A stretch of DNA of 64,000 bases from contig CAKTPV010000006.1 of assembly GCA_934591815.1 (NCBI GenBank), positions 43,204 through 107,203 of the forward strand, in the 5' to 3' direction. Under the pieces are notes generated by a model that saw nothing but the letters and a program-made list of their open reading frames with translations, made no database searches and was not told the DNA's origin. The translations under genes and the position numbers were made by a program. Origin of the DNA: an uncultured Oscillospiraceae bacterium. Lineage in GTDB: Bacteria; Bacillota; Clostridia; Oscillospirales; Oscillospiraceae. Below are positions 1 to 64,000 of the stretch, piece after piece (position 1 is the stretch's first letter; each line of letters starts with the position of its first letter).

Positions 1-1091
1 CGCTGTCGTCCGCCGTCTCCCACCAGAAGCCGCCGCCCAGCGGCAGCGTCTGCTTCATGGCCTTGCAGCGTCCCAGATACAGCTGCACATCCAACCGCAT
101 ATCGCCGTAGCAGTCATCAGCATCGAACAGGCCCACCTGCTTTTTCGGCGCGTACTCCATGCCGCTGTACAGCATGGCGGCACCCCGCTGGAAGTAGAGG
201 AAGCCCAGCCAGTGGTATAGTTGGCGGTCGCTGTCCAGCCACGAGGCCGCCCGGGGCGTATCGTGGTTTTCCAGACAGCGTGCCTTGATGTAGCCGGTGG
301 GGTATGTCAGCTCCTGATAGTTCAGGATATCCGTATAGGCGCGCAGGGACAGCTCCCCCTTCAAAAACCCCTCATAGAAGGGCCACACGTCGTAATCGTA
401 GGTCATGTCGAAGGCGCGGTACAGCTCGGTGTCTGTGGCACAGGCCGCACCCATGCGGCGCAGCCCCAGCACATGGGCGCCGTGGACGCTCTCCGCCAGC
501 CAGATGCAGCCGGGGCGTACCGTCTCTACCTGACGGCGCGCCTCACACCAGAAATCCAGCGGCACGCTGCTGGCCACATCGCAGCGGAAGCCGTCCACAA
601 TGGCGGCCCACTGCTTCAGCGTGTCGATCTGGTATGTCCACAGTTCTCGATTGGTGTAGTCCAGATCCACCACGTCCCACCAGTCCGCCACCTTGCGGGT
701 GGGACGCCCCTCGCTGTCGCGGAGGAAGTACGCCGGATGGGTCTGCGCCAGCACAGAGTCCGGCGAGGTGTGGTTGTACACCACGTCGATGATGCACTTC
801 ATGCCGCGGTCGTGGATAGCGTCCACCAGATGGACAAAGTCCTCCCTTGTGCCGTATTCCGGGTTAATACCGCGGTAATCCCGGATGGCGTAGGGACTGC
901 CCAGCGTCCCCTTGCGTCCCTCCACGCCGATGGGATGGATCGGCATGAGCCAGATGATGTCCGCACCAAGCCCGCGCAGACGATCCAAATCGCCCTCCAA
1001 CGCCCGGAATGTACCCTCCCTCGTGTGGTTGCGTACAAAAACGCTGTAGATGACCTGATGCAGCAGGTTCCTGTCGGTGTTCTCCGCCATA
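1..1091 (-). CDS. Alpha-amylase family (GH13) glycosidase, C-terminus cut by window edge
   Basis: The minus strand is open without a stop from an ATG at 1091 to the left edge, giving about 363 residues of a GH13 alpha-glucan-active enzyme. All four GH13 signatures are readable: DVVYNH (region I), GFRCDVAS with the nucleophile Asp (region II), WLAESVHG with the acid/base Glu (region III) and ENHDTPR with the stabilising Asp (region IV). GGAGG lies 8 nt before the ATG. No signal peptide is visible, so it is probably a cytoplasmic maltodextrin-type hydrolase or transferase. The exact specificity is open because the C-terminal domain is missing. It ends the ligA-side gene run and is transcribed in the same direction. 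Confidence 0.85.
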
Positions 1092-1103
1092 TCATTTACC
1101 TCC

Positions 1104-3778
<2,675 letters not shown>

Positions 3779-3823
3779 GGCGCTCACCCCCTTGCAGGGA
3801 GTCTATGACGCCACAGCTTTTCC

Positions 3824-5212
3824 TCATTCCTCCGGCCAGCCGTTGACGATCTCCTTGAAGGTCTTGCCACGCTCGGCAAAGTTCTTGAACTGGTCAAAGG
3901 CGGCGCAGGCCGGGGACAGCGTCACCACGTCGCCGGATATGGCGCGGTCGCGGGCTGCCTCCACCGCGGCGCGGAAGGGTGTGACCTCCAGGATCTCCGG
4001 GTGGCCGGGACGGTAGTCCGGCGCGGCCTCCACCGCGGCGCGGATCTTCTCCGCCGTGGCGCCGCACAGCACCAGCAGCTTGACGTGCGCCGTTACCTCC
4101 GGCCCAAGCACATCGAAGGGGATGTGCTTGTCGTAGCCTCCGGCGATGAGAATGACCTTCTCCTGAAAGGAGCGCAGTCCGGCGATGGTGCGGGAGGGGC
4201 TGGACGCGATGGAATCGTTATAATACCGAACGCCCTTGTAGGTGCGTACCAGCTCGATGCGATGCTCCACGCCGCCGAAGCTGCGGGCAAAATCGCGGAT
4301 GATATCGTCCGGCACAAGGCCGTCCACGGCGGCAATAGCCGCCATGTAGTTCTCTACGTTATGGACGCCGGGGATCTTGATATCCGACGTGGTCATGATG
4401 ACCCGCTCCCCCGCCGCACTGCGGCAGACGATATCCTCCCCCCGCAGGAACACGCCATCCCGCTGCTCAGACTGCCTGCTGAACAGGCGGCTGCGTCCCA
4501 CAGCACGGGACGACTGCTCCGCCGTGATAGCGTTGTCGGCGTTGAACACCGCGATATCGCCGGGGCGCTGGTGCCGGAAGATGTTCTCCTTGGCGGCCAC
4601 ATATTCCGCCATATCCCGGTGCATATCCAGATGGTTGGGCGCCAGATTGGTCACCACGGCAATGTGGGGGCTGCGCTCCATGGTCATCAGCTGGAAGCTG
4701 GACAGCTCCAGCACCGCATAGTCCTCCGGCTCCATCCGGTCCGCGTCGCACAGCAGCGGGTGGCCAATGTTGCCGCCCAGCCACACCGTCTTGCCGGCGG
4801 CCTTCAGCAGCTCGGCAATGATCGTGGTGGTCGTGGTCTTACCGTCAGAGCCGGTAACGGCGATAATGGGACACGGGCAGACCTGAAAAAACGCCTCCAT
4901 CTCGCTGGTCAGCACGCTGCCGCCGGATACAGCGGCGGCGATCTGAGGCATATCGGGCCGCAGACCCGGTGTGCGGAAGATCACGTCTTCGTGCAGTCCC
5001 TCCAGATAGTCGGGCCCAAGGCGCAGCGTACAGCCGCCGTGCTCCAACTCATCTGCCAGCGCACCCATCTGCTGCCTCGTCCGCTTATCACAGACGGCGA
5101 CGGAGATGCCGTTTTGCAGCAGCAGCCGCACCAGCGGCGTGTTGCTGACACCGACGCCCAGCACCGCCACCGTTTTATTTCGTAAGGAATCCACATATTC
5201 CCGCAGAGTCAT
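3824..5212 (-). CDS. murD: UDP-N-acetylmuramoyl-L-alanine:D-glutamate ligase MurD
   Basis: 462 residues. It adds D-glutamate to UDP-MurNAc-L-Ala in the cytoplasmic phase of peptidoglycan synthesis, using ATP. Visible features are the N-terminal Rossmann-like start (AVLGVGVSN), the Mur-ligase P-loop VTGSDGKTTTTT, the VVTNLAPNHLDMH segment and the C-terminal domain start at EHRIELV. The start is ATG 5212 behind a GGGAGGGG tract. An upstream in-frame ATG at 5272 would overlap the promoter and is rejected. murD stands alone at the head of the yunB-ligA run rather than in a dcw cluster. Confidence 0.96.
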   Translation of the reverse strand: MTLREYVDSLRNKTVAVLGVGVSNTPLVRLLLQNGISVAVCDKRTRQQMGALADELEHGGCTLRLGPDYLEGLHEDVIFRTPGLRPDMPQIAAAVSGGSVLTSEMEAFFQVCPCPIIAVTGSDGKTTTTTIIAELLKAAGKTVWLGGNIGHPLLCDADRMEPEDYAVLELSSFQLMTMERSPHIAVVTNLAPNHLDMHRDMAEYVAAKENIFRHQRPGDIAVFNADNAITAEQSSRAVGRSRLFSRQSEQRDGVFLRGEDIVCRSAAGERVIMTTSDIKIPGVHNVENYMAAIAAVDGLVPDDIIRDFARSFGGVEHRIELVRTYKGVRYYNDSIASSPSRTIAGLRSFQEKVILIAGGYDKHIPFDVLGPEVTAHVKLLVLCGATAEKIRAAVEAAPDYRPGHPEILEVTPFRAAVEAARDRAISGDVVTLSPACAAFDQFKNFAERGKTFKEIVNGWPEE

Positions 5213-5251
5213 AGGGTCATTCCCCTCCCTGAATTGATTTGATGATCCTAT

Positions 5252-5280
5252 ATTATACTGCACCGGCATCATTTCTTCAA
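5252..5280 (-). promoter_or_regulatory. Sigma-A type promoter for murD
   Basis: On the minus strand there is TTGAAG, a 17-nt spacer and TATAAT, placed 40 nt upstream of the murD ATG. The -10 is a perfect consensus match and the -35 matches 4 of 6. Confidence 0.7.
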
Positions 5281-5419
5281 TGCGTTTTCCAGTTTCCGCA
5301 GGAAACTTTTCCGGGCATCGTATGCCATTCCGCCCGCATCAGAATGCTGTACCGGCAGTTTTGGATAGCCTGCACAAAAGTTTGCCGGTTACTTTCCCTA
5401 CAATCGGCGGAATTACTTC

Positions 5420-5448
5420 TTTACATTATCGCGCTAAAGTGTTAGTAT
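5420..5448 (+). promoter_or_regulatory. Promoter for the ABC transporter operon
   Basis: TTTACA, a 17-nt spacer and TAGTAT on the plus strand, about 93 nt before the binding-protein ATG. The leader carries a small GGGCG-AAA-CGCCC hairpin (5504-5516). Apart from this and the murD promoter, the 329 bp between the two genes shows nothing recognisable; no riboswitch fold was seen. Confidence 0.6.
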
Positions 5449-5541
5449 GTTAGCGTAATGAATGAGCGGTGCAGCACAGACCGTACCGCAGGCACACCGG
5501 ACCGGGCGAAACGCCCCAATATTAAAATGGAGGTACTTCCT

Positions 5542-6351
5542 ATGAAAAAGCTTCTTGCAATGCTGCTGGCGCTGGGCATGATGATGAGCCTTGCGGCCTG
5601 CGGCGAACAAAAGGACGACACAGACACACCGGATGACGCAGATACCCAGACGGAGATCACCTACGCCGTGGAGGCTGGCTCCGCCGGCGAGGAGGTCGCG
5701 CTGGCCAACGGCTTCAAGACCGTTTCCGTCGGCTCTCAGGCCAATGCACTGATGGAGGTGGACGCCGGTACGGCGGACGCCGCGATCATCGACCTGCTGA
5801 TGGCGGGCGCCATGGTGGGTGAAAACACCAGCTATCCCGACCTGAAGGTCACCGACCAGAAGCTGAACTCCGAGCTGTACGGCGTGGGCTGCCGCAAGGG
5901 CAGCGATCTGGCCTCCTTCATCAACAGCGTTATGGCTGACGCCTATGCCGACGGCACCATGGTGGAGCTGGCCAAGACCTACGGCGTGCAGGAGGCTCTG
6001 GTGGAGCAGCCCGCCAGCGAGTTCACCGCCTCCGCATCCGGCAGCGATGTGCAGTACATCAAGGACAAGGGCAAGCTGGTGGTAGGCATCACCGAGTTTG
6101 AGCCTATGGACTATAAGGATGCAAACGGCGAGTGGATCGGCTTCGATGCCGACATGGCCAAGCTGGTCGCCGAGAAGCTTGGCGTCGCGGTGGAGTTCCA
6201 GATCATCAACTGGGATATGAAGGTGGAGGAGCTGGACGTCAAGCAGATCGACTGCGTGTGGAACGGCATGACCCTGACCGACGGCGTACAGGCGGCTATG
6301 GAATGCACCAACGCCTACTGTGAGAACGCACAGGTAGTCGTCACCAAGTAA
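5542..6351 (+). CDS. Amino-acid-type ABC substrate-binding lipoprotein with circularly permuted lobes
   Basis: 269 residues. The start is ATG 5542 behind GGAGGT at 7 nt. A lipoprotein signal ends in LAAC (Cys20). The sequence belongs to the periplasmic binding-protein family SBP_bac_3, but the halves are in reverse order. Residues about 38-160 match the usual second half (VEAGSAGEE, DAGTADAAIIDLL, LYGVGCRKGSD, ADGTMVELAKTYG). Residues about 175-269 match the usual first half (KGKLVVGITEFEPMDY, GFDADMAKLVAEKLGV, DCVWNGMTLT), ending where the hinge crossover normally occurs. A linker rich in Ala, Ser and Glu joins them. The Arg that normally follows the MTxT segment and binds the ligand carboxylate is replaced (MTLTDGVQ), while the second-lobe Asp (AAIID) is kept. 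It is the first gene of an operon with permease and ATPase, so it is likely functional; the ligand is unknown. Confidence 0.85.
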   Translation: MKKLLAMLLALGMMMSLAACGEQKDDTDTPDDADTQTEITYAVEAGSAGEEVALANGFKTVSVGSQANALMEVDAGTADAAIIDLLMAGAMVGENTSYPDLKVTDQKLNSELYGVGCRKGSDLASFINSVMADAYADGTMVELAKTYGVQEALVEQPASEFTASASGSDVQYIKDKGKLVVGITEFEPMDYKDANGEWIGFDADMAKLVAEKLGVAVEFQIINWDMKVEELDVKQIDCVWNGMTLTDGVQAAMECTNAYCENAQVVVTK

Positions 6352-6370
6352 AACCAAATACTATTCGATT

Positions 6371-6408
6371 CCCGCGGCGGAGGGCGCAACGGCGTCCCCC
6401 GCCGTGGG
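6371..6408 (+). other. Stable stem-loop between binding-protein and permease genes
   Basis: A 10-bp GC-rich stem (CCCGCGGCGG pairing with CCGCCGTGGG, one G-T pair) lies 20 nt after the binding-protein stop and has no T-tract. In comparable ABC operons such a hairpin stabilises the upstream message, so that more binding protein than permease is made. That role is inferred here. Confidence 0.6.
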
Positions 6409-6456
6409 ACAGCGTATCCCCTCTCCCGCGCAAGTAACCACGAAGGAGCTTTTTTC

Positions 6457-7113
6457 ATGTTTTGGACTGTCACACTCTCCCTGCTGGCCGGTATGGGACA
6501 GCTTTTGAAGCTGTTCTTCCTGACGCTGCTTTTCTCCCTGCCGCTGGGACTTCTCATCGCCTTCGCCCTGCGCAGCCGGTGCAAGCCGGTGAGCTGGCTA
6601 TTCAACGTGATCGTCTGGATCATCCGCGGTACGCCGCTGATGCTCCAGCTCATCATCATCTTTTACGGCCCCGGTAAGTGGTTTCACTTTAACCTGTGGG
6701 GGCAGTTCGCCGACGGGCGCATGGCGGCCTGCGTCATCGCCTTCGTCATCAACTACGCCTGCTATTTCGCTGTGATCTACAAGGGCGGCATTGAGAGTGT
6801 GCCGGTGGGGCAGCAGGAGGCCGGGCAGGTGCTGGGCATGACCAAGTGGCAGATCTTCTTCAAGGTCACGCTGCTGCAAATGGTCAAACGCATCGTCCCC
6901 CCCATGTCCAATGAGGTCATTACGCTGGTGAAGGATACCTCCCTTGCCAAGACCATCTCCATCATGGAGCTGATCATGACCGGCGAGTCCTATATGAAAT
7001 CTGCCGGCATCGTCTGGCCCCTGTTTTACACGGCGGTGTTCTATCTGGCCTTTGTGGGCATTTTGACGCTGCTGTTCAACTACACGGAGCGCAAGCTCAG
7101 CTATTTCCGCTAA
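6457..7113 (+). CDS. Amino-acid ABC transporter permease
   Basis: 218 residues, HisM/GlnP-type inner-membrane permease with about five membrane segments (roughly 5-35, 48-68, 90-110, 125-145, 185-210). The EAA loop that contacts the ATPase is visible (EAGQVLGMTKWQIFFKV), as is the conserved start of the core (RGTPLMLQL). AAGGAG precedes the ATG. It would form the channel as a homodimer with the ATPase encoded 16 bp downstream, fed by the permuted binding protein upstream. Confidence 0.93.
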   Translation: MFWTVTLSLLAGMGQLLKLFFLTLLFSLPLGLLIAFALRSRCKPVSWLFNVIVWIIRGTPLMLQLIIIFYGPGKWFHFNLWGQFADGRMAACVIAFVINYACYFAVIYKGGIESVPVGQQEAGQVLGMTKWQIFFKVTLLQMVKRIVPPMSNEVITLVKDTSLAKTISIMELIMTGESYMKSAGIVWPLFYTAVFYLAFVGILTLLFNYTERKLSYFR

Positions 7114-7129
7114 GGAGGAGGTGCCGCAC

Positions 7130-7900
7130 ATGGCAATTTTGGACGTACAGCACATCGAAAAGCACTTTGGCGACACCCCGGTGCTGAAGGACATCAGCTT
7201 CTCTCTGGAGGAGGGACAGGCGCTGAGCATCATCGGCTCCTCCGGCAGCGGCAAGACCACGCTGCTGCGGTGCCTGAATTTCCTGGAGACGCCGGACAAG
7301 GGCGTCATCTCCGTCCGGGGCGAAAAGCTGTTTGACGCGGCGGAGCACGCCTCCCGCTCCGAAAGCGATATCCGCAAAAAACGGCTGCACTTCGGGCTGG
7401 TGTTCCAGAGCTTCAATCTGTTCCCGCAGTACACGGCGCTGCAAAATGTGACGCTGGCCCGGGAGCTGATGGCCAAGTCGGAGAAAACCGGCGAGAGCCA
7501 CGAGAGCATCGTCGCCGAGGGACGTCGGCTCCTGGAGGATATCGGGCTGGGGCAGCGGATGGACAACTACCCCCACCAGCTATCCGGCGGTCAGCAGCAG
7601 CGGGTAGCCATCGCACGGGCACTGGCTATGAAGCCTGATATCCTGTGCTTCGACGAGCCCACCAGCGCGCTGGACCCCGAATTGACCGGTGAGGTGCTGC
7701 GGGTCATCCGCGACCTTGCCGACCAGCACACCACCATGGTCATCGTCACCCATGAGATGGCCTTCGCCCGGGACGTAGCCGATCAGGTGATCTTCATGGA
7801 CGGCGGCGTGATCGTGGAGCAGGGCCCCGCCAAGGCGGTCATCGACCATCCCGCGCAGGAGCGCACCCGCCAATTTCTGGCGCGGTACAGTGAGATGTAA
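7130..7900 (+). CDS. Amino-acid ABC transporter ATP-binding protein
   Basis: 256 residues. It powers the importer of this operon. Motifs in order are Walker A GSSGSGKTT (about 33-41), Q-loop FQSFNLFPQ, signature LSGGQQQR, Walker B DILCFDEP and the H-loop VTHEM. These are typical of the GlnQ/HisP group. The start is ATG 7130; a GTG at 7121 overlaps the ribosome site. It is the last gene of the operon and is followed directly by a strong terminator. Confidence 0.95.
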   Translation: MAILDVQHIEKHFGDTPVLKDISFSLEEGQALSIIGSSGSGKTTLLRCLNFLETPDKGVISVRGEKLFDAAEHASRSESDIRKKRLHFGLVFQSFNLFPQYTALQNVTLARELMAKSEKTGESHESIVAEGRRLLEDIGLGQRMDNYPHQLSGGQQQRVAIARALAMKPDILCFDEPTSALDPELTGEVLRVIRDLADQHTTMVIVTHEMAFARDVADQVIFMDGGVIVEQGPAKAVIDHPAQERTRQFLARYSEM

Positions 7901-7906
7901 ACAACG

Positions 7907-7950
7907 AAAAAAGGGGAAGCCCACCGCATAAGCGGAGGGCTTCCCTTTTT
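7907..7950 (+). terminator. Bidirectional terminator between the ABC operon and rnpB
   Basis: An A-rich arm with GGGGAAGCCC pairs with GGGCTTCCC and a T-tract, with an inner CCGC-ATAA-GCGG stem. Flanking A and T runs let it serve the plus-strand transporter and the minus-strand rnpB. Confidence 0.85.
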
Positions 7951-7952
7951 CT

Positions 7953-8316
7953 GGTGCGAGCAGGCCTATAAGCCGGGTTCTGTTTCGACAGTCATCTATC
8001 TAGGCGCACCGTTGCCGGTACGCTCAAGCCACCCCGGGAGCGGCCGGGCCGGCCATGCGCTCCCATACCGGTGTTGCTCCGAATAGAGTTTACAGCGACG
8101 GACGCTTTCACACGCCGTCGGGTGAGCTCTTACCTCACCTTTCCACCCTTACCCCGCGCCTCCTTGCGGAGGCGGACGAGGCGGTATATCTCTGTTGCAC
8201 TTTTCCTGAAGTCGCCTTCGGCGGGCGTTACCCGTTATTCTTGCCCTGTGGAGCCCGGACTTTCCTCATGAACAGGCTTTCGCCTTGTCCCCGCGACTGT
8301 CCAGCCTACTCGCATC
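7953..8316 (-). ncRNA. rnpB: RNase P RNA, bacterial type A
   Basis: On the minus strand the molecule begins with GCGAGTAGGC (P1 5' arm, 8304-8313) and ends with the pairing GCCTGCTCGC (7956-7965). The universal GAGGAAAGTCCGGGC block (P4 5' part) and the 3' block with ACAGAACCCGGCTTATAG are both present. It is the catalytic RNA that trims tRNA 5' ends. Ends are accurate to a few nucleotides because they are set from P1 pairing only. Confidence 0.95.
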
Positions 8317-8358
8317 CGTTATTCTACCCCACAGGCACCGGGAAAGTCAATGCACATT

Positions 8359-9855
8359 TCAACGAACACGGGGGATCAGCAGCATTTTATCCGGCAGTTC
8401 CTCTCCCTCCAGCCGGTTGACGGCACGCAGCAGGTCCTCATCGGTGCGGTACTGCTTGGCTGCGTCCCACAGAGTCTCACCCGGCAGCAGACGGCGCAGC
8501 ACCAGAGACGGCGTCTGTTCCTGCTCCTCCGGCTCCAGCAGCTCGCCGCCGCAGACGGTGACCAGCGGCTCCTGACGCACATCCTCTGCCAGGAACTCCA
8601 CCACCTGCCGTACGTCGCAGCCGCCGGTGCCAAGCTGTACCCCCGGCCCGCCGGACAGGCCGCAGCACAGCCCCTGCACCGCCTCCTTCACAGGCAGCAC
8701 CACCTCCGAGGTGCGCTCGGTCACGGCGGGCGAGTCGTTCTCATCCAGATACAGCAGCCTCGTCCGTACCGTGGTACGCAGCGCCGTCCGCCCCTCCTCC
8801 GTCGTAACGGCGGCGTTGGCGCAGTCCGTCTCGGTGATGAAGAAAAACGGCTTGTTCCCGCCAAAATCCAGATGCTCCACTGTCTCCTCCCGCAGAACGC
8901 GGTCAGGACGTGCGACTGGGAGGGTCACCGTCTCCTGCTCCAGACGCACCGGCTGGCGGATGCTGTACAGATCCTCCACGCAGATGCAGCGCTCCGTGCG
9001 GTAGGCGCACAGCAGCAGCCGCAGCTCTACGGTGACGGAGAGCCCGCCGCCATTGTCGGAGCGCAGCACCCGCGCCTCGCCGCCGGTGAGGCAGAGCCGA
9101 ACCGCGTATTCGCCGTCCTCCGGCAGACCGCCGCCGTCCAGGATCTGGGACAGGGGCAGCTCCGTGTCGTATGTATGCAGCTGCTGATCCTGTCCACGGT
9201 ACAGCGCGGACAACGCGGCCTCCCCCTTTACCACCAGCTTATTTCCCACCGTGCGGCAGCTGGTAAGCCGGGGATACAGCCGGTACAGCAGCAGCTCCTC
9301 CGGCACCGGTGACACCTGCACCTCCTGGGTCACGGTGATATCCCGCTCCACGACTGCGTCCAGCAGACTGCACACATGGTCCCGGCACCGGACACGCAGG
9401 GCGGCGTTCTCCTCCGTCCCGCTGCAAACGCGGCGAACGGCGCGGACATAGCCGGTCATGGTCACCTCCGGCAAAAGGCGTATGTACAGCTTCCGGGCCG
9501 TAACAGCCTGTGCCTCTACCCGAAGCAGCCGCCCCGTGGCCCAGATGAGCTGCGCGGATGCCAGCTCCCGATCCTCTGCCGCGCAGGAAAAGGGTACGGA
9601 TACCGTCAGACTGCGAAGACCGGTGCTTTCCTCCGACGTATACAGCACGGTGACACGGATCATACCGGACACCGTGACCCGCTCCTCCGAGGCAGTTTTC
9701 TCCCGGATATACAGCTGCCCGCAGGCGGTGACGATCCGCGTCATGTCGGGGCAGTATTCCGCGATGGCGGTCTCCATTGTCTCCTCATGGCTGACCGCCG
9801 TGTGACCTGTCTTTTCCCAGCAGGTCAGATCTGTAAACTGTAAGCCTAATTCCAT
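8359..9855 (-). CDS. SPOCS (DUF3794) and LysM domain protein, probable spore coat/cortex-associated protein
   Basis: 498 residues, no signal peptide. Repeated SPOCS/DUF3794-like segments fill about 30-430, with recurrent patterns such as VSGMIRVTVLYTSEES and VKGEAALSALYR. The C-terminus is a LysM module (about 450-497: LLPGETLWDAAKQYRTDEDLLRAVN ending in LLIPRVR). Proteins of this layout sit in the spore coat or between coat and cortex of clostridia; LysM binds peptidoglycan. Its neighbours support a sporulation role, since spoVM lies just upstream on the same strand. No enzymatic motif is seen. Confidence 0.85.
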   Translation of the reverse strand: MELGLQFTDLTCWEKTGHTAVSHEETMETAIAEYCPDMTRIVTACGQLYIREKTASEERVTVSGMIRVTVLYTSEESTGLRSLTVSVPFSCAAEDRELASAQLIWATGRLLRVEAQAVTARKLYIRLLPEVTMTGYVRAVRRVCSGTEENAALRVRCRDHVCSLLDAVVERDITVTQEVQVSPVPEELLLYRLYPRLTSCRTVGNKLVVKGEAALSALYRGQDQQLHTYDTELPLSQILDGGGLPEDGEYAVRLCLTGGEARVLRSDNGGGLSVTVELRLLLCAYRTERCICVEDLYSIRQPVRLEQETVTLPVARPDRVLREETVEHLDFGGNKPFFFITETDCANAAVTTEEGRTALRTTVRTRLLYLDENDSPAVTERTSEVVLPVKEAVQGLCCGLSGGPGVQLGTGGCDVRQVVEFLAEDVRQEPLVTVCGGELLEPEEQEQTPSLVLRRLLPGETLWDAAKQYRTDEDLLRAVNRLEGEELPDKMLLIPRVR

Positions 9856-9910
9856 GGTCTTGCCCTCTCATTTCTCCATGATACTTCATGGTATGAGCAG
9901 GCGGTCTCCG

Positions 9911-9985
9911 TTATTCCCGCATCCCGAAAAGGCTCCGCAACAGACCGCGCAGGATGCGCGGCGACTTCCAGACAACGATCTTCAT
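9911..9985 (-). CDS. spoVM: Stage V sporulation protein SpoVM (24 residues)
   Basis: A very short gene with a strong ribosome site (GGAGGT, 7 nt before ATG 9985). The product begins MKIVVWKSPRILRGLL and ends SLFGMRE. It fits SpoVM, an amphipathic helix that recognises the convex forespore membrane and anchors SpoIVA during coat assembly. The N-terminal strand, the Pro near residue 10, and the Arg/Gly/Leu helix match the Bacillus protein in pattern and length. The position, just beyond rsgA in the priA-prkC cluster, is also where Bacillus keeps spoVM. The ribosome site overlaps the stop of the small membrane protein upstream. Confidence 0.88.
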   Translation of the reverse strand: MKIVVWKSPRILRGLLRSLFGMRE

Positions 9986-9990
9986 ACAAC

Positions 9991-10152
9991 TTACCTCCTA
10001 TTTCTCAGACAGACGATCCCGCAGGCGATCAGCAGAAATGCCACCAGAAACATCAGAACCCCCACAGGAAAAACAGCCGCGATCAGGATGCCCAGTCCCA
10101 ATGCCAGCGCACAGACGCCGATGATCATTCCACCGCAGTTCCACCCTCTCAT
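9991..10152 (-). CDS. Small two-helix membrane protein of unknown function
   Basis: 53 residues, ATG 10152 behind AGGGGGTCC. Two hydrophobic helices (about 8-27 and 30-48) end in a basic LRNRR tail. The only polar landmark is the N-terminal RGWNCGG. No family is recognised. It lies between rsgA and spoVM with the same orientation, and its stop overlaps the spoVM ribosome site, so it is probably co-transcribed with spoVM. Confidence 0.6.
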   Translation of the reverse strand: MRGWNCGGMIIGVCALALGLGILIAAVFPVGVLMFLVAFLLIACGIVCLRNRR

Positions 10153-10187
10153 AGCAGGACCCCCTCTGCTCCAGTATATGGACGCAG

Positions 10188-10218
10188 AAAAAGCGGAGTG
10201 CATCGCACTCCGCTTTTT
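10188..10218 (-). terminator. Terminator of the prkC-rsgA operon
   Basis: A perfect 14-bp stem (AAAAAGCGGAGTGC and its complement) with a 3-nt loop. It begins at the rsgA stop codon and has a T-run on the minus strand. Confidence 0.85.
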
Positions 10219-11099
10219 TATTTCTTTTCCCACGCCTTCAGATCCTTCAGTTCCTCGTACAGACGGACGTAGCTGCGGTGACGGCTGGGATGGATGTCCC
10301 CGTCCTTCACCGCCTGCAAAATGCGGCAGCCCTTTTCCTTGGTGTGGCTGCACCCCACAAAGCGGCACTGCCCCAGATAGGGTGCAAACTCCGGAAACGT
10401 CTCCGGCAGATGTGCCTTCAGCTCCAGATCCATCTCCTGTGTGTCGAAGGAAGAAAAGCCCGGTGTATCAATGACCCATGTGTCGCCGCCCAGGGAGAAC
10501 ATCTCCACATGGCGTGTGGTATGGCGTCCACGGCCCAGCGCCTTGCTGACCTCGCCCACCGGCAGCGTCAGTTCCGGCAGCAGAGCATTCAGGATGCTGG
10601 ACTTTCCTACGCCGGAATTTCCTGTAAAGGCATTCAGCTTACCAGCTATTGCAGCACGCAGCGCATCCATGCCCTCCCCTGTTGCGGCGCTGAGACGCAG
10701 CACCTGTATGGCGGAATGGCAATAGATATCGTACAGCTCCTCCGCCGGGTCGAGGTCGCACTTATTCAGGCACAGCAGCACCCGGCAGCCCTTCAGCGAT
10801 GCGATGGCAGCTATGCGGTCAATGAGGTACGGCTCTGTCACCGGAATGGCGGCGCTGGCGATGATGACCAGCTGGTCGATGTTGGCCGCAGCGGGTCGTA
10901 GGAACAGGTTCCGCCGAGGCTCCACCGCCTCCACGAAACCCTCGCCGCCGCCCAGCTCGCGCACCTGCACCCAGTCGCCCACCAGCGGGCTCAGTCCCTC
11001 GCGCCGGAATTTGCCGCGGGCGCGGCATTGCAGCACCTCCGCGCCGGTGTTCACGTAATAGAAGCCGCTGAGGGCCTTCTCAATGCGCCCCCGGCTCAA
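10218..11099 (-). CDS. rsgA: Ribosome small-subunit-dependent GTPase A
   Basis: 293 residues. It is a circularly permuted GTPase that helps 30S maturation. It has an N-terminal OB fold (about 1-65) and then the permuted G motifs: G4 LNKCDL (about 111-116), G1 GNSGVGKSS (about 160-168) and G3 DTPGFSSFD. A C-terminal zinc cluster contains CRFVGCSHTKEKGC. Translation starts at TTG 11099, overlapping the prkC stop as TTGA, with AGGAG 8 nt upstream. This suggests coupling to the kinase gene. The order stp-prkC-rsgA is the same as in Bacillus. Confidence 0.96.
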   Translation of the reverse strand: MSRGRIEKALSGFYYVNTGAEVLQCRARGKFRREGLSPLVGDWVQVRELGGGEGFVEAVEPRRNLFLRPAAANIDQLVIIASAAIPVTEPYLIDRIAAIASLKGCRVLLCLNKCDLDPAEELYDIYCHSAIQVLRLSAATGEGMDALRAAIAGKLNAFTGNSGVGKSSILNALLPELTLPVGEVSKALGRGRHTTRHVEMFSLGGDTWVIDTPGFSSFDTQEMDLELKAHLPETFPEFAPYLGQCRFVGCSHTKEKGCRILQAVKDGDIHPSRHRSYVRLYEELKDLKAWEKK

Positions 11100-13051
11100 A
11101 AGGTGATCTCCTGTGAGGGGGAGGACGCCACCGTGTTGTCATTGATACAGGTGAAGTAGGCGCGGACCAGAGAGCCCCGGCCCACCTGGCCGGTAAAGGT
11201 ATAGCTGGTCTTCTTCAGGTTGGAGCTGAGGTACTGACTGTCCACGATCGCGCCGTCCTGCTCGAACTCCACCTTGATCATGCCGTCCATATCCTCCGGC
11301 AGTGAAAATTCCACCGTCTTGGTACGGGTCACGATATCCTCCTCACCGGTGCCGCTGACGGTAAAGACGATCTGCGTACCGCCATCCACCACCTCGCCGG
11401 GCTGGATGCTCTGGTCGGTGATCCGTCCCGTCTCCACCTCTGTGTATGGGTCGAACGCCGGCTGCCCCACAGTCAGTCCCATGTCCTGGGCGTCCTTGAT
11501 GGCGATGGCAATATCCTCTCCCACAAAGCTGGGAACGGTCACCGACTTGGGGCCGGTGCTGATGTAAAGCGTGATCTTCTGTCCCTTTTTCAGCTGCTCA
11601 CCGGCCTCCGGCACGGTGGAGATCACGGTATCCTTGGCGCGGGTATCGGAGTTCTGGCTCAGGAACTCTAATTGCAGATCCAGGTTCAGCTCCTGCAGCT
11701 CGATACGCGCCTGCCGGTATTCCTTACCGGTCATATCCGGCATAGGTACCTTTTCCTCCTCCGCCGCCACATAGACCTCAATGACGAAGTTGCTCTTGCG
11801 GCTGCGTCCTGCCTCCGGAGACTGCTCAACGATCTGCCCCGCCGCGTAGGCATCCGAGCGCAGCGCACCCTTGACGACGATCTCGAAAACATCCTTTACG
11901 CCGTCCGCGAGCTGGGCCTCCTCCACGGTCATACCGCGCACATCAGGGACCTCATAGCTCTTGTTGTTGCCGGCGGGGCCGAAATCGCCCAAGATCAGCT
12001 TGAACAGCAGGAACACCAGCACCAGCGCCGCCGCAAAGATGCCCGCCATAATGGCGATGGACTTCTTATCCCGGAAGCGGACATCCTCCTCCGGCTCATC
12101 GCGGCGCACCTGCTCCGTCCGCTTTTTTACCGCGGTAGCCACCTGCGCCGTAGGCAGAGGCATGGTCGGTTCGCTGTCCGGCTGCACCGCTGTCAATTCC
12201 TTGCGGATATAGTCCATATCCACGGTGGGATCCTTGCGGAATTTCTCCAGATCCTCCAGCATGGCGTCCGCCGTCGGATAGCGCTTGTCCGGATCGCTGT
12301 TCATCGCCTTCATGCAGATCAGCTCCAGCGGCTCCGGAATGTCCGGGTCTATATCCCGGGGCGCCAGCGGCACGGAGCTGAGGTGCTGGATGGCCACGGA
12401 CACGGCGGAATCCCCCTCAAAGGGCAGCCGCCCGGTCAGCATCTCATACAGCACCACACCGGCGGAGTAGATGTCGGAGCGGGCGTCGATCCGGTCGCCC
12501 CGGGCCTGCTCCGGCGAGATATAGTGGACGGAGCCGAGGGCCTCCTGTGTCAGGGTCTGGCTGGCGTTGGCCAGACAGGCGATGCCGAAGTCGGCCACCT
12601 TCACGCTGCCGTCCCGCAGCACCATAATGTTCTGGGGCTTGATGTCCCGGTGGATGATGCCCCGGCTGTGGGCGTGGCTCAGCCCGCGCATGATCTGGGT
12701 GATAAAGTGCAGGGACTCCCGCCAGTCCATGCGGCCCCGCCGCTCCATGTACTGCTTCAGCGTGATGCCGTCGATCAGCTCCATGACGATATATTCCGTC
12801 TCGCCGCTGGTGGACACGTCGTACACCGACACGATGTTGGCGTGGGACAGCTGTGCCACGGCGCGGGATTCATCCCGGAAGCGGCGGCGGAAATCGGCGT
12901 TATCCGCCAGATCACTCTTCAATATCTTGACGGCCACCAGACGGTTCAGGCGATGACATCTGGCCTTATATACATTTGCCATGCCGCCGGAACCGATCAA
13001 CTCCAGAATTTCATAGCGATCGTCCAGCATACGTCCTATGTATTGATCCAT
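11096..13051 (-). CDS. prkC: PASTA-domain Ser/Thr protein kinase PrkC/PknB
   Basis: 651 residues. The cytoplasmic Hanks-type kinase domain has the glycine loop GSGGMANVY, Lys42 (VAVK), catalytic HRDIKPQN (134-141) and DFG 154-156. A membrane helix follows at about 338-357. The outer part has three PASTA repeats (YEVPDVRGM, VPMPDMTGK, VTVPSFVGE) that bind muropeptides, then a C-terminal domain of about 90 residues. In Firmicutes this kinase senses cell-wall fragments and controls growth and spore germination. It is encoded directly after its cognate phosphatase. Confidence 0.96.
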   Translation of the reverse strand: MDQYIGRMLDDRYEILELIGSGGMANVYKARCHRLNRLVAVKILKSDLADNADFRRRFRDESRAVAQLSHANIVSVYDVSTSGETEYIVMELIDGITLKQYMERRGRMDWRESLHFITQIMRGLSHAHSRGIIHRDIKPQNIMVLRDGSVKVADFGIACLANASQTLTQEALGSVHYISPEQARGDRIDARSDIYSAGVVLYEMLTGRLPFEGDSAVSVAIQHLSSVPLAPRDIDPDIPEPLELICMKAMNSDPDKRYPTADAMLEDLEKFRKDPTVDMDYIRKELTAVQPDSEPTMPLPTAQVATAVKKRTEQVRRDEPEEDVRFRDKKSIAIMAGIFAAALVLVFLLFKLILGDFGPAGNNKSYEVPDVRGMTVEEAQLADGVKDVFEIVVKGALRSDAYAAGQIVEQSPEAGRSRKSNFVIEVYVAAEEEKVPMPDMTGKEYRQARIELQELNLDLQLEFLSQNSDTRAKDTVISTVPEAGEQLKKGQKITLYISTGPKSVTVPSFVGEDIAIAIKDAQDMGLTVGQPAFDPYTEVETGRITDQSIQPGEVVDGGTQIVFTVSGTGEEDIVTRTKTVEFSLPEDMDGMIKVEFEQDGAIVDSQYLSSNLKKTSYTFTGQVGRGSLVRAYFTCINDNTVASSPSQEITF

Positions 13052-13064
13052 GTTGTCATCTCCT

Positions 13065-13796
13065 TCATTCGTTCATCAGCAGCACCGCCGTGATATTGTC
13101 CGGTGCGCCGCGCCGCAGCGATATCTGCAGCAGGTGATCCAGACAGCTCTCAATATCGCCGTCATGAAGCACCTCAAAAAGCATCTCCTGATCGGAGACG
13201 GTGTTGACCAGTCCGTCTGTGCACAGCAGGATGAAATCCCCCTGCCTCCAGGGCACGGAGAAGCTGTCGGCCTGCGCCTGTGCATCCGGTCCCAGTGCGC
13301 GGGTGATGAGATTGCGGCTGGGGTGACGGCGCGCCTCCTGCGGCGTGATATCGCCCTTCTCCACCATATTCTCCACCACGGAGTGATCCCGCGAGATCTG
13401 CCGGATATCCTCCGCCGTAATGTAGTAGGCGCGGCTGTCGCCGATGTTGCCCACCATCACAAGATCCTCCCGCGCCAGTGCGCAGACCAGTGTGGTGCCC
13501 ATGTGCTGGTAGTCCGCATTCTTGGCAGCCTCGCGGCGGATGGCATCGTTGGCCAAGGAAATGGCGTACAGCATCGCCTGCCGCATCTGCTCCTCCTCGG
13601 CGCTCTCCTGCAAAACCGCCCGCAGCTCCTTTTCGAACTGCTCCACAGCGATGCCGCTGGCAATGCGGCCCCCGTTGGTGCCGCCCATACCGTCGCAAAC
13701 CACCGCTGCGCTGTAGCTGCCCACTGTAAACGCCGCATAGGCGTCCTGATTCTCACTGCGCACCAATCCGGTGTTGGTAATGCCCCACATTTTCAT
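13065..13796 (-). CDS. stp: PP2C-type Ser/Thr phosphatase
   Basis: 243 residues. It dephosphorylates PrkC and its substrates. PP2C motifs are present: RSENQDAY (Asp metal ligand), VVCDGMGGTNGG, GNIGDSRAYY, SRDHS, LCTDGL and APDNITAV. Two adjacent starts are possible, GTG 13799 and ATG 13796. The ATG is used here, while GGAG is at 6 nt from the GTG and 9 nt from the ATG. The start overlaps the rlmN stop. The symbol stp is used; prpC is the Bacillus name. Confidence 0.95.
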   Translation of the reverse strand: MKMWGITNTGLVRSENQDAYAAFTVGSYSAAVVCDGMGGTNGGRIASGIAVEQFEKELRAVLQESAEEEQMRQAMLYAISLANDAIRREAAKNADYQHMGTTLVCALAREDLVMVGNIGDSRAYYITAEDIRQISRDHSVVENMVEKGDITPQEARRHPSRNLITRALGPDAQAQADSFSVPWRQGDFILLCTDGLVNTVSDQEMLFEVLHDGDIESCLDHLLQISLRRGAPDNITAVLLMNE

Positions 13797-14833
13797 CACA
13801 GGCCGCTCCTTCCCTGCTCCTCCATGGCCTTGCGCCGCAGCTGGCCGCAGGAGGCGTCGATATCGCCGCCGAGACTGCGCCGCACCGTGGCGGTGATGCC
13901 ATGGGATTCCAGACGCTTCTGAAACGCGGCAATGCGGCGGCTGGGCTTGTAGGGGCTCTCCACCACATCGTTCAGCGGGATCAGATTTACATGGCCCGGC
14001 ATACCCCGCAGCTTTTTGGCGATCAGGTCTGCCTGCCAGTCGTTGTCATTGACGCCGTCGATCATGGCGTACTCAAAGCTGATGCGCCGTCCCGTCCGCT
14101 GGAAATAGCGGTGGCAGGCGTCGAACAGCAGCTCCACGTCATAGGCCCGGTTCACCGGCATGATGCGGCTGCGGGTCTCGCTGTCCGGCGCGTGCAGCGA
14201 CACGGACAGCGTTAACTGCAATTCCTTCTCCGCCAGCGCGTCGATGCCCGGCACCACGCCGCAGGTGGACAGGCTGATATGCCGCATACCGATGTTCATG
14301 CCGTCGGGGTGATTCACCAGTTCCAGAAAACGCAGCACGTTTTCCATATTATCCAGCGGCTCACCGATGCCCATCAGCACGATATTCGATACCTCCCGCC
14401 CGGAATCCAACTGGGTGAACAGTACCTGATCCAGCATCTCCGAGGGGCGCAGATCCCGCACCTTACCGGCGATGGTGCTGGCGCAGAACGCACAGCCCAT
14501 GCGGCAGCCCACCTGCGACGAGATGCACACGGTGTTGCCGTGGTGGTACTGCATCAGCACCGTTTCGATGCAGTTGCCGTCGGACAGCTCCCACAGGTAC
14601 TTGATGGTGCCGTCCAGCCGTGACTCCTGCTTCCGCGCCACCGTGGGCGCCGTGATAAAGCAGCCCGCCGCCAGCTTTTCCCGCAGCGGCTTGGAGAGAT
14701 TCGTCATGTCCTCAAAGGACGTGACGCCCCGGTGCAGCCATGCAAAGACCTGCTTGGCGCGGAATGCCGGCTCCCCCAGTTCCTTGAGGAACCGGGCAAG
14801 CTCCTGCTGGGTCATGGATTTGATATCGGTCAT
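13796..14833 (-). CDS. rlmN: 23S rRNA (A2503-C2)/tRNA methyltransferase RlmN
   Basis: 345 residues. A radical-SAM enzyme that methylates A2503 of 23S rRNA and A37 of some tRNAs. It has the CxxxCxxC cluster motif (CRMGCAFCAS, about 118-127), the GIGEPLDN loop, and the two mechanistic cysteines, one in the LSTCGVVPG segment and one near the C-terminus (DASCGQLR). It lies between rsmB and stp, 13 bp from rsmB. Confidence 0.97.
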   Translation of the reverse strand: MTDIKSMTQQELARFLKELGEPAFRAKQVFAWLHRGVTSFEDMTNLSKPLREKLAAGCFITAPTVARKQESRLDGTIKYLWELSDGNCIETVLMQYHHGNTVCISSQVGCRMGCAFCASTIAGKVRDLRPSEMLDQVLFTQLDSGREVSNIVLMGIGEPLDNMENVLRFLELVNHPDGMNIGMRHISLSTCGVVPGIDALAEKELQLTLSVSLHAPDSETRSRIMPVNRAYDVELLFDACHRYFQRTGRRISFEYAMIDGVNDNDWQADLIAKKLRGMPGHVNLIPLNDVVESPYKPSRRIAAFQKRLESHGITATVRRSLGGDIDASCGQLRRKAMEEQGRSGL

Positions 14834-14846
14834 AAAAGCTCCTTGC

Positions 14847-16184
14847 TTATTTCTTGCGCATCCGGCAGATGTAGAACCCGTCTGTACCGTAGCGCTGAGG
14901 CCACAGCGTCAGCTGTCCGCAGCAGCCGCCGATGGGCTGCGGCAGGGAAAAGGGTTCCATCTCAAAGTCCGGGTGCGTATCCAAAAACGCCGTGGTGACG
15001 CCCTCGTTTTCCTCCGGCAGCACCGTACAGGTGGAGTACACCAGCACACCGCCGGGCCGCACATAGGCGGCTGCGTTGTCCAGAATGGCACTTTGGATGG
15101 CCGGCAGCTCCGCCAGCTCCTTGGGGTCCTTGTAGCGGATATCCGGCTTCTTCCGAATGATGCCAAGCCCTGAGCAGGGTACATCCGCCACCACAAGGTC
15201 GGCGGCGTTTTCCCACGCTGCGTGGCGCTCCCGCCCGTCGGCCAGCGCCGTCCGGACGGAGTGGATGCCAAGGCGCTCCGCGCCCCGCTCAATGAGCGAC
15301 AGCTTGTGGGGGTGGACATCGCAGGAGAGGATATCTCCCCTGTCCTTCTGATCAATGGCCAGCGCAAAGGATTTGCCGCCCGGTGCGGCGCACATATCCA
15401 GCACCCGATCTGTCTCCCCCGGCGCCGCCACCGTCGCCACCAGACGGGCGGCGGCGTCCTGCACGGTGAAGTGTCCCTCCGTAAAGGCAGGCAGGCGCTC
15501 TAAGTCACCGGTGGCGGACACCTCAAAGCAGCCCGCCAGCCACGGGTGGGCGCGTACCGTCACACCGGCAGCCCGCAGCTCCTTTTCCAGCTCCTCCGCC
15601 GTGATCTTCAGCGTGTTGGTCTGGATGGTGGTGGGGACGATCTCGTTGTTCATCCGGAGATAGTCCTCCGCCTCCTCCGCGCCCACCACGTCGATGAGGC
15701 GGCGCACCAGCCACTTGGGATGGCTGTACCGCACGGACAGATAGTCCGCCGTCGTGCCCTGGGGCAGCGCCGGCATATCCATCCAGTTGGCGACGAACTT
15801 CCGCAGCACCGCGTTGACCATACCGGCGGCCTTGGGGCGGCCCCACCGCTTGGTCATCTCCACCGCCTCGTTGACGGCGGCGCGGTGGGGGATCTTGTCC
15901 ATAAATAAGATCTGATACCCGCCGATCCGCAGAATGTTCAGGATCACCGGCTCCAGCCGGTGGGGCTTCTGGCTGCACCAGCAGCCGATATAGTAGTCCA
16001 GCAGACCGCGGTTCTGAATGACACCGTAGGCAAGGCGCGTGCAAAGCGCCGCCTCCCGGCTGTCCAGTCCGTTTTTCGCAATGGTGCGCTTCAGGCTGCC
16101 GTCCGACCACGCATTGGCGCGGCTGACCTGCATCAGCACCTCCAACGCCGTGTCACGGGCGCTGCTTCGCTGCATCTCGCTCAT
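14847..16184 (-). CDS. rsmB: 16S rRNA (C967-C5) methyltransferase RsmB
   Basis: 445 residues. The N-terminal NusB-like RNA-binding domain (about 5-140) is followed by a SAM-dependent methyltransferase domain. The latter includes VLDMCAAPGGKSFALA, the catalytic DVPCSGLGIIRKKPDIRY cysteine and YSTCTVLPEENE. The ATG overlaps the fmt stop (ATGA), showing translational coupling. The C-terminus ends in a basic tail after the usual FYICRMRKK. Confidence 0.96.
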   Translation of the reverse strand: MSEMQRSSARDTALEVLMQVSRANAWSDGSLKRTIAKNGLDSREAALCTRLAYGVIQNRGLLDYYIGCWCSQKPHRLEPVILNILRIGGYQILFMDKIPHRAAVNEAVEMTKRWGRPKAAGMVNAVLRKFVANWMDMPALPQGTTADYLSVRYSHPKWLVRRLIDVVGAEEAEDYLRMNNEIVPTTIQTNTLKITAEELEKELRAAGVTVRAHPWLAGCFEVSATGDLERLPAFTEGHFTVQDAAARLVATVAAPGETDRVLDMCAAPGGKSFALAIDQKDRGDILSCDVHPHKLSLIERGAERLGIHSVRTALADGRERHAAWENAADLVVADVPCSGLGIIRKKPDIRYKDPKELAELPAIQSAILDNAAAYVRPGGVLVYSTCTVLPEENEGVTTAFLDTHPDFEMEPFSLPQPIGGCCGQLTLWPQRYGTDGFYICRMRKK

Positions 16185-17101
16185 GCGTCCACCTGCACGG
16201 GATGACCCCGCAGATAGTCGGCCGCCGCCATGCGCTTGCCGCCCTCCGCCTGCAGCTCCAGAATGCGGAGCAGCCGCCCGTCGCCGCAGGCGATGGCGAG
16301 CCCCTGCTTTCCGGCCTCGGCGATCTTACCGGCGGCCAGCGCCGTCTCGCCGCCCACGGCGGTGCGGTAGACCTTCACGCTTTTTCCATCCAGCGTCATG
16401 GACGCGCAGGGCCACGGGATGAGACCCCGCACCTGATCGTGGAGCTGCCGGGCGCTCCTGGAGAAGTCCAGCGGCGACAAGCTGCGGTCCAGCATAGGCG
16501 CGTAGGTGTAGGCGCTGTGATCCTGCGGCGTCCGGACGGCGGTGCCGTCATGCAGCCGCTCCACTGCCTCGGCCAACGCATCCGCGCCCAGCACGGCCAG
16601 CCGCATCGTCAGCGTTTGCGCGTCCTCATCGGGGTCGATGGCCGTCTCGCGGCAGAGGATCACATCCCCGGCGTCCAGCTCCTTGGCCATATACATGATG
16701 GTGACACCGGTGACGCTGTCCCCATTGAGGATCGCCCAGTTGATGGGCGCCGCGCCCCGGTATTTCGGCAAAATAGAGGAGTGAACGTTGATAGAGCCAT
16801 AGGGCGGCGTGTTCAAAATATCCTCCGGCAGTATCCTGCCGTAGGCCGCCACCACGATCAGCTCCGGCGCCAGCTCCTCCACGAGGCGCAGCGCCTCGCC
16901 GTCCCGCAGCTTCACCGGCTGGTACACGGGGATGCCAACCGTCAGGGCATATTCCTTTACAGGAGAAAACGCCATTTTATGTCCACGGTTTTTGGGCTTG
17001 TCCGGCTGGGTGAACACGCCGCACACGTCGTGGCCGTCTTCCACCAGCCGTTTCAGGGACGCCACGGCAAAGTCGGGCGTCCCCATAAACAGTATTCTCA
17101 T
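16181..17101 (-). CDS. fmt: Methionyl-tRNA formyltransferase
   Basis: 306 residues. It formylates initiator Met-tRNA. The start ATG 17101 (MRILFMGTPDFA) overlaps the def stop as ATGA; a frame extension upstream is ignored. The formyltransferase signature is present (NVHSSILPKYRGAAPINWAI, with the catalytic Asn and His), with Asp in SVTGVTIMYMAKELDAGD and a C-terminal OB-like domain from about 205. The def-fmt coupling places N-terminal formylation and deformylation in one unit. Confidence 0.97.
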   Translation of the reverse strand: MRILFMGTPDFAVASLKRLVEDGHDVCGVFTQPDKPKNRGHKMAFSPVKEYALTVGIPVYQPVKLRDGEALRLVEELAPELIVVAAYGRILPEDILNTPPYGSINVHSSILPKYRGAAPINWAILNGDSVTGVTIMYMAKELDAGDVILCRETAIDPDEDAQTLTMRLAVLGADALAEAVERLHDGTAVRTPQDHSAYTYAPMLDRSLSPLDFSRSARQLHDQVRGLIPWPCASMTLDGKSVKVYRTAVGGETALAAGKIAEAGKQGLAIACGDGRLLRILELQAEGGKRMAAADYLRGHPVQVDA

Positions 17102-17610
17102 TCGTCCTCGTCTCCGTTCTCCGCCTCGCACTGGCGGATGTACGCCTCCAGCTCCTCCTCGGTCAGCAGGTGATCCGTATGCTCCACGAACAGATGGCCG
17201 TCCAGATGCTCGATCTCGTGGCAGAAGCAGCGGGCGGTCAGTCCCTCGTCCTCCACCTCGAACCAGTCACCGTTCCGATCCTGCGCCCGGACGCGCACGA
17301 TCTCCGGGCGGGTGACCTCGCCGTATTTCCCGGGAACGCTGAGGCAGCCCTCCAGACCGGTCTGCTCACCCTCGGTGCGGATGATCTCCGGGTTCACCAG
17401 CTCGATGAGCTGCTCCTCCTCGTCCAGCACCACGCAGACACGGCGCAGCACGCCGACCTGCGGGGCGGCCAGACCCACGCCGCCGGAATCCGCCAGCGTA
17501 TCCGCCAGATCGTCCAGCAGCGTATGCAGACGGCCGTTAAAGTCCGTCACCGGACGGCATACCTTGGTCAGGCAAGGCTCTCCTTGTAAAGCAATTTTCC
17601 TTAACGCCAT
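17098..17610 (-). CDS. def: Peptide deformylase
   Basis: 170 residues. It removes formyl from nascent N-terminal Met. The three metal-enzyme motifs are GVGLAAPQVG (about 44-53), EGCLSVPG (metal Cys) and HEIEHLDGHLFVE (two His and the catalytic Glu). GAGGT stands 7 nt before the ATG. The C-terminus carries an acidic extension (LTEEELEAYIRQ, then acidic residues) beyond the catalytic core. Confidence 0.97.
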   Translation of the reverse strand: MALRKIALQGEPCLTKVCRPVTDFNGRLHTLLDDLADTLADSGGVGLAAPQVGVLRRVCVVLDEEEQLIELVNPEIIRTEGEQTGLEGCLSVPGKYGEVTRPEIVRVRAQDRNGDWFEVEDEGLTARCFCHEIEHLDGHLFVEHTDHLLTEEELEAYIRQCEAENGDEDE

Positions 17611-17634
17611 TGTTCTTACCTCGCTTTTTCAGAG

Positions 17635-20055
17635 TCAATCCATCAGATTGCAGTCGGTATAGATGTGCAGGCGGCGGTTCTCACCCCGCTGCGCGAACTC
17701 TCTCATAAATGCGCTCAGAAGCTGTCGAAGCTGCCGGTCGTTGCGGCCCAACACCATGGTGCGGTAGCGGTAGCTGCCGTTCACCTTGACCACCGGCGCC
17801 GGCGCCGGCCCCAGTATTTGCAGCTCCATGGCGCTGTACGGCGGCTTCTGCGCCGCCTGCCGCAAACTACGTGTCAGCAGGTCAAGCGCCTGCCGCACGG
17901 CGTTTTCCTCCTGCCCCGTCACCGTCACGGTGAACTGGTCGGCAAAGGGCGGGTCACGCCGCAGCTTCCGAAGCTGGATCTCCGCGTCATAGAACCGCTG
18001 ATAATCCTGCTGCGCCGCCGCTTGGATCACATCGTTCTGGGGCGTGTAGGTCTGGATCACGGCTCGTCCGGCCTTACTGCCCCGTCCGGCCCGTCCGATC
18101 ACCTGCGTCAGCAGATTGAAGGTACGCTCCGCCGCCCGGTAGTGATCCACATACAGCGACGTGTCCGCGCCGAGGACGCCCACCAGCGTCACGTTTTCAA
18201 AATCCAGTCCCTTGGCCACCATCTGCGTTCCCAGCAGGATAGGCACTCGCTTCTCCTCAAACTCCCGCAGGATGGCCTCGTGTCCCACAGATACGGTGTC
18301 CGCGTCCATCCGCAGCAGCACCGTGCCGGGGAAGATCCTGTGCAGCTCTTCCTCCACCCGCTGGGTACCCACGCCGATGTGCTTGAATTGTCCGCCGCAT
18401 TCGGGGCAGACCTCCGGCGCTTTTTCGGAATAGCCGCAGTAGTGGCACATCAGCCGTCCGTTGGCGCTGTGGTAGGTAAGGTACACGCTGCACCGCGGGC
18501 ATTTTGGTACATAGGTACACTGGGGACACAGCAGCTGGCGGCTGCTGCCCCGCCGGTTGAGGAACAGAATACTCTGCTCCCCAGCCGCCAGATTCTTTTG
18601 TAATTCCTCGTAGAGCGGCCAGCTGATAATGCCATTCCGCCCCTCCCGCAGCTCCTGCCGCAGATCCGCTATAATGACCTGGGGCAATGCCTGCCGGTTG
18701 TAGCGCTGCCGCAGCAGCGCCTTCTGATAGTCGCCCTTTTCCGCCCAGTACGCCGTCTCCACCGTAGGGGTAGCGGAGCCCAGCAGCAGCCGCGCACCCT
18801 CTTGCAGACAACGGTACTTGGCGATGTCCCGGGCGTGGTAGCAGGGTGACGTCTCCGACTCATAGGAGCCCTCCTGCTCCTCATCCATCACGATGAGGCC
18901 GATGTCCCGCAGCGGCGCGAACACCGCCGACCGGGTTCCAAGCACGATGTGCGCCTCGCCCCGGTGGATGCGCTTAAATTGATCGTACCGCTCCGTCAGG
19001 CGCAGACCACTGTGCAGCAGTGCCACCTCGTCCCCAAAGTACACAGTAAAGCGCGCCATCATCTGGGGCGTCAGCGCGATCTCCGGCACCAGGATCATCA
19101 CGGACTTGCCGCGGTGCAGCAGCTCCTGCGCCAGCCGGATATAGACCAGCGTTTTGCCGCTGCCGGTCACACCTTGCAGCAGTGTGACGCCCGCTTTCCC
19201 GGACAGTGCCTGCTGTAAAATATCCTCATAGACCTGCTGCTGCTCGTCGTTTAATGTAATGGTTTCCGCCTTTACAGCACACTGTTTTTCAGTAATACGG
19301 TACGCTTCCTGCTCCCGCAGGGATACGGCGCCGTTCAGCGCCAGCAGCTCCACCGTCTTGCGGGCCGCGCCGGTGAAATAGCACAGGTCGTGCATCCCTG
19401 TTTCGCCGTTTTGCGCCAGAAACGCCACCACCTCGCGCTGGCGGCGGGCGTTCTTACCCACCAGCTCCAGCGCCTGCTCCGCCGGCACCGCCAGCTTTGC
19501 AAACACGTCCACCTTGTCCCGCACCTTGCGGCGGGACTCCGTCTCGCGGCGGAGCGTCCCCGCCTTTTCCATACGCCGCAGCAGCAGCGTCGTATCATCG
19601 CCAAGTGCCTGCTTCAGAGCCTCCGTCTCCATCGGCCCATCCAGCAAGAGGCGGCATACCGCCGCCTCCTTTTCCGGCAGCGTCTCCGGCAGTACATCCC
19701 TTGCCAGTCGCCACATCTCCCGGTAACGATACCATACCGCCGCCGGCAGGATGGTGTGCAGGGCATCGTAGAACGTGCAGAAATACCGCTGCCGCATCCA
19801 CAGCGCCAGCCGTATCTCCTTCTCCGACACCACCGGCTCCGCGTCCAGCAGGGTGCGTACCGTTTTCAAAGGCTTGTCCGGTACGCCCTCCCCCGTTGCC
19901 AGGATCACCGCCTCGCTGAGACGGTTTCCCCTGCCAAAGGGTACCAGCACACGACAGCCCACCTGCCCGCCCACATCGCGGGGCAGCAGGTAGTCGTATA
20001 CCTTGTCGATGGCGTAGGGCGCCGCCTGCACGGCCACCTTGGCGATCACAGCCAT
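17635..20055 (-). CDS. priA: Primosomal protein N' (replication restart helicase PriA)
   Basis: 806 residues. It reloads the replisome at stalled forks. It has an N-terminal DNA-binding domain (about 1-110), then a helicase core with Walker A GVTGSGKT (about 295-302), the DEEQ box (VMDEEQEGSYES) and GSATPTVE. The zinc-binding insert has four CxxC pairs between about 500 and 545 (CPQC, CPRC, CHYC, CPEC). The helicase C-terminal motifs include GTQMVAKGLDFENVTLVG and QVIGRAGR. The ATG is 2 bp from the rpoZ stop. Confidence 0.97.
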   Translation of the reverse strand: MAVIAKVAVQAAPYAIDKVYDYLLPRDVGGQVGCRVLVPFGRGNRLSEAVILATGEGVPDKPLKTVRTLLDAEPVVSEKEIRLALWMRQRYFCTFYDALHTILPAAVWYRYREMWRLARDVLPETLPEKEAAVCRLLLDGPMETEALKQALGDDTTLLLRRMEKAGTLRRETESRRKVRDKVDVFAKLAVPAEQALELVGKNARRQREVVAFLAQNGETGMHDLCYFTGAARKTVELLALNGAVSLREQEAYRITEKQCAVKAETITLNDEQQQVYEDILQQALSGKAGVTLLQGVTGSGKTLVYIRLAQELLHRGKSVMILVPEIALTPQMMARFTVYFGDEVALLHSGLRLTERYDQFKRIHRGEAHIVLGTRSAVFAPLRDIGLIVMDEEQEGSYESETSPCYHARDIAKYRCLQEGARLLLGSATPTVETAYWAEKGDYQKALLRQRYNRQALPQVIIADLRQELREGRNGIISWPLYEELQKNLAAGEQSILFLNRRGSSRQLLCPQCTYVPKCPRCSVYLTYHSANGRLMCHYCGYSEKAPEVCPECGGQFKHIGVGTQRVEEELHRIFPGTVLLRMDADTVSVGHEAILREFEEKRVPILLGTQMVAKGLDFENVTLVGVLGADTSLYVDHYRAAERTFNLLTQVIGRAGRGSKAGRAVIQTYTPQNDVIQAAAQQDYQRFYDAEIQLRKLRRDPPFADQFTVTVTGQEENAVRQALDLLTRSLRQAAQKPPYSAMELQILGPAPAPVVKVNGSYRYRTMVLGRNDRQLRQLLSAFMREFAQRGENRRLHIYTDCNLMD

Positions 20056-20056
20056 G

Positions 20057-20269
20057 TCAGATGTTCTCTTCCTCGATGACGGGATTGGCCACGAACTTCC
20101 CCTCCGCCACCTCGTTGATGGCCTCGGTCACGGGCTTTTCCTCCAGATGCTCGCCCTTGGCCTCGGCCTCGGCGGCGATCTGGCGGGCGCGGCGCGCCAC
20201 CACATTCACCATCATATAGCGGTTTGGGATATACTCCGTCAGTTTGTTCATTGCAGGATACAGCATCAT
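20057..20269 (-). CDS. rpoZ: RNA polymerase omega subunit
   Basis: About 70 residues (MMLYPAMNKLTEYIPNRYM ... NPVIEEENI). It is the small subunit that stabilises beta-prime. The characteristic NRYMMVNVVARRARQIA helix and the EKPVTEAINEVAEGK segment are present. The start is uncertain: ATG 20269 is 12 nt from AAAGGA, while a GTG at 20278 overlaps the gmk stop at 3 nt spacing. It sits between gmk and priA as in Bacillus, but coaBC, which usually separates it from priA, is absent. Confidence 0.93.
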   Translation of the reverse strand: MMLYPAMNKLTEYIPNRYMMVNVVARRARQIAAEAEAKGEHLEEKPVTEAINEVAEGKFVANPVIEEENI

Positions 20270-20274
20270 AATCG

Positions 20275-20883
20275 TCACATTTCCTTTCCGTTGAGAATGT
20301 ATTCCATACGCTCGGCGGGCTTGCAGTGCTCGGCGCACAGGATCGCGCGCAGCTCCTCCACTGCCTGCTCCACCGTGTCGTTGATGACAAAATAGTTGTA
20401 GTCGCTGGCGTTTTTCAGTTCCACCTGCGCCCGGAGCAGACGCTTCTGCACCTTCTCCGGCGTGTCCGTACCGCGGGCGGTAAGGCGGCGCTCCAGTTCC
20501 CCCCAGCTGGGGGGTGCGATGAAGATCCGTACCGTCTCCGGTCGCTTGGCGCAGACCTGTGCCGCGCCCTGGATCTCAATGTCGAGGATCACGTCCTTGC
20601 CCTGTTCCATGGCCTCGTCCACATATTTTTTCGGTGTGCCGTAGAAGTTGCCCACATACTCGGCATACTCCAGAAACGCATCGCCCTCGATCATCTCGCG
20701 GAAGCGATCCGCATGGATGAAGTGATAGTCCACGCCGTCCCGCTCCCCCTCACGAGGTGCGCGGGTGGTGGCGGATACGGAAAAATACAGATCGTCCCGT
20801 CCCTCGAACAGGGCGTGGAGCACCGTGCTCTTACCCACACCGGAGGGCCCGGAAATAATGAAGGTTTTTCCTCTTTTATTCAA
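20275..20883 (-). CDS. gmk: Guanylate kinase
   Basis: 202 residues. It phosphorylates GMP to GDP. The P-loop is SGPSGVGKST (about 11-20). The GMP-binding segment is SATTRAPREGERDGVDYHF, and DIEIQGAAQV and the lid with RRLTARGTD are clear. It starts at TTG 20883 with GAGGAGG 7 nt upstream. It belongs to the conserved yicC-remA-gmk-rpoZ set. Confidence 0.97.
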   Translation of the reverse strand: MNKRGKTFIISGPSGVGKSTVLHALFEGRDDLYFSVSATTRAPREGERDGVDYHFIHADRFREMIEGDAFLEYAEYVGNFYGTPKKYVDEAMEQGKDVILDIEIQGAAQVCAKRPETVRIFIAPPSWGELERRLTARGTDTPEKVQKRLLRAQVELKNASDYNYFVINDTVEQAVEELRAILCAEHCKPAERMEYILNGKEM

Positions 20884-20886
20884 TAC

Positions 20887-21147
20887 TTATTCCTCCTCTG
20901 CCAGATCTTTCACCGTCAGACCGAGACGGGGCGCCATCTTTTCCGTGCTGAGCGCCGACAGCACCACATGGTCGCTGTCCATGATAAACACGGACGCCGT
21001 TTTACGCCCGAATGTGGCGTCGATGAGCATACCGCGGTCCCGTGCCTCCTGCACCAGGCGCTTGACCGGCGCGGAGTCGGGGCTGACCACGGCGATGAGC
21101 CGTTCGGCAGAGATCAGGCTGCCGAAGCCGATGTTGACAAGCTGCAT
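20887..21147 (-). CDS. remA: RemA family DNA-binding regulator (DUF370)
   Basis: 86 residues. It fits RemA, which in Bacillus forms a ring that wraps DNA and activates matrix genes. Visible family features are the start [10 protein letters not shown], the Arg in [18 protein letters not shown] and the C-terminal [14 protein letters not shown] segment followed by [13 protein letters not shown]. It is located between yicC and gmk exactly as in Bacillus. It is a shared regulator of clostridia; the target genes here are unknown. Confidence 0.93.
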
Positions 21148-21157
21148 GGCTCAGCCC

Positions 21158-22036
21158 TCACTCGATGTTCTGGATCTGCTCGCGGATCTTCTCCACCTCG
21201 GCCTTCATGTTCACCACGTCCTGCGCGATAGTCAGGTCGTTGCACTTGGAGCCGATGGTGTTGCACTCGCGGTTGATCTCCTGCACCAGAAAGTCCAGCT
21301 TCCGGCCGACCGGGATATCCCCCGCCAGCATGGTGCGCAGCTGGGCCATGTGACTGTGCAGCCGCACCGTCTCCTCGTCCACCGCCACCTTGTCGGCAAA
21401 GATCGCTGCCTCGGTGAGGATGCGGGACTCGTCGATGGTGGCGGATTGCAGCACCTCCATCATCTTGGTCTCCAGCCGCTGGCGGTAAGCCGACACCGTC
21501 TCCGGGGAGCGCTGCTCCACGCGGCACACCGTCTCCTCGATGGTACCGGCGCGGCTGCCCACGTCCTCGGCCAGCTTTGCGCCCTCCACGGCGCGCATCT
21601 CGTTGTAGGATGCCAGCGCGCTGTCCAGCACGGCGCAGATATCGGCGGCGATGGCGTCCACATCCTCCTCCGCCTTGGTGACGGTCAGCACATCGGGGAA
21701 CTTGGCCAGCATATCCGGCGTGATGCTCCCCTCCAGGCCAAAGGACTCCTTCAGGCGCGTCAGCGCCTCATAGTAGCCGCGAGCCAGTGCTTCGTTGACG
21801 GAAACCACCGTCTCATCGGCACCGGTGGCGTCGATGGTGACGAACACATCCACCTTGCCCCGGGACACCGCCTTCTGCACGCGGGTCTTGATGGCATCCT
21901 CCGCAAAAATATAGGCGCGGGGCATCTTCACGGTGCAGTCCAGATAGCGGTTGTTGACGGAGCGTACCTCCACCGTGATATCGCGGCCGCCGCGCATCTC
22001 GCGGGCGCGGCCGTAACCGGTCATACTTCTGACCAC
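21158..22036 (-). CDS. yicC: YicC family endoribonuclease
   Basis: 292 residues. It starts at GTG 22036 (MVRSMTGYGRA) with AAGGAG at 8 nt. The typical N-terminus SMTGYGR, VEVRSVNNRYLD and the C-terminal EINRECNTIGSKCND with VVNMKAEVEKIREQIQNIE mark the YicC/YloC family. Escherichia coli YicC acts as an endoribonuclease with PNPase. The C-terminal Glu-rich DUF1732 part (from about 205) carries the putative metal ligands. It is the first gene of the block ending at rsgA. Confidence 0.93.
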   Translation of the reverse strand: MVRSMTGYGRAREMRGGRDITVEVRSVNNRYLDCTVKMPRAYIFAEDAIKTRVQKAVSRGKVDVFVTIDATGADETVVSVNEALARGYYEALTRLKESFGLEGSITPDMLAKFPDVLTVTKAEEDVDAIAADICAVLDSALASYNEMRAVEGAKLAEDVGSRAGTIEETVCRVEQRSPETVSAYRQRLETKMMEVLQSATIDESRILTEAAIFADKVAVDEETVRLHSHMAQLRTMLAGDIPVGRKLDFLVQEINRECNTIGSKCNDLTIAQDVVNMKAEVEKIREQIQNIE

Positions 22037-22059
22037 TCGATCATCTCCTTCGTTTTATT

Positions 22060-22083
22060 GGGAAAAGAGAGGCCGCGCCTCTC
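22060..22083 (-). terminator. Terminator downstream of the DnaJ-like gene
   Basis: GAGAGGC and GCCTCTC form a 7-bp stem with a 3-nt loop, followed on the minus strand by TTTTCCC. It separates the DnaJ/DUF5685 unit from yicC. Confidence 0.65.
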
Positions 22084-22088
22084 CTGTG

Positions 22089-22742
22089 TCAGCAAAAGCA
22101 AACGGGTACGCCCAGTGCGTTGCAGCACAGGCTGATGCCGCACAACCGCAGGCAGTCGGTGTTGTCGCAGCCGCCGGTGGTGACGCTGCCGTAGCCGGCA
22201 GGGCGGTAGGTGCTCTGACGCCCCTCCGCCATGTCCAGTGCCTGCTGGTACTCCGGATCGTCGGGATCCATCTGCACCGCCGTCTGAAAATACCGCCGCG
22301 CCTCGTCCAGCCAGCCCCGGCGGGTGCAGATCACCCCCTTGAGGAAGTTCCACTCCGCATCGTGGTCGGTCTGGGCGTTCAACAGCTCCTCCGCAAGGTT
22401 CAGATTCCCCTGTGAGATGGCCATTCGCACACGCTGGAGCCGCGTGGCGCCGGTGCCGTAGGGAGAGGAATAGCCCGTGCCGTAGCCCGGTCTATACCCG
22501 CCGTAGCCCGCTGCGCCCGCCGTACCGCTGTATCCGCCGCCGTTCCGGGCGGCCTTGCGCTGGCTCTGGATGCTCTCGTAGGCCTCGTTGATCTCCTTCA
22601 TACGCTCCTGCGCCAGATCCGCCAGCGGGTTATCGTGGTAATTGTCCGGGTGGTATTTCCGTGCCAGATCTCGATAGGCTTTCTTCACTTCATCGTCCGT
22701 CGCAGTGCTGGGTACACCCAGCACCTGATAGGGATCACGCAT
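22089..22742 (-). CDS. DnaJ-domain protein with cysteine-rich tail
   Basis: 217 residues. The J domain occupies 1-65 with the HPD triad intact (RKYHPDNYH), so it can stimulate a DnaK-type ATPase. A Gly/Tyr-rich linker (about 70-100) follows. A TPR-like segment (about 105-175: AEWNFLKGVICTRRGWLDEA, ALDMAEG) follows that. The last 27 residues contain seven cysteines (GGCDNTDCLRLCG ... LCCNALG ... CFC). No zinc-finger domain of classical DnaJ is present. It overlaps the DUF5685 gene upstream by 8 nt, indicating a functional pair. Confidence 0.85.
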   Translation of the reverse strand: MRDPYQVLGVPSTATDDEVKKAYRDLARKYHPDNYHDNPLADLAQERMKEINEAYESIQSQRKAARNGGGYSGTAGAAGYGGYRPGYGTGYSSPYGTGATRLQRVRMAISQGNLNLAEELLNAQTDHDAEWNFLKGVICTRRGWLDEARRYFQTAVQMDPDDPEYQQALDMAEGRQSTYRPAGYGSVTTGGCDNTDCLRLCGISLCCNALGVPVCFC

Positions 22743-23631
22743 CGTCGGTGTCCGCCTTTCGTATAGCTTGTCTCTCTCGTCTCCGTCGGTGGAACGTGCC
22801 GTTCAGCACGGCGGCGCCCACCAGATATAGTCCCTCATAGACGGTGGCGCGGATCACCGGCGTATACACGCCGAAGTCCGCCAGCTCAAACGCCGCCGCC
22901 ATAGCCCGTACCGAGCCGTCCAGCGTGGCGGCAAACTGCTGCCGTCCCTCCGCCGTCAGCGCGCCGTCTTTCAGGGAAAATCGCAGTGCCAGCGGGTTAT
23001 AGCTGCCGGTGCGCAGGTCGTCTGCCAGATCGTCCGCCGCGTCCACCAGATAGACCCAGCGGCCCAGATGGTACAGGAGCTGCTCCGTTACACGGCGCTT
23101 CACCGGGTCTGCAATATGTTGGGCGGCGCCGGCCAGCAGCGCCGCAAACGTATCCGCCGGACGATCCAGAGACGGGCATTTTTCCTTTTCCAGCGCCGCC
23201 AGCGCCGTCAGGTGCCGCTGTGTCTTCCTGTCAAAATCCGGCTGCCGCTTCTGCGCCTTGCGATAGGCCCGACGCAGCAGCAGCGCGGCCGCCCTGTACT
23301 TCAAGCCCTTGAAAAAGCCATGGTCGGCAATGCCGTCTCGTATCTGCCACCACGTCAGGATCACGCTCATGTCAGCTGCCACATCCATGGCAGCGTCACC
23401 ACAGGCACACCGCCGCTTCCGGATGGGGTGGACGGCGCACCGTCTCTCGCAGGTGCCGCCGCCCTCCGACAGGAGCATGGCCAGAAATGTCAGGTCATAG
23501 TTGAGGATCATCCGTCCCGCCGCGCCGTATCGCGCACCAAGCGTGTGGCACAGGCCGCAGTAGGCGGCTCGGAACGTCTGCCGCTCCTCCTCCGTCAGCC
23601 TGTCATTCGAGGGCCGTACATATCCGAACAT
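22735..23631 (-). CDS. DUF5685 family protein
   Basis: 298 residues. The N-terminus (MFGYVRPSN ... YCGLCHTLG) and an all-helical body with a Cys cluster (CERRCAVHPIRKRRCAC, about 82-98) match the DUF5685 family, whose biochemical role is not known to me. Repeated helical segments with conserved Asp (YLVDAADDLADD, about 204-215) recall polyprenyl-synthase-like folds, but this is only a resemblance. It is translationally coupled to a cysteine-rich DnaJ protein. Confidence 0.8.
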   Translation of the reverse strand: MFGYVRPSNDRLTEEERQTFRAAYCGLCHTLGARYGAAGRMILNYDLTFLAMLLSEGGGTCERRCAVHPIRKRRCACGDAAMDVAADMSVILTWWQIRDGIADHGFFKGLKYRAAALLLRRAYRKAQKRQPDFDRKTQRHLTALAALEKEKCPSLDRPADTFAALLAGAAQHIADPVKRRVTEQLLYHLGRWVYLVDAADDLADDLRTGSYNPLALRFSLKDGALTAEGRQQFAATLDGSVRAMAAAFELADFGVYTPVIRATVYEGLYLVGAAVLNGTFHRRRRERQAIRKADTDDA

Positions 23632-23634
23632 TCG

Positions 23635-24042
23635 TCAGAACAGCCGCAGGATGGTGTAGGTCAGGCTCTCATTTTTCCTTGCATGGCGGTCATAGAACAC
23701 GCTGGGCAGGAAGAACAGAGCCGCCGCCGCCAGCGCCGTGACGTAGCGCCAGTTCTCCGTCATCAGTCCCTCTGTCAGGAAGTATCCCAGCAGGAAGCCC
23801 ACCACCGGCAGTAAATACACCAGCGCTACCACGCCCAGCAGCTTTTTGGTGCTGCTCTCCACCACGACCTTGTCACCCGGCTGGGCGTCGGCGTTATTCT
23901 TTGCCCGGGCGCGGATGGCCGCGCCCGTCATGCCGCATCCGGCGCATTCCTCGCAATCGTGTCCGCAGGCGGACTTGCGGGGTACGGAGATCTCCGCATA
24001 CCCACCGGGCAGCAGCTTTTCCACTGTTGCGATCTGTGTCAT
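23635..24042 (-). CDS. rseC: RseC/MucC-family membrane protein
   Basis: 135 residues. The N-terminal cytoplasmic part carries a four-cysteine CxxxCxxCxxC cluster (CGHDCEECAGC, about 26-36). Two membrane helices follow (about 72-92 and 103-120). RseC is linked to Rnf/SoxR-reducing systems and flavin or electron-transfer assembly in other bacteria. No rnf genes are visible within this window, so the partner is unknown. Confidence 0.85.
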   Translation of the reverse strand: MTQIATVEKLLPGGYAEISVPRKSACGHDCEECAGCGMTGAAIRARAKNNADAQPGDKVVVESSTKKLLGVVALVYLLPVVGFLLGYFLTEGLMTENWRYVTALAAAALFFLPSVFYDRHARKNESLTYTILRLF

Positions 24043-24062
24043 TCTTTACCTCCGCGCCAGCC

Positions 24063-25358
24063 TTACGGTTTTTTCACCGGCTGGCTGTCTGTATCCGCAG
24101 GCGGCTCCGGCGCCACATCGGTGATATACACCGTCACCTCGTAGCTGCCCTTCACCGTCACATCCTTATAGCCGCTGACCGTCACCGTTACCGGCACACG
24201 GTAGCTGCCCGTCTCCGTCACCTCGCTGAGATCCGCCGTGGCCGTCAGCGCGGAGGCATCCAGCTTCTCCAGCTCCTCGCTGAGTCCCCATAGCCGCACA
24301 TCCAGCTGCTCGCTGATCTCCGCGTACAGGCCATCCGGCACATTGGTGTAGCTGAAGCTGCCCACCGTGACGGTTTTTTCCTCGATACCCTCCATGGAGA
24401 TCTCCACGGTGGCTACCTCGTTGCTGTTGGCCAGCCATGTGCCGTCTGGTGCCGTGACCACGTAGCTGTTCTGCTGCCAGATCTCAAGATCCTCGATATA
24501 TAGGGTTGCCAGCACGATCTCATTGATATTCTCCAGCACATCCGCCTCACCGATGAGCCGCACGCTGGTGGGCGTAACGGTGGTCTTGATGCTCTGACTG
24601 GCTGCGCCCGGCACCCCGGACAGCTTCACCACCAGACTGACCTCCTTGGTGGTCAGCACAGGCACCTTGGCCTGGATCAGACTGGCATTGGTGCGGATGC
24701 TGCTGTTATCCACGGGGTTGTCGTCATTGTCGTAGAGCTGCACGCTCTCGGTCTTGATGACCGACCTTGTCGCGTCGGTGATATCCACCGTCAGCTTGGC
24801 GTAGGCCACGTTCAACAGGTCATCCCGCTGACCGCGCAGCACCAGCTTGACGGGGTCAAGCACCAGATCGCCGGTAAAGTAACCCTCGGCCACCTCACCT
24901 GTCACCGTGCAGTCGACCGGTACCTCCTTGGTGTACAACTCGCCCACTGTGACGGTCACCTTATACTTACTGGCCCAGTCAACCGACAGGGCGGATGCCT
25001 GCACGCCGTCAGGATAGACCACATCCCACCGCAGGGTGTGGACGCCCACGGAATCGATGCTGGACGTACTGGCGACCAGCCGCACATTGTCCTTGCCGAT
25101 CTTGACAAGCTCCCGCTTGGGGCCCTTGATGGTCAGATCCACCGTGGTGTCGTAGCCAGACAGGAGCATCAGGTTCTTGTCCGCCAGCGTGGTGGATTCG
25201 CCGGAGAATTCTACCGGGATATCGCGGATGGTCTTCGTGCGGTCAGGTGCCTTCTCCACGTCCACATAGACCCACACGGCGATAGCGACCAGAATGGAGA
25301 TGATGACCTGCAGCGCTTTCTTCTGGCTGAAGCCGGTTTTCTCATTGTTCTGTTCCAT
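24063..25358 (-). CDS. cdaR: CdaR (YbbR-domain) regulator of diadenylate cyclase
   Basis: 431 residues. One N-terminal membrane helix (about 13-31, VIISILVAIAVWVYVD) is followed by extracytoplasmic YbbR repeats (each with a G-T-x-S-V or similar strand pattern). It modulates CdaA activity at the membrane. It overlaps the end of cdaA by 17 nt. The C-terminus is a Pro/Asp-rich tail. In many Firmicutes glmM follows this pair, but here a separate rseC gene does. Confidence 0.92.
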   Translation of the reverse strand: MEQNNEKTGFSQKKALQVIISILVAIAVWVYVDVEKAPDRTKTIRDIPVEFSGESTTLADKNLMLLSGYDTTVDLTIKGPKRELVKIGKDNVRLVASTSSIDSVGVHTLRWDVVYPDGVQASALSVDWASKYKVTVTVGELYTKEVPVDCTVTGEVAEGYFTGDLVLDPVKLVLRGQRDDLLNVAYAKLTVDITDATRSVIKTESVQLYDNDDNPVDNSSIRTNASLIQAKVPVLTTKEVSLVVKLSGVPGAASQSIKTTVTPTSVRLIGEADVLENINEIVLATLYIEDLEIWQQNSYVVTAPDGTWLANSNEVATVEISMEGIEEKTVTVGSFSYTNVPDGLYAEISEQLDVRLWGLSEELEKLDASALTATADLSEVTETGSYRVPVTVTVSGYKDVTVKGSYEVTVYITDVAPEPPADTDSQPVKKP

Positions 25359-26232
25359 TGTCGCCCTCCTTCCTGCGCAGACCCAGCACCTCCGCCAGAC
25401 TGCGGCGCGGCTTGTCCTCCGGTTCCTCCGGCTGCGGCATCAGTTCGTTGCGCAGCAGCTTGGACAGTGTCTCGGGCATCAGGTGGCGCTTGAGCATACC
25501 GCCCACCGCCACGGAGATGGAGCCTGTCTCCTCCGACACGATGACCACCACGGCGTCGGAGTTCTCGCTCATGCCGATACCGGCCCGGTGCCGCATTCCC
25601 AGATCGCGGCTGAGGTTTACGTTCTTGGACAGCGGCAGCATACAGCCCGCGCCCAGAATGCGTCCGTGCCGGATGATGACGGCGCCGTCATGCATGGGAG
25701 CCTTCACGAAGAAGATGTTCTTCAGCAGCTCGGAGGACACGGCGGCATCCAGCGTTGTGCCGCTGCGCACCATGTCGTCCAGCAGGATGTGCCGCTCGAA
25801 CACGATGAGCACGCCCGTCTTGGTCTTGGCCATCTCGCTGCAGGCGATGACCGTCTGATCGATGGCTTTTTCCAGCTCCGTCTGCCGCTGTACCGGCGTA
25901 AACGTCTGCAGCAGCCGGATATTCCGGCTGCCCAGCTTTTCCAGGATCTGGCGGATCTCCGGCTGGAACAGGATGATGAGCGCCAGAATACCCACCTGTA
26001 CCATGTTGCCCAGAATATAGGCGATGCCGTACAGGTGGAAGATCTCCGACAGCCACAGCGCCAGCAGGAAGATCACCACGCCCTTGAGGATATTCTCCGC
26101 CCGGGTGCTCCTCACCAGATCCAGCAGTTTATAGACAAGGAACGCAATGATGACCACGTCCAGAATGTCCGTAAACCGCACCAGTAATAAGTAATTCCCA
26201 ATCTTTTCTAAAAATGCCAGCACTGTCTCCAT
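25342..26232 (-). CDS. cdaA: Diadenylate cyclase CdaA
   Basis: 296 residues. It makes the essential second messenger c-di-AMP, which controls potassium and osmolyte transport. Three N-terminal membrane helices (about 10-80) precede the DAC domain, whose catalytic motifs DGAVIIRHGRI (about 182-192) and RHRAGIGMSE are intact. It ends in a basic tail beyond the core. It has its own promoter and is coupled to cdaR. Confidence 0.97.
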   Translation of the reverse strand: METVLAFLEKIGNYLLLVRFTDILDVVIIAFLVYKLLDLVRSTRAENILKGVVIFLLALWLSEIFHLYGIAYILGNMVQVGILALIILFQPEIRQILEKLGSRNIRLLQTFTPVQRQTELEKAIDQTVIACSEMAKTKTGVLIVFERHILLDDMVRSGTTLDAAVSSELLKNIFFVKAPMHDGAVIIRHGRILGAGCMLPLSKNVNLSRDLGMRHRAGIGMSENSDAVVVIVSEETGSISVAVGGMLKRHLMPETLSKLLRNELMPQPEEPEDKPRRSLAEVLGLRRKEGDNGTEQ

Positions 26233-26285
26233 ACCGTCAACCTTCCTGTATCAGACAAAAACTTCGCATAAAAATAGATGCTATC

Positions 26286-26314
26286 ATTATATAAAAAATA
26301 TTGGGAAAATGCAA
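26286..26314 (-). promoter_or_regulatory. Promoter for cdaA-cdaR
   Basis: On the minus strand TTGCAT, a 17-nt spacer and TATAAT lie 54 nt upstream of the cdaA ATG. The -10 is consensus; the -35 matches 3 of 6 within an AT-rich block. Confidence 0.6.
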
Positions 26315-26342
26315 CAAAAAAATATTGGTGAAACCTTGCAGT

Positions 26343-27467
26343 TTAACGAATTGCCCGCCGCAGTATGGCCGCAAAACGCTCCACCTCGCAGGGCGTGTTG
26401 AAAACGGACATACTCAGTCGGATGGTGCCGGTTTCCAGTGTCCCCGCCGTGCGGTGTGCAAGGGGCGCACAGTGCAGCCCCGCCCGCACGGCGGCTCCCT
26501 GCGCCGCCAGGCGCTCCCCCAGCTCCTCGCAGTCCCAGCCGTCGACGCGGAAGCTGAGAACGCCCGTTTGATGGGCAAAGTCCCTGTTCCGGAACAGCTC
26601 CACACCGTCGATCTCCTCCAGCAGCTCCGCCGCGTGCATGGCAAGATGCCTCTCGTGATCGCCAATGCGACGGATCCCCGTCTCCCGGACGAAGCGCAGT
26701 CCCTCCAACAGGCCGGCGATGCCGGGCATATTGTGGGTCCCTGCCTCCAGCCGGTCTGGCAGCGCCTCCGGCATATGCTGCAAAAGAGACTGGGAGCCGG
26801 TGCCGCCCTCCAGCAGCGGCGCGGCCTCGTCGTCGCCGCAGAGCAGCAGGCCCGTCCCCTGCGGGCCGTACAGTCCCTTGTGTCCCGGCATGGCAATAAA
26901 CGCCGCACCCAATTCCCGCAGGGAAATGGGCAGCATCCCCGCCGACTGGGAAGCGTCCAGCACGAAGGGTACGCCTCTTTTTCGGCAGGCGGCGGCAATG
27001 CCCTCCGCCGGCAGGCGGTAGCCGAACACGTTGGACACGTGGGTGCAGACCACCGCGTCCGCACCGGCGTCCAGCGCCTGCTCAAACTCCGCCAGCATCG
27101 CCTCCGGCCGGAACAGCGGCGTGTCCACCACCGTCAGCTCCACGCCGGGGATGCCGTGGAGCGGTCTTGTCACCGCGTTGTGCTCATACCCAGAGATGAC
27201 GACCCGGCTCCCCGGCTTTACCAGCGTTTTGATGGCGATGTTCAGCCCGTGGGTGGCGTTGGCGGTGAATACCACCCTTGCCGGGTCGTCTACGCCGAAC
27301 AGCTCCGCCGCCAGAGCGCGGCACTGAAAATCCGTCTCCTCCGCCAGCCGTGTGGCGGGATAGCTGCCCCGCCCCGGCGAGCTCATGGCTGCCACCGCAT
27401 TGTACATAGCACGGCGCACACGCTCCGGCTTTTGCAGCGTTGTCGCACCGGCATCCAGATAGATCAT
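26343..27467 (-). CDS. Class V aminotransferase, cysteine-desulfurase-like
   Basis: 374 residues, PLP enzyme. It has the IYLDAGATT start, the NATHGLNIAI segment, a LDASQSAGMLP Asp/Gln pair and the PLP lysine in PGHKGLYGPQGTGLL (about 180). These fit the SufS/CsdA-like group found in clostridia together with a DUF3343 protein. Substrate could be cysteine or selenocysteine; the active-site cysteine loop near residue 335 reads AGLHCAPLAH and keeps one Cys. The ATG overlaps the DUF3343 stop (ATGA). Confidence 0.88.
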   Translation of the reverse strand: MIYLDAGATTLQKPERVRRAMYNAVAAMSSPGRGSYPATRLAEETDFQCRALAAELFGVDDPARVVFTANATHGLNIAIKTLVKPGSRVVISGYEHNAVTRPLHGIPGVELTVVDTPLFRPEAMLAEFEQALDAGADAVVCTHVSNVFGYRLPAEGIAAACRKRGVPFVLDASQSAGMLPISLRELGAAFIAMPGHKGLYGPQGTGLLLCGDDEAAPLLEGGTGSQSLLQHMPEALPDRLEAGTHNMPGIAGLLEGLRFVRETGIRRIGDHERHLAMHAAELLEEIDGVELFRNRDFAHQTGVLSFRVDGWDCEELGERLAAQGAAVRAGLHCAPLAHRTAGTLETGTIRLSMSVFNTPCEVERFAAILRRAIR

Positions 27468-27718
27468 ACCTCCACCTCACTATATCCATGCCCCTGCCGC
27501 TGAAACACGCGCAGGGGTGCAAATCCAAGACCGCGCAGCAGCGCCGCTGCCTCCTCCGCCGCCCGGCGTCCCTGCATACGCAGTACATAGCCGCAGCCGC
27601 TGCCGGTCAGTCCTACCGGCGAACGGCCCATGACAGCGTGATATCCGTTCTGTGCCAATACCTGCATCATGCGCTGGGCGTGCGTGACAGAACGGGCGGT
27701 CAGCAGATATTCCTCCAT
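27464..27718 (-). CDS. DUF3343 domain protein
   Basis: 84 residues. It starts at ATG 27718 behind GAGGAGG. The sequence EEYLLTARSVTHAQRMMQVL and GCGYVLRM fit DUF3343, a small ferredoxin-like-fold family resembling the TusA/DsrE type of sulfur carrier partners in size. It is coupled to the class V aminotransferase, so a shared role in sulfur or selenium handling is plausible but inferred. Confidence 0.82.
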   Translation of the reverse strand: MEEYLLTARSVTHAQRMMQVLAQNGYHAVMGRSPVGLTGSGCGYVLRMQGRRAAEEAAALLRGLGFAPLRVFQRQGHGYSEVEV

Positions 27719-27767
27719 ATCGCACCTCCTCACACGCCATTTTATGCGTCCCTCGACGACAGCGTGA

Positions 27768-27802
27768 AGGGCGGGGCCATCCCGTTCGGATAGCCCCGCC
27801 CT
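27768..27802 (-). other. GC-rich stem-loop after ispF
   Basis: A perfect 10-bp stem (AGGGCGGGGC and its complement, 15-nt loop) lies between ispF and DUF3343. No T-tract follows on the minus strand, so it may be an attenuating or stabilising hairpin rather than a complete terminator. Confidence 0.5.
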
Positions 27803-27817
27803 ATATCGTATGCTCGT

Positions 27818-28300
27818 TTATTCTCTGCGTAACAGCGCCACGGCATGACACGCCATGCCCTCCCCCGCGCCGGTGAAGCCAAGATGCTCCTCGGTGGTAG
27901 CCTTTACAGACACCTGCGAGGCGTCCACACCCATGGCGGACGCCAGCTTTTGCCGCATCTCCGGGATGTAGGGTGCCAGCTTGGGTGCCTGCGCCAGCAC
28001 TGTGGCGTCCACATTGCCGATCTCCCAGCCGTTTTCCGCCAGATGCGCTGTCACCTGCTCCAGAAGGCGCAGGCTGTCCGCTCCCCGCCAATGCTCGTCG
28101 CTGTCGGGAAAAAGCCCGCCGATGTCGCCCAGCGCCGCCGCGCCCAGCAGGGCGTCCATCACCGCGTGGGCCAGCACATCCGCGTCGGAATGCCCCAGCA
28201 GCCCCCGCTCATAGGGGATATGGACGCCGCCCAGTATCAAAGGCCGCCCCTCTATCAAACGGTGTACGTCGTACCCGTGTCCGATCCGTATGCCGATCAT
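27818..28300 (-). CDS. ispF: 2-C-methyl-D-erythritol 2,4-cyclodiphosphate synthase
   Basis: 160 residues. It catalyses the cyclisation step of the MEP isoprenoid pathway. It has GHGYDVHRL (metal Asp/His), [26 protein letters not shown] and the trailing [15 protein letters not shown]. The start is ATG 28300, overlapping the ispD stop by 4 nt. ispD and ispF act two steps apart and are coupled here; ispH of the same pathway lies 2.4 kb away. Confidence 0.97.
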
Positions 28301-29040
28301 TGGTTCTCCCCTCTCCTGCGCAGGAACGCCTCCGCGACGGCCAGATCCTCCGGCGTGGTGATCTTGATATTCTCCCGCCAGCCAGGTGTCAAGTAGACTT
28401 CCTTGCCAAGCCGCTCCACAGCAGAGCAATCATCGGTGATAGGTGCCTCCGCGTCGATGGCGGATTGCAGCGCCGCCTTCAGGATGCTGGCCTGAAATAC
28501 CTGCGGCGTCTGCACGGAAAACAGTGTGCTGCGATCCGGCGTGGACAGCACCAGCCCCGACAGATCCGCTACCTTCACCGTGTCCGTCACCGGCAGCGCA
28601 GGCGCCACCGCGTAGGTGCGCTGCCCCAGTCGGATCATCTCATCCACCTGCTCCGGCAAGATCAGCGGCCGCGCCCCGTCGTGGATCGCCAGAAACTCTG
28701 TGTCCTCGCTTGCCTCCAGCGCCGCCAGCAGCACCGACTCGGCGCGGTTGGCGCCGCCCTCCACCACCCGGATGGGCTTGCGGATACCGGTACGGCTGAC
28801 CAGCGCCGCCACCTCCTCCAGCTTCTCCGGCTGGACAGCCACCACGATCTCGTCCACCAGCACGGCCTGATCCAGCGCGGTCAGTGTCCGTGCCAGTACC
28901 GGCACGCCGCACAGCTGGGAAAACATCTTGTCCTCGCCGCCCATGCGGGCGGACTTCCCCGCCGCCGGCACGATGGCCGCGCAGTGGGGATGCACCTTTT
29001 CCTTGACGCTTTTCCGCAGCTTTGCAAACAGCTTTCCCAT
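28297..29040 (-). CDS. ispD: 2-C-methyl-D-erythritol 4-phosphate cytidylyltransferase
   Basis: 247 residues. It transfers CMP to MEP. The nucleotide-binding [15 protein letters not shown] (about 21-35), the KxxxxL-type segment (here DKMFSQL), AIHDGARPL and TPQVF motifs are present. The N-terminal 20 residues are a basic, helical extension ([13 protein letters not shown]) not needed for the core. Start ATG 29040 is downstream of the promoter at 29078-29106. Confidence 0.96.
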
Positions 29041-29077
29041 AGGCGCTCGCTCCTGTCCTTTTCGTTTTATTCTCATC

Positions 29078-29106
29078 AGTATACCGCATTTTTGCAGCTT
29101 TTACAA
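29078..29106 (-). promoter_or_regulatory. Promoter for ispD-ispF
   Basis: TTGTAA, a 17-nt spacer and TATACT on the minus strand, ending about 37 nt before the ispD ATG. Confidence 0.6.
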
Positions 29107-29163
29107 GGACAATTCCCACCGCCTGCCCGTAAGAGGGTTCTCCTGCCGCATACACTGTGCAAA

Positions 29164-29186
29164 AGGAGGGTCGCCGTGCGACCCTC
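29164..29186 (-). terminator. Terminator after the CoA-transferase gene
   Basis: A perfect 10-bp stem (GGAGGGTCGC) with a 3-nt loop and TTTT on the minus strand, directly after the CoA-transferase stop. Confidence 0.8.
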
Positions 29187-29192
29187 CTGCGT

Positions 29193-30542
29193 TCATCTTC
29201 TGTTGTGGGGGTACCAGATCTTCTGCTGCTCCGCCGCACGGATCAGCTCCTCCCGGAAGTCGGGATGGGCGATGGAGATCAGCTTCTCCGCACGCTCCCA
29301 TACGCTCAGACCCTTGAGACAGACGCAGCCGTATTCCGTCACCACATACATGGTGTTCACACGGGTATCCGTTACCACGGAGCCGGGCTGGAGCGTGGGA
29401 CGGATGCGGGACTTCATGGAGCCATCCTTATCCTTGAAGGTGGAGGACAGGCAGATGAAGCTCTTGCCGCCCTTGGACAGATACGCACCCAGTACAAAGT
29501 CCTGCTGACCGCCGGCGCCGCTGATCTGCTTGATGCCGGCCGTCTCGCCGTTGACCTGCCCATACAGATCCACGTCCACGGCGTTGTTGATGGAAACAAA
29601 GTTGTCGATGGACGCGATGGTACGGATATCGTTGGTGTAACTGATAGGCGCTGCCATACAAGCGGGGTTGTCGTCCAGATAGTCGTAGAGCTTCTGGGTA
29701 CCGGCGGCGAAGGCAAAGACCTGACGGCCCCGGTCGATGTTCTTCCGGGCGCAGGTGACCTTCCCCGCCATGGCCAGATCCACATAGGCGTCCACGTACA
29801 TCTCCGTATGCACGCCCAGATCCTTCAGATCGGACTCACAGAGCATAGCGCCCACGGTGTTGGGCATACCGCCGATGCCCAACTGGAGGCAGGCGCCGTC
29901 GGGGATCTGCTCCACGATGAGCTTCGCCACCGCCCTATCCACCTCCGTGGCTGCGCCGGAGGGCAGGATGCCCATGGGGTCGTTGCGGCCCTCCACCACC
30001 ATATCCACCTCGCTGATGTGAATGCAGTTGTCGAAGCCGCCCAGACAGCGGGGCATATTCTCGTTGACCTCCACGATGACCACCTTGGACATCTGACACA
30101 CCGCCTTCAGGTGGGACGCGGACAGGCCGAAGCTGAAATAGCCGTGCTTATCCATGGGTGCGACCTGGAACATGGCCACATCCGGCGGTGTGATATGGTC
30201 GTAGTAGTAGCGGGGCAGCTCGGAATAGCGCATCGGCTCGTGGAAGCACGCGCCGCTGGCGATATGGTGGCGCTCCACGCCGCTCATGTGGTGGGAGTTA
30301 TAGATAATATGATGCACCGGATCCTCAATGTCGAAGATCGCCGGCTTCCACAGGCTGATGCCGCCTCGGACCTTCACATCCTCCAGTTCCGGTGCGCGGC
30401 GAGCCAACGCCTCGTCCAGCACGCGGGGGTGGATGGCACAAAATCCGTAGTCCACCCAGTCGCCGGACTTGATGATCTTGACCGCCTCATCCGCGGTGGT
30501 CAGCTTCTGACGATACATTTCCTGATAATCTGCAAATGGCAT
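29193..30542 (-). CDS. but: Butyryl-CoA:acetate CoA-transferase-like protein
   Basis: 449 residues, acetyl-CoA hydrolase/transferase family. In butyrate-forming clostridia this enzyme moves CoA from butyryl-CoA to acetate, releasing butyrate. The N-terminus ([23 protein letters not shown]) and the catalytic Glu in [25 protein letters not shown] are typical. The length matches known But proteins. Start is ATG 30542, GAGGT at 8 nt; a TTG 33 nt upstream lacks a ribosome site. It is monocistronic. A 4-hydroxybutyrate CoA-transferase cannot be excluded without alignment. Confidence 0.85.
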
Positions 30543-30578
30543 AGTGCAGTACCTCACTTTCCCTTTGATTTCCAATTG

Positions 30579-30584
30579 TTAATT
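30579..30584 (-). promoter_or_regulatory. Extended -10 promoter of the CoA-transferase gene
   Basis: TAAAAT preceded by TGG (extended -10) on the minus strand, about 37 nt before the ATG. No convincing -35 is present. Position accuracy is a few bases. Confidence 0.45.
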
Positions 30585-30672
30585 TTACCACAAAGAGGCA
30601 AAAAGTGAAATTGACGAATCTTCCAATTATCACCTCCCAGGATTGTGCAGAAAACAACGAAGGTGACGCAAA

Positions 30673-30704
30673 AAAGCAACGGTGCTGTGCAGCACCGTTG
30701 CTTT
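30673..30704 (-). terminator. Terminator of the scpA-to-ispH/rpsA operon
   Basis: A perfect 14-bp stem (AAAGCAACGGTGCT) with a 4-nt loop followed by a T-run on the minus strand. It ends the long operon. Confidence 0.9.
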
Positions 30705-30725
30705 CATCATTTTTCAGACAGGAGA

Positions 30726-32675
30726 TTACTCGTCGTCGCCCTCGTCCTCAGCGGAGGGAGCCAGCAGCGCACGGATGGACAGGGAGATCTTCTGCTTCTC
30801 CTCGTCGATGGCCGTGATCTTGGCGTCCACGATGTCGCCCTCGGCCAGCACGTCGCCGGGCTTCTCAATGCGGCGATCCGCGATCTGGGAGATGTGGATC
30901 AGACCGTCCACGCCGGGCACGACCTCAGCGAAAGCGCCGAAGGTCATCAGCTTGACGATGCGGACACTGGCCACGTCGCCCACATGGTAGGTCTCCATGA
31001 ACTTATCCCAGGGATTGCAGGAGCGATCCTTCACGCCCAGAGAGATCTTGCGCTTCTCGGGATCGAAGGAGATGACATACACATCCAGCGTGTCGCCCAC
31101 GGAAACCACCTCAGCGGGGTTCTTGATGCGGGACCAGGACAGCTCGGAGATATGTACCATACCGTCCACGCCGCCGATGTCCACGAACACACCGTAGGAG
31201 GTCATGGACTTGACCGTACCGGTGTAGTGCTTGCCGACCTCGATGTTCTCCCAGATCTCAGCCTGTGCAGCCTGACGGGCCTCGTAGGTCACGGCCTTGA
31301 TGGAGCCGACCACACGGCGGCGGGCACGGTTGACCTCGGTGATGCGCAGGGAGACGGTCTGGCCGATCATGGCGCTCAGCTCAGCGCCGCGGGGCTGACC
31401 GGACTGGGAAGCGGGCACAAACACGCGCACGCCCTTGACGTTGACGACGATGCCGCCCTTGTTCTCCTCGGTGACCTTGCCCTCCAGAGTGGTCTTCTCC
31501 TCGCGGGCCTTCTCGATGTCCTCCCAGACCTTGACAGCGTCCAGACGCTTCTTGGACAGCATGGCATAGCCCTCCACGTCGTTGACGCGGATGATGTAGG
31601 TCTCGATCTCGTCGCCGACCTTCACCACATCCTCAGGCTTCACGTTGGGATCGGCGGACAGCTCGTTGATGGAAATATAACCTGCCTGCTTGCAGCCCAG
31701 ATCGACCTGTACCTCGGTGGGGCCAACGGCAGTCACGATACCGGTTACCTTCTCTCCTGTATTCAAAGTCTTAAAAGATTTTTCCAGCATTTCCTCGAAG
31801 CTCTCTTCGGTAGCTTCCATGTTCTTGATCTCGTCGCTCATTCTTGCATATACCTCCTTAATGATGCCCGCAGGCGTGGACGCGCCGGCTGTAAGCCCCG
31901 CCACAGAACATCCGTTAAGAAAGTCACCCTTGAGCTCATTCACCCGTTCGACCTGATAGACGACGGGGCATCTCGCGCTGCAAATCTCCGTTAAATGTTT
32001 GGTGTTGGCACTCTTACGATCTCCGACCACGACCATCACGTCCGACATAGCGGCAATTTCCGCCGCTTCCGACTGACGCTTATGCGTAGCATCACATATT
32101 GTATCAGAGATTTTCACATTTGTACACTGTTTTTTTAAAATTTTTACGCAGTCTTCCCAGAGAGTGCGGATATAGGTGGTCTGCGCCGCCGCCATCAGGG
32201 GCATCGTGCGCCGCGCAGGGTCCTCCGCCAGCCACGCTTTCAGCGCCGCCGGGCCGTCCACAATGACGGAATCCGTCGACCAGCTGGCCGCGCCCAGCAC
32301 CTCCGGATGGTGCTGCTCGCCGATGATGAGAGGGGTTCGGCCCTCCTCTCCGGCGCCTGCCACCAGCCGCTGGATACGCCGCACATTGGGGCAGGTGGCA
32401 TCCACCACGTCCGCACCTATGGCCTCCAAGTGCTGATAGACCTGCCGCGTCTCGCCGTGGGAGCGGATGATGACCGTCTCCCCCGGCCGCACCTGCGACA
32501 CATCATCCACCTGCCGGGCGCCCAGTGCCTCCAGATCCTGCACCACGTGGGCATTGTGGATGATACTGCCCAGCATCACGCAGCCTCCCTTTTCGCGGGC
32601 GGTCTGCTCCGCCAGCCTCACCGCACGCTCCACGCCGTAGCAGAATCCGGCGGACTTTGCCAAAATCACAGGCAT
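30726..32675 (-). CDS. ispH-rpsA: Fused HMBPP reductase (IspH) and ribosomal protein S1
   Basis: 649 residues. Residues 1-280 are IspH, the 4Fe-4S enzyme that makes IPP and DMAPP. It has cluster cysteines in GFCYGVERA, ATCPNVRR and LNGCSVAGLTAGASTP. Residues about 300-640 hold four S1 RNA-binding repeats (GIVTAVGPTEVQVDLG, GKVTEENKGGIVVNVKG, GTVKSMTSYGVFVDIGG, VRIVKLMTFGAFAEVVPG). This fusion is a known clostridial arrangement. The linker (EATEESFEEML) is acidic. It is the last gene of the cmk-plsC run, overlapping plsC by 10 nt. Confidence 0.95.
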   Translation of the reverse strand: MPVILAKSAGFCYGVERAVRLAEQTAREKGGCVMLGSIIHNAHVVQDLEALGARQVDDVSQVRPGETVIIRSHGETRQVYQHLEAIGADVVDATCPNVRRIQRLVAGAGEEGRTPLIIGEQHHPEVLGAASWSTDSVIVDGPAALKAWLAEDPARRTMPLMAAAQTTYIRTLWEDCVKILKKQCTNVKISDTICDATHKRQSEAAEIAAMSDVMVVVGDRKSANTKHLTEICSARCPVVYQVERVNELKGDFLNGCSVAGLTAGASTPAGIIKEVYARMSDEIKNMEATEESFEEMLEKSFKTLNTGEKVTGIVTAVGPTEVQVDLGCKQAGYISINELSADPNVKPEDVVKVGDEIETYIIRVNDVEGYAMLSKKRLDAVKVWEDIEKAREEKTTLEGKVTEENKGGIVVNVKGVRVFVPASQSGQPRGAELSAMIGQTVSLRITEVNRARRRVVGSIKAVTYEARQAAQAEIWENIEVGKHYTGTVKSMTSYGVFVDIGGVDGMVHISELSWSRIKNPAEVVSVGDTLDVYVISFDPEKRKISLGVKDRSCNPWDKFMETYHVGDVASVRIVKLMTFGAFAEVVPGVDGLIHISQIADRRIEKPGDVLAEGDIVDAKITAIDEEKQKISLSIRALLAPSAEDEGDDE

Positions 32676-33265
32676 GACACACCACCCAGCTCATAGGCGC
32701 GGCGCATGACCTCGTCCGTGTTGGCCTGATACTCCTCCGCCGTTCCCTTGCGGCCCGTATAGGAGGGGGTAAAGGGCTTGCCGAAGATGATGACCGTCTT
32801 GCGGAACAGGCGCTTGGCTGTGCCGATAAATACCGGTACCATCTTCACTCCGGCGCGGATGGCCATCATCCCGGCGCCGCTCTTGGGCGTCACCTGCCCC
32901 GGCTTTTTCACCCGCGTTCCCTCCGGGAAGATCAGCAGGTTCCAGTCATCCCGCAGGCTGGAGATGGCGGTCTTCACCGCGCCGATATCGCTGTTGCCCC
33001 GATCCACCGGGAAGACCCCCATGTTCCGCAGGAACCAGCGCACCAGCGGAATGGAGAACAGCTGCTTCTTCGCCATAATCCGCAGATTGAAGCTCTGGGG
33101 CATGGCCAGTACCAGCAGAATGGGGTCCCACGCGCTGGAGTGGTTGGCGCACAGGATCGCCGCCTCATCCTCCAGATTCTCCGCACCCCGCAGTTCCACC
33201 GGCAGGAAGAACAGCACGATGGGACGCAGGATGCGCCACGCTCTGGCATAGAACTTGTTCCTCAA
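32666..33265 (-). CDS. plsC: 1-acyl-sn-glycerol-3-phosphate acyltransferase
   Basis: 199 residues. It esterifies the sn-2 position of lysophosphatidic acid at the membrane. The HX4D box appears as NHSSAWD (about 43-49), and the FPEGTR motif at about 114 binds phosphate. It starts at TTG 33265, which overlaps the cmk stop as TTGA. The cmk-plsC-ispH/rpsA order is typical of clostridia. Confidence 0.93.
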   Translation of the reverse strand: MRNKFYARAWRILRPIVLFFLPVELRGAENLEDEAAILCANHSSAWDPILLVLAMPQSFNLRIMAKKQLFSIPLVRWFLRNMGVFPVDRGNSDIGAVKTAISSLRDDWNLLIFPEGTRVKKPGQVTPKSGAGMMAIRAGVKMVPVFIGTAKRLFRKTVIIFGKPFTPSYTGRKGTAEEYQANTDEVMRRAYELGGVSCL

Positions 33266-33948
33266 TTCGTTACACTCCCCCGTATCACGTCCAGCAGCAG
33301 TGCAAGGCTGGCGTCAAAATCCATGGAGCTGGTGTCCACCATAATGGCGTCGTCCGCCGCCCGCAGGGGCGCCGCGGCGCGGTGTGTGTCGTTGTAGTCC
33401 CGCTCCTCCATCTCCCGCAGCACCTCCTCGTAGGGCTTGGGCGTGCCGCGCTGCTGCAGCTCCAGCTCACGGCGCTTGGCCCGCACCTCCACATCGGCGT
33501 AGAGGAAGATCTTCACGTCCGCGTCGGGCAGCACCACCGTGCCGATGTCGCGGCCGTCCATAATGACACTGCACTCCCGCGCCAGAGAGCGCTGCATCTC
33601 CATCAGGAAATCCCGCACGCCCTGAATGGCAGACACGGCGGAGGCGTACATGGAGATCTCCGGCAGACGGATGTCTGCCGTCACGTCCTCCCCGTTCAGG
33701 AGCATCCGCTGCATCCCATCGTCATCGTGATCCATGCCGATGCGGATATCCGGCAGCGCGGCCAGCACCGCCGCCGTGTCCTTGGGGTCGATGCCGCGGC
33801 GCTGCACATACAGGCCGATGGTGCGGTAGATGGCGCCGGTATCCACATACAGGATGCCCAGCCGCTCCGCCGCCGCCCTTGCCAGTGTGCTCTTACCTGC
33901 GCCGGAGGGCCCGTCAATGGCCACGGCGTATTGCTTTTTATTCATCAT
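33262..33948 (-). CDS. cmk: Cytidylate kinase
   Basis: 228 residues. It phosphorylates CMP and dCMP. The P-loop GPSGAGKST (about 13-21), YVDTGAIYRTI, the DGRDIGTVVLPDA loop and RDYNDTHRAAAPL are present. Two adjacent ATGs (33948, 33945) follow GAGGATGG; either may be used. It lies 8 bp from the flavoprotein gene. Confidence 0.96.
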   Translation of the reverse strand: MMNKKQYAVAIDGPSGAGKSTLARAAAERLGILYVDTGAIYRTIGLYVQRRGIDPKDTAAVLAALPDIRIGMDHDDDGMQRMLLNGEDVTADIRLPEISMYASAVSAIQGVRDFLMEMQRSLARECSVIMDGRDIGTVVLPDADVKIFLYADVEVRAKRRELELQQRGTPKPYEEVLREMEERDYNDTHRAAAPLRAADDAIMVDTSSMDFDASLALLLDVIRGSVTN

Positions 33949-33955
33949 TCCATCC

Positions 33956-35185
33956 TCATTTCTCTGCGGCGGAAAGTCCCGCCAGATATCCCGTTGCCCA
34001 CGCGATCTGGAGGTTGAAGCCGCCGGTGTAGGCGTCCACATCCAGCACCTCGCCGGCGAAGTACAAGCCCTCCACCAGCTTGGACGCCATGGTGTTGGGT
34101 ACGACCTCCCCTACCTTTACGCCGCCGGCAGTGACAATGGCCTCCGCCACCGGGCGCGGCCCGGTGAGAGACACCGTAAAATGCTTCAGCTCCTGTACCA
34201 GACGGCGGCGCTGCTCTTTTGTCAGGCTGTTGGCCTTCTCTCCCTCGGGCAGCGCCAGACGGCGCAGCAGCACCGGCACCATGCTCCGGTGTACCAGTCC
34301 CGACAGGATGTTGGCCATGTCCCGGTTGGGGTTCTCCCCGACATCCCGCAGGATGCGGGCGTCCAGCTTCTGCTCGTCCAGCGCCGGCTTCAGGTCGATG
34401 GACAGGGTGTACTGCTCCTTATCCCAGCGGCGCAGATGGGCGCTGGCGGACAGCATCAGCGGCCCCGACACGCCGAAGTGGGTGAACAGCATCTCGCCGA
34501 ACTCCCGGAACACCGGCTTATGCTTCCCATTGTATACTGTGGCCTCCACATTCCGCAGGCTCAGTCCCTGCATGGCGGCGCAGCCGGCATCATCACTCTC
34601 CAGCGGCACCAGCGAACCCCGTGGCGGCACGATGGTGTGTCCCAGTGCCGCCGCCATGGTGTAGCCGTCGCCGGTGGAGCCGGTGCCGGGATAGGACACG
34701 CCGCCGGTAGCCAGCACCACGGCGTCCGCCGGACGATGCTGCCTGTCGGTATCCACGCCGGTGACCACGCCGTTCGCCACGATGATCTCCGCCGCCCGCT
34801 CCCGGAGGAGGCGAACGTGCAGCCGCCGCAGCTCCCGCTCCAGCGCACCGGAGATGTCGAAGGAACGGTCAGACACCGGGAACACGCGATTTCCCCGCTC
34901 CACCTTCAGCGGCACGCCCAGCGCCTCGAAAAACGCCATGGTGTCCTGCGGTGTAAAGCGGGTCAGGGCGCTGTACAGGAACCGGCTGTTGCCGGGGATA
35001 TTGGCCATCAGCGTCTCCTGATCGCAGTCATTGGTCACGTTGCACCGGCCCTTGCCGGTGATATTCAGTTTTTTGCCCAACCGCTCGTTGGGCTCCAGCA
35101 GCGTCACACCTGCGCCCTGCCGGGCGGCGGTGATGGCCGCCATCATACCGGCGGCTCCCCCGCCGATCACTATGATCTCACTCAT
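33956..35185 (-). CDS. HI0933/YhiN family flavoprotein (NAD(P)/FAD-dependent oxidoreductase)
   Basis: 409 residues. The N-terminal FAD-binding loop GGGAAGMMAAITAA is followed by the family signature KKLNITGKGRCNVTN (about 38-52), VLATGGVSYPGTGSTGDGY and the C-terminal GGFNLQIAWATGYLAG. The physiological substrate is unknown for the family. It is coupled to the RpiR regulator by an 8-nt overlap and precedes cmk. Confidence 0.9.
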   Translation of the reverse strand: MSEIIVIGGGAAGMMAAITAARQGAGVTLLEPNERLGKKLNITGKGRCNVTNDCDQETLMANIPGNSRFLYSALTRFTPQDTMAFFEALGVPLKVERGNRVFPVSDRSFDISGALERELRRLHVRLLRERAAEIIVANGVVTGVDTDRQHRPADAVVLATGGVSYPGTGSTGDGYTMAAALGHTIVPPRGSLVPLESDDAGCAAMQGLSLRNVEATVYNGKHKPVFREFGEMLFTHFGVSGPLMLSASAHLRRWDKEQYTLSIDLKPALDEQKLDARILRDVGENPNRDMANILSGLVHRSMVPVLLRRLALPEGEKANSLTKEQRRRLVQELKHFTVSLTGPRPVAEAIVTAGGVKVGEVVPNTMASKLVEGLYFAGEVLDVDAYTGGFNLQIAWATGYLAGLSAAEK

Positions 35186-36050
35186 CGTCCTCTTTCCCGA
35201 AGATGCTGTACTTCGACCACACCTGTTCCATATCCGCCAGCGTGGCGGACAGCTCGTCTCTGCGCTGGCGGCCCACGGCCAGGATCAGCGCGTTCAGCAG
35301 ACTCAGCGGCGCCGCCATGGAGTCCACAAAGGAGATCATGTCGCTGGGCGCCAGCAGCGACAGCGACGCCATCTGATACATGGGCGACATGGGGCTGTCC
35401 GTGATGGCGATAACATCCGCCTGCCGGGAGCAGGCAAACTGCACCGCGTGGATCGCCATTTTGGAGTAGCGCGGAAAGCAGATGCTCAGCAGCACGTCCC
35501 CCGGCCCGATGTGTACCAGCTGCTCGTAGATCTCACCGGCGGCGCTGCTCTGCACCAGCGTCACATTCTCAAAGATCAGGTGCATATAAAAGTTGAGGTA
35601 GCCCGCCAGAAAGAAGGAGGAGCGGACGCCCAGAATATAGATGTGCTTGGCGTGGAGCAGCTTGTCCACCACCTGCTCAAAAATATCTCTGTCCAGCTCC
35701 TCGATGATGTCGTGGATGCTGTTCATATCCCGCTGCATCACGCTGCCCAAAATATCCCCGCCGCTGATCTGGTCGCGGGACACCTGAATGCGCTGGATGG
35801 ATGTGAGCTTGCCGCGGATCAGTTCCTGCAAGGCCTTCTGCATATCCGGATACCCGGCATAGCCCAGTTCCGCCGCAAAGCGCACCACCGTGGACTCGCT
35901 GACCTGCGCCGTCTGTCCCAGCTTACTGGCGGTCATGAACGCCGCCTTGTCATAATTTTCCAGAATATATTGGGCGATACGCTTCTGCCCCTTGGAGAAC
36001 GTATCCATCCCGCTGCGGATGGTCTGCAAAACGCTCTTATTCGCACTCAC
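35178..36050 (-). CDS. MurR/RpiR family transcriptional regulator
   Basis: 290 residues. The N-terminal helix-turn-helix (about 20-75, SKLGQTAQVSESTVVRFAAELGYAG) is followed by a SIS domain (about 120-260, KHIYILGVRSSFFLAG, DVLLSICFPRYSKM) that binds phosphosugars. It usually controls nearby sugar-use genes, but none lie here; the neighbours are rluB and a flavoprotein, so the target is unknown. It overlaps rluB by 14 nt. Confidence 0.92.
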   Translation of the reverse strand: MSANKSVLQTIRSGMDTFSKGQKRIAQYILENYDKAAFMTASKLGQTAQVSESTVVRFAAELGYAGYPDMQKALQELIRGKLTSIQRIQVSRDQISGGDILGSVMQRDMNSIHDIIEELDRDIFEQVVDKLLHAKHIYILGVRSSFFLAGYLNFYMHLIFENVTLVQSSAAGEIYEQLVHIGPGDVLLSICFPRYSKMAIHAVQFACSRQADVIAITDSPMSPMYQMASLSLLAPSDMISFVDSMAAPLSLLNALILAVGRQRRDELSATLADMEQVWSKYSIFGKEDDE

Positions 36051-36762
36051 GCATCTCGCCTCCCTTGAGTCCTTGTAATTCTTTGTCTGTCAAGTATCTC
36101 CACTTGCCAGCAGGCAGGTCACCCAGCAGCAGGGAATCCTCCTGTATACGCTGCAATCTGACCACGTGCAGCCCGATCTGGCCGCACATCCGGCGCACCT
36201 GCCGGTTCTTCCCCTGATGGATGGTCACCCGCAGCACGGCTTGTCCCTCATGACGGCTGACCTCCGCCGCCTGCGCCGGCGCGATGGGCTCGCCATCCAG
36301 CTGCGTGATGGCCATGAGGCGCTCCGCCGCGCCCCGGATATCGCCCCGCACCGTTACCAGATAGACCTTGTCCACCTGATGGCGGGGGTGCAGCAGCCGC
36401 TGGGCCAGCTCACCGTCGTTGGTAAACAGCAGCAGCCCCTCGGAGTCCCGGTCCAGCCGTCCCACCGGGTACACCCGTACCCCGCAGTCCGCCACCAGCT
36501 CCGCCGCCGTCCGCCGTCCGTATTCGTCGGACAGGGTGGTCACATAGCCCCGGGGCTTATTGAGCATCAGATAGACCGCCCCCGGCTTTCCCGGCAGCGG
36601 CGCACCGTCCACCGTGACGGTATCCGTCTCCAGGTCGGCACGGTCACCCAGCGACGCCACTGCGCCGTTGACGCAGACACGTCCTGCGGCGATCCACTCC
36701 TCCGCCGTCCGGCGGGCGCACAGGCCGGCCGACGCTATCAATTTTTGCAGCCGCTCCTTCAT
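36037..36762 (-). CDS. rluB: rRNA pseudouridine synthase RluB-type
   Basis: 241 residues. It has an N-terminal S4 RNA-binding domain (about 3-60, RLQKLIASAGLCARRTAEEWI), then a TruA-like catalytic domain with GRLDRDSEGLLLFTNDG (catalytic Asp, about 105). The C-terminal GKNRQVRRM motif identifies the RsuA/RluB/E/F group; the exact target nucleotide is a family inference. The start is ATG 36762, GGGAGGTGG upstream. Confidence 0.92.
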   Translation of the reverse strand: MKERLQKLIASAGLCARRTAEEWIAAGRVCVNGAVASLGDRADLETDTVTVDGAPLPGKPGAVYLMLNKPRGYVTTLSDEYGRRTAAELVADCGVRVYPVGRLDRDSEGLLLFTNDGELAQRLLHPRHQVDKVYLVTVRGDIRGAAERLMAITQLDGEPIAPAQAAEVSRHEGQAVLRVTIHQGKNRQVRRMCGQIGLHVVRLQRIQEDSLLLGDLPAGKWRYLTDKELQGLKGGEMRECE

Positions 36763-37631
36763 GCGTCTCCACCTCCCTGCCGTATTGCTCCGTTCCACAC
36801 CGCCGCCGCTGCGCGGCACAACCGTTCCAGCACCCGCTGCGCAGCCATCCGCGGCGCCGTCAGCCGGAACCCGTATTCGTACAGTGCCGCGTGGTCGGCC
36901 CAGTCATCGCCGTCCCGCAGCGTGACAACGATCAGGCGGCAGCCGTTCCGCTCCGCACAGGACACCAGCGTCCGGCCCGCCGCCTGCGTATAGCCCGTTT
37001 TCAGGCCGACACACCCCTCCACCTGCCGCAGCAGGCGGTTGTGGTTCTCCATGGTGCGCTGGCCGATGGTCACACGGCGGCTGGAGCAGAGCCGCCGGAA
37101 CATGGGATCGTCCATAGCCGCGGCAGCCAGCGCCGCCATATCCCGGGCCGTGGAATAGTGTCCCTCGGCGTCCAGTCCGTTGGGATTGGCAAAGCTCGTA
37201 TGCGCCATGCCCAGTGCCGCCGCCTTCTCGTTCATCAGCGCCACAAAGGGCGCCAATCCCCCGGCGCACTCCGTCAGTGCCAGCGCCGCATCGTTGCCGG
37301 AGCACAGCAGCAGGCCGTACAGCAGTTCCTCCACCCGTACCGTCTCGCCGGGCTTGAGGTACATGGATGAGCCCTCCGCCATGTGCGCCTGCGTCACGGT
37401 GATGGTATCATCCGGACTTGCCTGCTCCAGTACCACCAGTGCCGTCATGATTTTTGTCGTGCTGGCGATCAGCATCCGCTCGCCGCTGTTTTTTTCGTAG
37501 AGCACCTGCCCCGTGTCCGCGTCCAGCAGGACAGCAGCCGTGGCGGAGACCTCCACAGCCTCCGCCACAGCCGGTACGATACACAGGAGCAGGCACAGGC
37601 GCAGCAGCGCCCGCAGCACCTTGGCTGACAT
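36759..37631 (-). CDS. D-alanyl-D-alanine carboxypeptidase (DacF/PBP5-like)
   Basis: 290 residues with a signal peptide (about 1-26). It trims peptidoglycan stem peptides outside the membrane. Active-site boxes are STTK (catalytic Ser), SGND and KTG. The C-terminal beta-rich domain of PBP5 seems absent or short, which resembles DacF-type sporulation enzymes. It overlaps rluB by 4 nt and follows the sporulation gene gerW. Confidence 0.92.
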   Translation of the reverse strand: MSAKVLRALLRLCLLLCIVPAVAEAVEVSATAAVLLDADTGQVLYEKNSGERMLIASTTKIMTALVVLEQASPDDTITVTQAHMAEGSSMYLKPGETVRVEELLYGLLLCSGNDAALALTECAGGLAPFVALMNEKAAALGMAHTSFANPNGLDAEGHYSTARDMAALAAAAMDDPMFRRLCSSRRVTIGQRTMENHNRLLRQVEGCVGLKTGYTQAAGRTLVSCAERNGCRLIVVTLRDGDDWADHAALYEYGFRLTAPRMAAQRVLERLCRAAAAVWNGAIRQGGGDA

Positions 37632-37694
37632 AGGATCACCCCGTCTTTTTAGGATCATCTCACTATATTCAGCCGCGTGTGAAAGTATTTTCCT

Positions 37695-38087
37695 TTAGAA
37701 ATCCGCCTTTTCCCGCTTCTTGTCGATAAAGCCCTCCACGCGGTCCATGACCTGCGGCACCATCTCCACGATGCGGTCCACCGTGGTGATGGCGGGCGTA
37801 CCCACCGGCAGCATACGGGTCACGCCGTCCTTGACCACAAGGAACGCCATAGGCTCCACCCGCACACCGGCCGCCGCGCCGGCGCCCAGCTTGTCCTGCT
37901 GCTTGCCGTAATCCCCGCCGCCGCAGCCGAAGCCGAAGCTCAGGCGGGACACGGGGATCAGTGTCACGCCATCCGCCGTAACGATGGGCTCGCCCACCAC
38001 GGTGTTGGAGTCCACCATCTCACGGATCTTGCCCATAGAGGCTTCCATCATTGCGCTGATGGAGTTCTTCTTCTCGTTCATTTCCAT
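37695..38087 (-). CDS. ytfJ: GerW (YtfJ) family sporulation protein
   Basis: 130 residues. The typical core GEPIVTADGVTLIPVSRLSFGFGCGGGDY, a Gly-rich acidic stretch with GAGAAAGVRVEPMAFLVVKDG, and a helical tail fit GerW, needed for spore germination in Bacillus. AAAGGAG precedes the ATG. It is positioned next to DUF2953, as in Bacillus. Confidence 0.92.
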   Translation of the reverse strand: MEMNEKKNSISAMMEASMGKIREMVDSNTVVGEPIVTADGVTLIPVSRLSFGFGCGGGDYGKQQDKLGAGAAAGVRVEPMAFLVVKDGVTRMLPVGTPAITTVDRIVEMVPQVMDRVEGFIDKKREKADF

Positions 38088-38111
38088 GCTGTACGCTCCT
38101 TTTCTGTTTCG

Positions 38112-38816
38112 TTATGTGGTCGCGTCCGCACCGGCGGGCGCCTGTTCTTTCGTATTTTCCGGCGGCTTCTGTTCCTTTGCCGCTTTCTTCTCCTGTGCGC
38201 TCTTTTCCTTTCGGAAGCCCTTGTACCACCGCAGCGCCGGCCCGGCGAAGGCAAAGCCGATGGCCAGCAGATCGCCGATGCGGAAGCTCAGCCCCACCTC
38301 GCCGCTGATGCGTGTTTCCGAGGCGGTGAAATCCGTCTCCAGATGGATACGGGGATCCGGCATGCGGGTCAGCCGCTCCATCTCCGGCATCACCGTCCAC
38401 ATGGCGGTGTTGGCCCAGCCGTAAAGCTCCGCCACCTGCGCGGGATCGTCGCCGCCGAAGCACACGGACAGGCGCATGGGATCGATGCGCAGACGCTGCC
38501 GGGTCCTCCGCAATCCCCGCTTCAGGGACTCCCACAATGCGGGCAGGGCGCTGCGTATATCGTGGAAGGTCAGGCCGAGGGATTTCTTTTTCTCGCCGTC
38601 CTCCGGCGTTTTTTCTTTTTTCTTCTTTGGCGCCTTCTCCTTTTTCGGCTTATCCGGTTTTTTCTTCTCCGGTTCAGGCACCAATTGCAGCCGAATGGGA
38701 CCCGCTATGGCCGTGACGCGCAGCTCCTCGCCAAATTGAAGGCGCACGCCCACCCGCAGGAGGAGCAGCACAAGTATCAACAGCAGCAGGATGCCCAATA
38801 TCCACAGTGCGACCAA
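38112..38816 (-). CDS. DUF2953 domain membrane protein
   Basis: 234 residues. A single N-terminal membrane helix (about 3-22), a lysine-rich cytoplasmic stretch (about 50-80), and a beta-rich DUF2953 core. It starts at TTG 38816. DUF2953 is paired with gerW/ytfJ in Bacillus, where it is regarded as a sporulation-linked membrane protein. Its C-terminus carries a long Lys/Glu/Ala tail. Confidence 0.8.
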   Translation of the reverse strand: MVALWILGILLLLILVLLLLRVGVRLQFGEELRVTAIAGPIRLQLVPEPEKKKPDKPKKEKAPKKKKEKTPEDGEKKKSLGLTFHDIRSALPALWESLKRGLRRTRQRLRIDPMRLSVCFGGDDPAQVAELYGWANTAMWTVMPEMERLTRMPDPRIHLETDFTASETRISGEVGLSFRIGDLLAIGFAFAGPALRWYKGFRKEKSAQEKKAAKEQKPPENTKEQAPAGADATT

Positions 38817-38837
38817 CAGGGTCCCCCCTCTCTCTTT

Positions 38838-39416
38838 TTACGCTTCCTCCGTCGGAAGATTGCCCTCCTCGTCCAGACGCATCTGTCCGTCCGCCTCCAT
38901 ACCCGGCAGCTGGGGCAGATCCTCCAGCGAGTCCAGATGGAACGCCCGCAGGAACGCCTGCGTCGTCCGGTACAGCCGGGGGCGGCCCGGCACCTGTAGC
39001 CGCCCGCACTCCTCGATAAGGTGGCGATCCAGCAGCAGCCCCACGGTGTAGGAGCTGTCCACGCCCCGGATCTGATCTACATACGCCCTTGTGGTGGGCT
39101 GGTAGTAGGCGATGATGGTCAGCACCTCCAGCGCCGGCTGGCTCAGCTTGGCAGGCTTTCGGATCTCGAAGGCCCGGCGGATCTGGTCGCCGTACTCCGG
39201 CGCAGAGCAAAGCTGGTAGCTGTCGTCCATTTTCAAAAGGCGGATACCCCGCCGTTCATAGCTGTAATAGTCCTGAAGCCGCTGGAGCACCAGCTCCGCC
39301 GTGGGCTTGTCCAGATCCAGCGCCACGCAGACGCGGTCGATGCCCACCGGCTCGCCGGAGGCAAAGAGGATGCCCTCCACCGCGGCCTCGATCTCCTTCA
39401 TTTCCCGTGTATCCAT
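38838..39416 (-). CDS. scpB: Segregation and condensation protein B
   Basis: 192 residues. A winged-helix kleisin partner of the SMC complex, with EAAVEGILFASGEPV at the start and the LSQPALEVLTIIAYYQP and VDQIRGVDSSYTV segments. It is 10 bp after scpA. Confidence 0.96.
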   Translation of the reverse strand: MDTREMKEIEAAVEGILFASGEPVGIDRVCVALDLDKPTAELVLQRLQDYYSYERRGIRLLKMDDSYQLCSAPEYGDQIRRAFEIRKPAKLSQPALEVLTIIAYYQPTTRAYVDQIRGVDSSYTVGLLLDRHLIEECGRLQVPGRPRLYRTTQAFLRAFHLDSLEDLPQLPGMEADGQMRLDEEGNLPTEEA

Positions 39417-39426
39417 GGTTTTCCCC

Positions 39427-40212
39427 TTACATCATTTCTTCCGGTACGTCGCCCTCGCAGGTGACGGTGCAGTCGCTGGCAGAGCCCGCCAGCCGGATGA
39501 GATTGTTCCGGCACAGCTCCAGCACTGCCATGAAGGTGGCTACCAGCTCGCTGCGGCTCCTGCTGCCCCGGAACAGCAGCAGGAAACGGGTGATGCCGCC
39601 CCGCTTCAGGCGCTGGATGATCTCCCGTGCCTTCGTCTCCACCGGGTACGGCTCCCGCTTTACGATCTCATCGAACGCCTTCAGCGGCGGCGTCTCCTCC
39701 ACCTGTCCCCGGCGGTCTGTGACCTCCTGCATGGCGAGGATCAGATCCGCCGGCTCCTGCTCGTACTCGTAGATCTTCCCGCGCTCCATCGGCTCCGGCG
39801 GGCGGGTCAGCACGTTGCGGCCAAACTCCCCCATGGGGCCTAGCTTCTCCGTGATATAGCGGATCTTGGCGTAGGCGTCGCCCCGCTTCCGCTCCTCCAG
39901 AGACTGGATGAGGGCGTCCATCTCGCTCTGGGCCTCCTCATCCTCCAGACTCAGCAGCATACGGGTCTTGATGTACATCAGGTGCGCGGCCATGGTGATG
40001 AATTCGCTGGCCACCTCCAGATCCATCTGCTTGCGCTTTTCCAGATAGTCCAGATATTGCTCCAGGATCAGGGCGATGGGGATGTCCTGTATCTCTATCT
40101 TATTCTTACTCAGCAGGAACAGGATCAGATCCAGCGGCCCCTCGAAATCCTCCAGCGGCTCGCTGGCCTTTGTCTGCACCACCTTTTCCAGCTTAAAAAT
40201 CGGATTGTCCAA
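39427..40212 (-). CDS. scpA: Segregation and condensation protein A (kleisin)
   Basis: 261 residues. It bridges the SMC heads, needed for chromosome segregation. The N-terminal FEGPLDLILFLLSKNKIEIQDIPIALILEQYLDYL and AHLMYIKTRMLL segments and a C-terminal winged helix (from about 200) are typical. It starts at TTG 40212 with GAGGAG upstream. Confidence 0.96.
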   Translation of the reverse strand: MDNPIFKLEKVVQTKASEPLEDFEGPLDLILFLLSKNKIEIQDIPIALILEQYLDYLEKRKQMDLEVASEFITMAAHLMYIKTRMLLSLEDEEAQSEMDALIQSLEERKRGDAYAKIRYITEKLGPMGEFGRNVLTRPPEPMERGKIYEYEQEPADLILAMQEVTDRRGQVEETPPLKAFDEIVKREPYPVETKAREIIQRLKRGGITRFLLLFRGSRSRSELVATFMAVLELCRNNLIRLAGSASDCTVTCEGDVPEEMM

Positions 40213-40225
40213 CAGTGTTTACTCC

Positions 40226-40885
40226 TCAGAAGCCGACGATGCGGCAGAATAAGCCAAATACCCAATCGATGGCGGCGTTCAGCGCATTGCTGCCCACGCC
40301 AACGGAGATGATGACCACCAACAGCACCATACCCAGCTGCTCATAGCGCATCAGCCAGTTGTAGGCTCTGTCCGGCAGCAGCACCGCCACCACCTTGGAG
40401 CCGTCCAGCGGCGGCACCGGCACCAGATTGAAAAGCCCCAGACCCACCGACAGGCACGCGGTGTTCACCAAAAATGAGAACAGCGTCTCCGGCAGTGCGC
40501 CCGTCACCAGCGCACGGGCATAGACCAGCCGTGCGATCAGCAAAAGCAGCAGCGCCAGCAGGAAATTGGACGCGGGGCCTGCCAGCGCCGTGACCGCCAT
40601 GCCCTCCTTTGGCTTTTTGAAGTAGTTGGGATTCACCGGCACGGGCTTGGCCCAGCCGAAGCCCGCCACGATCATCATTACGAAGCCGATCCAGTCGATA
40701 TGCCGCAGGGGATTCAGGCTCAGCCGATGGGCGCGCTTGGCGGTAGGGTCGCCCAGCGCATAGGCCGCCAGCCCGTGGCACGATTCATGGATGGTCAGAC
40801 ACAAAAAAACGGATGCCAGACGCAGGACGATGCCCTCCAGAGAGCCAAGGTCCAGCGCCGCCCACAGATCTTTCAGATATTGCAA
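40226..40885 (-). CDS. Site-2 protease family (M50) intramembrane metalloprotease
   Basis: 219 residues from TTG 40885, chosen because GGAGG lies 8 nt upstream; a farther GTG has none. It has the zinc motif HESCHGLAA near the N-terminus, the NPxxD-like LVPVPPLDGSKV motif and about five membrane helices. The family is the small Rip/YwhC type. It is the promoter-proximal gene of the scpA-ispH/rpsA operon. Substrates are unknown. Confidence 0.88.
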   Translation of the reverse strand: MQYLKDLWAALDLGSLEGIVLRLASVFLCLTIHESCHGLAAYALGDPTAKRAHRLSLNPLRHIDWIGFVMMIVAGFGWAKPVPVNPNYFKKPKEGMAVTALAGPASNFLLALLLLLIARLVYARALVTGALPETLFSFLVNTACLSVGLGLFNLVPVPPLDGSKVVAVLLPDRAYNWLMRYEQLGMVLLVVIISVGVGSNALNAAIDWVFGLFCRIVGF

Positions 40886-40962
40886 TGGAAATTCCTCCCG
40901 GTAGAGCGCGTGCGCGGCCCGCACAGACGCGGCAAAAACGCACGTTTCGGATAGTTCCCTGT

Positions 40963-40991
40963 ATTATAGCAAATATTCCCGTAAAACACAA
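40963..40991 (-). promoter_or_regulatory. Promoter for the M50-scpA operon
   Basis: On the minus strand TTGTGT, a 17-nt spacer and TATAAT with the extended TGC, 77 nt upstream of the TTG start. The -10 is perfect; the -35 matches 3 of 6. Confidence 0.6.
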
Positions 40992-41170
40992 GAAAAAATC
41001 AGGCGCACCATCTGCTCCTTGTCACTGAAATGACCCGAATGTAACCGTTTTGTATCCAACTTACCACCGCTTTGTCTCCTTCCTGTAAGGATGCGTACCG
41101 GAAACTCTGGTATTGTATAGTCAAGCAATCATACACCATACATTCGCTGTGAGAAAGGAGAACACAAAAT

Positions 41171-41356
41171 ATGGTAAAGATGAAGATGATCGCCGGTCTG
41201 GTCGTTCTGTGTCTGGCTTCTGCGGTAGCGGCATTCTTCCTGCCCAATACCCTTGGTACGCTGCTCTCCTTCGTGAGCATGGGAGCCGCTGCCGGCGTTG
41301 GCGTTCTGGCCATCGTGTCCTTCGTGCGGCTGCTCACACAGCGCCGTGCGTTTTGA
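41171..41356 (+). CDS. Small membrane protein of unknown function
   Basis: 61 residues. AAAGGAG precedes the ATG. Two hydrophobic helices (about 6-23 and 31-51) end in a basic RLLTQRRAF tail. No family recognised. It stands alone on the plus strand between divergent operons and is closed by a strong terminator, so it is likely a real monocistronic gene. A weak TATAGT box lies 50 nt upstream. Confidence 0.65.
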   Translation: MVKMKMIAGLVVLCLASAVAAFFLPNTLGTLLSFVSMGAAAGVGVLAIVSFVRLLTQRRAF

Positions 41357-41400
41357 TACAGGCCCTTCCATCTGAGAGACCTGTCCCGCGTTATACCCTG

Positions 41401-41440
41401 AAAAGTGCAGGGAGCACCAAATGGTGCTCCCTGCACTTTT
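41401..41440 (+). terminator. Terminator of the small membrane protein gene
   Basis: A perfect 18-bp stem (AAAAGTGCAGGGAGCACC) with a 4-nt loop and terminal T-run. Confidence 0.88.
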
Positions 41441-41486
41441 CTGTTGTGTCTCTGCTAAACGGCGGATATGCCGTGCAGCGCGAAAG

Positions 41487-41517
41487 CAGAGGGCTGCGCC
41501 ATCGGCACAGCCCTCTG
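41487..41517 (-). terminator. Stem-loop terminating lspA
   Basis: An 11-bp stem (GCAGAGGGCTG) with a 9-nt loop just past the lspA stop; no T-run follows on the minus strand, so efficiency is unclear. Confidence 0.5.
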
Positions 41518-41521
41518 CGTA

Positions 41522-41974
41522 TCACCGTCCCCGGATCATTTCCCGGATGAGGCCGACGACCGTCAGCAGCACGCCGCCCACCAGCATGGCGTCCGCCACG
41601 TTCCAAACCAGCTGCCGCAGCTTCTTCCCGGCGCGGGGAAGCTGTATGTAATCCGTCACGCTGCCCCGCCGCAGCCGGTCATACTGGTTGCTCAGTCCGC
41701 CGGCCAGCACCAGCAGGATACCCAGGCGCGCCGGACGCAGCCGCTGCGCCGCCTGCGGCAGCAGCAAAAGCGCCGCTGCGATCCAGACCACCAGCGGCCC
41801 CCACCGCAGGAATGCCCGGTGGCGGCTGCCCTTTCCCAGAAAGAAGCCGGGATTCTCCAGATTGGTCAGGCGCACGGCCTTCCCCTCATAGTGCAGCTTT
41901 CCCTTGCGGGACAGTACTTTCAGCACACGGTCGCTCACAAGCAGCGCCGCCGTGACCCCTATCGCCAGCCACAT
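41522..41974 (-). CDS. lspA: Signal peptidase II (prolipoprotein), divergent
   Basis: 150 residues, four membrane helices. It cleaves lipoprotein signal peptides. The two catalytic Asp residues fall in SVTDYI (about 106) and NVADAMLVGG (about 126). The usual N-x-G-A-x-F loop reads NPGFFLG and the GG-x-x-N-x-x-DR box reads GGLSNQYDR. The pattern holds but it is divergent. It starts 4 bp after the rhomboid stop. Confidence 0.85.
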   Translation of the reverse strand: MWLAIGVTAALLVSDRVLKVLSRKGKLHYEGKAVRLTNLENPGFFLGKGSRHRAFLRWGPLVVWIAAALLLLPQAAQRLRPARLGILLVLAGGLSNQYDRLRRGSVTDYIQLPRAGKKLRQLVWNVADAMLVGGVLLTVVGLIREMIRGR

Positions 41975-41978
41975 ACCG

Positions 41979-42548
41979 TCACCTCCTGCCGCGGCGGACG
42001 GTGAAACCGAAGATCAGGCCGCACAGTCCGCCTACGATATGGGTGATCTGGGAGATGTTGTCCTTTTTGAAAAGGCCGTCCATGATCTCGCCGCCCAGAT
42101 AGAAGATGACCACAAGGATCAGCGTGACGGGGATCTCCCCCCGGCGCATGGCGGTGAAGGAGGACAGCACGATCATCATGAACACCACGCCGCTGGCACC
42201 CAGCAGCGCCGAGCCGGGGAAAAACACGAAATGCACCAGCCCCGTGACCAGTGCGGTGACAAGGATCATCCAGACCATGGTACCGCTGCCGTACTTCTCC
42301 TCCAGTCCCGGCCCCACCAGCAAGAGCAGCAGCATATTGCCCATGTAATGCTCATAATCCGCGTGGCCCAGCACATGGCCGACAAAACGCACATAGGTCA
42401 GCGGATCGGACAGCGATGCGCGGTATACGGAGAAATATTGGTGCGTGGCGGCGCCGTTGGTCCAGTTCCCCAGCAGCAGCGCCAGCAGGCTCATCAGGGC
42501 GAAGGTCAGGATGACCGGCGCGTTGAAGCGTATCACGATTTTTTTCAA
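41979..42548 (-). CDS. Rhomboid family intramembrane serine protease
   Basis: 189 residues with six membrane segments. The catalytic Ser sits in LGASGVVFM and the His in ITHIVGGL; the H-x-x-x-N-like loop reads HADYEHYMGNM. It starts at TTG 42548 with AGAGGG 7 nt upstream and is coupled to lspA. Confidence 0.9.
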   Translation of the reverse strand: MKKIVIRFNAPVILTFALMSLLALLLGNWTNGAATHQYFSVYRASLSDPLTYVRFVGHVLGHADYEHYMGNMLLLLLVGPGLEEKYGSGTMVWMILVTALVTGLVHFVFFPGSALLGASGVVFMMIVLSSFTAMRRGEIPVTLILVVIFYLGGEIMDGLFKKDNISQITHIVGGLCGLIFGFTVRRGRR

Positions 42549-42581
42549 GCAGATTCCCTCTTTTCAAATGCAGTGAAATTT

Positions 42582-42610
42582 ATTATACTATGCAGAGGAA
42601 AAATTGTAAA
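42582..42610 (-). promoter_or_regulatory. Promoter for rhomboid-lspA
   Basis: On the minus strand TTTACA, a 17-nt spacer and TATAAT, 33 nt upstream of the TTG. The -10 is consensus and the -35 matches 5 of 6. A plus-strand TATACT overlaps it and may serve the divergent gene. Confidence 0.7.
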
Positions 42611-42629
42611 CCGAAGGAGGCACATCCGT

Positions 42630-43691
42630 GTGAAAAAGTGGTTGAAGGTCGCGCTGTGTATCCTACTGGCTGTGGTGCTGCTGGTGGGTGGATATGTGGC
42701 GTATGTTTTCATCGATTACCACCGGCTGGGCGATATGACGCTGACGCCAGAGCATAATGCAGACGCCGCGGAGAGCGGCACCGTCTATACCATGATCTCC
42801 TATAACATCGGCTTCGGCGCCTACGAGTCCGATTACGGCTTCTTCATGGACGGCGGCACCGAGTCCCGTGCATGGAGCAAGGAGCGCCTGACGAAAAACC
42901 TCACGGCGATCAGCACGTTCCTGCAGGAGCAGGACGCCGACTTCTATCTGCTGCAGGAGGTGGACATCGGCGCCACCCGCACCTATCAGGTGGACGAGCG
43001 CGCCTATTTCACCGAGGCGCTCTCTGGCATGAGCTGGGTGTTCTGCCAGAACTACGACTCCCCCTACCTCATGTATCCGCTGCGCAAGCCCCACGGTGCG
43101 TCGCGCGCCGGTCTGATGACCTTCTCCACGGCGGATATCGCCGCGACCAGCCGTGTGGAGCTGCCGATCGAGGGCGGCTTTATGAAGCTGCTGGATCTGG
43201 ATCGCTGCTATTCCGTCAGCCGTATCCCCGTATCAGGGGGTAAAGAGCTTGTCCTTTACAACCTCCATCTCTCCGCGTATACCAGCGACGGCACCATCGC
43301 CACCGAGCAGCTGAAGCTGCTGCTGGCAGATATGCAGGCCGAGTATGAGGCGGGCAACTGGTGCGTGGCAGGCGGCGACTTCAACAAGGATCTTCTGGGT
43401 GACTCCGCCGCGTGGTTCGGCGAGGCGGATCAGTCCTATTCCTGGGCGCAGCCCATTCCCGCCGAGACGTTTGCCGGTGTGGATGTCTCGCTGGCAGCAC
43501 CGCTGGACGAGAACGCCCCCGTCCCCAGCTGCCGCAACGCGGACGGCCCCTATCACGAGGGGCAGTATGTACTGACGGTGGACGGCTTCCTGACCACGCC
43601 CAACGTAACGGTGTCGCAGGCCACCGTGCTGGATACCGGCTTTGCGTGGTCCGACCACAACCCGGTCAAGATGACCTTCACGCTGAGCTGA
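42630..43691 (+). CDS. Secreted endonuclease/exonuclease/phosphatase family protein
   Basis: 353 residues, start GTG 42630 with GGAGG at 9 nt. An N-terminal signal-anchor (about 5-27) precedes an EEP domain. Motifs are ISYNIGFGAY (Asn), LLQEVDIG (metal Glu), YNLHLSAY, GGDFNKD and DTGFAWSDHNPVKM (catalytic His). Secreted EEP enzymes may be sphingomyelinase-like or nucleases; the sequence does not decide. It is monocistronic, with its own terminator. Confidence 0.87.
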   Translation: MKKWLKVALCILLAVVLLVGGYVAYVFIDYHRLGDMTLTPEHNADAAESGTVYTMISYNIGFGAYESDYGFFMDGGTESRAWSKERLTKNLTAISTFLQEQDADFYLLQEVDIGATRTYQVDERAYFTEALSGMSWVFCQNYDSPYLMYPLRKPHGASRAGLMTFSTADIAATSRVELPIEGGFMKLLDLDRCYSVSRIPVSGGKELVLYNLHLSAYTSDGTIATEQLKLLLADMQAEYEAGNWCVAGGDFNKDLLGDSAAWFGEADQSYSWAQPIPAETFAGVDVSLAAPLDENAPVPSCRNADGPYHEGQYVLTVDGFLTTPNVTVSQATVLDTGFAWSDHNPVKMTFTLS

Positions 43692-43694
43692 ACA

Positions 43695-43723
43695 AAAAAG
43701 AACCGCCCCGGGCGGTTCTTTTT
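43695..43723 (+). terminator. Terminator of the EEP gene
   Basis: A 13-bp stem (AAAAAGAACCGCC) with a 3-nt loop and T-run immediately after the stop. Confidence 0.85.
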
Positions 43724-43772
43724 GCGTGCAGGGAAAGCTTGTCACTACGCGATCTCAAAGGCTCCCCGCGCA

Positions 43773-44915
43773 TCACGCCCTTGCGAATACGCCCAGCGCG
43801 TCCGTCAGGCGATGTTCCCCGTCGTAGCCGATGCGCCAGACTGTCTTGCCGCTTTGCAGCACCAGCATTTGCCCGCCGTAGGGAACAGCGTCTGCGGCGT
43901 ACCACGCGCACTCCCAGCCGGGGACGGTGATCGCCTCCGCGCCGGCTTCCTGCGCCTGCTCTCGGGCGTAGCCCTCCGCCAGCCATGTCCACGCGATCTG
44001 GTACACATCAGCATCATAGTACCAGCTGCTGCGATACTGGCCGATTTCCGGGTCGATCATATACGCGCCGTGCTGCCGCACATAGCGCAACTGGTATAGC
44101 AGCGACGGGGACTCCGACGCCCACGAGTTTTCGTTGTGCGGGCTGCCCGGATGCTGGCTGGGAGCGGGGGAGACGCCGAGGAATACCTCCGACACGGTGG
44201 GTACAGGCACATCGCTGACCGGGATATCTCTGCTACGGTCGAGGGTGATCCACAGAACGGCAATGATCACCAGCGCCAGCGCCAGCATAAAATTTGTTGC
44301 CCGATGAAGGCGCAGGTTCCGACGCACCGTTGCGGTGCAGTGATAGTCCCGCGTTAGCAGGATGCGCTGCTGCGTCGTCTCCGCGGCGCGTATGGCGGCG
44401 ACGAGCCGTACCAGCCAGAAGCCGCCCAGCAACACCCAGCACAGCGCCACCAGCGCGTAGCCGCTCAGCAGAGAGCTGTACAGTCCGCCATCGATGCGCA
44501 GCGCTTCATACAGATTCCACCCGCACCAGACAACGGCAAACAGGATACCCGCGTAGCCCCGCCGGATATCCGACCGCAGCCGCCTGTCCAATACCTGATG
44601 GAGCGTCTCCTCGTCGGTGTTCAGCTCCGGGGCGGCGGGGTCGTCGCAGCGGTAGATGTCCAGATACGGTGTCAGGTCGCAGACGTACTCCCAGCCCATC
44701 TCCCGGTAGGCGGCGATGCGCGCCTTCTCGTCGGTGTACCCGATGCTCCGTTTTACATCGATGCGGTAGCGCACGGCGCGGGGCGTCTCCTTCCGGAAGG
44801 ACATGGCGGTGCCGAGGCGTGTTTCCAGCAGGAAAAGCCCCTTCTGCGCCTGTTCGTCCAGCCAGCTCTCAATGGCGTCCACCTGATAGAAGTAGTAGGG
44901 GATGGTTTTCAGCAT
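43773..44915 (-). CDS. DUF2812 domain membrane protein
   Basis: 380 residues. An N-terminal DUF2812 domain (about 8-100, YQVDAIESWLDEQAQKGLFL, RYRIDV, YREMGWEYVCD) is followed by three membrane helices (about 121-140, 150-175, 208-226) and an extracytoplasmic tail. DUF2812 proteins usually accompany PadR regulators in Firmicutes, as here. No function is known to me. It overlaps padR by 7 nt. Confidence 0.82.
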   Translation of the reverse strand: MLKTIPYYFYQVDAIESWLDEQAQKGLFLLETRLGTAMSFRKETPRAVRYRIDVKRSIGYTDEKARIAAYREMGWEYVCDLTPYLDIYRCDDPAAPELNTDEETLHQVLDRRLRSDIRRGYAGILFAVVWCGWNLYEALRIDGGLYSSLLSGYALVALCWVLLGGFWLVRLVAAIRAAETTQQRILLTRDYHCTATVRRNLRLHRATNFMLALALVIIAVLWITLDRSRDIPVSDVPVPTVSEVFLGVSPAPSQHPGSPHNENSWASESPSLLYQLRYVRQHGAYMIDPEIGQYRSSWYYDADVYQIAWTWLAEGYAREQAQEAGAEAITVPGWECAWYAADAVPYGGQMLVLQSGKTVWRIGYDGEHRLTDALGVFARA

Positions 44916-45238
44916 GGCGGCTCCTCCTCTCCGCGTACCGCGTCCGCGTCCCGCAGGCAGCGGCGCAGACGTGCGACCTCGTTGTCATACAGCCTGTTTC
45001 CGGCCTCCGTTGTCTCGTAGGTGCGGCGGCGTCCCTCTACCGCCGTTTCCCGGATCATCTGCTCGTCCGTCAGCTTGCCCAGTATGGTGTACAGCGTACC
45101 GGGACCCAGTATGATGCGCTTCTCCGTCCGCTCGGACACCCACTGGGCGATATCCGCCCCGCACAGGGGCTGCCTTTGCAGCGCCATCAGTACATAGAAC
45201 ATGGGTTCCGACAGGGTGTCCAGTGTTTTCCGCGGCAT
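44909..45238 (-). CDS. PadR family transcriptional regulator
   Basis: 109 residues. The winged helix reads SEPMFYVLMALQRQPLCGADIAQWV and LGPGTLYTILGKLTDEQMI, followed by RRRTYETTEAG. ATG 45238 is used; two in-frame GTGs lie just upstream next to the ribosome site. It probably represses its own operon via the double palindrome upstream. Confidence 0.9.
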   Translation of the reverse strand: MPRKTLDTLSEPMFYVLMALQRQPLCGADIAQWVSERTEKRIILGPGTLYTILGKLTDEQMIRETAVEGRRRTYETTEAGNRLYDNEVARLRRCLRDADAVRGEEEPPC

Positions 45239-45255
45239 GGCCGTCACCACCTCAT

Positions 45256-45295
45256 ATATCGTTCTACGATATTTATAACATCGTTTTACGATGTT
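45256..45295 (-). promoter_or_regulatory. Tandem PadR operator
   Basis: Two palindromes, ATATCG-N5-CGATAT (45256-45272) and AACATCG-N5-CGATGTT (45277-45295), share the ATCG-N5-CGAT core and are centred 22 bp apart, about two helix turns. This matches autoregulated PadR operators in pattern. Confidence 0.7.
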
Positions 45296-45343
45296 GTCAA
45301 GAGGTTCATGGATACAGCGTCCATTAAAATTTTGAAAAGGGGG

Positions 45344-45372
45344 TTGCCAAGCCGCACATTCTGTGGTAGCAT
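45344..45372 (+). promoter_or_regulatory. Promoter for the glycine riboswitch transcript
   Basis: TTGCCA, a 17-nt spacer and TAGCAT, ending about 60 nt before the aptamer. Confidence 0.55.
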
Positions 45373-45430
45373 ACGTCCATCAATTTGATACACCCGATGA
45401 GACACCCGGAATGTACAGACCGGATGCGGA

Positions 45431-45582
45431 GGGTACTCTGGAGAATCCCATTCAATTGGGTGCCGAAGGTGCAAGGCGCTGCTGCGCTGAATCTCTCAGG
45501 CAAAAGGACGGAGCTGACAAGTGATCTTTGCTTGCCCCCCTGACTTTCTCCAGAGTCGCTGTTCTACAGCGGCTCTATTTTT
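45431..45582 (+). promoter_or_regulatory. Single-aptamer glycine riboswitch with terminator
   Basis: The aptamer has the conserved GGTGCCGAAGGTGCAAG and CTGAATCTCTCAGGCAAAAGG blocks. P1 is CTCTG (45436-45440) with CGGAG (45509-45513). A 10-bp terminator (45552-45576) with a T-run follows. Its 5' arm overlaps TCTCCAGAG (45547-45555), the exact complement of the P1 region CTCTGGAGA (45436-45444). Glycine-bound P1 would free the terminator, so an OFF switch is predicted. Confidence 0.93.
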
Positions 45583-45601
45583 ATGTAAGGAGAAAAAAGC
45601 C

Positions 45602-47020
45602 ATGATCGAATCCACACTGTTTCCCATCGTTTCCAAGATCAACGAGTACCTCAGCAACTACATCCTCATTTTTCTGCTGGTGGGCGTAGGCCTGTGGTAC
45701 TCCATCCGCACCCGCTTTGTGCAGGTGCGCTGCTTCGGGGAGGGCATGAAGAAGTTTTTCGGTGAGCTGAACCTCCGCGGCGGCGCACAGAAAAGCGGTA
45801 TGACCTCGTTTCAGGCGCTGGCCACCGCCATTGCCGCGCAGGTAGGCACCGGCAACATCGTGGGTGCCTCCGGCGCCATCCTCACCGGCGGCCCCGGTGC
45901 CATCTTCTGGATGTGGGTCATCGCCTTTTTCGGCATGGCCACCATCTACGCCGAGGCCACGCTGGCGCAGAAGACCCGCATCGTGGAACCGGACGGCAAC
46001 ATCAAGGGCGGCCCGGTGTACTACATCACCACCGCGTTTAAGGGCGGCTTCGGTAAGTTTTTGGCGGGCTTTTTCGCCGTGTCCATCATTCTGGCGCTGG
46101 GCTTCATGGGCTGCATGGTGCAGTCCAACTCCATCGGCTCCACCATGGAGACCGCCTTTGGCGTCCCCTCCTGGATCATGGGCATCGTGCTGGTGGTGAT
46201 CTGCGCTGTCATTTTCCTGGGCGGCGTGCAGCGCCTTGCTGCCGTAACGGAGAAGATCGTCCCCATTATGGCCGGTATCTTCCTGCTGGGCGGCCTTGCC
46301 ATTCTGATCTGCCGCATTCAATACGTCCCCGCCACCTTCGCCATGATCTTCAAGTATGCCTTCCAGCCCCAGGCCATCATCGGCGGCGGCTTCGGCTACG
46401 CCATCAAGACCGCCGTCAGTCAGGGCGCCAAGCGCGGTCTGTTCTCCAATGAGGCCGGTATGGGCTCCACGCCCCACGCCCACGCACAGGCCAACGTGGC
46501 CCGCGCCCACGATCAGGGCGTGGTGGCCATGATCGGCGTGTTTATCGACACCTTCGTGGTGCTGACCCTCAACGCGCTGGTCATCATCTGCACGCTGTAC
46601 ACTGCCGACGGCCCTCTGGCCAATGGCTACTTCGGGGATGTTACCGCATCGCTGGGCAAGACCAATCTGGCGCAGACCGCCTTTGGCTCCGTGTTCGGTG
46701 CCAGTCTGGGCGCGAAATTCGTGGCCATCTGCCTGCTGTTCTTCGCCTTCTCCACCATCCTGAGCTGGAACCTGTTCGGTAAGATCAATGCCAACTACCT
46801 GTTCGGCCGCAGAAACAGCAGGCTGTGCAGCGCCATCTATACGATTATCGCACTGGTTTTCATCTTCCTCGGCACTGTCTCCGGCAGCGACTTCGTGTGG
46901 GAGCTGACGGATATGTTCAATAACCTCATCGTCCTGCCCAACGTCATCGCCCTGTTCGCGCTGACCGGCATGGTGCTTGCCAGCCTCAAGGAGGTCAAAA
47001 AGGACCGTCTGAAGGCGTAA
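45602..47020 (+). CDS. Alanine/glycine:cation symporter (AGCS)
   Basis: 472 residues, start ATG 45602 behind AAGGAG. About ten membrane helices. The AGCS signature is visible (TSFQALATAIAAQVGTGNI, GGPGAIFWMW, GAKRGLFSNEAGMGSTPHAHA). It imports glycine or alanine with Na+ and is controlled by the glycine riboswitch in its leader. Confidence 0.95.
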   Translation: MIESTLFPIVSKINEYLSNYILIFLLVGVGLWYSIRTRFVQVRCFGEGMKKFFGELNLRGGAQKSGMTSFQALATAIAAQVGTGNIVGASGAILTGGPGAIFWMWVIAFFGMATIYAEATLAQKTRIVEPDGNIKGGPVYYITTAFKGGFGKFLAGFFAVSIILALGFMGCMVQSNSIGSTMETAFGVPSWIMGIVLVVICAVIFLGGVQRLAAVTEKIVPIMAGIFLLGGLAILICRIQYVPATFAMIFKYAFQPQAIIGGGFGYAIKTAVSQGAKRGLFSNEAGMGSTPHAHAQANVARAHDQGVVAMIGVFIDTFVVLTLNALVIICTLYTADGPLANGYFGDVTASLGKTNLAQTAFGSVFGASLGAKFVAICLLFFAFSTILSWNLFGKINANYLFGRRNSRLCSAIYTIIALVFIFLGTVSGSDFVWELTDMFNNLIVLPNVIALFALTGMVLASLKEVKKDRLKA

Positions 47021-47040
47021 ACGCCGCGTCCTCCTCCGGT

Positions 47041-47072
47041 GATACGGGAGCCGCTTCTGCGGCTCCCGTATC
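47041..47072 (+). terminator. Stem-loop after the symporter gene
   Basis: A perfect 14-bp stem (GATACGGGAGCCGC) with a 4-nt loop, 20 nt after the stop; no T-run follows. Confidence 0.6.
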
Positions 47073-47121
47073 GCCCTTCGGTGTCGGGGAAAATTTCCTG
47101 AGAAATTTGCAAAATTAGGGG

Positions 47122-47149
47122 TTGACATTTTTCATGTTTATGCTATACT
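47122..47149 (+). promoter_or_regulatory. Strong promoter for the tRNA-Ala locus
   Basis: TTGACA (6 of 6), a 16-nt spacer and TATACT with an extended TGC, 35 nt before the truncated tRNA copy. Confidence 0.75.
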
Positions 47150-47183
47150 AAGCAAGTCGACAGCGAGCCGACAACAACATATG

Positions 47184-47231
47184 GGGGTATAGCTCAGCTG
47201 GGAGCCCGGTTGAAGCGGTAAACAACCCCCG
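47184..47231 (+). pseudogene. Truncated tRNA-Ala-like copy
   Basis: The first 22 nt (GGGGGTATAGCTCAGCTGGGAG, split by its A-box) match the 5' part of the tRNA-Ala 83 bp downstream. It then diverges and ends in AACCCCC, which could pair with GGGGGT. No anticodon or T-arm is present, so it is not a functional tRNA. Confidence 0.7.
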
Positions 47232-47266
47232 CACTTAAAACTCAATATTTACACTCTCTTCCACAT

Positions 47267-47342
<76 letters not shown>

Positions 47343-47359
47343 TCACAGAGAGTGTGAAG

Positions 47360-47390
47360 AAAACCTCACTTCTTTGGAAGTGGGGTTTTT
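47360..47390. terminator. Bidirectional terminator between tRNA-Ala and the recombinase
   Basis: AAACCTCACTTC pairs with GAAGTGGGGTTT (one G-T pair, 4-nt loop) with flanking A and T runs, usable from both sides. Confidence 0.8.
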
Positions 47391-47393
47391 GCT

Positions 47394-49019
47394 TTATGCG
47401 GCGATTGCCGAAATGTCCAGCCCAGCGCTGAACTGCTCAAAGTCAATGTTGAAGTCGATATGCAGCCGATAGTCCCGATACACCTCCACGCGCCGGATCA
47501 GGCAGCTCACGATCATTTTCTTTGACTCCATGCTGGCGCTATCGTACATATCCGCCCATGAGATAATATCGTCGTACTGAGCGTTTAAGGTCTCCAGCAT
47601 GGCCTGCCCCTCGTCATAGGCCACCTGCGCCGCCTCCATAGTATGCTGAACTTCGAGACATTTTGTCTCACAGTCAGAAATCAAAGAACCGAGCAAATCC
47701 TGCGAAAAAGCACTTTCGCCCCGGAGGGATTTAATGACCTCTGCCCGGAGCGTATCAAGCTCGGCGGCAGCTTTGGCGTAGTCTGATTTCGCACTTTTGA
47801 GAAGCGCCTTCCGTTCTTCCATCTTTTCACGATAGCGGATATTGACGATCTCGCTTTTGGGGATTGCTTTCATCCGTTCAAAGATCTGCCGCACCACCTT
47901 ATCAATGACACCATCAAGAATATGTGCCGTGTAGCCCGTTTGCCCGTCACATTCGGTTTGCTTGCGTGTTTTGCCGTAGCAGATATACCGCACACGCTTT
48001 ACAATGCGGTGAGCATCCTCCTTGCACGGATAAGCCTTGCCGTTGGTGGTGAGCGCCAGCCGGGAGCCACAATGCCCACAAAAGACATTCCCGGCCAGCA
48101 AGGACTGACCACGGGTATTCAGCGGTACACGCCGTTCCTGTTCGGCGGAGTTGGCGCGGGAGGTACGAATGTGCTGTGCGGCCTCAAACAGCTCCGGCGC
48201 TATGATCTGCAAGTGGGGCAGCGTTTGGGAGCGGCTTTCGCCGCTGCGAAGCACCCCGGTATATGTCAGATTGCAAATGATACCCCGGATGCTGGCGTGA
48301 TGCCACATTTTACCCGTTCTCGCCCGATAGCCGAGGTTATTTAAGTAGGTGGCGATCCGTTGAGCACCGAAACCCTCATGCACATATTTGTCAAAGATAA
48401 TCCGTACCACAGCAGCCTCGGCCTCGTTGACAGCCAGCTCAAAAACCTCGTGCTTGCGTTTATTGAAGCGCCCGCTCTTTACAAGGTCATACCCATAAGG
48501 AGCAAGACCGCCCTTGAAACCGCCGTCCTCGACGAGCTGGCCGAGAGCGGTTTTTGTGCGAATTGAAGTCTTTTCGCTTTCGCCGTCAGCCTGCCAGAAG
48601 CGGATGTAGTTGGTGAGCTTGTCCGTGTGATTATCAAAACGCTGCTCACCCTCCTGCGTACTCCAGACCCGGATGCCGTTCTTGACAAACCATTCCACCA
48701 CAAAAGGCGTTTCGTCAGCGATACGCCCGATGCGGTCAAACATGAACACAAGCAGAATATCGAATTTCCCCTGCTTGGCGCGCTCCTTGATGATTTGCAG
48801 CTTGTCCCGGTTTTCGGCTCTAACCTTATGCCCGGACACGCCGTCCTCCTGCTCCTCGTGAACAATCGTCCAGCCCATTTTTTCACAGAAGCGATGGCAC
48901 TCTCTGCGCTGCATGGGAATGTCGGCTTGGCTTTTGTCGTTGTAGTCCACCTGCTTGTCGGTGGACACGCGGTATAGGCAATCAACCCGATTACCTGTCA
49001 TCATTCTGTTTTCTATCAT
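47394..49019 (-). CDS. Large serine recombinase (TndX/TnpX type integrase)
   Basis: 541 residues from ATG 49019 (AAAGGACGG upstream). The N-terminal resolvase domain has the catalytic Ser in LYRVSTDKQ (about Ser19) and the Arg motif DRIGR. It is followed by a recombinase domain (about 165-270), a zinc ribbon (CGHCGSRLALTTN ... CKEDA, about 315-355) and a C-terminal coiled coil. It excises and inserts the element through 2-bp staggered breaks. Located at the left end of the element next to tRNA-Ala. Confidence 0.93.
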   Translation of the reverse strand: MIENRMMTGNRVDCLYRVSTDKQVDYNDKSQADIPMQRRECHRFCEKMGWTIVHEEQEDGVSGHKVRAENRDKLQIIKERAKQGKFDILLVFMFDRIGRIADETPFVVEWFVKNGIRVWSTQEGEQRFDNHTDKLTNYIRFWQADGESEKTSIRTKTALGQLVEDGGFKGGLAPYGYDLVKSGRFNKRKHEVFELAVNEAEAAVVRIIFDKYVHEGFGAQRIATYLNNLGYRARTGKMWHHASIRGIICNLTYTGVLRSGESRSQTLPHLQIIAPELFEAAQHIRTSRANSAEQERRVPLNTRGQSLLAGNVFCGHCGSRLALTTNGKAYPCKEDAHRIVKRVRYICYGKTRKQTECDGQTGYTAHILDGVIDKVVRQIFERMKAIPKSEIVNIRYREKMEERKALLKSAKSDYAKAAAELDTLRAEVIKSLRGESAFSQDLLGSLISDCETKCLEVQHTMEAAQVAYDEGQAMLETLNAQYDDIISWADMYDSASMESKKMIVSCLIRRVEVYRDYRLHIDFNIDFEQFSAGLDISAIAA

Positions 49020-49090
49020 ATTGATCCGTCCTTTCATTTGTCGATGGGTCAATGAAAAAACGCAATCAATACGCGGGGAATATGAAGTTT

Positions 49091-49309
49091 TCAAGGTACA
49101 TAGGGACTACCCCCACTATTATTATCCCTCTGTTCGGGAGGGATTGCAAGGATGTCGCCGGAGCTATTTTTTGCCGTATTGTTGGCAAAGGAAGATAGTA
49201 GAATCTGCTTTACATGATGGAGCGCTGCCGCATTTTTGCAGTCTGCGAAGCTGGCGGTGATGGCGTAGCCATCCACAGCAAATGCGGTATGTTGTTTTCT
49301 CTGCTGCAT
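49091..49309 (-). CDS. Small ICE accessory protein (possibly TnpW-like)
   Basis: 72 residues from ATG 49309 (GGAGG at 5 nt). A beta-beta-helix pattern (HTAFAVDGYAITASFAD, then AAALHHVKQILLSSF) precedes a polar C-terminus. It sits 71 bp before the recombinase, where small accessory or excision proteins of such elements are found. The resemblance to TnpW is only of pattern; no function is asserted. Confidence 0.6.
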   Translation of the reverse strand: MQQRKQHTAFAVDGYAITASFADCKNAAALHHVKQILLSSFANNTAKNSSGDILAIPPEQRDNNSGGSPYVP

Positions 49310-49343
49310 AAAGACCTCCTTTTCAATTCTCGGCAACAGGGAA

Positions 49344-49555
49344 AGGCCAGCGCCTCATAAAAGCGCTGGCCTGCGGCTTATGACCTTGGGACGAAATGTC
49401 CCAAGGTGTTTTTGAAAGGTGGGAGCGCCGCACCCGCTCCTGTTGGCCTGTCATAAGACAGCTCATATTCAATGCGGCGCTCCCTCACAGCGGACAGCGA
49501 CGATCCGTGACGGAGCATCAACTACCTTGCTGCGGAGAGGTGAAAACTACCTCTC
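49344..49555. repeat. Cluster of four inverted repeats in an intergenic region
   Basis: Between the small protein and the sigma-like gene lie GGCCAGCGC/GCGCTGGCC (49344-49372), the element palindrome (49384-49406), a 12-bp IR GGGAGCGCCGCA (49421-49432 with 49473-49484) enclosing CTGTC-ATAA-GACAG, and GAGAGGT/ACCTCTC (49535-49555). No gene is seen in this 284-bp gap. Confidence 0.8.
49384..49406. repeat. Element palindrome copy 1
   Basis: Arms CCTTGGGAC and GTCCCAAGG (9 bp, perfect) around GAAAT, upstream of the small accessory gene. The least canonical of seven copies: the spacer is 5 nt. Confidence 0.85.
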
Positions 49556-49593
49556 ATATACCAAGGACAAAAATCGGGCAAATGGAGATACCC

Positions 49594-50016
49594 TTAGAGA
49601 AATTTTTTCAAATATTTTCTCATGGCCGCCTTGCCGCTTTTGACGGAATGGCGAACGGCGCTCTTGTCCACGCCTTGCTCCCGGGCAATCTGGCGGTAGC
49701 TCTTGCCGAGGATCAGATGTGCCTCCACCCGGACGCCCTGCACCTCCGGCAGAGAATTGAGGGCGTTCCACAGGTGGACGAACAGTTCCATGCGATCCAG
49801 AAGCTCCTGCGGCGTCGGCTCATGCAGGCAGGCCGAGTATTCGATCCCATCGTCACAGTCGAGGGAATACTGCGCCTTGTTGCGGGTCGTGCGCCGCTGA
49901 TGGGCTGCCTCATACAGCTTGTCCGCCTTCAGCTCGGCGGCCACTTCGTCGGAAACTTCGATGTATTCATCATGGGTGTACCAAGCGTAAAAGTCCTTCA
50001 GATTGATGGTCGTCAT
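49594..50016 (-). CDS. Sigma-70 region-4-like regulator of the element
   Basis: 140 residues from ATG 50016 (GGAGG at 8 nt). The C-terminal third holds a sigma region-4 helix-turn-helix (LILGKSYRQIAREQGVDKSAVRHSV). The N-terminus (NLKDFYAWYTHDEYIEV) is typical of small sigma-like proteins of Firmicutes ICEs. It probably controls element genes; the promoter it recognises is not known. Confidence 0.85.
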   Translation of the reverse strand: MTTINLKDFYAWYTHDEYIEVSDEVAAELKADKLYEAAHQRRTTRNKAQYSLDCDDGIEYSACLHEPTPQELLDRMELFVHLWNALNSLPEVQGVRVEAHLILGKSYRQIAREQGVDKSAVRHSVKSGKAAMRKYLKKFL

Positions 50017-50097
50017 TTGTATTTCCTCCATTCAGTTCATGTGTGGGTGGGTGAACAGAACGGAGGAACGGCGGGGATCGACAGCCTGGGCTGGCTG

Positions 50098-50120
50098 CTT
50101 TGGGACAAATTGTCCCAAGG
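50098..50120. repeat. Element palindrome copy 2
   Basis: GGGACA-aat-TGTCCC with 10-nt arms (one mismatch), 82 bp upstream of the sigma-like gene. Confidence 0.88.
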
Positions 50121-50235
50121 TGCAGGCATATAAAAACGCCCGCACAGCATGACGCTATGCGGACGCAAGCAAATAAAATTCGTGTTACATGATGTTTAGT
50201 TTCACTTCCGAGGCCGGACTGCTCCGATGGAGGGG

Positions 50236-50292
50236 CTATGCTTTTTTTAGCTGGTGTAGATCATGGACGCTGCGAAAAAGAAAAATGGACAC
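50236..50292 (-). CDS. Possible 18-residue leader peptide
   Basis: GTG 50292 with GAGGAGG 7 nt upstream encodes VSIFLFRSVHDLHQLKKA, ending at a TAG. The ribosome site is unusually strong for chance. It lies 220 nt before the sigma-like gene and could be a regulatory leader; no homolog is claimed. Confidence 0.4.
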   Translation of the reverse strand: MSIFLFRSVHDLHQLKKA

Positions 50293-50375
50293 AGCGATAC
50301 CTCCTCGGACACCGCCGTATCCTTAAAAAAGGGCGACTTTAACACACCCCCGTTAATCCATTTTTTCAAAAGGAA

Positions 50376-50413
50376 AACGGCAGCTTGAAATACAATATTT
50401 CAAAACCGCCGTT
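50376..50413. other. Stem-loop upstream of the leader peptide
   Basis: TTGAAATA-CAA-TATTTCAA nested in AACGGC/GCCGTT. Possible terminator or attenuator of the cargo operon to the right. Confidence 0.5.
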
Positions 50414-50476
50414 CTGCGCCGCAAGGCCGATTGCAACGGTCTTGTTTTGATACCAGCGCAGTTGCTATCAAAAGAA

Positions 50477-50522
50477 AAGAGCCGATAAACCGTGTGCCTG
50501 TTGGCTACGGGTTATCGGCTCT
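50477..50522 (-). terminator. Stem-loop terminating the ABC cargo operon
   Basis: AGAGCCGATAAACCGT pairs with its complement (one mismatch) around a short loop, overlapping the KTR gene stop; followed by TTTTCTTTTG on the minus strand. Confidence 0.75.
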
Positions 50523-50700
50523 GCGTCTGTGCGTCTGGCTCCTTGATAACTATGATATTTAGTTGATAAGCTCGGATTAGATTTTCTTGTTTGCATTTTG
50601 GGCAATACAGAGGAAAGTTCTCAAGCACCGTATCACCCCGAATTTTGATGCGTGTCTTATTTCTGCATATTGGACATAGAATCCAGTTGTTTTCAATCAT
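50512..50700 (-). CDS. Cysteine-rich KTR domain protein
   Basis: 62 residues from ATG 50700 (AGGTGG at 6 nt). CPICRNKTRIKIRGDTVLEN followed by YCPKCKQE gives two CxxC pairs, a small zinc-ribbon of the cysteine-rich KTR family often found in ICE cargo. It overlaps the ABC permease by 8 nt and is the last gene of the operon. Molecular role unknown. Confidence 0.88.
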   Translation of the reverse strand: MIENNWILCPICRNKTRIKIRGDTVLENFPLYCPKCKQENLIRAYQLNIIVIKEPDAQTQSR

Positions 50701-51343
50701 TAGGTGCCACCTTACTTCTTGCATGACGCCTTTTTCTGAAAATGCTGAGTGACGCACGATAGGACAGGTAAAGGAGTAATGCCATACCGATAATAAGCAG
50801 TGCGTAGGCAAAGAATGAGGATGCGGCGAAAAAGGCGGTATCAAGACCAGTAGACCGTATTACCGCACAGACCATGATGGCGGCGATCATTGCCCCGGTG
50901 CAGTTTGACTGTTTGAAAACAAAGCCCGAGGGGACACCCAAACAGATTGTAAGCACCGTACAACACATACCTAAAACAAGGTTTGGTACAACTGTGGTGA
51001 ACGAAAAATGTCCTGTAAAAGCAGCAATGATACAAAGCAAGAAAGTCAACACAGAGAGACTAACAAACAGTATTCCGCTGAACAGGTAGCGCCCGACAAC
51101 AATCTCCTTATCCGTGATAGGGAGAACCGGTAAGTAATTCTTCCAATCGCTCTTTTCCTCGATTTTAACCAACTCGGTCAGAAAAGCAACGCCCATCAGC
51201 GGGAGCAGCAGTGAAATATACGGGATTGCCGCTTTTGGAATGAAAATGCAGGCGCACAGTAATAGGATGATGCCTAACAGACGGTAAGCGGGTTTACATA
51301 TCTTTTTGAATACGATAAGATCTTTTGCGACCAAACCAATCAT
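50693..51343 (-). CDS. ABC-2 type permease of a cargo exporter
   Basis: 216 residues with six hydrophobic segments (about 24-40, 44-60, 90-115, 122-142, 148-168, 180-197). It pairs with the upstream ATPase, overlapping it as ATGA. The substrate is unknown; related ICE-borne GntR-ABC cassettes may act in antimicrobial or envelope-stress resistance. Confidence 0.85.
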   Translation of the reverse strand: MIGLVAKDLIVFKKICKPAYRLLGIILLLCACIFIPKAAIPYISLLLPLMGVAFLTELVKIEEKSDWKNYLPVLPITDKEIVVGRYLFSGILFVSLSVLTFLLCIIAAFTGHFSFTTVVPNLVLGMCCTVLTICLGVPSGFVFKQSNCTGAMIAAIMVCAVIRSTGLDTAFFAASSFFAYALLIIGMALLLYLSYRASLSIFRKRRHARSKVAPND

Positions 51344-52200
51344 AGCGACCCTCCCTTGATATACAAAAGCATGATGTCATCTAAGGTGGCCGGGTCGATT
51401 ACGCAGCCCTTGTATTTCCGAGCAGCAGCTTCTCGCTCTGCCACCAAAATTTGATATTCATAATCCTGTTTTCTCCACGCCAATATATCGCCACGGTCAA
51501 TTTCTCGAAATAGCTTTTCCCCACAATGGATCAGTCCATAGTGGTAGATCAATTCGTCCTTCGACTCAAAGAACAGCAGTCTACCCTCATGCAGAAAAGC
51601 TATATAATCCGCAATCTTAGAGAGGTCACTCATAATATGTGTAGAAAAGAGAACGCCGCGTTCCTCGCTCTGAACAAAGTCTAACAGCAGATCAAGCATA
51701 TCATCCCGCATAACGGGATCAAGCCCGCTTGTTGCCTCGTCCAGCAATAACAATTCAGCATGATGGGCAAGGGCAATCGCAAAGTTCATCTTTACTTTCA
51801 TACCCTTTGAAAATGAGCCGATTTCCTGTTTCACAGGTAAATCAAACCTATTCAATAGCTCCCAGTAGCGGTCGGTGTCCCATTGGGCATAGATTTGACG
51901 CATGATGGTTTCAATGTCTGCGGGAGAGAACATAAAGGGAAGATTACATTCGTCCTGCACAACGCCTATCCGCTGTTTGACCTCTTTTTCATGGGAAAGA
52001 TTATCTTGCCCGAAAACAAGAATATCTCCGCTGTCCTTGGTAACAGCATTGAGGATCAGGTTCATGGTGGTTGTTTTTCCCGCACCGTTCTCCCCAATCA
52101 AACCGACAATGCTACCGCTTGGAACATTGAGGGTCAAATGGTCTAAGTAAAAATCGGGGTAGCGTTTTGTCAGGTCTGCAATTTGCAAAATGTTTTCCAT
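51340..52200 (-). CDS. ABC transporter ATP-binding protein of the cargo exporter
   Basis: 286 residues. Walker A GENGAGKTT (about 36-44), signature here divergent at GSFSKGMKVKM in place of the LSGGQ form, Walker B LLLLDEATSGLD, H-loop FSTHIMSD. This fits the YtrB/BcrA-like exporter group. It is 2 bp from the GntR regulator that precedes it. Confidence 0.93.
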   Translation of the reverse strand: MENILQIADLTKRYPDFYLDHLTLNVPSGSIVGLIGENGAGKTTTMNLILNAVTKDSGDILVFGQDNLSHEKEVKQRIGVVQDECNLPFMFSPADIETIMRQIYAQWDTDRYWELLNRFDLPVKQEIGSFSKGMKVKMNFAIALAHHAELLLLDEATSGLDPVMRDDMLDLLLDFVQSEERGVLFSTHIMSDLSKIADYIAFLHEGRLLFFESKDELIYHYGLIHCGEKLFREIDRGDILAWRKQDYEYQILVAEREAAARKYKGCVIDPATLDDIMLLYIKGGSL

Positions 52201-52202
52201 CG

Positions 52203-52580
52203 TCAGCCCTCCTCTTTATAGAACATCGTCAGTATCTCAACCAATTTACTCAAAGGGATACCGCCGGAGCGCGCAATATCGGCAGCCTCTTGGAGATGTT
52301 CTTCCGCCCGGCGCTGTTGTTCCTCTTGAAAGAAATCTTTATTCTGTGCCGATACGAAACTGCCACGGCCTACTGTTGTTTCAATAAAGCCATCACGATG
52401 CAGATCTTCATAGGCTTTCTGCACTGTAATGACGCTGATATGAAGCGACTTTGCCAGTGCCCGCATAGACGGAATCGGGTCGCCGGTTTGAAGCTCACCG
52501 CTCATGATCATAGCTTTCATTTGAGAAGTGATCTGCTCATAAATAGGTTTGCTGGTGTTACTGCTGATAATGATTTCCAT
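52203..52580 (-). CDS. GntR family (YtrA-type) repressor
   Basis: 125 residues. A winged HTH (SNTSKPIYEQITSQMKAMI, IPSMRALAKSLHISVITVQKAYEDLHRDGFIETTVGRGSFV) is followed by a short C-terminal helical tail, the YtrA subfamily layout. It controls the ABC operon that it heads, through the palindrome overlapping its promoter. Confidence 0.93.
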   Translation of the reverse strand: MEIIISSNTSKPIYEQITSQMKAMIMSGELQTGDPIPSMRALAKSLHISVITVQKAYEDLHRDGFIETTVGRGSFVSAQNKDFFQEEQQRRAEEHLQEAADIARSGGIPLSKLVEILTMFYKEEG

Positions 52581-52597
52581 GAGGCTGCGCCTCCTGT

Positions 52598-52653
52598 CAT
52601 ATAATGTACTTGTTTGATAAGTACATTATATGCTACACCGCAGCCATTGTCAA
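52598..52653 (-). promoter_or_regulatory. Consensus promoter with overlapping YtrA-type operator
   Basis: On the minus strand TTGACA (52648-52653), 17-nt spacer and TATAAT (52625-52630), both perfect. A perfect 14-bp inverted repeat with a 7-nt spacer (52598-52632, core AATGTACTT) covers the -10 and start region. Confidence 0.9.
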
Positions 52654-52716
52654 CTATGAGAATTTGCTCGGCAAATATATGAAATTAAATATGCAGAGGA
52701 ATGAAATATAACATCG

Positions 52717-52751
52717 TTCAAATGCTATTACCCGAAATGTAAAATTACATT
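52717..52751 (+). promoter_or_regulatory. Promoter and operator-like repeat for the XRE gene
   Basis: TTCAAA, a 17-nt spacer and TAAAAT (52740-52745). A 7-bp IR AATGTAA-AA-TTACATT (52736-52751) overlaps the -10. Confidence 0.5.
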
Positions 52752-52764
52752 AGGTGGTGATGCT

Positions 52765-53124
52765 ATGAAAATTGAACGGGACGAGCGCAAATTTGACTTT
52801 CACGGGATTGGACTTGCCATTAAGAAAGCCCGTGAGCGCGAGGGTATGACGCAGGAGCAGTTAGGATACATTGTTGACCGTGATCCGCGTACCATTATGT
52901 ATCACGAAAATGACGGACAGCATCCGAGCCTCAATGCCTTTTACCAAATGGTAACAATGTTCGGTATCTCCGTAGATGAATACTTCTACCCCGATATGAG
53001 CGCCGATGAAGCCGCAAAGAAGCGGATCAACATTCAACTTAATTCTCTCAACGAAAGCGAACTGCGGCTCGTCGAGGGTATTATCAATGCAATCATAGAA
53101 AACCGTGAAACGGAGGGAGCGTAA
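52765..53124 (+). CDS. XRE family transcriptional regulator
   Basis: 119 residues. The HTH (FHGIGLAIKKAREREGMTQEQLGYIVDRDPRTIMYHEN) is near the N-terminus and a helical C-terminus follows. AGGTGGTG precedes the ATG. It diverges from the GntR operon and is the only plus-strand regulator near the relaxase, so it may control transfer functions. Confidence 0.88.
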   Translation: MKIERDERKFDFHGIGLAIKKAREREGMTQEQLGYIVDRDPRTIMYHENDGQHPSLNAFYQMVTMFGISVDEYFYPDMSADEAAKKRINIQLNSLNESELRLVEGIINAIIENRETEGA

Positions 53125-53160
53125 GAAACGGCGCTGCCTCCGTTTTTTCGTGGGGTTTCC

Positions 53161-53205
53161 GGGGTACGCACTAACGGCAAGCAGGGCAAGTGTAGCCACA
53201 CTTGC
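53161..53205 (-). other. Candidate origin of transfer (oriT)
   Basis: On the minus strand GCAAGTGT-ggct-ACACTTGC (8-bp arms, 53186-53205) is followed by a 10-nt gap and GTTAGTGCGTACCCC (53161-53175). The layout, an inverted repeat 5' of a TAAGTGCG-like nick region, resembles IncQ/MOBQ-type and related oriTs. It lies about 210 bp beyond the relaxase stop. Confidence 0.6.
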
Positions 53206-53414
53206 TATTTTTGCATCCCGGCGGGCTGCAAAAACGCTTGTTGGGGAGCCTCCCCAAACCCGGCTTTGGGACTCGTCAGCACAAACTCCGCTATGCTACT
53301 TTGGGACAAAATGTCCCAAAATCCGCCCGCTCCGTTGTGCCTCCTCTCCCCACAAAGTCTTGCGACTTTGCGGGGCACCCCATGCCCAAAGTAATTTGTC
53401 TGCGTCACCGTTCG
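53206..53414. other. Hairpin-rich non-coding stretch between oriT candidate and relaxase
   Basis: No gene is seen. It holds TTGGGGA-gcc-TCCCCAA, palindrome copy 3 and a CAAAGTC-ttgc-GACTTTG stem, which could protect or recruit relaxosome components. Function not established. Confidence 0.5.
53300..53320. repeat. Element palindrome copy 3
   Basis: TTTGGGACA-AAA-TGTCCCAAA, perfect 9-bp arms, in the gap between XRE and relaxase. Confidence 0.92.
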
Positions 53415-54839
53415 CTATCGCTCCTGTTCCTTCTTGCGCTGGCCGTCCGTAACGCCCAGCAGATGGTCGATGTTGGCTTTGACTGCCACGGCCTGCCGCA
53501 TTTCCTCCTGCACCGAGCGGTACTCGGTATAGAGCGCCTTTTTCCGCGCCGCCAGTTGGCGGCGTTTTTCTTTTAGCTCTGTCATCTTGGGCAGTTTCTC
53601 TCCGCCCAGCAGCTCTCCCATCGTGGCCTTGGCTGCCCGGTAGTCCGCCAGCTCCGCCTCATGCTCGGCAAGATATTTACGGCTATACTTTGCGGCCTTA
53701 TACCCGTCAAAGACGGGGCGGGTCTTGGCGTACCGCACCACGGCTCCCATCAGCTCGGAGGTTGCGGACAGGTCAGCCTCCGTCCGCCGGAGCTGCTCGG
53801 TCAGAGCGTGAAAACGGGAAACGGCGTTCTCGGCCTTTGCGGAGAGCTGGTCATACTCGGTGATATTCTGCTCCTGCATGAATTGAAGCGCCGCCGCCAT
53901 CTGTTTAAGGTTATAGACCTTTGCCCACCGTGCATAGGCCGTACCCTTGCCAGAGCGCAGGCGCTCCTGTATATCCACGATCAGATTGACACGGCGAGGA
54001 GGCGCAGGCACAGAAACAGGCTGCTCCGGGATCGGGTGCTCCCCGGCGATAACGGCCTTGATGTCCTCGGGATCGTAACCGTCCCCGAGGGTGGATGCCC
54101 GCAACCGGGTCGCCCGCTCCTGCCCCGGAACAAGAAAAGAGATCGTACCGCCGCGCCCACGCTTGACCATGAAGCCGGACGCCTCCATGAGCCGGAGGAA
54201 AGCGTCAAAATCGGCGGGGCGTTTGGCAAGAGTTTCATTGATGGCAAGCCGTAGCTGCTCCTTGTACGAGGGTTGCCGCTCCGCCCCCAGCCATGCCCCA
54301 TAATGGAGAAAGCGCCCCTTGCTGTGCAGCTTGGGATTGGTGATGACGGACAGATCATTTTCAAGGCAAATGCGGTCAGAGAGCCGCCGCACCGCACGGC
54401 CAGAGCCGATGAAATCCCGAAACTTCCGGGTGCAGTCCAGCGAGGTCGAGTTGTAATAAATGTGATTGTGGATGTGCGCCTTGTCCGTGTGGGTAGCAAC
54501 GAAAAAGGCGTAATTGCCCTTTGTCCAGCGCATCGCCGTTTCATAGCCGATGCGGTTTGCCTCCTCCGGCGTGATCTCCCCGGGCTTGAATGACTGGCGG
54601 ATCTGATAGCAAAGCACATCCGCGTCCCGCCGCTGCTCCCGGCCTGTGGCGGCTTTGTACTTGGCCTTGCTCAAAAGGAACTCGGCATCGGCGGTCATGT
54701 GGTCGCAGCCGTAGGACGAGATCAACTCGCCGCCCTCGGTCTTGTCCGGGTTTTGCCCGTAGTCAAACCGCTCTTTCAAGGACTGCGCGATGGTTTCGCC
54801 CTTGCTGATTTTGTGCTTCTTGTAGTAGGTCGTGGCCGT
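53415..54839 (-). CDS. MOBP-type relaxase with non-canonical start
   Basis: About 474 residues. It nicks oriT and pilots DNA. The histidine triad reads HTDKAHIHNHIYYN (about 117-130) and the N-terminal TTYYKKHKISKGE ... ERFDYGQNPDKTEGGELISSYGC contains the tyrosine-bearing region. The usual ATG is ACG here (54837-54839), with GGAGGG 6 nt upstream. A CTG lies two codons earlier; the next alternative is a TTG at 54779 without a ribosome site. The C-terminus is a coiled coil. It forms the relaxosome with MobC. Confidence 0.88.
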   Translation of the reverse strand, partial: TATTYYKKHKISKGETIAQSLKERFDYGQNPDKTEGGELISSYGCDHMTADAEFLLSKAKYKAATGREQRRDADVLCYQIRQSFKPGEITPEEANRIGYETAMRWTKGNYAFFVATHTDKAHIHNHIYYNSTSLDCTRKFRDFIGSGRAVRRLSDRICLENDLSVITNPKLHSKGRFLHYGAWLGAERQPSYKEQLRLAINETLAKRPADFDAFLRLMEASGFMVKRGRGGTISFLVPGQERATRLRASTLGDGYDPEDIKAVIAGEHPIPEQPVSVPAPPRRVNLIVDIQERLRSGKGTAYARWAKVYNLKQMAAALQFMQEQNITEYDQLSAKAENAVSRFHALTEQLRRTEADLSATSELMGAVVRYAKTRPVFDGYKAAKYSRKYLAEHEAELADYRAAKATMGELLGGEKLPKMTELKEKRRQLAARKKALYTEYRSVQEEMRQAVAVKANIDHLLGVTDGQRKKEQER

Positions 54840-54865
54840 AGGCAGCCCTCCTTCCGATATGACAA

Positions 54866-54889
54866 ACGGCGGCTGTGGTCAGCCGCCGT
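54866..54889 (-). other. Stem-loop ahead of the relaxase
   Basis: ACGGCGGCT and its complement (9 bp) around a 6-nt loop, 15 nt upstream of the relaxase ribosome site; possible attenuator. Confidence 0.55.
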
Positions 54890-54897
54890 CGTTTCAG

Positions 54898-54920
54898 CTT
54901 TGGGACATTTTGTCCCGAAG
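54898..54920. repeat. Element palindrome copy 4
   Basis: TGGGACA-TTT-TGTCCCGA with 10-nt arms (one mismatch), directly after the CD1845-family stop. Confidence 0.9.
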
Positions 54921-54922
54921 TA

Positions 54923-55210
54923 TCAGCCGGTGATGAAATCCCGCAGGGTGAACTTGGCCGAGTGCAGCTTGTCCACCAGCCACTCAGCGATAGCGGGAAC
55001 GCCAAAGGGAGAAACGAGGAACGCAAGGACGAGGAACACGATCCCGCCCACCGTCTGCCCGCCGATGAACAGGATCAGGGAGAGCAGCGTCAGCACGATG
55101 CAGCCCAGCTCGCACACGGCGGACGCCACGCAGAACAGGAATGTGACCATAGCGGCCAGCAGGGACAGCGCCACCATCACGGGGGCGGCAAGGATTTTGA
55201 GAACGATCAT
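54923..55210 (-). CDS. CD1845 family membrane protein
   Basis: 95 residues from ATG 55210 (GGAGGT at 7 nt). Three hydrophobic segments (about 5-30, 32-52, 54-75) end in an amphipathic tail (LVDKLHSAKFTLRDFITG). It matches the small conserved membrane protein of Tn1549-like elements next to the relaxase. Function unknown. Confidence 0.8.
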   Translation of the reverse strand: MIVLKILAAPVMVALSLLAAMVTFLFCVASAVCELGCIVLTLLSLILFIGGQTVGGIVFLVLAFLVSPFGVPAIAEWLVDKLHSAKFTLRDFITG

Positions 55211-55320
55211 AGCAGCTACCTCCATTAAAAAATCGGGTTGGTTTGTCCTTCTACCCATATTATACCGCTGGGGAAATAGGCACACAAGGATGTCAAAAAT
55301 ACCTTGATTAGAAAATCTGG

Positions 55321-55370
55321 TTGACAAAAACTCTGGAATAATGTAAAATGAGCTCAAATAAAACTTGAGC
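55321..55370 (+). promoter_or_regulatory. Consensus promoter and operator-like palindrome of the cargo cassette
   Basis: TTGACA (55321-55326), a 17-nt spacer and TAAAAT (55344-55349). GCTCAA-N7-TTGAGC (55352-55370) lies right after the -10, a likely site for the cassette's own XRE domain. Confidence 0.85.
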
Positions 55371-55385
55371 GTGGAGGGCAGATAT

Positions 55386-56015
55386 ATGCATGACCAGTTT
55401 AGAGATATTTTCACACCCCGCGAACTGATGACCCTTGCGTCTATCGTTCAAGTCGGTGATGCTACTTACCGCGAGTTGATGGAGACTCAGCGTCCGATGT
55501 TTGGGCACCCTTACTTTGACGATACGCGAGGTCGTATAAGAACAAAAGTTGTGCAAATGCAGTGTGAAATTGAAAGTCACGATCCTAAATTTCCGTTTGA
55601 ATTTGTGCAGCGTGAATTTCAATATAACCAACGGGTTCCCGAACTGAGAAATAAAAAAGTTATCCTCCATGTTGCACGCAGTGCATCTCCCAATGATTTG
55701 CCATATCCGTCTAAGTATAAGGTTAATCTGTCAAACAACAACCACGTCATACAGCGGCAAATGGTTATTGACGATGATTTGACGCCGCCTTATGGTGATG
55801 CGCCATACTACGGCATTTTGACCTTCGGTGGACGCGGACAGACCTTTGCTGTTGTCCAGTTTCCCGAACCCGGCTATACCGGAGTAGCTGAACAATTCTT
55901 CCTGCCGCAGATTACAGTAAATGGCGAGAGCGAAAATGCAAAGGTGTTCGAGCGCAAAAAAGCTGCGTTGAAAAAAGAGATACTGGCACACGGCATTCAG
56001 GAGGGTATTTCGTGA
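55386..56015 (+). CDS. Unrecognised protein, first gene of the cargo cassette
   Basis: 209 residues from ATG 55386 (GGAGGG at 7 nt; an earlier TTG lies in the operator). I do not recognise a family. It is soluble, without signal peptide or membrane segment. The N-terminal part (FTPRELMTLASIVQ, YRELMETQ) is helical; the middle is beta-rich (KVILHVARSASPNDLPYPSKYK, YYGILTFGGRGQTFAVVQF); the C-terminus is a basic helix. The stop overlaps the GTG of the XRE-peptidase gene by 4 nt, so the two proteins are made together. The low GC sets the pair apart from its flanks. Confidence 0.75.
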   Translation: MHDQFRDIFTPRELMTLASIVQVGDATYRELMETQRPMFGHPYFDDTRGRIRTKVVQMQCEIESHDPKFPFEFVQREFQYNQRVPELRNKKVILHVARSASPNDLPYPSKYKVNLSNNNHVIQRQMVIDDDLTPPYGDAPYYGILTFGGRGQTFAVVQFPEPGYTGVAEQFFLPQITVNGESENAKVFERKKAALKKEILAHGIQEGIS

Positions 56016-57166
56016 TTAGTACAATTGTTCCCTCTCGAATAACAGAAGCGCGAGAGGCGCGGGCAATGTCAATGGAGGATTTAGCCGAAGACATTGGAGT
56101 TACCAGACAGTCCGTTTCAAAATATGAGAGGGGCATTGTTAGCCCCTCTCCCGAAATGCTTCAGGCCATTTCTTTTAGCCTTGGTTTTCCTGCGGAGTTC
56201 TTTTATAAAATAGAGGAAAACTCAAACGCAGGCAGCAGTCCCCTTTTTTTTCGTTCAAAATCTAATATTTCAAAAAAGGTTAAGACGGCTTGCCGGTATC
56301 AGATAAAGTGGACAGATGAGATTAAAAAGCAACTCGAAGAATATGTTGATTTTGTCGAGAGAGATTTGCCTACAATCGATGTGGAATATGAAGATTTAAC
56401 TTCTGAAGACATCGAAGAGATGGCTCTGTCCATCAGAAAAAAGTGGGGCATAAATGATGACCCGATTGGTGACCTAATAGGCTTGTTGGAGAACCAAGGT
56501 GTCATTGTAACCCAATTTGCAACGAACAACTATTGTGCATTCAAGGGTATTGATGCTTTTTCTTGCTGGAAAGATGGAACTCCGTACATTCTGTATCATT
56601 CCACACAAAAAAGTGCTGTTCGTACACGGTTTAGCATTTTACATGAACTTGGTCATCTAATTATGCATAGTTCAATCGCAGATGATAATTCTGTAAAAAA
56701 AGAAGTTGTCGATTTAGCTGATGCACAAGCGGATCGGTTTGCGGCAGCTTTCTTACTACCTGCAACCTCTTTTCCAAAGGACATACGAAGCACTTCCTTG
56801 GTTTCACTGGAGTTAATTAAGCGAAAATGGGGAGCAGCTATGTCTACAATAATTAGGCGTTGCGAAACACTTGAACTATTGACCGAAAATCAAATTAACT
56901 ATTTGAAGCGTCAGATGACGACTCAAAAATATTGGCACAAAGAGCCATTGGATGATATTTTGACTGTTGCTGATCCAGAAATGTTACGCGATGCAATCTA
57001 TCTTTTGGTAGATAACAAGGTCATTACCAAATCTGCCTTTATAAACGCATCTGCATTACCGCTTCAAGACTTGAAATGTATCTGTGGATTACCAGATGAA
57101 TTTTTCGATGATTTCAACCAGCGCAAGAAGCCCGCTCTACGGTTAATCAAGAATGAGGAAAGCTAA
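56012..57166 (+). CDS. XRE-ImmA/IrrE fusion protein (regulator plus metallopeptidase)
   Basis: 384 residues, GTG start 56012. The N-terminal HTH (ITEAREARAMSMEDLAEDIGVTRQSVSKYERG, about 9-40) is followed by an ImmA/IrrE peptidase domain with HELGHLIMH (about 212-220, zinc HExxH) and the trailing DAQADRFAAAFLLP Asp/Glu. In ICEBs1 separate ImmR and ImmA proteins control excision by repressor cleavage; here both functions sit in one chain. The partner or substrate may be the upstream protein. Confidence 0.88.
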   Translation: MISTIVPSRITEAREARAMSMEDLAEDIGVTRQSVSKYERGIVSPSPEMLQAISFSLGFPAEFFYKIEENSNAGSSPLFFRSKSNISKKVKTACRYQIKWTDEIKKQLEEYVDFVERDLPTIDVEYEDLTSEDIEEMALSIRKKWGINDDPIGDLIGLLENQGVIVTQFATNNYCAFKGIDAFSCWKDGTPYILYHSTQKSAVRTRFSILHELGHLIMHSSIADDNSVKKEVVDLADAQADRFAAAFLLPATSFPKDIRSTSLVSLELIKRKWGAAMSTIIRRCETLELLTENQINYLKRQMTTQKYWHKEPLDDILTVADPEMLRDAIYLLVDNKVITKSAFINASALPLQDLKCICGLPDEFFDDFNQRKKPALRLIKNEES

Positions 57167-57168
57167 TC

Positions 57169-57213
57169 AAAAGATAAGTGGCAAAGGTAAACCACCTTTG
57201 CCACTTATCTTTT
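57169..57213. terminator. Bidirectional terminator closing the cassette
   Basis: A perfect 20-bp stem (AAAAGATAAGTGGCAAAGGT and its complement) with a 5-nt loop; the right arm overlaps the MobC stop codon. Confidence 0.9.
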
Positions 57214-57556
57214 ACATACTCACCACCGCCGACAGCTTTTTCAGCAGCTCGGACAACGGCTCCCAAAGGTCGGCATAGTCCTTTTGGAGCGCCGCGATCT
57301 CCGAGGGATAGATGCCGTAGGTATTGGCATGGACGGCCACTTGGTTTAGGTTGTTGGCACACCGCCGCTGCAAGGCCACCAGCTCCCGGATGTCCGAGAG
57401 GTCAACATGGAGGACATAGCCGTTGAGCGCCATTTTCCGCATATAGGCTCCCATATTGGAGATCCCGGCCTCGGCCATGCGGCCAGCGATCAATGCCTGT
57501 TCCTCCGGCGTCACCATCACATGAAGATGGACAAAGCGCCGCCGCTTTTTCGTCAA
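57212..57556 (-). CDS. mobC: MobC relaxosome accessory protein
   Basis: 114 residues, TTG start overlapping the upstream stop as TTGA. The ribbon-helix-helix-like N-terminus (RRRFVHLHVMVTPEEQALIAGRMAEAGI) and the helical body with LNQVAVHANTYGIYP are MobC-typical. It helps the relaxase bind and melt oriT. The relaxase gene lies 2.4 kb downstream, separated by the inserted cassette. Confidence 0.88.
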   Translation of the reverse strand: MTKKRRRFVHLHVMVTPEEQALIAGRMAEAGISNMGAYMRKMALNGYVLHVDLSDIRELVALQRRCANNLNQVAVHANTYGIYPSEIAALQKDYADLWEPLSELLKKLSAVVSM

Positions 57557-57726
57557 CGCTCCTCACGCTCCCGGCTGCGGCGCTTGGGTGGGTGTTCCCG
57601 CACCTTATCCAGCGGCTTCTCCTCCGGGGACGGCGCAGGCAGATTGTTGATGATGCCGTCAATCATGTTCCCATTCTGCTCCATCGCAAGCTCGGCGTTC
57701 TTGTTGGGATTGCGTTCCTGCTCCAT
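57553..57726 (-). CDS. DUF4316 domain protein
   Basis: 57 residues from ATG 57726 (AGGAGG). NMIDGIINNLP and the charged tail match the DUF4316 family of these elements. Function unknown; coupled to mobC. Confidence 0.8.
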   Translation of the reverse strand: MEQERNPNKNAELAMEQNGNMIDGIINNLPAPSPEEKPLDKVREHPPKRRSREREER

Positions 57727-57736
57727 AAATGTCCTC

Positions 57737-58315
57737 CTATCTGTCGCCCCGGTCAGGGGCATTTTTCTTTGGGGCGGCTTGCCCCCGGTCAGCCTCGACC
57801 TGTTTTACGGCGGTTTTCATCTGCTCCCGGATCGAACGGGGTCTGTCGGGATTGTCGGGCGCAGGCCGCAGCTCATAGTCAGACGCCTGCCGTTTCGTCA
57901 ATGGCCGTGTGTAGGTCAAATGCCCCCACGCCAGAAACGATCCGTTTTCAACCGGGACGCGCTGATCGTAGTTGACGATCTCATCCGGGGCGTTGCGGGT
58001 CGGCTTGGGGAATGTCCCGATGTCCACAGGGCGCTGGGTGGAATAATACTTGTAACGGCCGGGCGCCTCGGTCTGCTTGACACCGACATTGTAAAGGCGT
58101 TGGTACTCCTGCACCCGCGCCGCAAAATCCTGTTCCAGAGCGGCACGGTCGCAGCCGTAATGCCCCCATTCATACTGCCGCTGGCCGTCCTTGTCATCAT
58201 AGCAAGCCCATGTGACATAGGGCGAGGGCGCAGCGGGGTTATGCCCCAGTGCAAAGCCCCTGCCGTTTTCCAGCATGACGGCCTTGATGATCTCATAGCC
58301 TTGGTTTTTGTCCAT
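57737..58315 (-). CDS. ICE protein of unknown function (two-domain, transfer module)
   Basis: 192 residues from ATG 58315 (GAGGAGG). An N-terminal domain (about 1-75, YEIIKAVMLENGRGFALGHNP ... QYEWGHYG) and a second (about 85-165, YKYYSTQRPVDIGTFPKP ... AWGHLTYTRPLTKRQASDYEL) resemble the polyvalent-protein-associated domains of mobile elements, which may protect incoming DNA. I do not assign a named family. Basic C-terminus. Confidence 0.7.
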   Translation of the reverse strand: MDKNQGYEIIKAVMLENGRGFALGHNPAAPSPYVTWACYDDKDGQRQYEWGHYGCDRAALEQDFAARVQEYQRLYNVGVKQTEAPGRYKYYSTQRPVDIGTFPKPTRNAPDEIVNYDQRVPVENGSFLAWGHLTYTRPLTKRQASDYELRPAPDNPDRPRSIREQMKTAVKQVEADRGQAAPKKNAPDRGDR

Positions 58316-58324
58316 ATAACCTCC

Positions 58325-59281
58325 TCACCGTGATACATCTTTCTCCGCCCGTTTCGCAAAGGGCTGAAGCTGATAGGGGCTTTTGCCGTCCTCCGGGCGC
58401 AGAAAGTCCAGCCTTGCGGCGGCGCGGATGGCGTTCTGGTTGAGCTGCCGCTGCCATGCCCCTTGGCTGGGTGCCCACTTGAAGCCCTCGCTTTTGAGCG
58501 CCTGTCGGGTATCGGCGTCCGGCTTATCCGCAAAAATGAGCTGCAAGCGGTTCTCTGCCTCATTGACCTTGGCCTCCCCGCCGGGGAATGTCCAGCCGAC
58601 AAATTCAGAGCGGTTACTCAGTTCTTCAATGCGCTGGCGCACCCGGCGGATGTTGGCGTTATTGTTGGTGAGCAGATAGGCCGGAAACGGAACGGGGTCT
58701 GTGCGCCAGTCTTGGGACATGGACGCCTTGACCTTTTCCACCTGCTCCGCCGTCAGCTCGGGGCAGCCCTCCAGCGTCTTATGCTTGCGGTAGTAGGCAT
58801 TGACCGCCTTCATCATGGCCTGCTGGGACTCCATCCCCTCCAGTTTTTTTGTGAGCTTTTCCACAGCGAGGTCATCGTCGGCGCTGATACCGCCCCGGCC
58901 TGTGGAGCGGATCTTGTCCAGCAGCTTTTCAATTTCGGCATACTCGCCGTAGTTGCGATCCCGGGCGGCGTTCTGCTTGGCCTTTTTCGCCACGGGGAAA
59001 TTGCCGCCCCCGGTGATCAGAATAGACGGCACACGGGCGTCAATGGCGTTGCGCTCATTGAGGTTTTCCGCCAGCCTGCGGGCGTAGCGGTCAACAAGGG
59101 CATCGATCTTATCATGGTACATGGGATCGACCTGCGCTTTCTGCTTCTCTGCCAGCGCATAGGCTTCATCCACCATCGCCCGGTAGCCCGCCGTGGCCGA
59201 GCCGGGGGCATAGTCGGAATAGCTGTTCATGTCCTTTGCCCGCTTTGCCGCCGCCTCGCTGATCTCATAATATTTAGGCAT
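58325..59281 (-). CDS. ICE protein of unknown function (LPD/DUF3560-like)
   Basis: 318 residues from ATG 59281 (GGAGG at 4 nt). A charged helical body and a C-terminal motif (ENRLQLIFADKPDADTRQAL, GFKWAPSQGAWQRQL) typical of proteins that travel with conjugative elements and large phages. No enzyme motif is seen. Palindrome copy 5 lies 20 bp upstream. Confidence 0.7.
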   Translation of the reverse strand: MPKYYEISEAAAKRAKDMNSYSDYAPGSATAGYRAMVDEAYALAEKQKAQVDPMYHDKIDALVDRYARRLAENLNERNAIDARVPSILITGGGNFPVAKKAKQNAARDRNYGEYAEIEKLLDKIRSTGRGGISADDDLAVEKLTKKLEGMESQQAMMKAVNAYYRKHKTLEGCPELTAEQVEKVKASMSQDWRTDPVPFPAYLLTNNNANIRRVRQRIEELSNRSEFVGWTFPGGEAKVNEAENRLQLIFADKPDADTRQALKSEGFKWAPSQGAWQRQLNQNAIRAAARLDFLRPEDGKSPYQLQPFAKRAEKDVSR

Positions 59282-59300
59282 AATTCCTCCTTTCAGCCGG

Positions 59301-59327
59301 GACTTCGGGACAAAATGTCCCAAAGTC
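59301..59327. repeat. Element palindrome copy 5
   Basis: GACTTCGGGACA-AAA-TGTCCCAAAGTC, 12-bp arms with one mismatch, 20 bp ahead of the LPD-like gene. Confidence 0.92.
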
Positions 59328-59403
59328 CTGTTGCTTGGATGTGGAAAGTATTTCTGCGAAAACAGGGACGGACGGGAAAACATACCGCCCACCCTGAAAG
59401 CGC

Positions 59404-59439
59404 CCCGGAAAAGCCTTGTAAATGCAGGCGTTTTCCGGG
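59404..59439. other. Stem-loop between VLP and LPD-like genes
   Basis: CCCGGAAAAGCC pairs with GGC-TTTTCCGGG (one bulged G) around an 11-nt loop; possible attenuator or RNase processing site. Confidence 0.5.
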
Positions 59440-59455
59440 ACTATTTTTCCACGCA

Positions 59456-59806
59456 CTACCTCCGCTTGCGGCGCATATACGCCCGCTTCTGCTCCCGCAG
59501 GGCAGTCCCGGCGCAAGCCGGGGAGCAGTACCGCTGCCGCCCGTCCGGGAGAAATGCCCTACCGCACACCGGGCAAGGCCGGTTTTCCGTGATGCGCTCC
59601 ACGGTCAGCGACTTTTCCAGCACAGGATCAAGGGGCAGCACCGCCGAACGGAAATAGCGGCAATAAGCGCCCGTCCAGCACTTGCCCAGCATATAGCAGG
59701 GACAGTCCAGCGGCAGGCAGCCAGCATCCTTGTCATAATTGGCACACCACCGCTTCACAAGGGAGCGGATCGCCGCCTTTTCCTGTCGGGTCAATTCACG
59801 GCTCAT
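59456..59806 (-). CDS. Cysteine-rich VLP domain protein
   Basis: 116 residues from ATG 59806. Many Cys in CANYDKDAGCLPLDCPCYMLGKCW and a C-terminal CPVCGRAF ... RYCSPACAG zinc-finger. Matches the cysteine-rich VLP family of Firmicutes ICEs; likely a DNA- or RNA-binding accessory. Confidence 0.88.
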   Translation of the reverse strand: MSRELTRQEKAAIRSLVKRWCANYDKDAGCLPLDCPCYMLGKCWTGAYCRYFRSAVLPLDPVLEKSLTVERITENRPCPVCGRAFLPDGRQRYCSPACAGTALREQKRAYMRRKRR

Positions 59807-59981
59807 TTTTGCCCCCTGTCTTGGGCTTGAGCTGTTCCCGGTAGCAGAACACGCAGCCGATCCCATGCCAGTAGGAGCAGCCGTCACAGCGGGAGCCTTT
59901 GGGCGGCAGGTTGGGCGGAGCACCCTTGAAGTAGCTTTTTTCTTTCATAAAGTCCTCATAGGGGCTGTTGGTAAATCTCAT
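59796..59981 (-). CDS. Small cysteine-rich protein
   Basis: 61 residues, overlapping its neighbours (ATGA with DUF4366, 11 nt with VLP). CDGCSYWHGIGCVFC gives a compact metal-binding motif. Probably a real coupled gene; role unknown. Confidence 0.7.
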   Translation of the reverse strand: MRFTNSPYEDFMKEKSYFKGAPPNLPPKGSRCDGCSYWHGIGCVFCYREQLKPKTGGKNEP

Positions 59982-60697
59982 TCCTCTCCCTCACTTTCCG
60001 TTTCGTCCTCGTCCTCCCAAGGCGGGGTATCGTCGTAATCGTCACCGTAGTCCTCCGCAGCGTCGGCGGCCTGCTGCTTTTTGGGGCGGTAGATCTTAAA
60101 ATACCAGCCAGCCACGCCGCCGATGACCGCCACGGCCAGCACCAGCAGGATCGTCCCGCCGCTGTTCTTGGGCTGCTCCGGCTCGGGGTCAGGCTCCGGC
60201 TCTACCACAGGCACAGGCTCGGGAGCCTTGCCCTGGCACTCGCCCATATTCACGGCGCAGACGGTGCAATCTGTGTTGATAGCACCCACGGCGCATTTGT
60301 CCGCGCAGGCACACTCCGGCAGCTCACCGCCCGCAGCCTGCATCGCCGCCAGCAGGTCGGCCTCGTCCACCATGTTCAAAAAGTAGGTCTGGTACTGCTC
60401 GCCGTCCTCGTCGGTGGGCTTGTCATAGTCAATGACGATGTAAAAGGTGTTGCCGCCGCTGGTCTGCACCGTGATGAACTGCTTGTTGGTGGCCTTGTCG
60501 TAGAGCAGGTCACGGGTCACAAGGTTGCCGTCCTCGGTGAAGCCCTCGCCGGGGTCAACGGTTTCCGTGGGCAGCGGCTCCACCGGGTCAAGCCCATCCC
60601 ATTCCTCACCGCCCCCGGCGTAGGCCGTGACCGCCATGCCGCACATCAAAACAGCGGCGCAGAGCGCCGCCGTCAGCTTCTTCATCCACTTGTTCAT
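59978..60697 (-). CDS. DUF4366 domain secreted membrane protein
   Basis: 239 residues. Signal peptide (about 1-27, ending AYAGG), DUF4366 body with two Cys pairs (CACADKCAVG, CTVCAVNMGEC), a Pro/Glu stalk and a C-terminal membrane anchor (about 183-203). Part of the conjugation channel in Tn1549-like elements. Confidence 0.88.
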   Translation of the reverse strand: MNKWMKKLTAALCAAVLMCGMAVTAYAGGGEEWDGLDPVEPLPTETVDPGEGFTEDGNLVTRDLLYDKATNKQFITVQTSGGNTFYIVIDYDKPTDEDGEQYQTYFLNMVDEADLLAAMQAAGGELPECACADKCAVGAINTDCTVCAVNMGECQGKAPEPVPVVEPEPDPEPEQPKNSGGTILLVLAVAVIGGVAGWYFKIYRPKKQQAADAAEDYGDDYDDTPPWEDEDETESEGEE

Positions 60698-60945
60698 TCG
60701 CTGTCCTCCTTATCCGCAGACTTCGGGACATTCTGTCCCAAAGTGCCGCCGCTCTTGATGGTCTGAAGCAGCACGGGCAGGTCGGTGAGCGAAACGCTCA
60801 TGCCGCGCACGATCTCCACGATCTCGCTGTTCTCGGCCTCCAGCTTTTTCTGTTCCAGCTCCTTGAGCCGTGCCTGCTGCTCGTTGATCTTGGCCGTGAC
60901 CTTTTCGATCTCGGCCTGAATTTTCGCGCTTTTGGAGATAGCCAT
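60694..60945 (-). CDS. DUF4315 family protein
   Basis: 83 residues. A coiled coil (AEIEKVTAKINEQQARLKELEQKKLEAE) followed by a short tail. Coupled to DUF4366 (ATGA). Palindrome copy 6 lies inside its last codons and encodes TLGQNVPK. Confidence 0.88.
   Translation of the reverse strand: MAISKSAKIQAEIEKVTAKINEQQARLKELEQKKLEAENSEIVEIVRGMSVSLTDLPVLLQTIKSGGTLGQNVPKSADKEDSE
60720..60744. repeat. Element palindrome copy 6
   Basis: ACTTCGGGACA-TTC-TGTCCCAAAGT, 11-bp arms with one mismatch, inside the 3' end of the DUF4315 gene. Confidence 0.92.
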
Positions 60946-60957
60946 AAAAACCTCCTG

Positions 60958-62601
60958 TCAAAATAATTTTCCGTAGGCGTAGAAATGGGACTGCCAGTAG
61001 CTCGTGTTGAGGTTGGCGTAGCTGATGGGGTCGCCACAATGAAGCATCCAGCCGTCACCCACATAGATGCCCACATGGGAGATCCCCGGCGTGTCGTAAG
61101 TCCCCGTGAAAAATACCAAGTCACCGGGCTTGGGGCTGCTCGTCCGGGCGGAGATGTTGTATAGCCCCTGCGCCCCCAGCCGTCCGAAGTCCCAGCCGCA
61201 TTGGTTGTAGACATAGCTGACGAAGCCGGAGCAGTCAAAGGATGTGGATGGGCTGCTGCCGCCCCAAACATAGGGGTATCCCACATACTTTTCCGCCTCT
61301 TTCAGAATGGCGGCAAAGGTTTCATCGGCAAGGTAGTCCTCCGGGATCTCATGTGCCGGGGGCTTGCTGGTGTACTTACCCACATAGGGCGAGGACGGGA
61401 ACAGGTCGGGGCGGTTGCCCAGCGTTGCCATGTATAAGGCATACCGGGACAGGGTTTCCTCGCCCATGATGTAAACGGGCAGATGGGAGAGATTGAAGTT
61501 TTCCAGCGTGACATAGCAGATGTAATAGTTGTACGGAACTTCAACATCATAGTTGTTGCCGTCCTCGTCCGTCCAAGTGTCCGTTTCCAAGTAATACCGC
61601 TGTTCCACCACCACATCCTCGGTCAAAATGTACTGGCGGTCAAAGAGCATTTGGAGCGTCCCCCGCACCTCGTCCAGCGTCCACTCGCCCTCATGGAGCG
61701 CACAGACGATGGACAGCAGCACATAGGGATCGTGTTCGATGGTGTCGAGGTCAAAGTGATACTCGTCATAATCGTGGGTGCGGGTGTAGGTGTCGAGGTA
61801 GCGTTGCAGCTCGTCCTCCAAAGCGCAGTAGGCGGCCTCCGCCCCCAGCAGGTCAGCGTCCTCGGCGGCATAGGTGGACGCGCCGATGGCTCCGGCCACG
61901 CCGTTGCCCACCGTCACCAGCGAGGACATACACGATTGCAGCACCACCAGCAGAAGAAACGCCGCCAGCAGCAGGAGCAGCCCGCCGGGGTGTTCCTTGA
62001 TGTAGGCGGACACCTTTTCCGTCAGCTTGCCCGTGACGGACGCCGTACCCTCGGCGGCCTTGGCGGTCTGTCTGGCAGCCTCCCGCGCCTGCTTTGCGTA
62101 CTGGCGCTTGATCTTCTGCTTTTGCAGATACCGGGACACCGCGCCGCCCTCCTGCATTTCCGGGTGTTCCTCCACGGTCTTGCGGTAGTAATAATCCGCT
62201 GTGGCCTTGATATGCTTGCTTTCGGCACGCTCCACCGCCTTTGCGGGGTGTTCCCGGATGGCCTTGCGGAGCTTGCGCCTGCCGAAGCGGTACACGGACT
62301 CCGCCGCCAGCTCGGAACGGTGTGCGCCCTCCGTGCCGACATTTTCATGCTCGACCTCATAGAGCTTGCCATGCACAAAGCCGTGGACGCCGTGTCCGGC
62401 GGTATGGGCAAGGCGCTTGACCGCACCGGGCTTTTTCGGCGGCTTCTGCTTTGCCAGCTTCTCCCGGGCGGCGTCCAGCTTCTCGCCCCGGCGCTCCATC
62501 CGCAGCTTGGACGCCGCCGTTTGCTCCTGCCGGCTTTTCCGCCGAAACTTGGACTTCGGGACATTTTGTCCCGAAGTGGGGTTACTCGTCTGTTCGCTCA
62601 T
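60958..62601 (-). CDS. NlpC/P60 peptidoglycan hydrolase of the transfer apparatus
   Basis: 547 residues from ATG 62601. A basic N-terminus with palindrome copy 7, one membrane helix (about 200-220), an extracytoplasmic domain and a C-terminal NlpC/P60 domain (Cys in SFDCSGFVSYVY, His in ISHVGIYVG). It opens peptidoglycan for the channel. Confidence 0.9.
   Translation of the reverse strand: MSEQTSNPTSGQNVPKSKFRRKSRQEQTAASKLRMERRGEKLDAAREKLAKQKPPKKPGAVKRLAHTAGHGVHGFVHGKLYEVEHENVGTEGAHRSELAAESVYRFGRRKLRKAIREHPAKAVERAESKHIKATADYYYRKTVEEHPEMQEGGAVSRYLQKQKIKRQYAKQAREAARQTAKAAEGTASVTGKLTEKVSAYIKEHPGGLLLLLAAFLLLVVLQSCMSSLVTVGNGVAGAIGASTYAAEDADLLGAEAAYCALEDELQRYLDTYTRTHDYDEYHFDLDTIEHDPYVLLSIVCALHEGEWTLDEVRGTLQMLFDRQYILTEDVVVEQRYYLETDTWTDEDGNNYDVEVPYNYYICYVTLENFNLSHLPVYIMGEETLSRYALYMATLGNRPDLFPSSPYVGKYTSKPPAHEIPEDYLADETFAAILKEAEKYVGYPYVWGGSSPSTSFDCSGFVSYVYNQCGWDFGRLGAQGLYNISARTSSPKPGDLVFFTGTYDTPGISHVGIYVGDGWMLHCGDPISYANLNTSYWQSHFYAYGKLF
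62553..62577. repeat. Element palindrome copy 7
   Basis: ACTTCGGGACA-TTT-TGTCCCGAAGT, perfect 11-bp arms, inside the N-terminal codons of the NlpC/P60 gene (encodes GQNVPK). Confidence 0.95.
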
Positions 62602-64000
62602 GGGCAAGATCCTCCGGGCGGGTCGTCAGCAGGTCATAGATCTCTCCACGGGGGAAACGGTCTACAAACGGGATGGTGACATTTCCATAGAACAGCAAGC
62701 CCTCGCCGGAATTGGAGTGCGTGATGTAGGAGAGCTGATGCTCGGAAATGCCGAGCTGCTTTGCCAAGATCGCACGGTCGCTCTGCGCCTGCGACAGCAG
62801 CACCATGAAATCCGTGTTGTCCAGAATGTTCTCGATCTCCCGGCTGGCCAGCAGGTCTTTCACATTCTGCGTCAGCGCCGAGGGGACGCAGCCCTTTTTG
62901 CGGAGCATTTTCCAGACCGCCACAAAGTAGCTGGCCGTCAGTGGATCACGGAGCAGGATGTGGAACTCGTCAAAATAGCACCAAGTTGCCACACCCTCGG
63001 CGTGGTTGGCGTTCACTGCCGCTGTGACAAACTCGTTGGTGGTGTGCATGGCGATCTTGCGGAGGTTTTCACCCAAGCCCTTTAGTACGATGCAGACCAC
63101 ACGGGAATTGAGGTCAACATTTGTGGGATGGTTAAAGAGATTGAGCGAGCCTGTGCAGTAAAGCTCCAGCGCCGTCGCCACCCGCCGCGCCTCCGGCTCG
63201 GGCTGGCGCAGCAGCTCCTCATACAGATCTTGCAGCAGCGGCGTTTTTGCCGTTTCCAGCCCCAGCGCCATTTCCCGGTAGACCAGCCGCACACAGCGGT
63301 CAATGACGGTTTTCTCGATGGGCTGCAAGCCCTCCTTGCCGCCCACGATCAGCTCACACAGGGACAGCAGAAAATCCGCCTTCATGGAAAGCGGACTGTC
63401 CTCGTCATTGATATTCATTTGCAAGTCCATAGGCGAAATGTGGTGTGGGCTGTCCGGGGCGATCTCAATGACCTGCCCGCCCAAGCGCCGCACCAGCGGG
63501 GCATATTCGCCCATCGGGTCAACCACGATGATGCGGTCGTTGGTGGCGAGGAACACATTGATCAGCTCCCGCTTGGCGGCAAAGCTCTTGCCGCTGCCCG
63601 TAGAGCCGAGGTACATTCCGTTTGCGGACTTGAGCTTTTTGCGGTCAGCCATGATGACATTGTTGGAAAGGGCGTTCATGCCGTAGTAGAGCGCCTGCCC
63701 GTCCATGCGAAGCTCCCGGGTCATAAAGGGGATAAAGATGGCGGTGGAGCTGGTGGTCATGCCCCGCTGGATCTCAATGCCGTTATAGCCCAGCGCCAGC
63801 GAGGACACAAAGCCCTGCTCCTGCTGCCAGTCCAGACGGCGCAGAGCGCAGTTGTATTTCTGCGCGATGCCGCTCACCGTGAACACATCGTTTTCAAGGC
63901 GCTGCCGGGTGGGAGCGAGGTTCACCACCGTAAAGGTCAGCAGGAACATTCGCTCGTTGCGGCTTTGCAGGTCGGAGAGCAGCTCGGCGGCGTCCTTGGA
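62582..64000 (-). CDS. VirB4-like conjugation ATPase, N-terminus cut by window edge
   Basis: The frame is open to the right edge (17 codons before the first ATG), so this is the C-terminal 472 residues. Walker A STGSGKSF and Walker B ATWCYFDEFH are visible, with the FPxG-like ATPase C-terminus. It powers DNA and subunit transfer and overlaps the hydrolase by 20 nt. Confidence 0.92.
   Translation of the reverse strand, partial: SKDAAELLSDLQSRNERMFLLTFTVVNLAPTRQRLENDVFTVSGIAQKYNCALRRLDWQQEQGFVSSLALGYNGIEIQRGMTTSSTAIFIPFMTRELRMDGQALYYGMNALSNNVIMADRKKLKSANGMYLGSTGSGKSFAAKRELINVFLATNDRIIVVDPMGEYAPLVRRLGGQVIEIAPDSPHHISPMDLQMNINDEDSPLSMKADFLLSLCELIVGGKEGLQPIEKTVIDRCVRLVYREMALGLETAKTPLLQDLYEELLRQPEPEARRVATALELYCTGSLNLFNHPTNVDLNSRVVCIVLKGLGENLRKIAMHTTNEFVTAAVNANHAEGVATWCYFDEFHILLRDPLTASYFVAVWKMLRKKGCVPSALTQNVKDLLASREIENILDNTDFMVLLSQAQSDRAILAKQLGISEHQLSYITHSNSGEGLLFYGNVTIPFVDRFPRGEIYDLLTTRPEDLAHERTDE

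Follow-up and report, generated by a model that had tools for sequence, protein, structure and literature searches.

Can a binding protein whose two halves stand in exchanged order fold and serve an ABC importer, and how did its gene come about? The question is raised by a gene at 5542..6351 of the window, by which we mean the whole stretch of 64,000 nucleotides that was analysed. The original prediction was that the usual C-terminal half of the SBP_bac_3 fold precedes the usual N-terminal half, and that the break falls at the first hinge crossover. The permuted order, its conservation, the operon, a confident structural model and a repeated origin are established here by computation. We consider it highly probable that the gene encodes a working, lipid-anchored, permuted binding protein (SBP) of a three-gene ABC importer, arisen by repeated duplication and loss in Clostridia.

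The halves of the window protein are swapped at hinge 1

The open reading frame (5542-6351, +) encodes 269 amino acids from an ATG start to a TAA stop, with GGAGG immediately 5' of it. Positions m1-234 below refer to an HMM of 234 positions made from 56 canonical relatives (the canonical HMM). The parts of the gene, and the two genes that follow it, are:

5542..5601, +, putative signal peptide with lipobox (MKKLLAMLLALGMMMSLAAC), recognised in the sequence; the lipid-anchor cysteine is residue 20
5611..6009, +, canonical C-terminal part (m103-234), now first; 133 residues, 152 bits with the canonical HMM
6010..6042, +, new linker of 11 residues from the old C-terminus to the old N-terminus, a gap in the canonical-HMM match
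6043..6348, +, canonical N-terminal part (m1-102), now last; 182 bits; ends at hinge 1
6349..6351, +, TAA stop, abutting the last lobe-1 strand
6457..7113, +, permease of the polar-amino-acid type (BPD_transp_1; Pfam E 3e-21)
7130..7900, +, ABC transporter ATPase (ABC_tran; Pfam E 2.5e-34)

A short linker separates the lipobox from the first of the two swapped blocks, which comprises lobe 2, hinge 2 and the C-terminal helices of lobe 1. On the longer mechanical ORF (start 5458), the HMM places m103-234 at residues 52-184 and m1-102 at residues 196-297. Among solved structures, the best phmmer target was 6svf_A, the ArgBP of T. maritima. Query residues 171-268 align with chain residues 4-102 (54 bits) and query residues 28-138 with 108-217 (45 bits); the order is swapped, and the C-terminal block of the window protein matches the start of the solved chain. 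The same search with L041, a canonical relative, gave a single colinear stretch. Hence, the split is not generated by the method. Pfam SBP_bac_3 (PF00497) matches residues 180-269 only, which correspond to positions 2-91 of the 132 in the profile (E 1.4e-24; 86.7 bits, with a cut-off of 26.4).

By the canonical HMM and phmmer, then, the window chain is a complete circular permutation cut at hinge 1. The protein matches SBP_bac_3 / cluster F in sequence, with both halves present and swapped, and departs from the canonical chain order, in which lobe 2 is inserted into lobe 1. No leftovers of the missing outer pieces were found in the 272 bases 5' or the 105 bases 3' of the gene.

The AlphaFold2 model of the window protein (pLDDT 91.7, pTM 0.84) has a predicted two-lobed Venus-flytrap fold, and its second half matches solved SBPs. 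In the tight matches to solved amino-acid-binding proteins, the C-terminal half of the model pairs with their start; for example, VIA-align superposes model residues 146-244 on residues 10-109 of 6det (1.3 Å rmsd, 99 residues). The longest alignments are to OpuAC chains, 196-197 residues at 4.3-4.8 Å. The top-scoring solved structure is 5jkq_B, PfVFT1 of Plasmodium falciparum, which is colinear with model residues 100-244 and spans the permuted junction. PfVFT1 may share part of the window's chain order. The predicted order of halves is confirmed by phmmer, the canonical HMM and the AlphaFold2 comparison, and the break is where it was expected, since the chain runs m103-234 then m1-102, as it does in the model. 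Neither a canonical order of the halves in the structure prediction nor an N-terminal half of another fold, the two outcomes named beforehand as contrary, arose.

The operon

The gene stands in an operon with a polar amino-acid type permease and an ATPase. NCBIfam places the permease closest to an ArtM-like model (E 2.9e-33) and the ATPase to a TcyN-like model (E 9.2e-95), each under the curated cut-off. The permease is probably a homodimer, because the operon has no other. The mechanical ORF of the ATPase begins at GTG 7121, and ATG 7130 is the likelier start. As a hint at the ligand, riboswitches gave nothing: none upstream of the operon scored above the Rfam thresholds when the whole window was scanned; only RNase P, one tRNA and one glycine riboswitch reached them. 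The RNase P class A RNA (7953-8312, -) lies just past the operon on the opposite strand, the glycine riboswitch aptamer at 45428-45521 (+) and the tRNA at 47267-47339 (+).

Close relatives carry both orders

All 8000 of the candidates scored in a protein search were relatives, giving at least 8000, of which 120 were listed. Among the matches listed, the closest full-length cluster (P0003) is 97% identical over 100% of the query and has the permuted order too; its 396 member sequences come from 213 contigs of up to 389 kb. A scan of species genomes gave 134 relatives, and the best 80 were 40 permuted (L001-L040) and 40 canonical (L041-L080). The homologue search that had been proposed thus finds both orders among close relatives. 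These come mostly from metagenome-assembled genomes, and the permuted order also occurs in records with strain titles, among them Roseburia porci (L011) and Evtepia gabavorous (L039). Permease and ATPase genes lie downstream in 40 of 40 permuted loci, so the operon context, on which the original prediction had relied for function, is conserved. Canonical relatives occupy the same kind of operon.

After rotation, the canonical proteins L042 and L041 are 68% and 67% identical to the window protein, which places it among circularly permuted SBPs: the same parts, rotated, with a canonical homologue recognisable at the sequence level. Comparison with four permuted relatives of the same order gave dN of 0.15-0.21 and dS of 0.65-1.02 (our own Nei-Gojobori script), which indicates purifying selection; a fifth pair, with canonical L041 (129 codons aligned), is saturated (dS infinite) and stands outside these ranges. 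In 11 genomes, the two orders of the window-like subfamily, canonical and permuted, never occurred together at E <= 1e-10. Two of the 11 (G003 and G009) hold three remoter matches, of 27-33% identity.

Four chain orders and their cut sites

Read against the canonical profile, the binding-protein ORFs fall into four orders: canonical, P1, P2 and P3. P1, which includes the window protein, is cut at hinge 1. In the set of 54 P1 chains left after dropping mislabelled and double-fetched rows, 51 end at m100-104, all 54 begin at or before m117, and 47 have a linker gap of 10-12 residues. P2 is cut near m173, near hinge 2, in the loop preceding the last strand of lobe 2; the cut of P3, near m133, follows the opening strand and helix of lobe 2. 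By our placement on the secondary structure of the AlphaFold2 model, none of the three cuts falls outside lobe 2 and its border. A topology rule gave raw counts of 78 canonical, 58 P1, 19 P2, 6 P3 and 9 unassigned, in which a tandem (L232) is counted among the 19 P2, and L226, by eye a P3, and a truncated L231 ORF among the 58 P1; some loci are present twice (L149 = L029, L096 = L236). Searched against solved structures, L132 (P2) and L225 (P3) show the same orders, the second stretch of L132 being weak (11.7 bits).

Several loci depart from the usual arrangement. Six have a second, divergent P2-like binding-protein ORF 3' of the ATPase of the first operon (L053 5644-7152, L060 6465-7262, L079 6364-7152, L230 104-994, L231 146-1033 and L233 1-867), with weak profile matches and some orders assigned by eye. 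The P2 protein L137 (102-1106, -) has an N-terminal hydrophobic helix without an obvious lipobox, and its genome (G028) has two more binding proteins, the P2 L136 and the P1 L245. At L247 (1444-3018, +) and L249 (1504-3084, +), a permuted glutamine-binding-like protein is fused in frame to a permease, such that the permuted C-terminus at hinge 1 runs into the membrane domain. L095 (1495-3045, +), the same locus as L148 of Roseburia porci, has another permuted binding protein and a permease; a stop lies inside the second half of the permuted protein, and the two are described as separate ORFs.

How common is the permuted protein? In the class of R. porci, 83 of 391 genomes match at E <= 1e-25 and a permuted protein is present in 21 of the 391, 19 as read on fetched loci and two (G003 and G378) as read on L011 and L149. 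In the family of E. gabavorous, 88 of 150 genomes match at E <= 1e-20 and 19 are permuted (14 read on loci, 5 by the junction rule alone); in the family of R. porci, 34 of 150 match and 7 are permuted (4 read on loci). The genome samples overlap. The junction rule accepts a match that starts at or before query residue 108 and ends at or after 263. All 20 loci that passed it and were fetched from the search of 391 genomes were permuted. The rule is imperfect, as it also flags the tandem duplicate G512 (L232). Rows starting at residues 130 and 144 turned out to be canonical (L235, L147).

The permuted glutamine-binding-like protein L236, used as the query, has matches at E <= 1e-40 in 29 of the 291 class genomes searched; P1 forms were read in 16 genomes and P2 in 4 (loci L243-L262), and four further genomes look P2. 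Hence, two subfamilies, window-like and glutamine-binding-like, have the same cut sites. The P2 query L132, run at E <= 1e-35 on 299 genomes of the phylum, found no additional P2; it matched six loci, four canonical and two P1.

The order has changed repeatedly

In a binding-protein tree with all sequences in one common order (232 columns, careful method; 51 rows kept of 158 after thinning at 72% identity), chain order changes 14 times, and the minimum possible is 3. For this tree, L232 and L226 received new labels, and eight ORFs were excluded, as were L095, L096 and L148. Well-supported branches alone give at least six changes of the P1 label, four of P2 and two of P3. AU tests rejected a single origin for all permuted proteins (p-AU 5e-33), for P1 (0.0026), for P2 (0.00017) and for P3 (0.015). 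These four groups were fixed by chain order beforehand; seven AU tests were run, and the three on post-hoc groups are excluded as evidence. An earlier binding-protein tree (78 of 136 rows) has 8 order changes, and a quick permease and ATPase tree (58 of 119 rows) has 11. In the weaker trees of each half alone, the rows nearest the window protein are the P1 rows L242 and L022 for both halves.

The partner-gene tree nests the canonical loci L041 and L163 in the P1 group of the window protein. The binding-protein tree puts L041 outside the P1 clade, as its sister, and L163 in another part of the tree. The half-length trees and the deep branches are poorly supported, there are long branches, and the quick trees carry SH-aLRT support only. 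The exact number of events is uncertain because of the weak half-length trees and deep branches and the position of L041 and L163 on the partner-gene tree. Independent rearrangements of this one protein, at three distinct cut points, seem to have taken place among the relatives.

A tandem gene in a relative

As the route to the permuted gene, a tandem duplication that later lost its outer halves had been suggested. Indirect support comes from a relative, L232 (3114-4787, -), in which one ORF of 558 amino acids encodes two canonical-order binding proteins in frame and in tandem (A-B-A-B). Between the copies, identity is 86% at the protein and 87% at the DNA level, and by eye the second has no signal peptide. 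Among nine permeases compared, that of L232 is nearest to L230 (67%), and among seven ATPases its ATPase is nearest to L233 (70%); L230 and L233 are both P2 operons. L232 is a candidate for the intermediate expected in permutation by duplication, and trimming the ends of an A-B-A-B gene could yield every order observed. We infer this route and no more than that, because the tandem locus is a single one.

Among the 120 listed homologues, 34 exceed 330 amino acids: 22 are B-A-B, 11 are A-B-A and one is B-A with other sequence (P0034). The 33 three-part proteins (for example P0001, P0002, P0048 and P0105) are on one or two contigs each, the longest of 11.5 kb. Three chosen pairs have identical runs of 100-115 residues in common, in which, by eye, one partner switches from canonical to permuted while its counterpart makes the reverse switch. 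We do not accept these proteins as real intermediates. Assembly has probably spliced them from canonical and permuted genes; possibly, they are real recombinants.

The missing arginine and the ligand

Position m82 we take to be that of the carboxylate-binding arginine, and m163 presumably that of the amino-group-binding aspartate. The original prediction noted that the arginine is replaced, and suggested from this that the ligand may be other than a standard alpha-amino acid. The replacement is real, as m82 is V in the window protein (MTLTDGV) and R in 6svf. It does not track the permutation: at >=50% identity to the window protein, all 48 canonical relatives have V or I at m82, and all 46 P1 relatives have V or T. 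Conversely, R is retained in 8 of 55 P1 rows, including L127-L129, L134, L140, L234 and L236. We therefore reject the idea that permutation caused the loss, which to judge by these alignments is a trait of the subfamily. It probably predates the window's permutation, because canonical and permuted relatives both have it. The aspartate at m163 is present in 55 of 55 P1 rows, the window protein among them. Of the two features of the alpha-amino-acid subset of cluster F, the window protein has thus lost one and kept the other. With the arginine that normally contacts the carboxylate replaced, the canonical pocket is no ground for presuming binding. The three operon proteins stay under the curated cut-offs of all the equivalog models listed for them (arginine, cystine, ectoine, glutamine and others), and we therefore name no ligand.

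Discussion

Could the swapped order be an artefact of assembly or annotation, with neighbouring or overlapping genes misjoined? The three-part A-B-A and B-A-B proteins show that misjoin-like sequences do exist on short metagenome contigs. Against this, the order is constant across the 213-contig cluster and the 40 species loci, strain-titled records included, the gene is under purifying selection, and its flanks are free of outer pieces. We reject an artefact, whose probability we consider negligible. A different history is a single ancient permutation, from which canonical copies were regained, or imported by gene replacement. The long branches, the SH-aLRT-only support and the placement of L041 and L163 leave room for gene replacement, and canonical loci within P1 on the partner-gene tree are what replacement or reversion predicts. 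The binding-protein tree argues against this history, since it rejects single origins of P1, P2, P3 and all permuted proteins and keeps both canonical loci out of P1. P2 and P3 differ in cut point and so need separate rearrangements in any case. We regard one ancient permutation as very unlikely, and return to repeated duplication and loss.

How would such a protein work? We propose that the permuted chain adopts the normal two-lobed type II (cluster F, SBP_bac_3) fold. It would start at hinge 1, build lobe 2, cross over once at hinge 2 and enter lobe 1; the 11-residue linker would then join the old C- and N-termini, and the chain would complete lobe 1 and end at hinge 1. Thus, each lobe would be one continuous stretch. 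The lipid anchor would depart from the hinge side of lobe 2 and not from lobe 1. For the window-type protein, ligand binding and transport are likewise our inference: ligand would be captured between the lobes and handed to the permease as in canonical relatives. The gene would have originated when a canonical gene was duplicated in tandem and in frame and then shed its outer pieces; this would have happened repeatedly in Clostridia, at three preferred cut sites. With one covalent crossover, lobe 2 could instead pack on lobe 1 of another chain, and the folded permutant might act as a domain-swapped dimer or via a different partner. The single crossover of P1, which the canonical HMM and the AlphaFold2 model point to, is compatible with this, and the available part of PMC9815098 reports that one of two engineered permuted type I halves is a segment-swapped dimer. 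Nonetheless, the single-chain model is confident across both lobes, the linker gap measures 10-12 residues in most P1 proteins, and an engineered lysine-binding protein cut at a hinge binds ligand, about 36-fold more weakly in a sensor construct, according to the available text of PMC5087393. A swapped dimer or a different partner therefore seems very unlikely, and we favour the single-chain, two-lobed protein.

The class names used here (type I and II, clusters B and F) follow in part PMC4990184 and PMC5087393. Canonical SBP_bac_3 / cluster F proteins (T. maritima ArgBP, 6svf and 4prs; AncQR, 4zv1) have both halves and a like fold, and they share with the window protein the permease and ATPase operon and the conserved Asp at m163. 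They differ in that the window protein is permuted at hinge 1 and has lost the m82 Arg, the latter being true of its close canonical relatives too.

Natural permutants have been described in other families. As far as the available text of PMC4990184 goes, Treponema pallidum Tp0684 / TpMglB-2 (“Type Ic”) is a natural permutant of a type I sugar-binding protein, reported to bind glucose with a conformational change, and its authors consider that tethering possibly favoured permutation. Like the window protein, it is natural, tethered and in an ABC operon, with relatives in Gram-positive gut bacteria; unlike it, it has a type I / cluster B sugar fold, is cut elsewhere and has a permuted part that shares just 13% identity with the canonical one, and that text describes one permuted order (PMC4990184). 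“Type Ic” proteins are type I / cluster B with a permuted N lobe, whereas the window protein matches cluster F, type II. The CPSARST paper, in its available part, gives permutation relationships among glycine-betaine-binding (2b4l, OpuAC; 1r9l and 1sw1, ProX), molybdate-binding and CysB structures (PMC2395249); the names OpuAC and ProX are from its reference list and from the structure matches of the window model. Those cases differ from ours in being found by structure comparison under 24% identity and in another family (PMC2395249). There are also engineered permutants. In the accessible text, cpLAO-BP has one interlobe linker cut and the old termini joined, and keeps lysine binding in weaker form (PMC5087393), and cpGltI is the engineered permuted GltI of the R-ncp-iGluSnFR sensor (PMC6335823). 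Both are permuted amino-acid-binding proteins, and the cut of cpLAO-BP is of the same kind as the window's; unlike the window protein, both are man-made, and cpLAO-BP has a flexible GGS linker (PMC5087393, PMC6335823).

No natural permuted SBP_bac_3 protein was found among the papers listed in searches of the open-access literature, a scope that does not show absence from print. As far as that search reaches, natural SBP_bac_3 permutants with close canonical relatives, several cuts, a repeated origin and a tandem relative are new. The published natural permutants found have, in the texts available, little identity to canonical counterparts, and for this reason their origin is argued from structure. 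Here, canonical identity of up to 68%, the same kind of operon, four orders and a tandem relative make the steps of permutation by duplication testable. The finding also carries a warning, since a domain model sees the permuted protein as a half-domain (Pfam 2-91 of 132). For biosensor design, it provides a set of cut sites accepted by selection; the natural permutation of a gut bacterium resembles the circular permutation made by protein engineers.

Why should these proteins be re-ordered so often? We tentatively suggest, while holding the idea somewhat more doubtful than not, that the amino-acid-type SBPs of Clostridia are a permutation hot spot, in which at least two subfamilies are cut at the same few lobe-2 and hinge sites, repeatedly, via fused tandems, and in which relocation of the anchor is possibly selected. 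If this is true, an anchor placed on lobe 2 or the hinge, and no longer on lobe 1, would alter the docking of the tethered protein on its permease.
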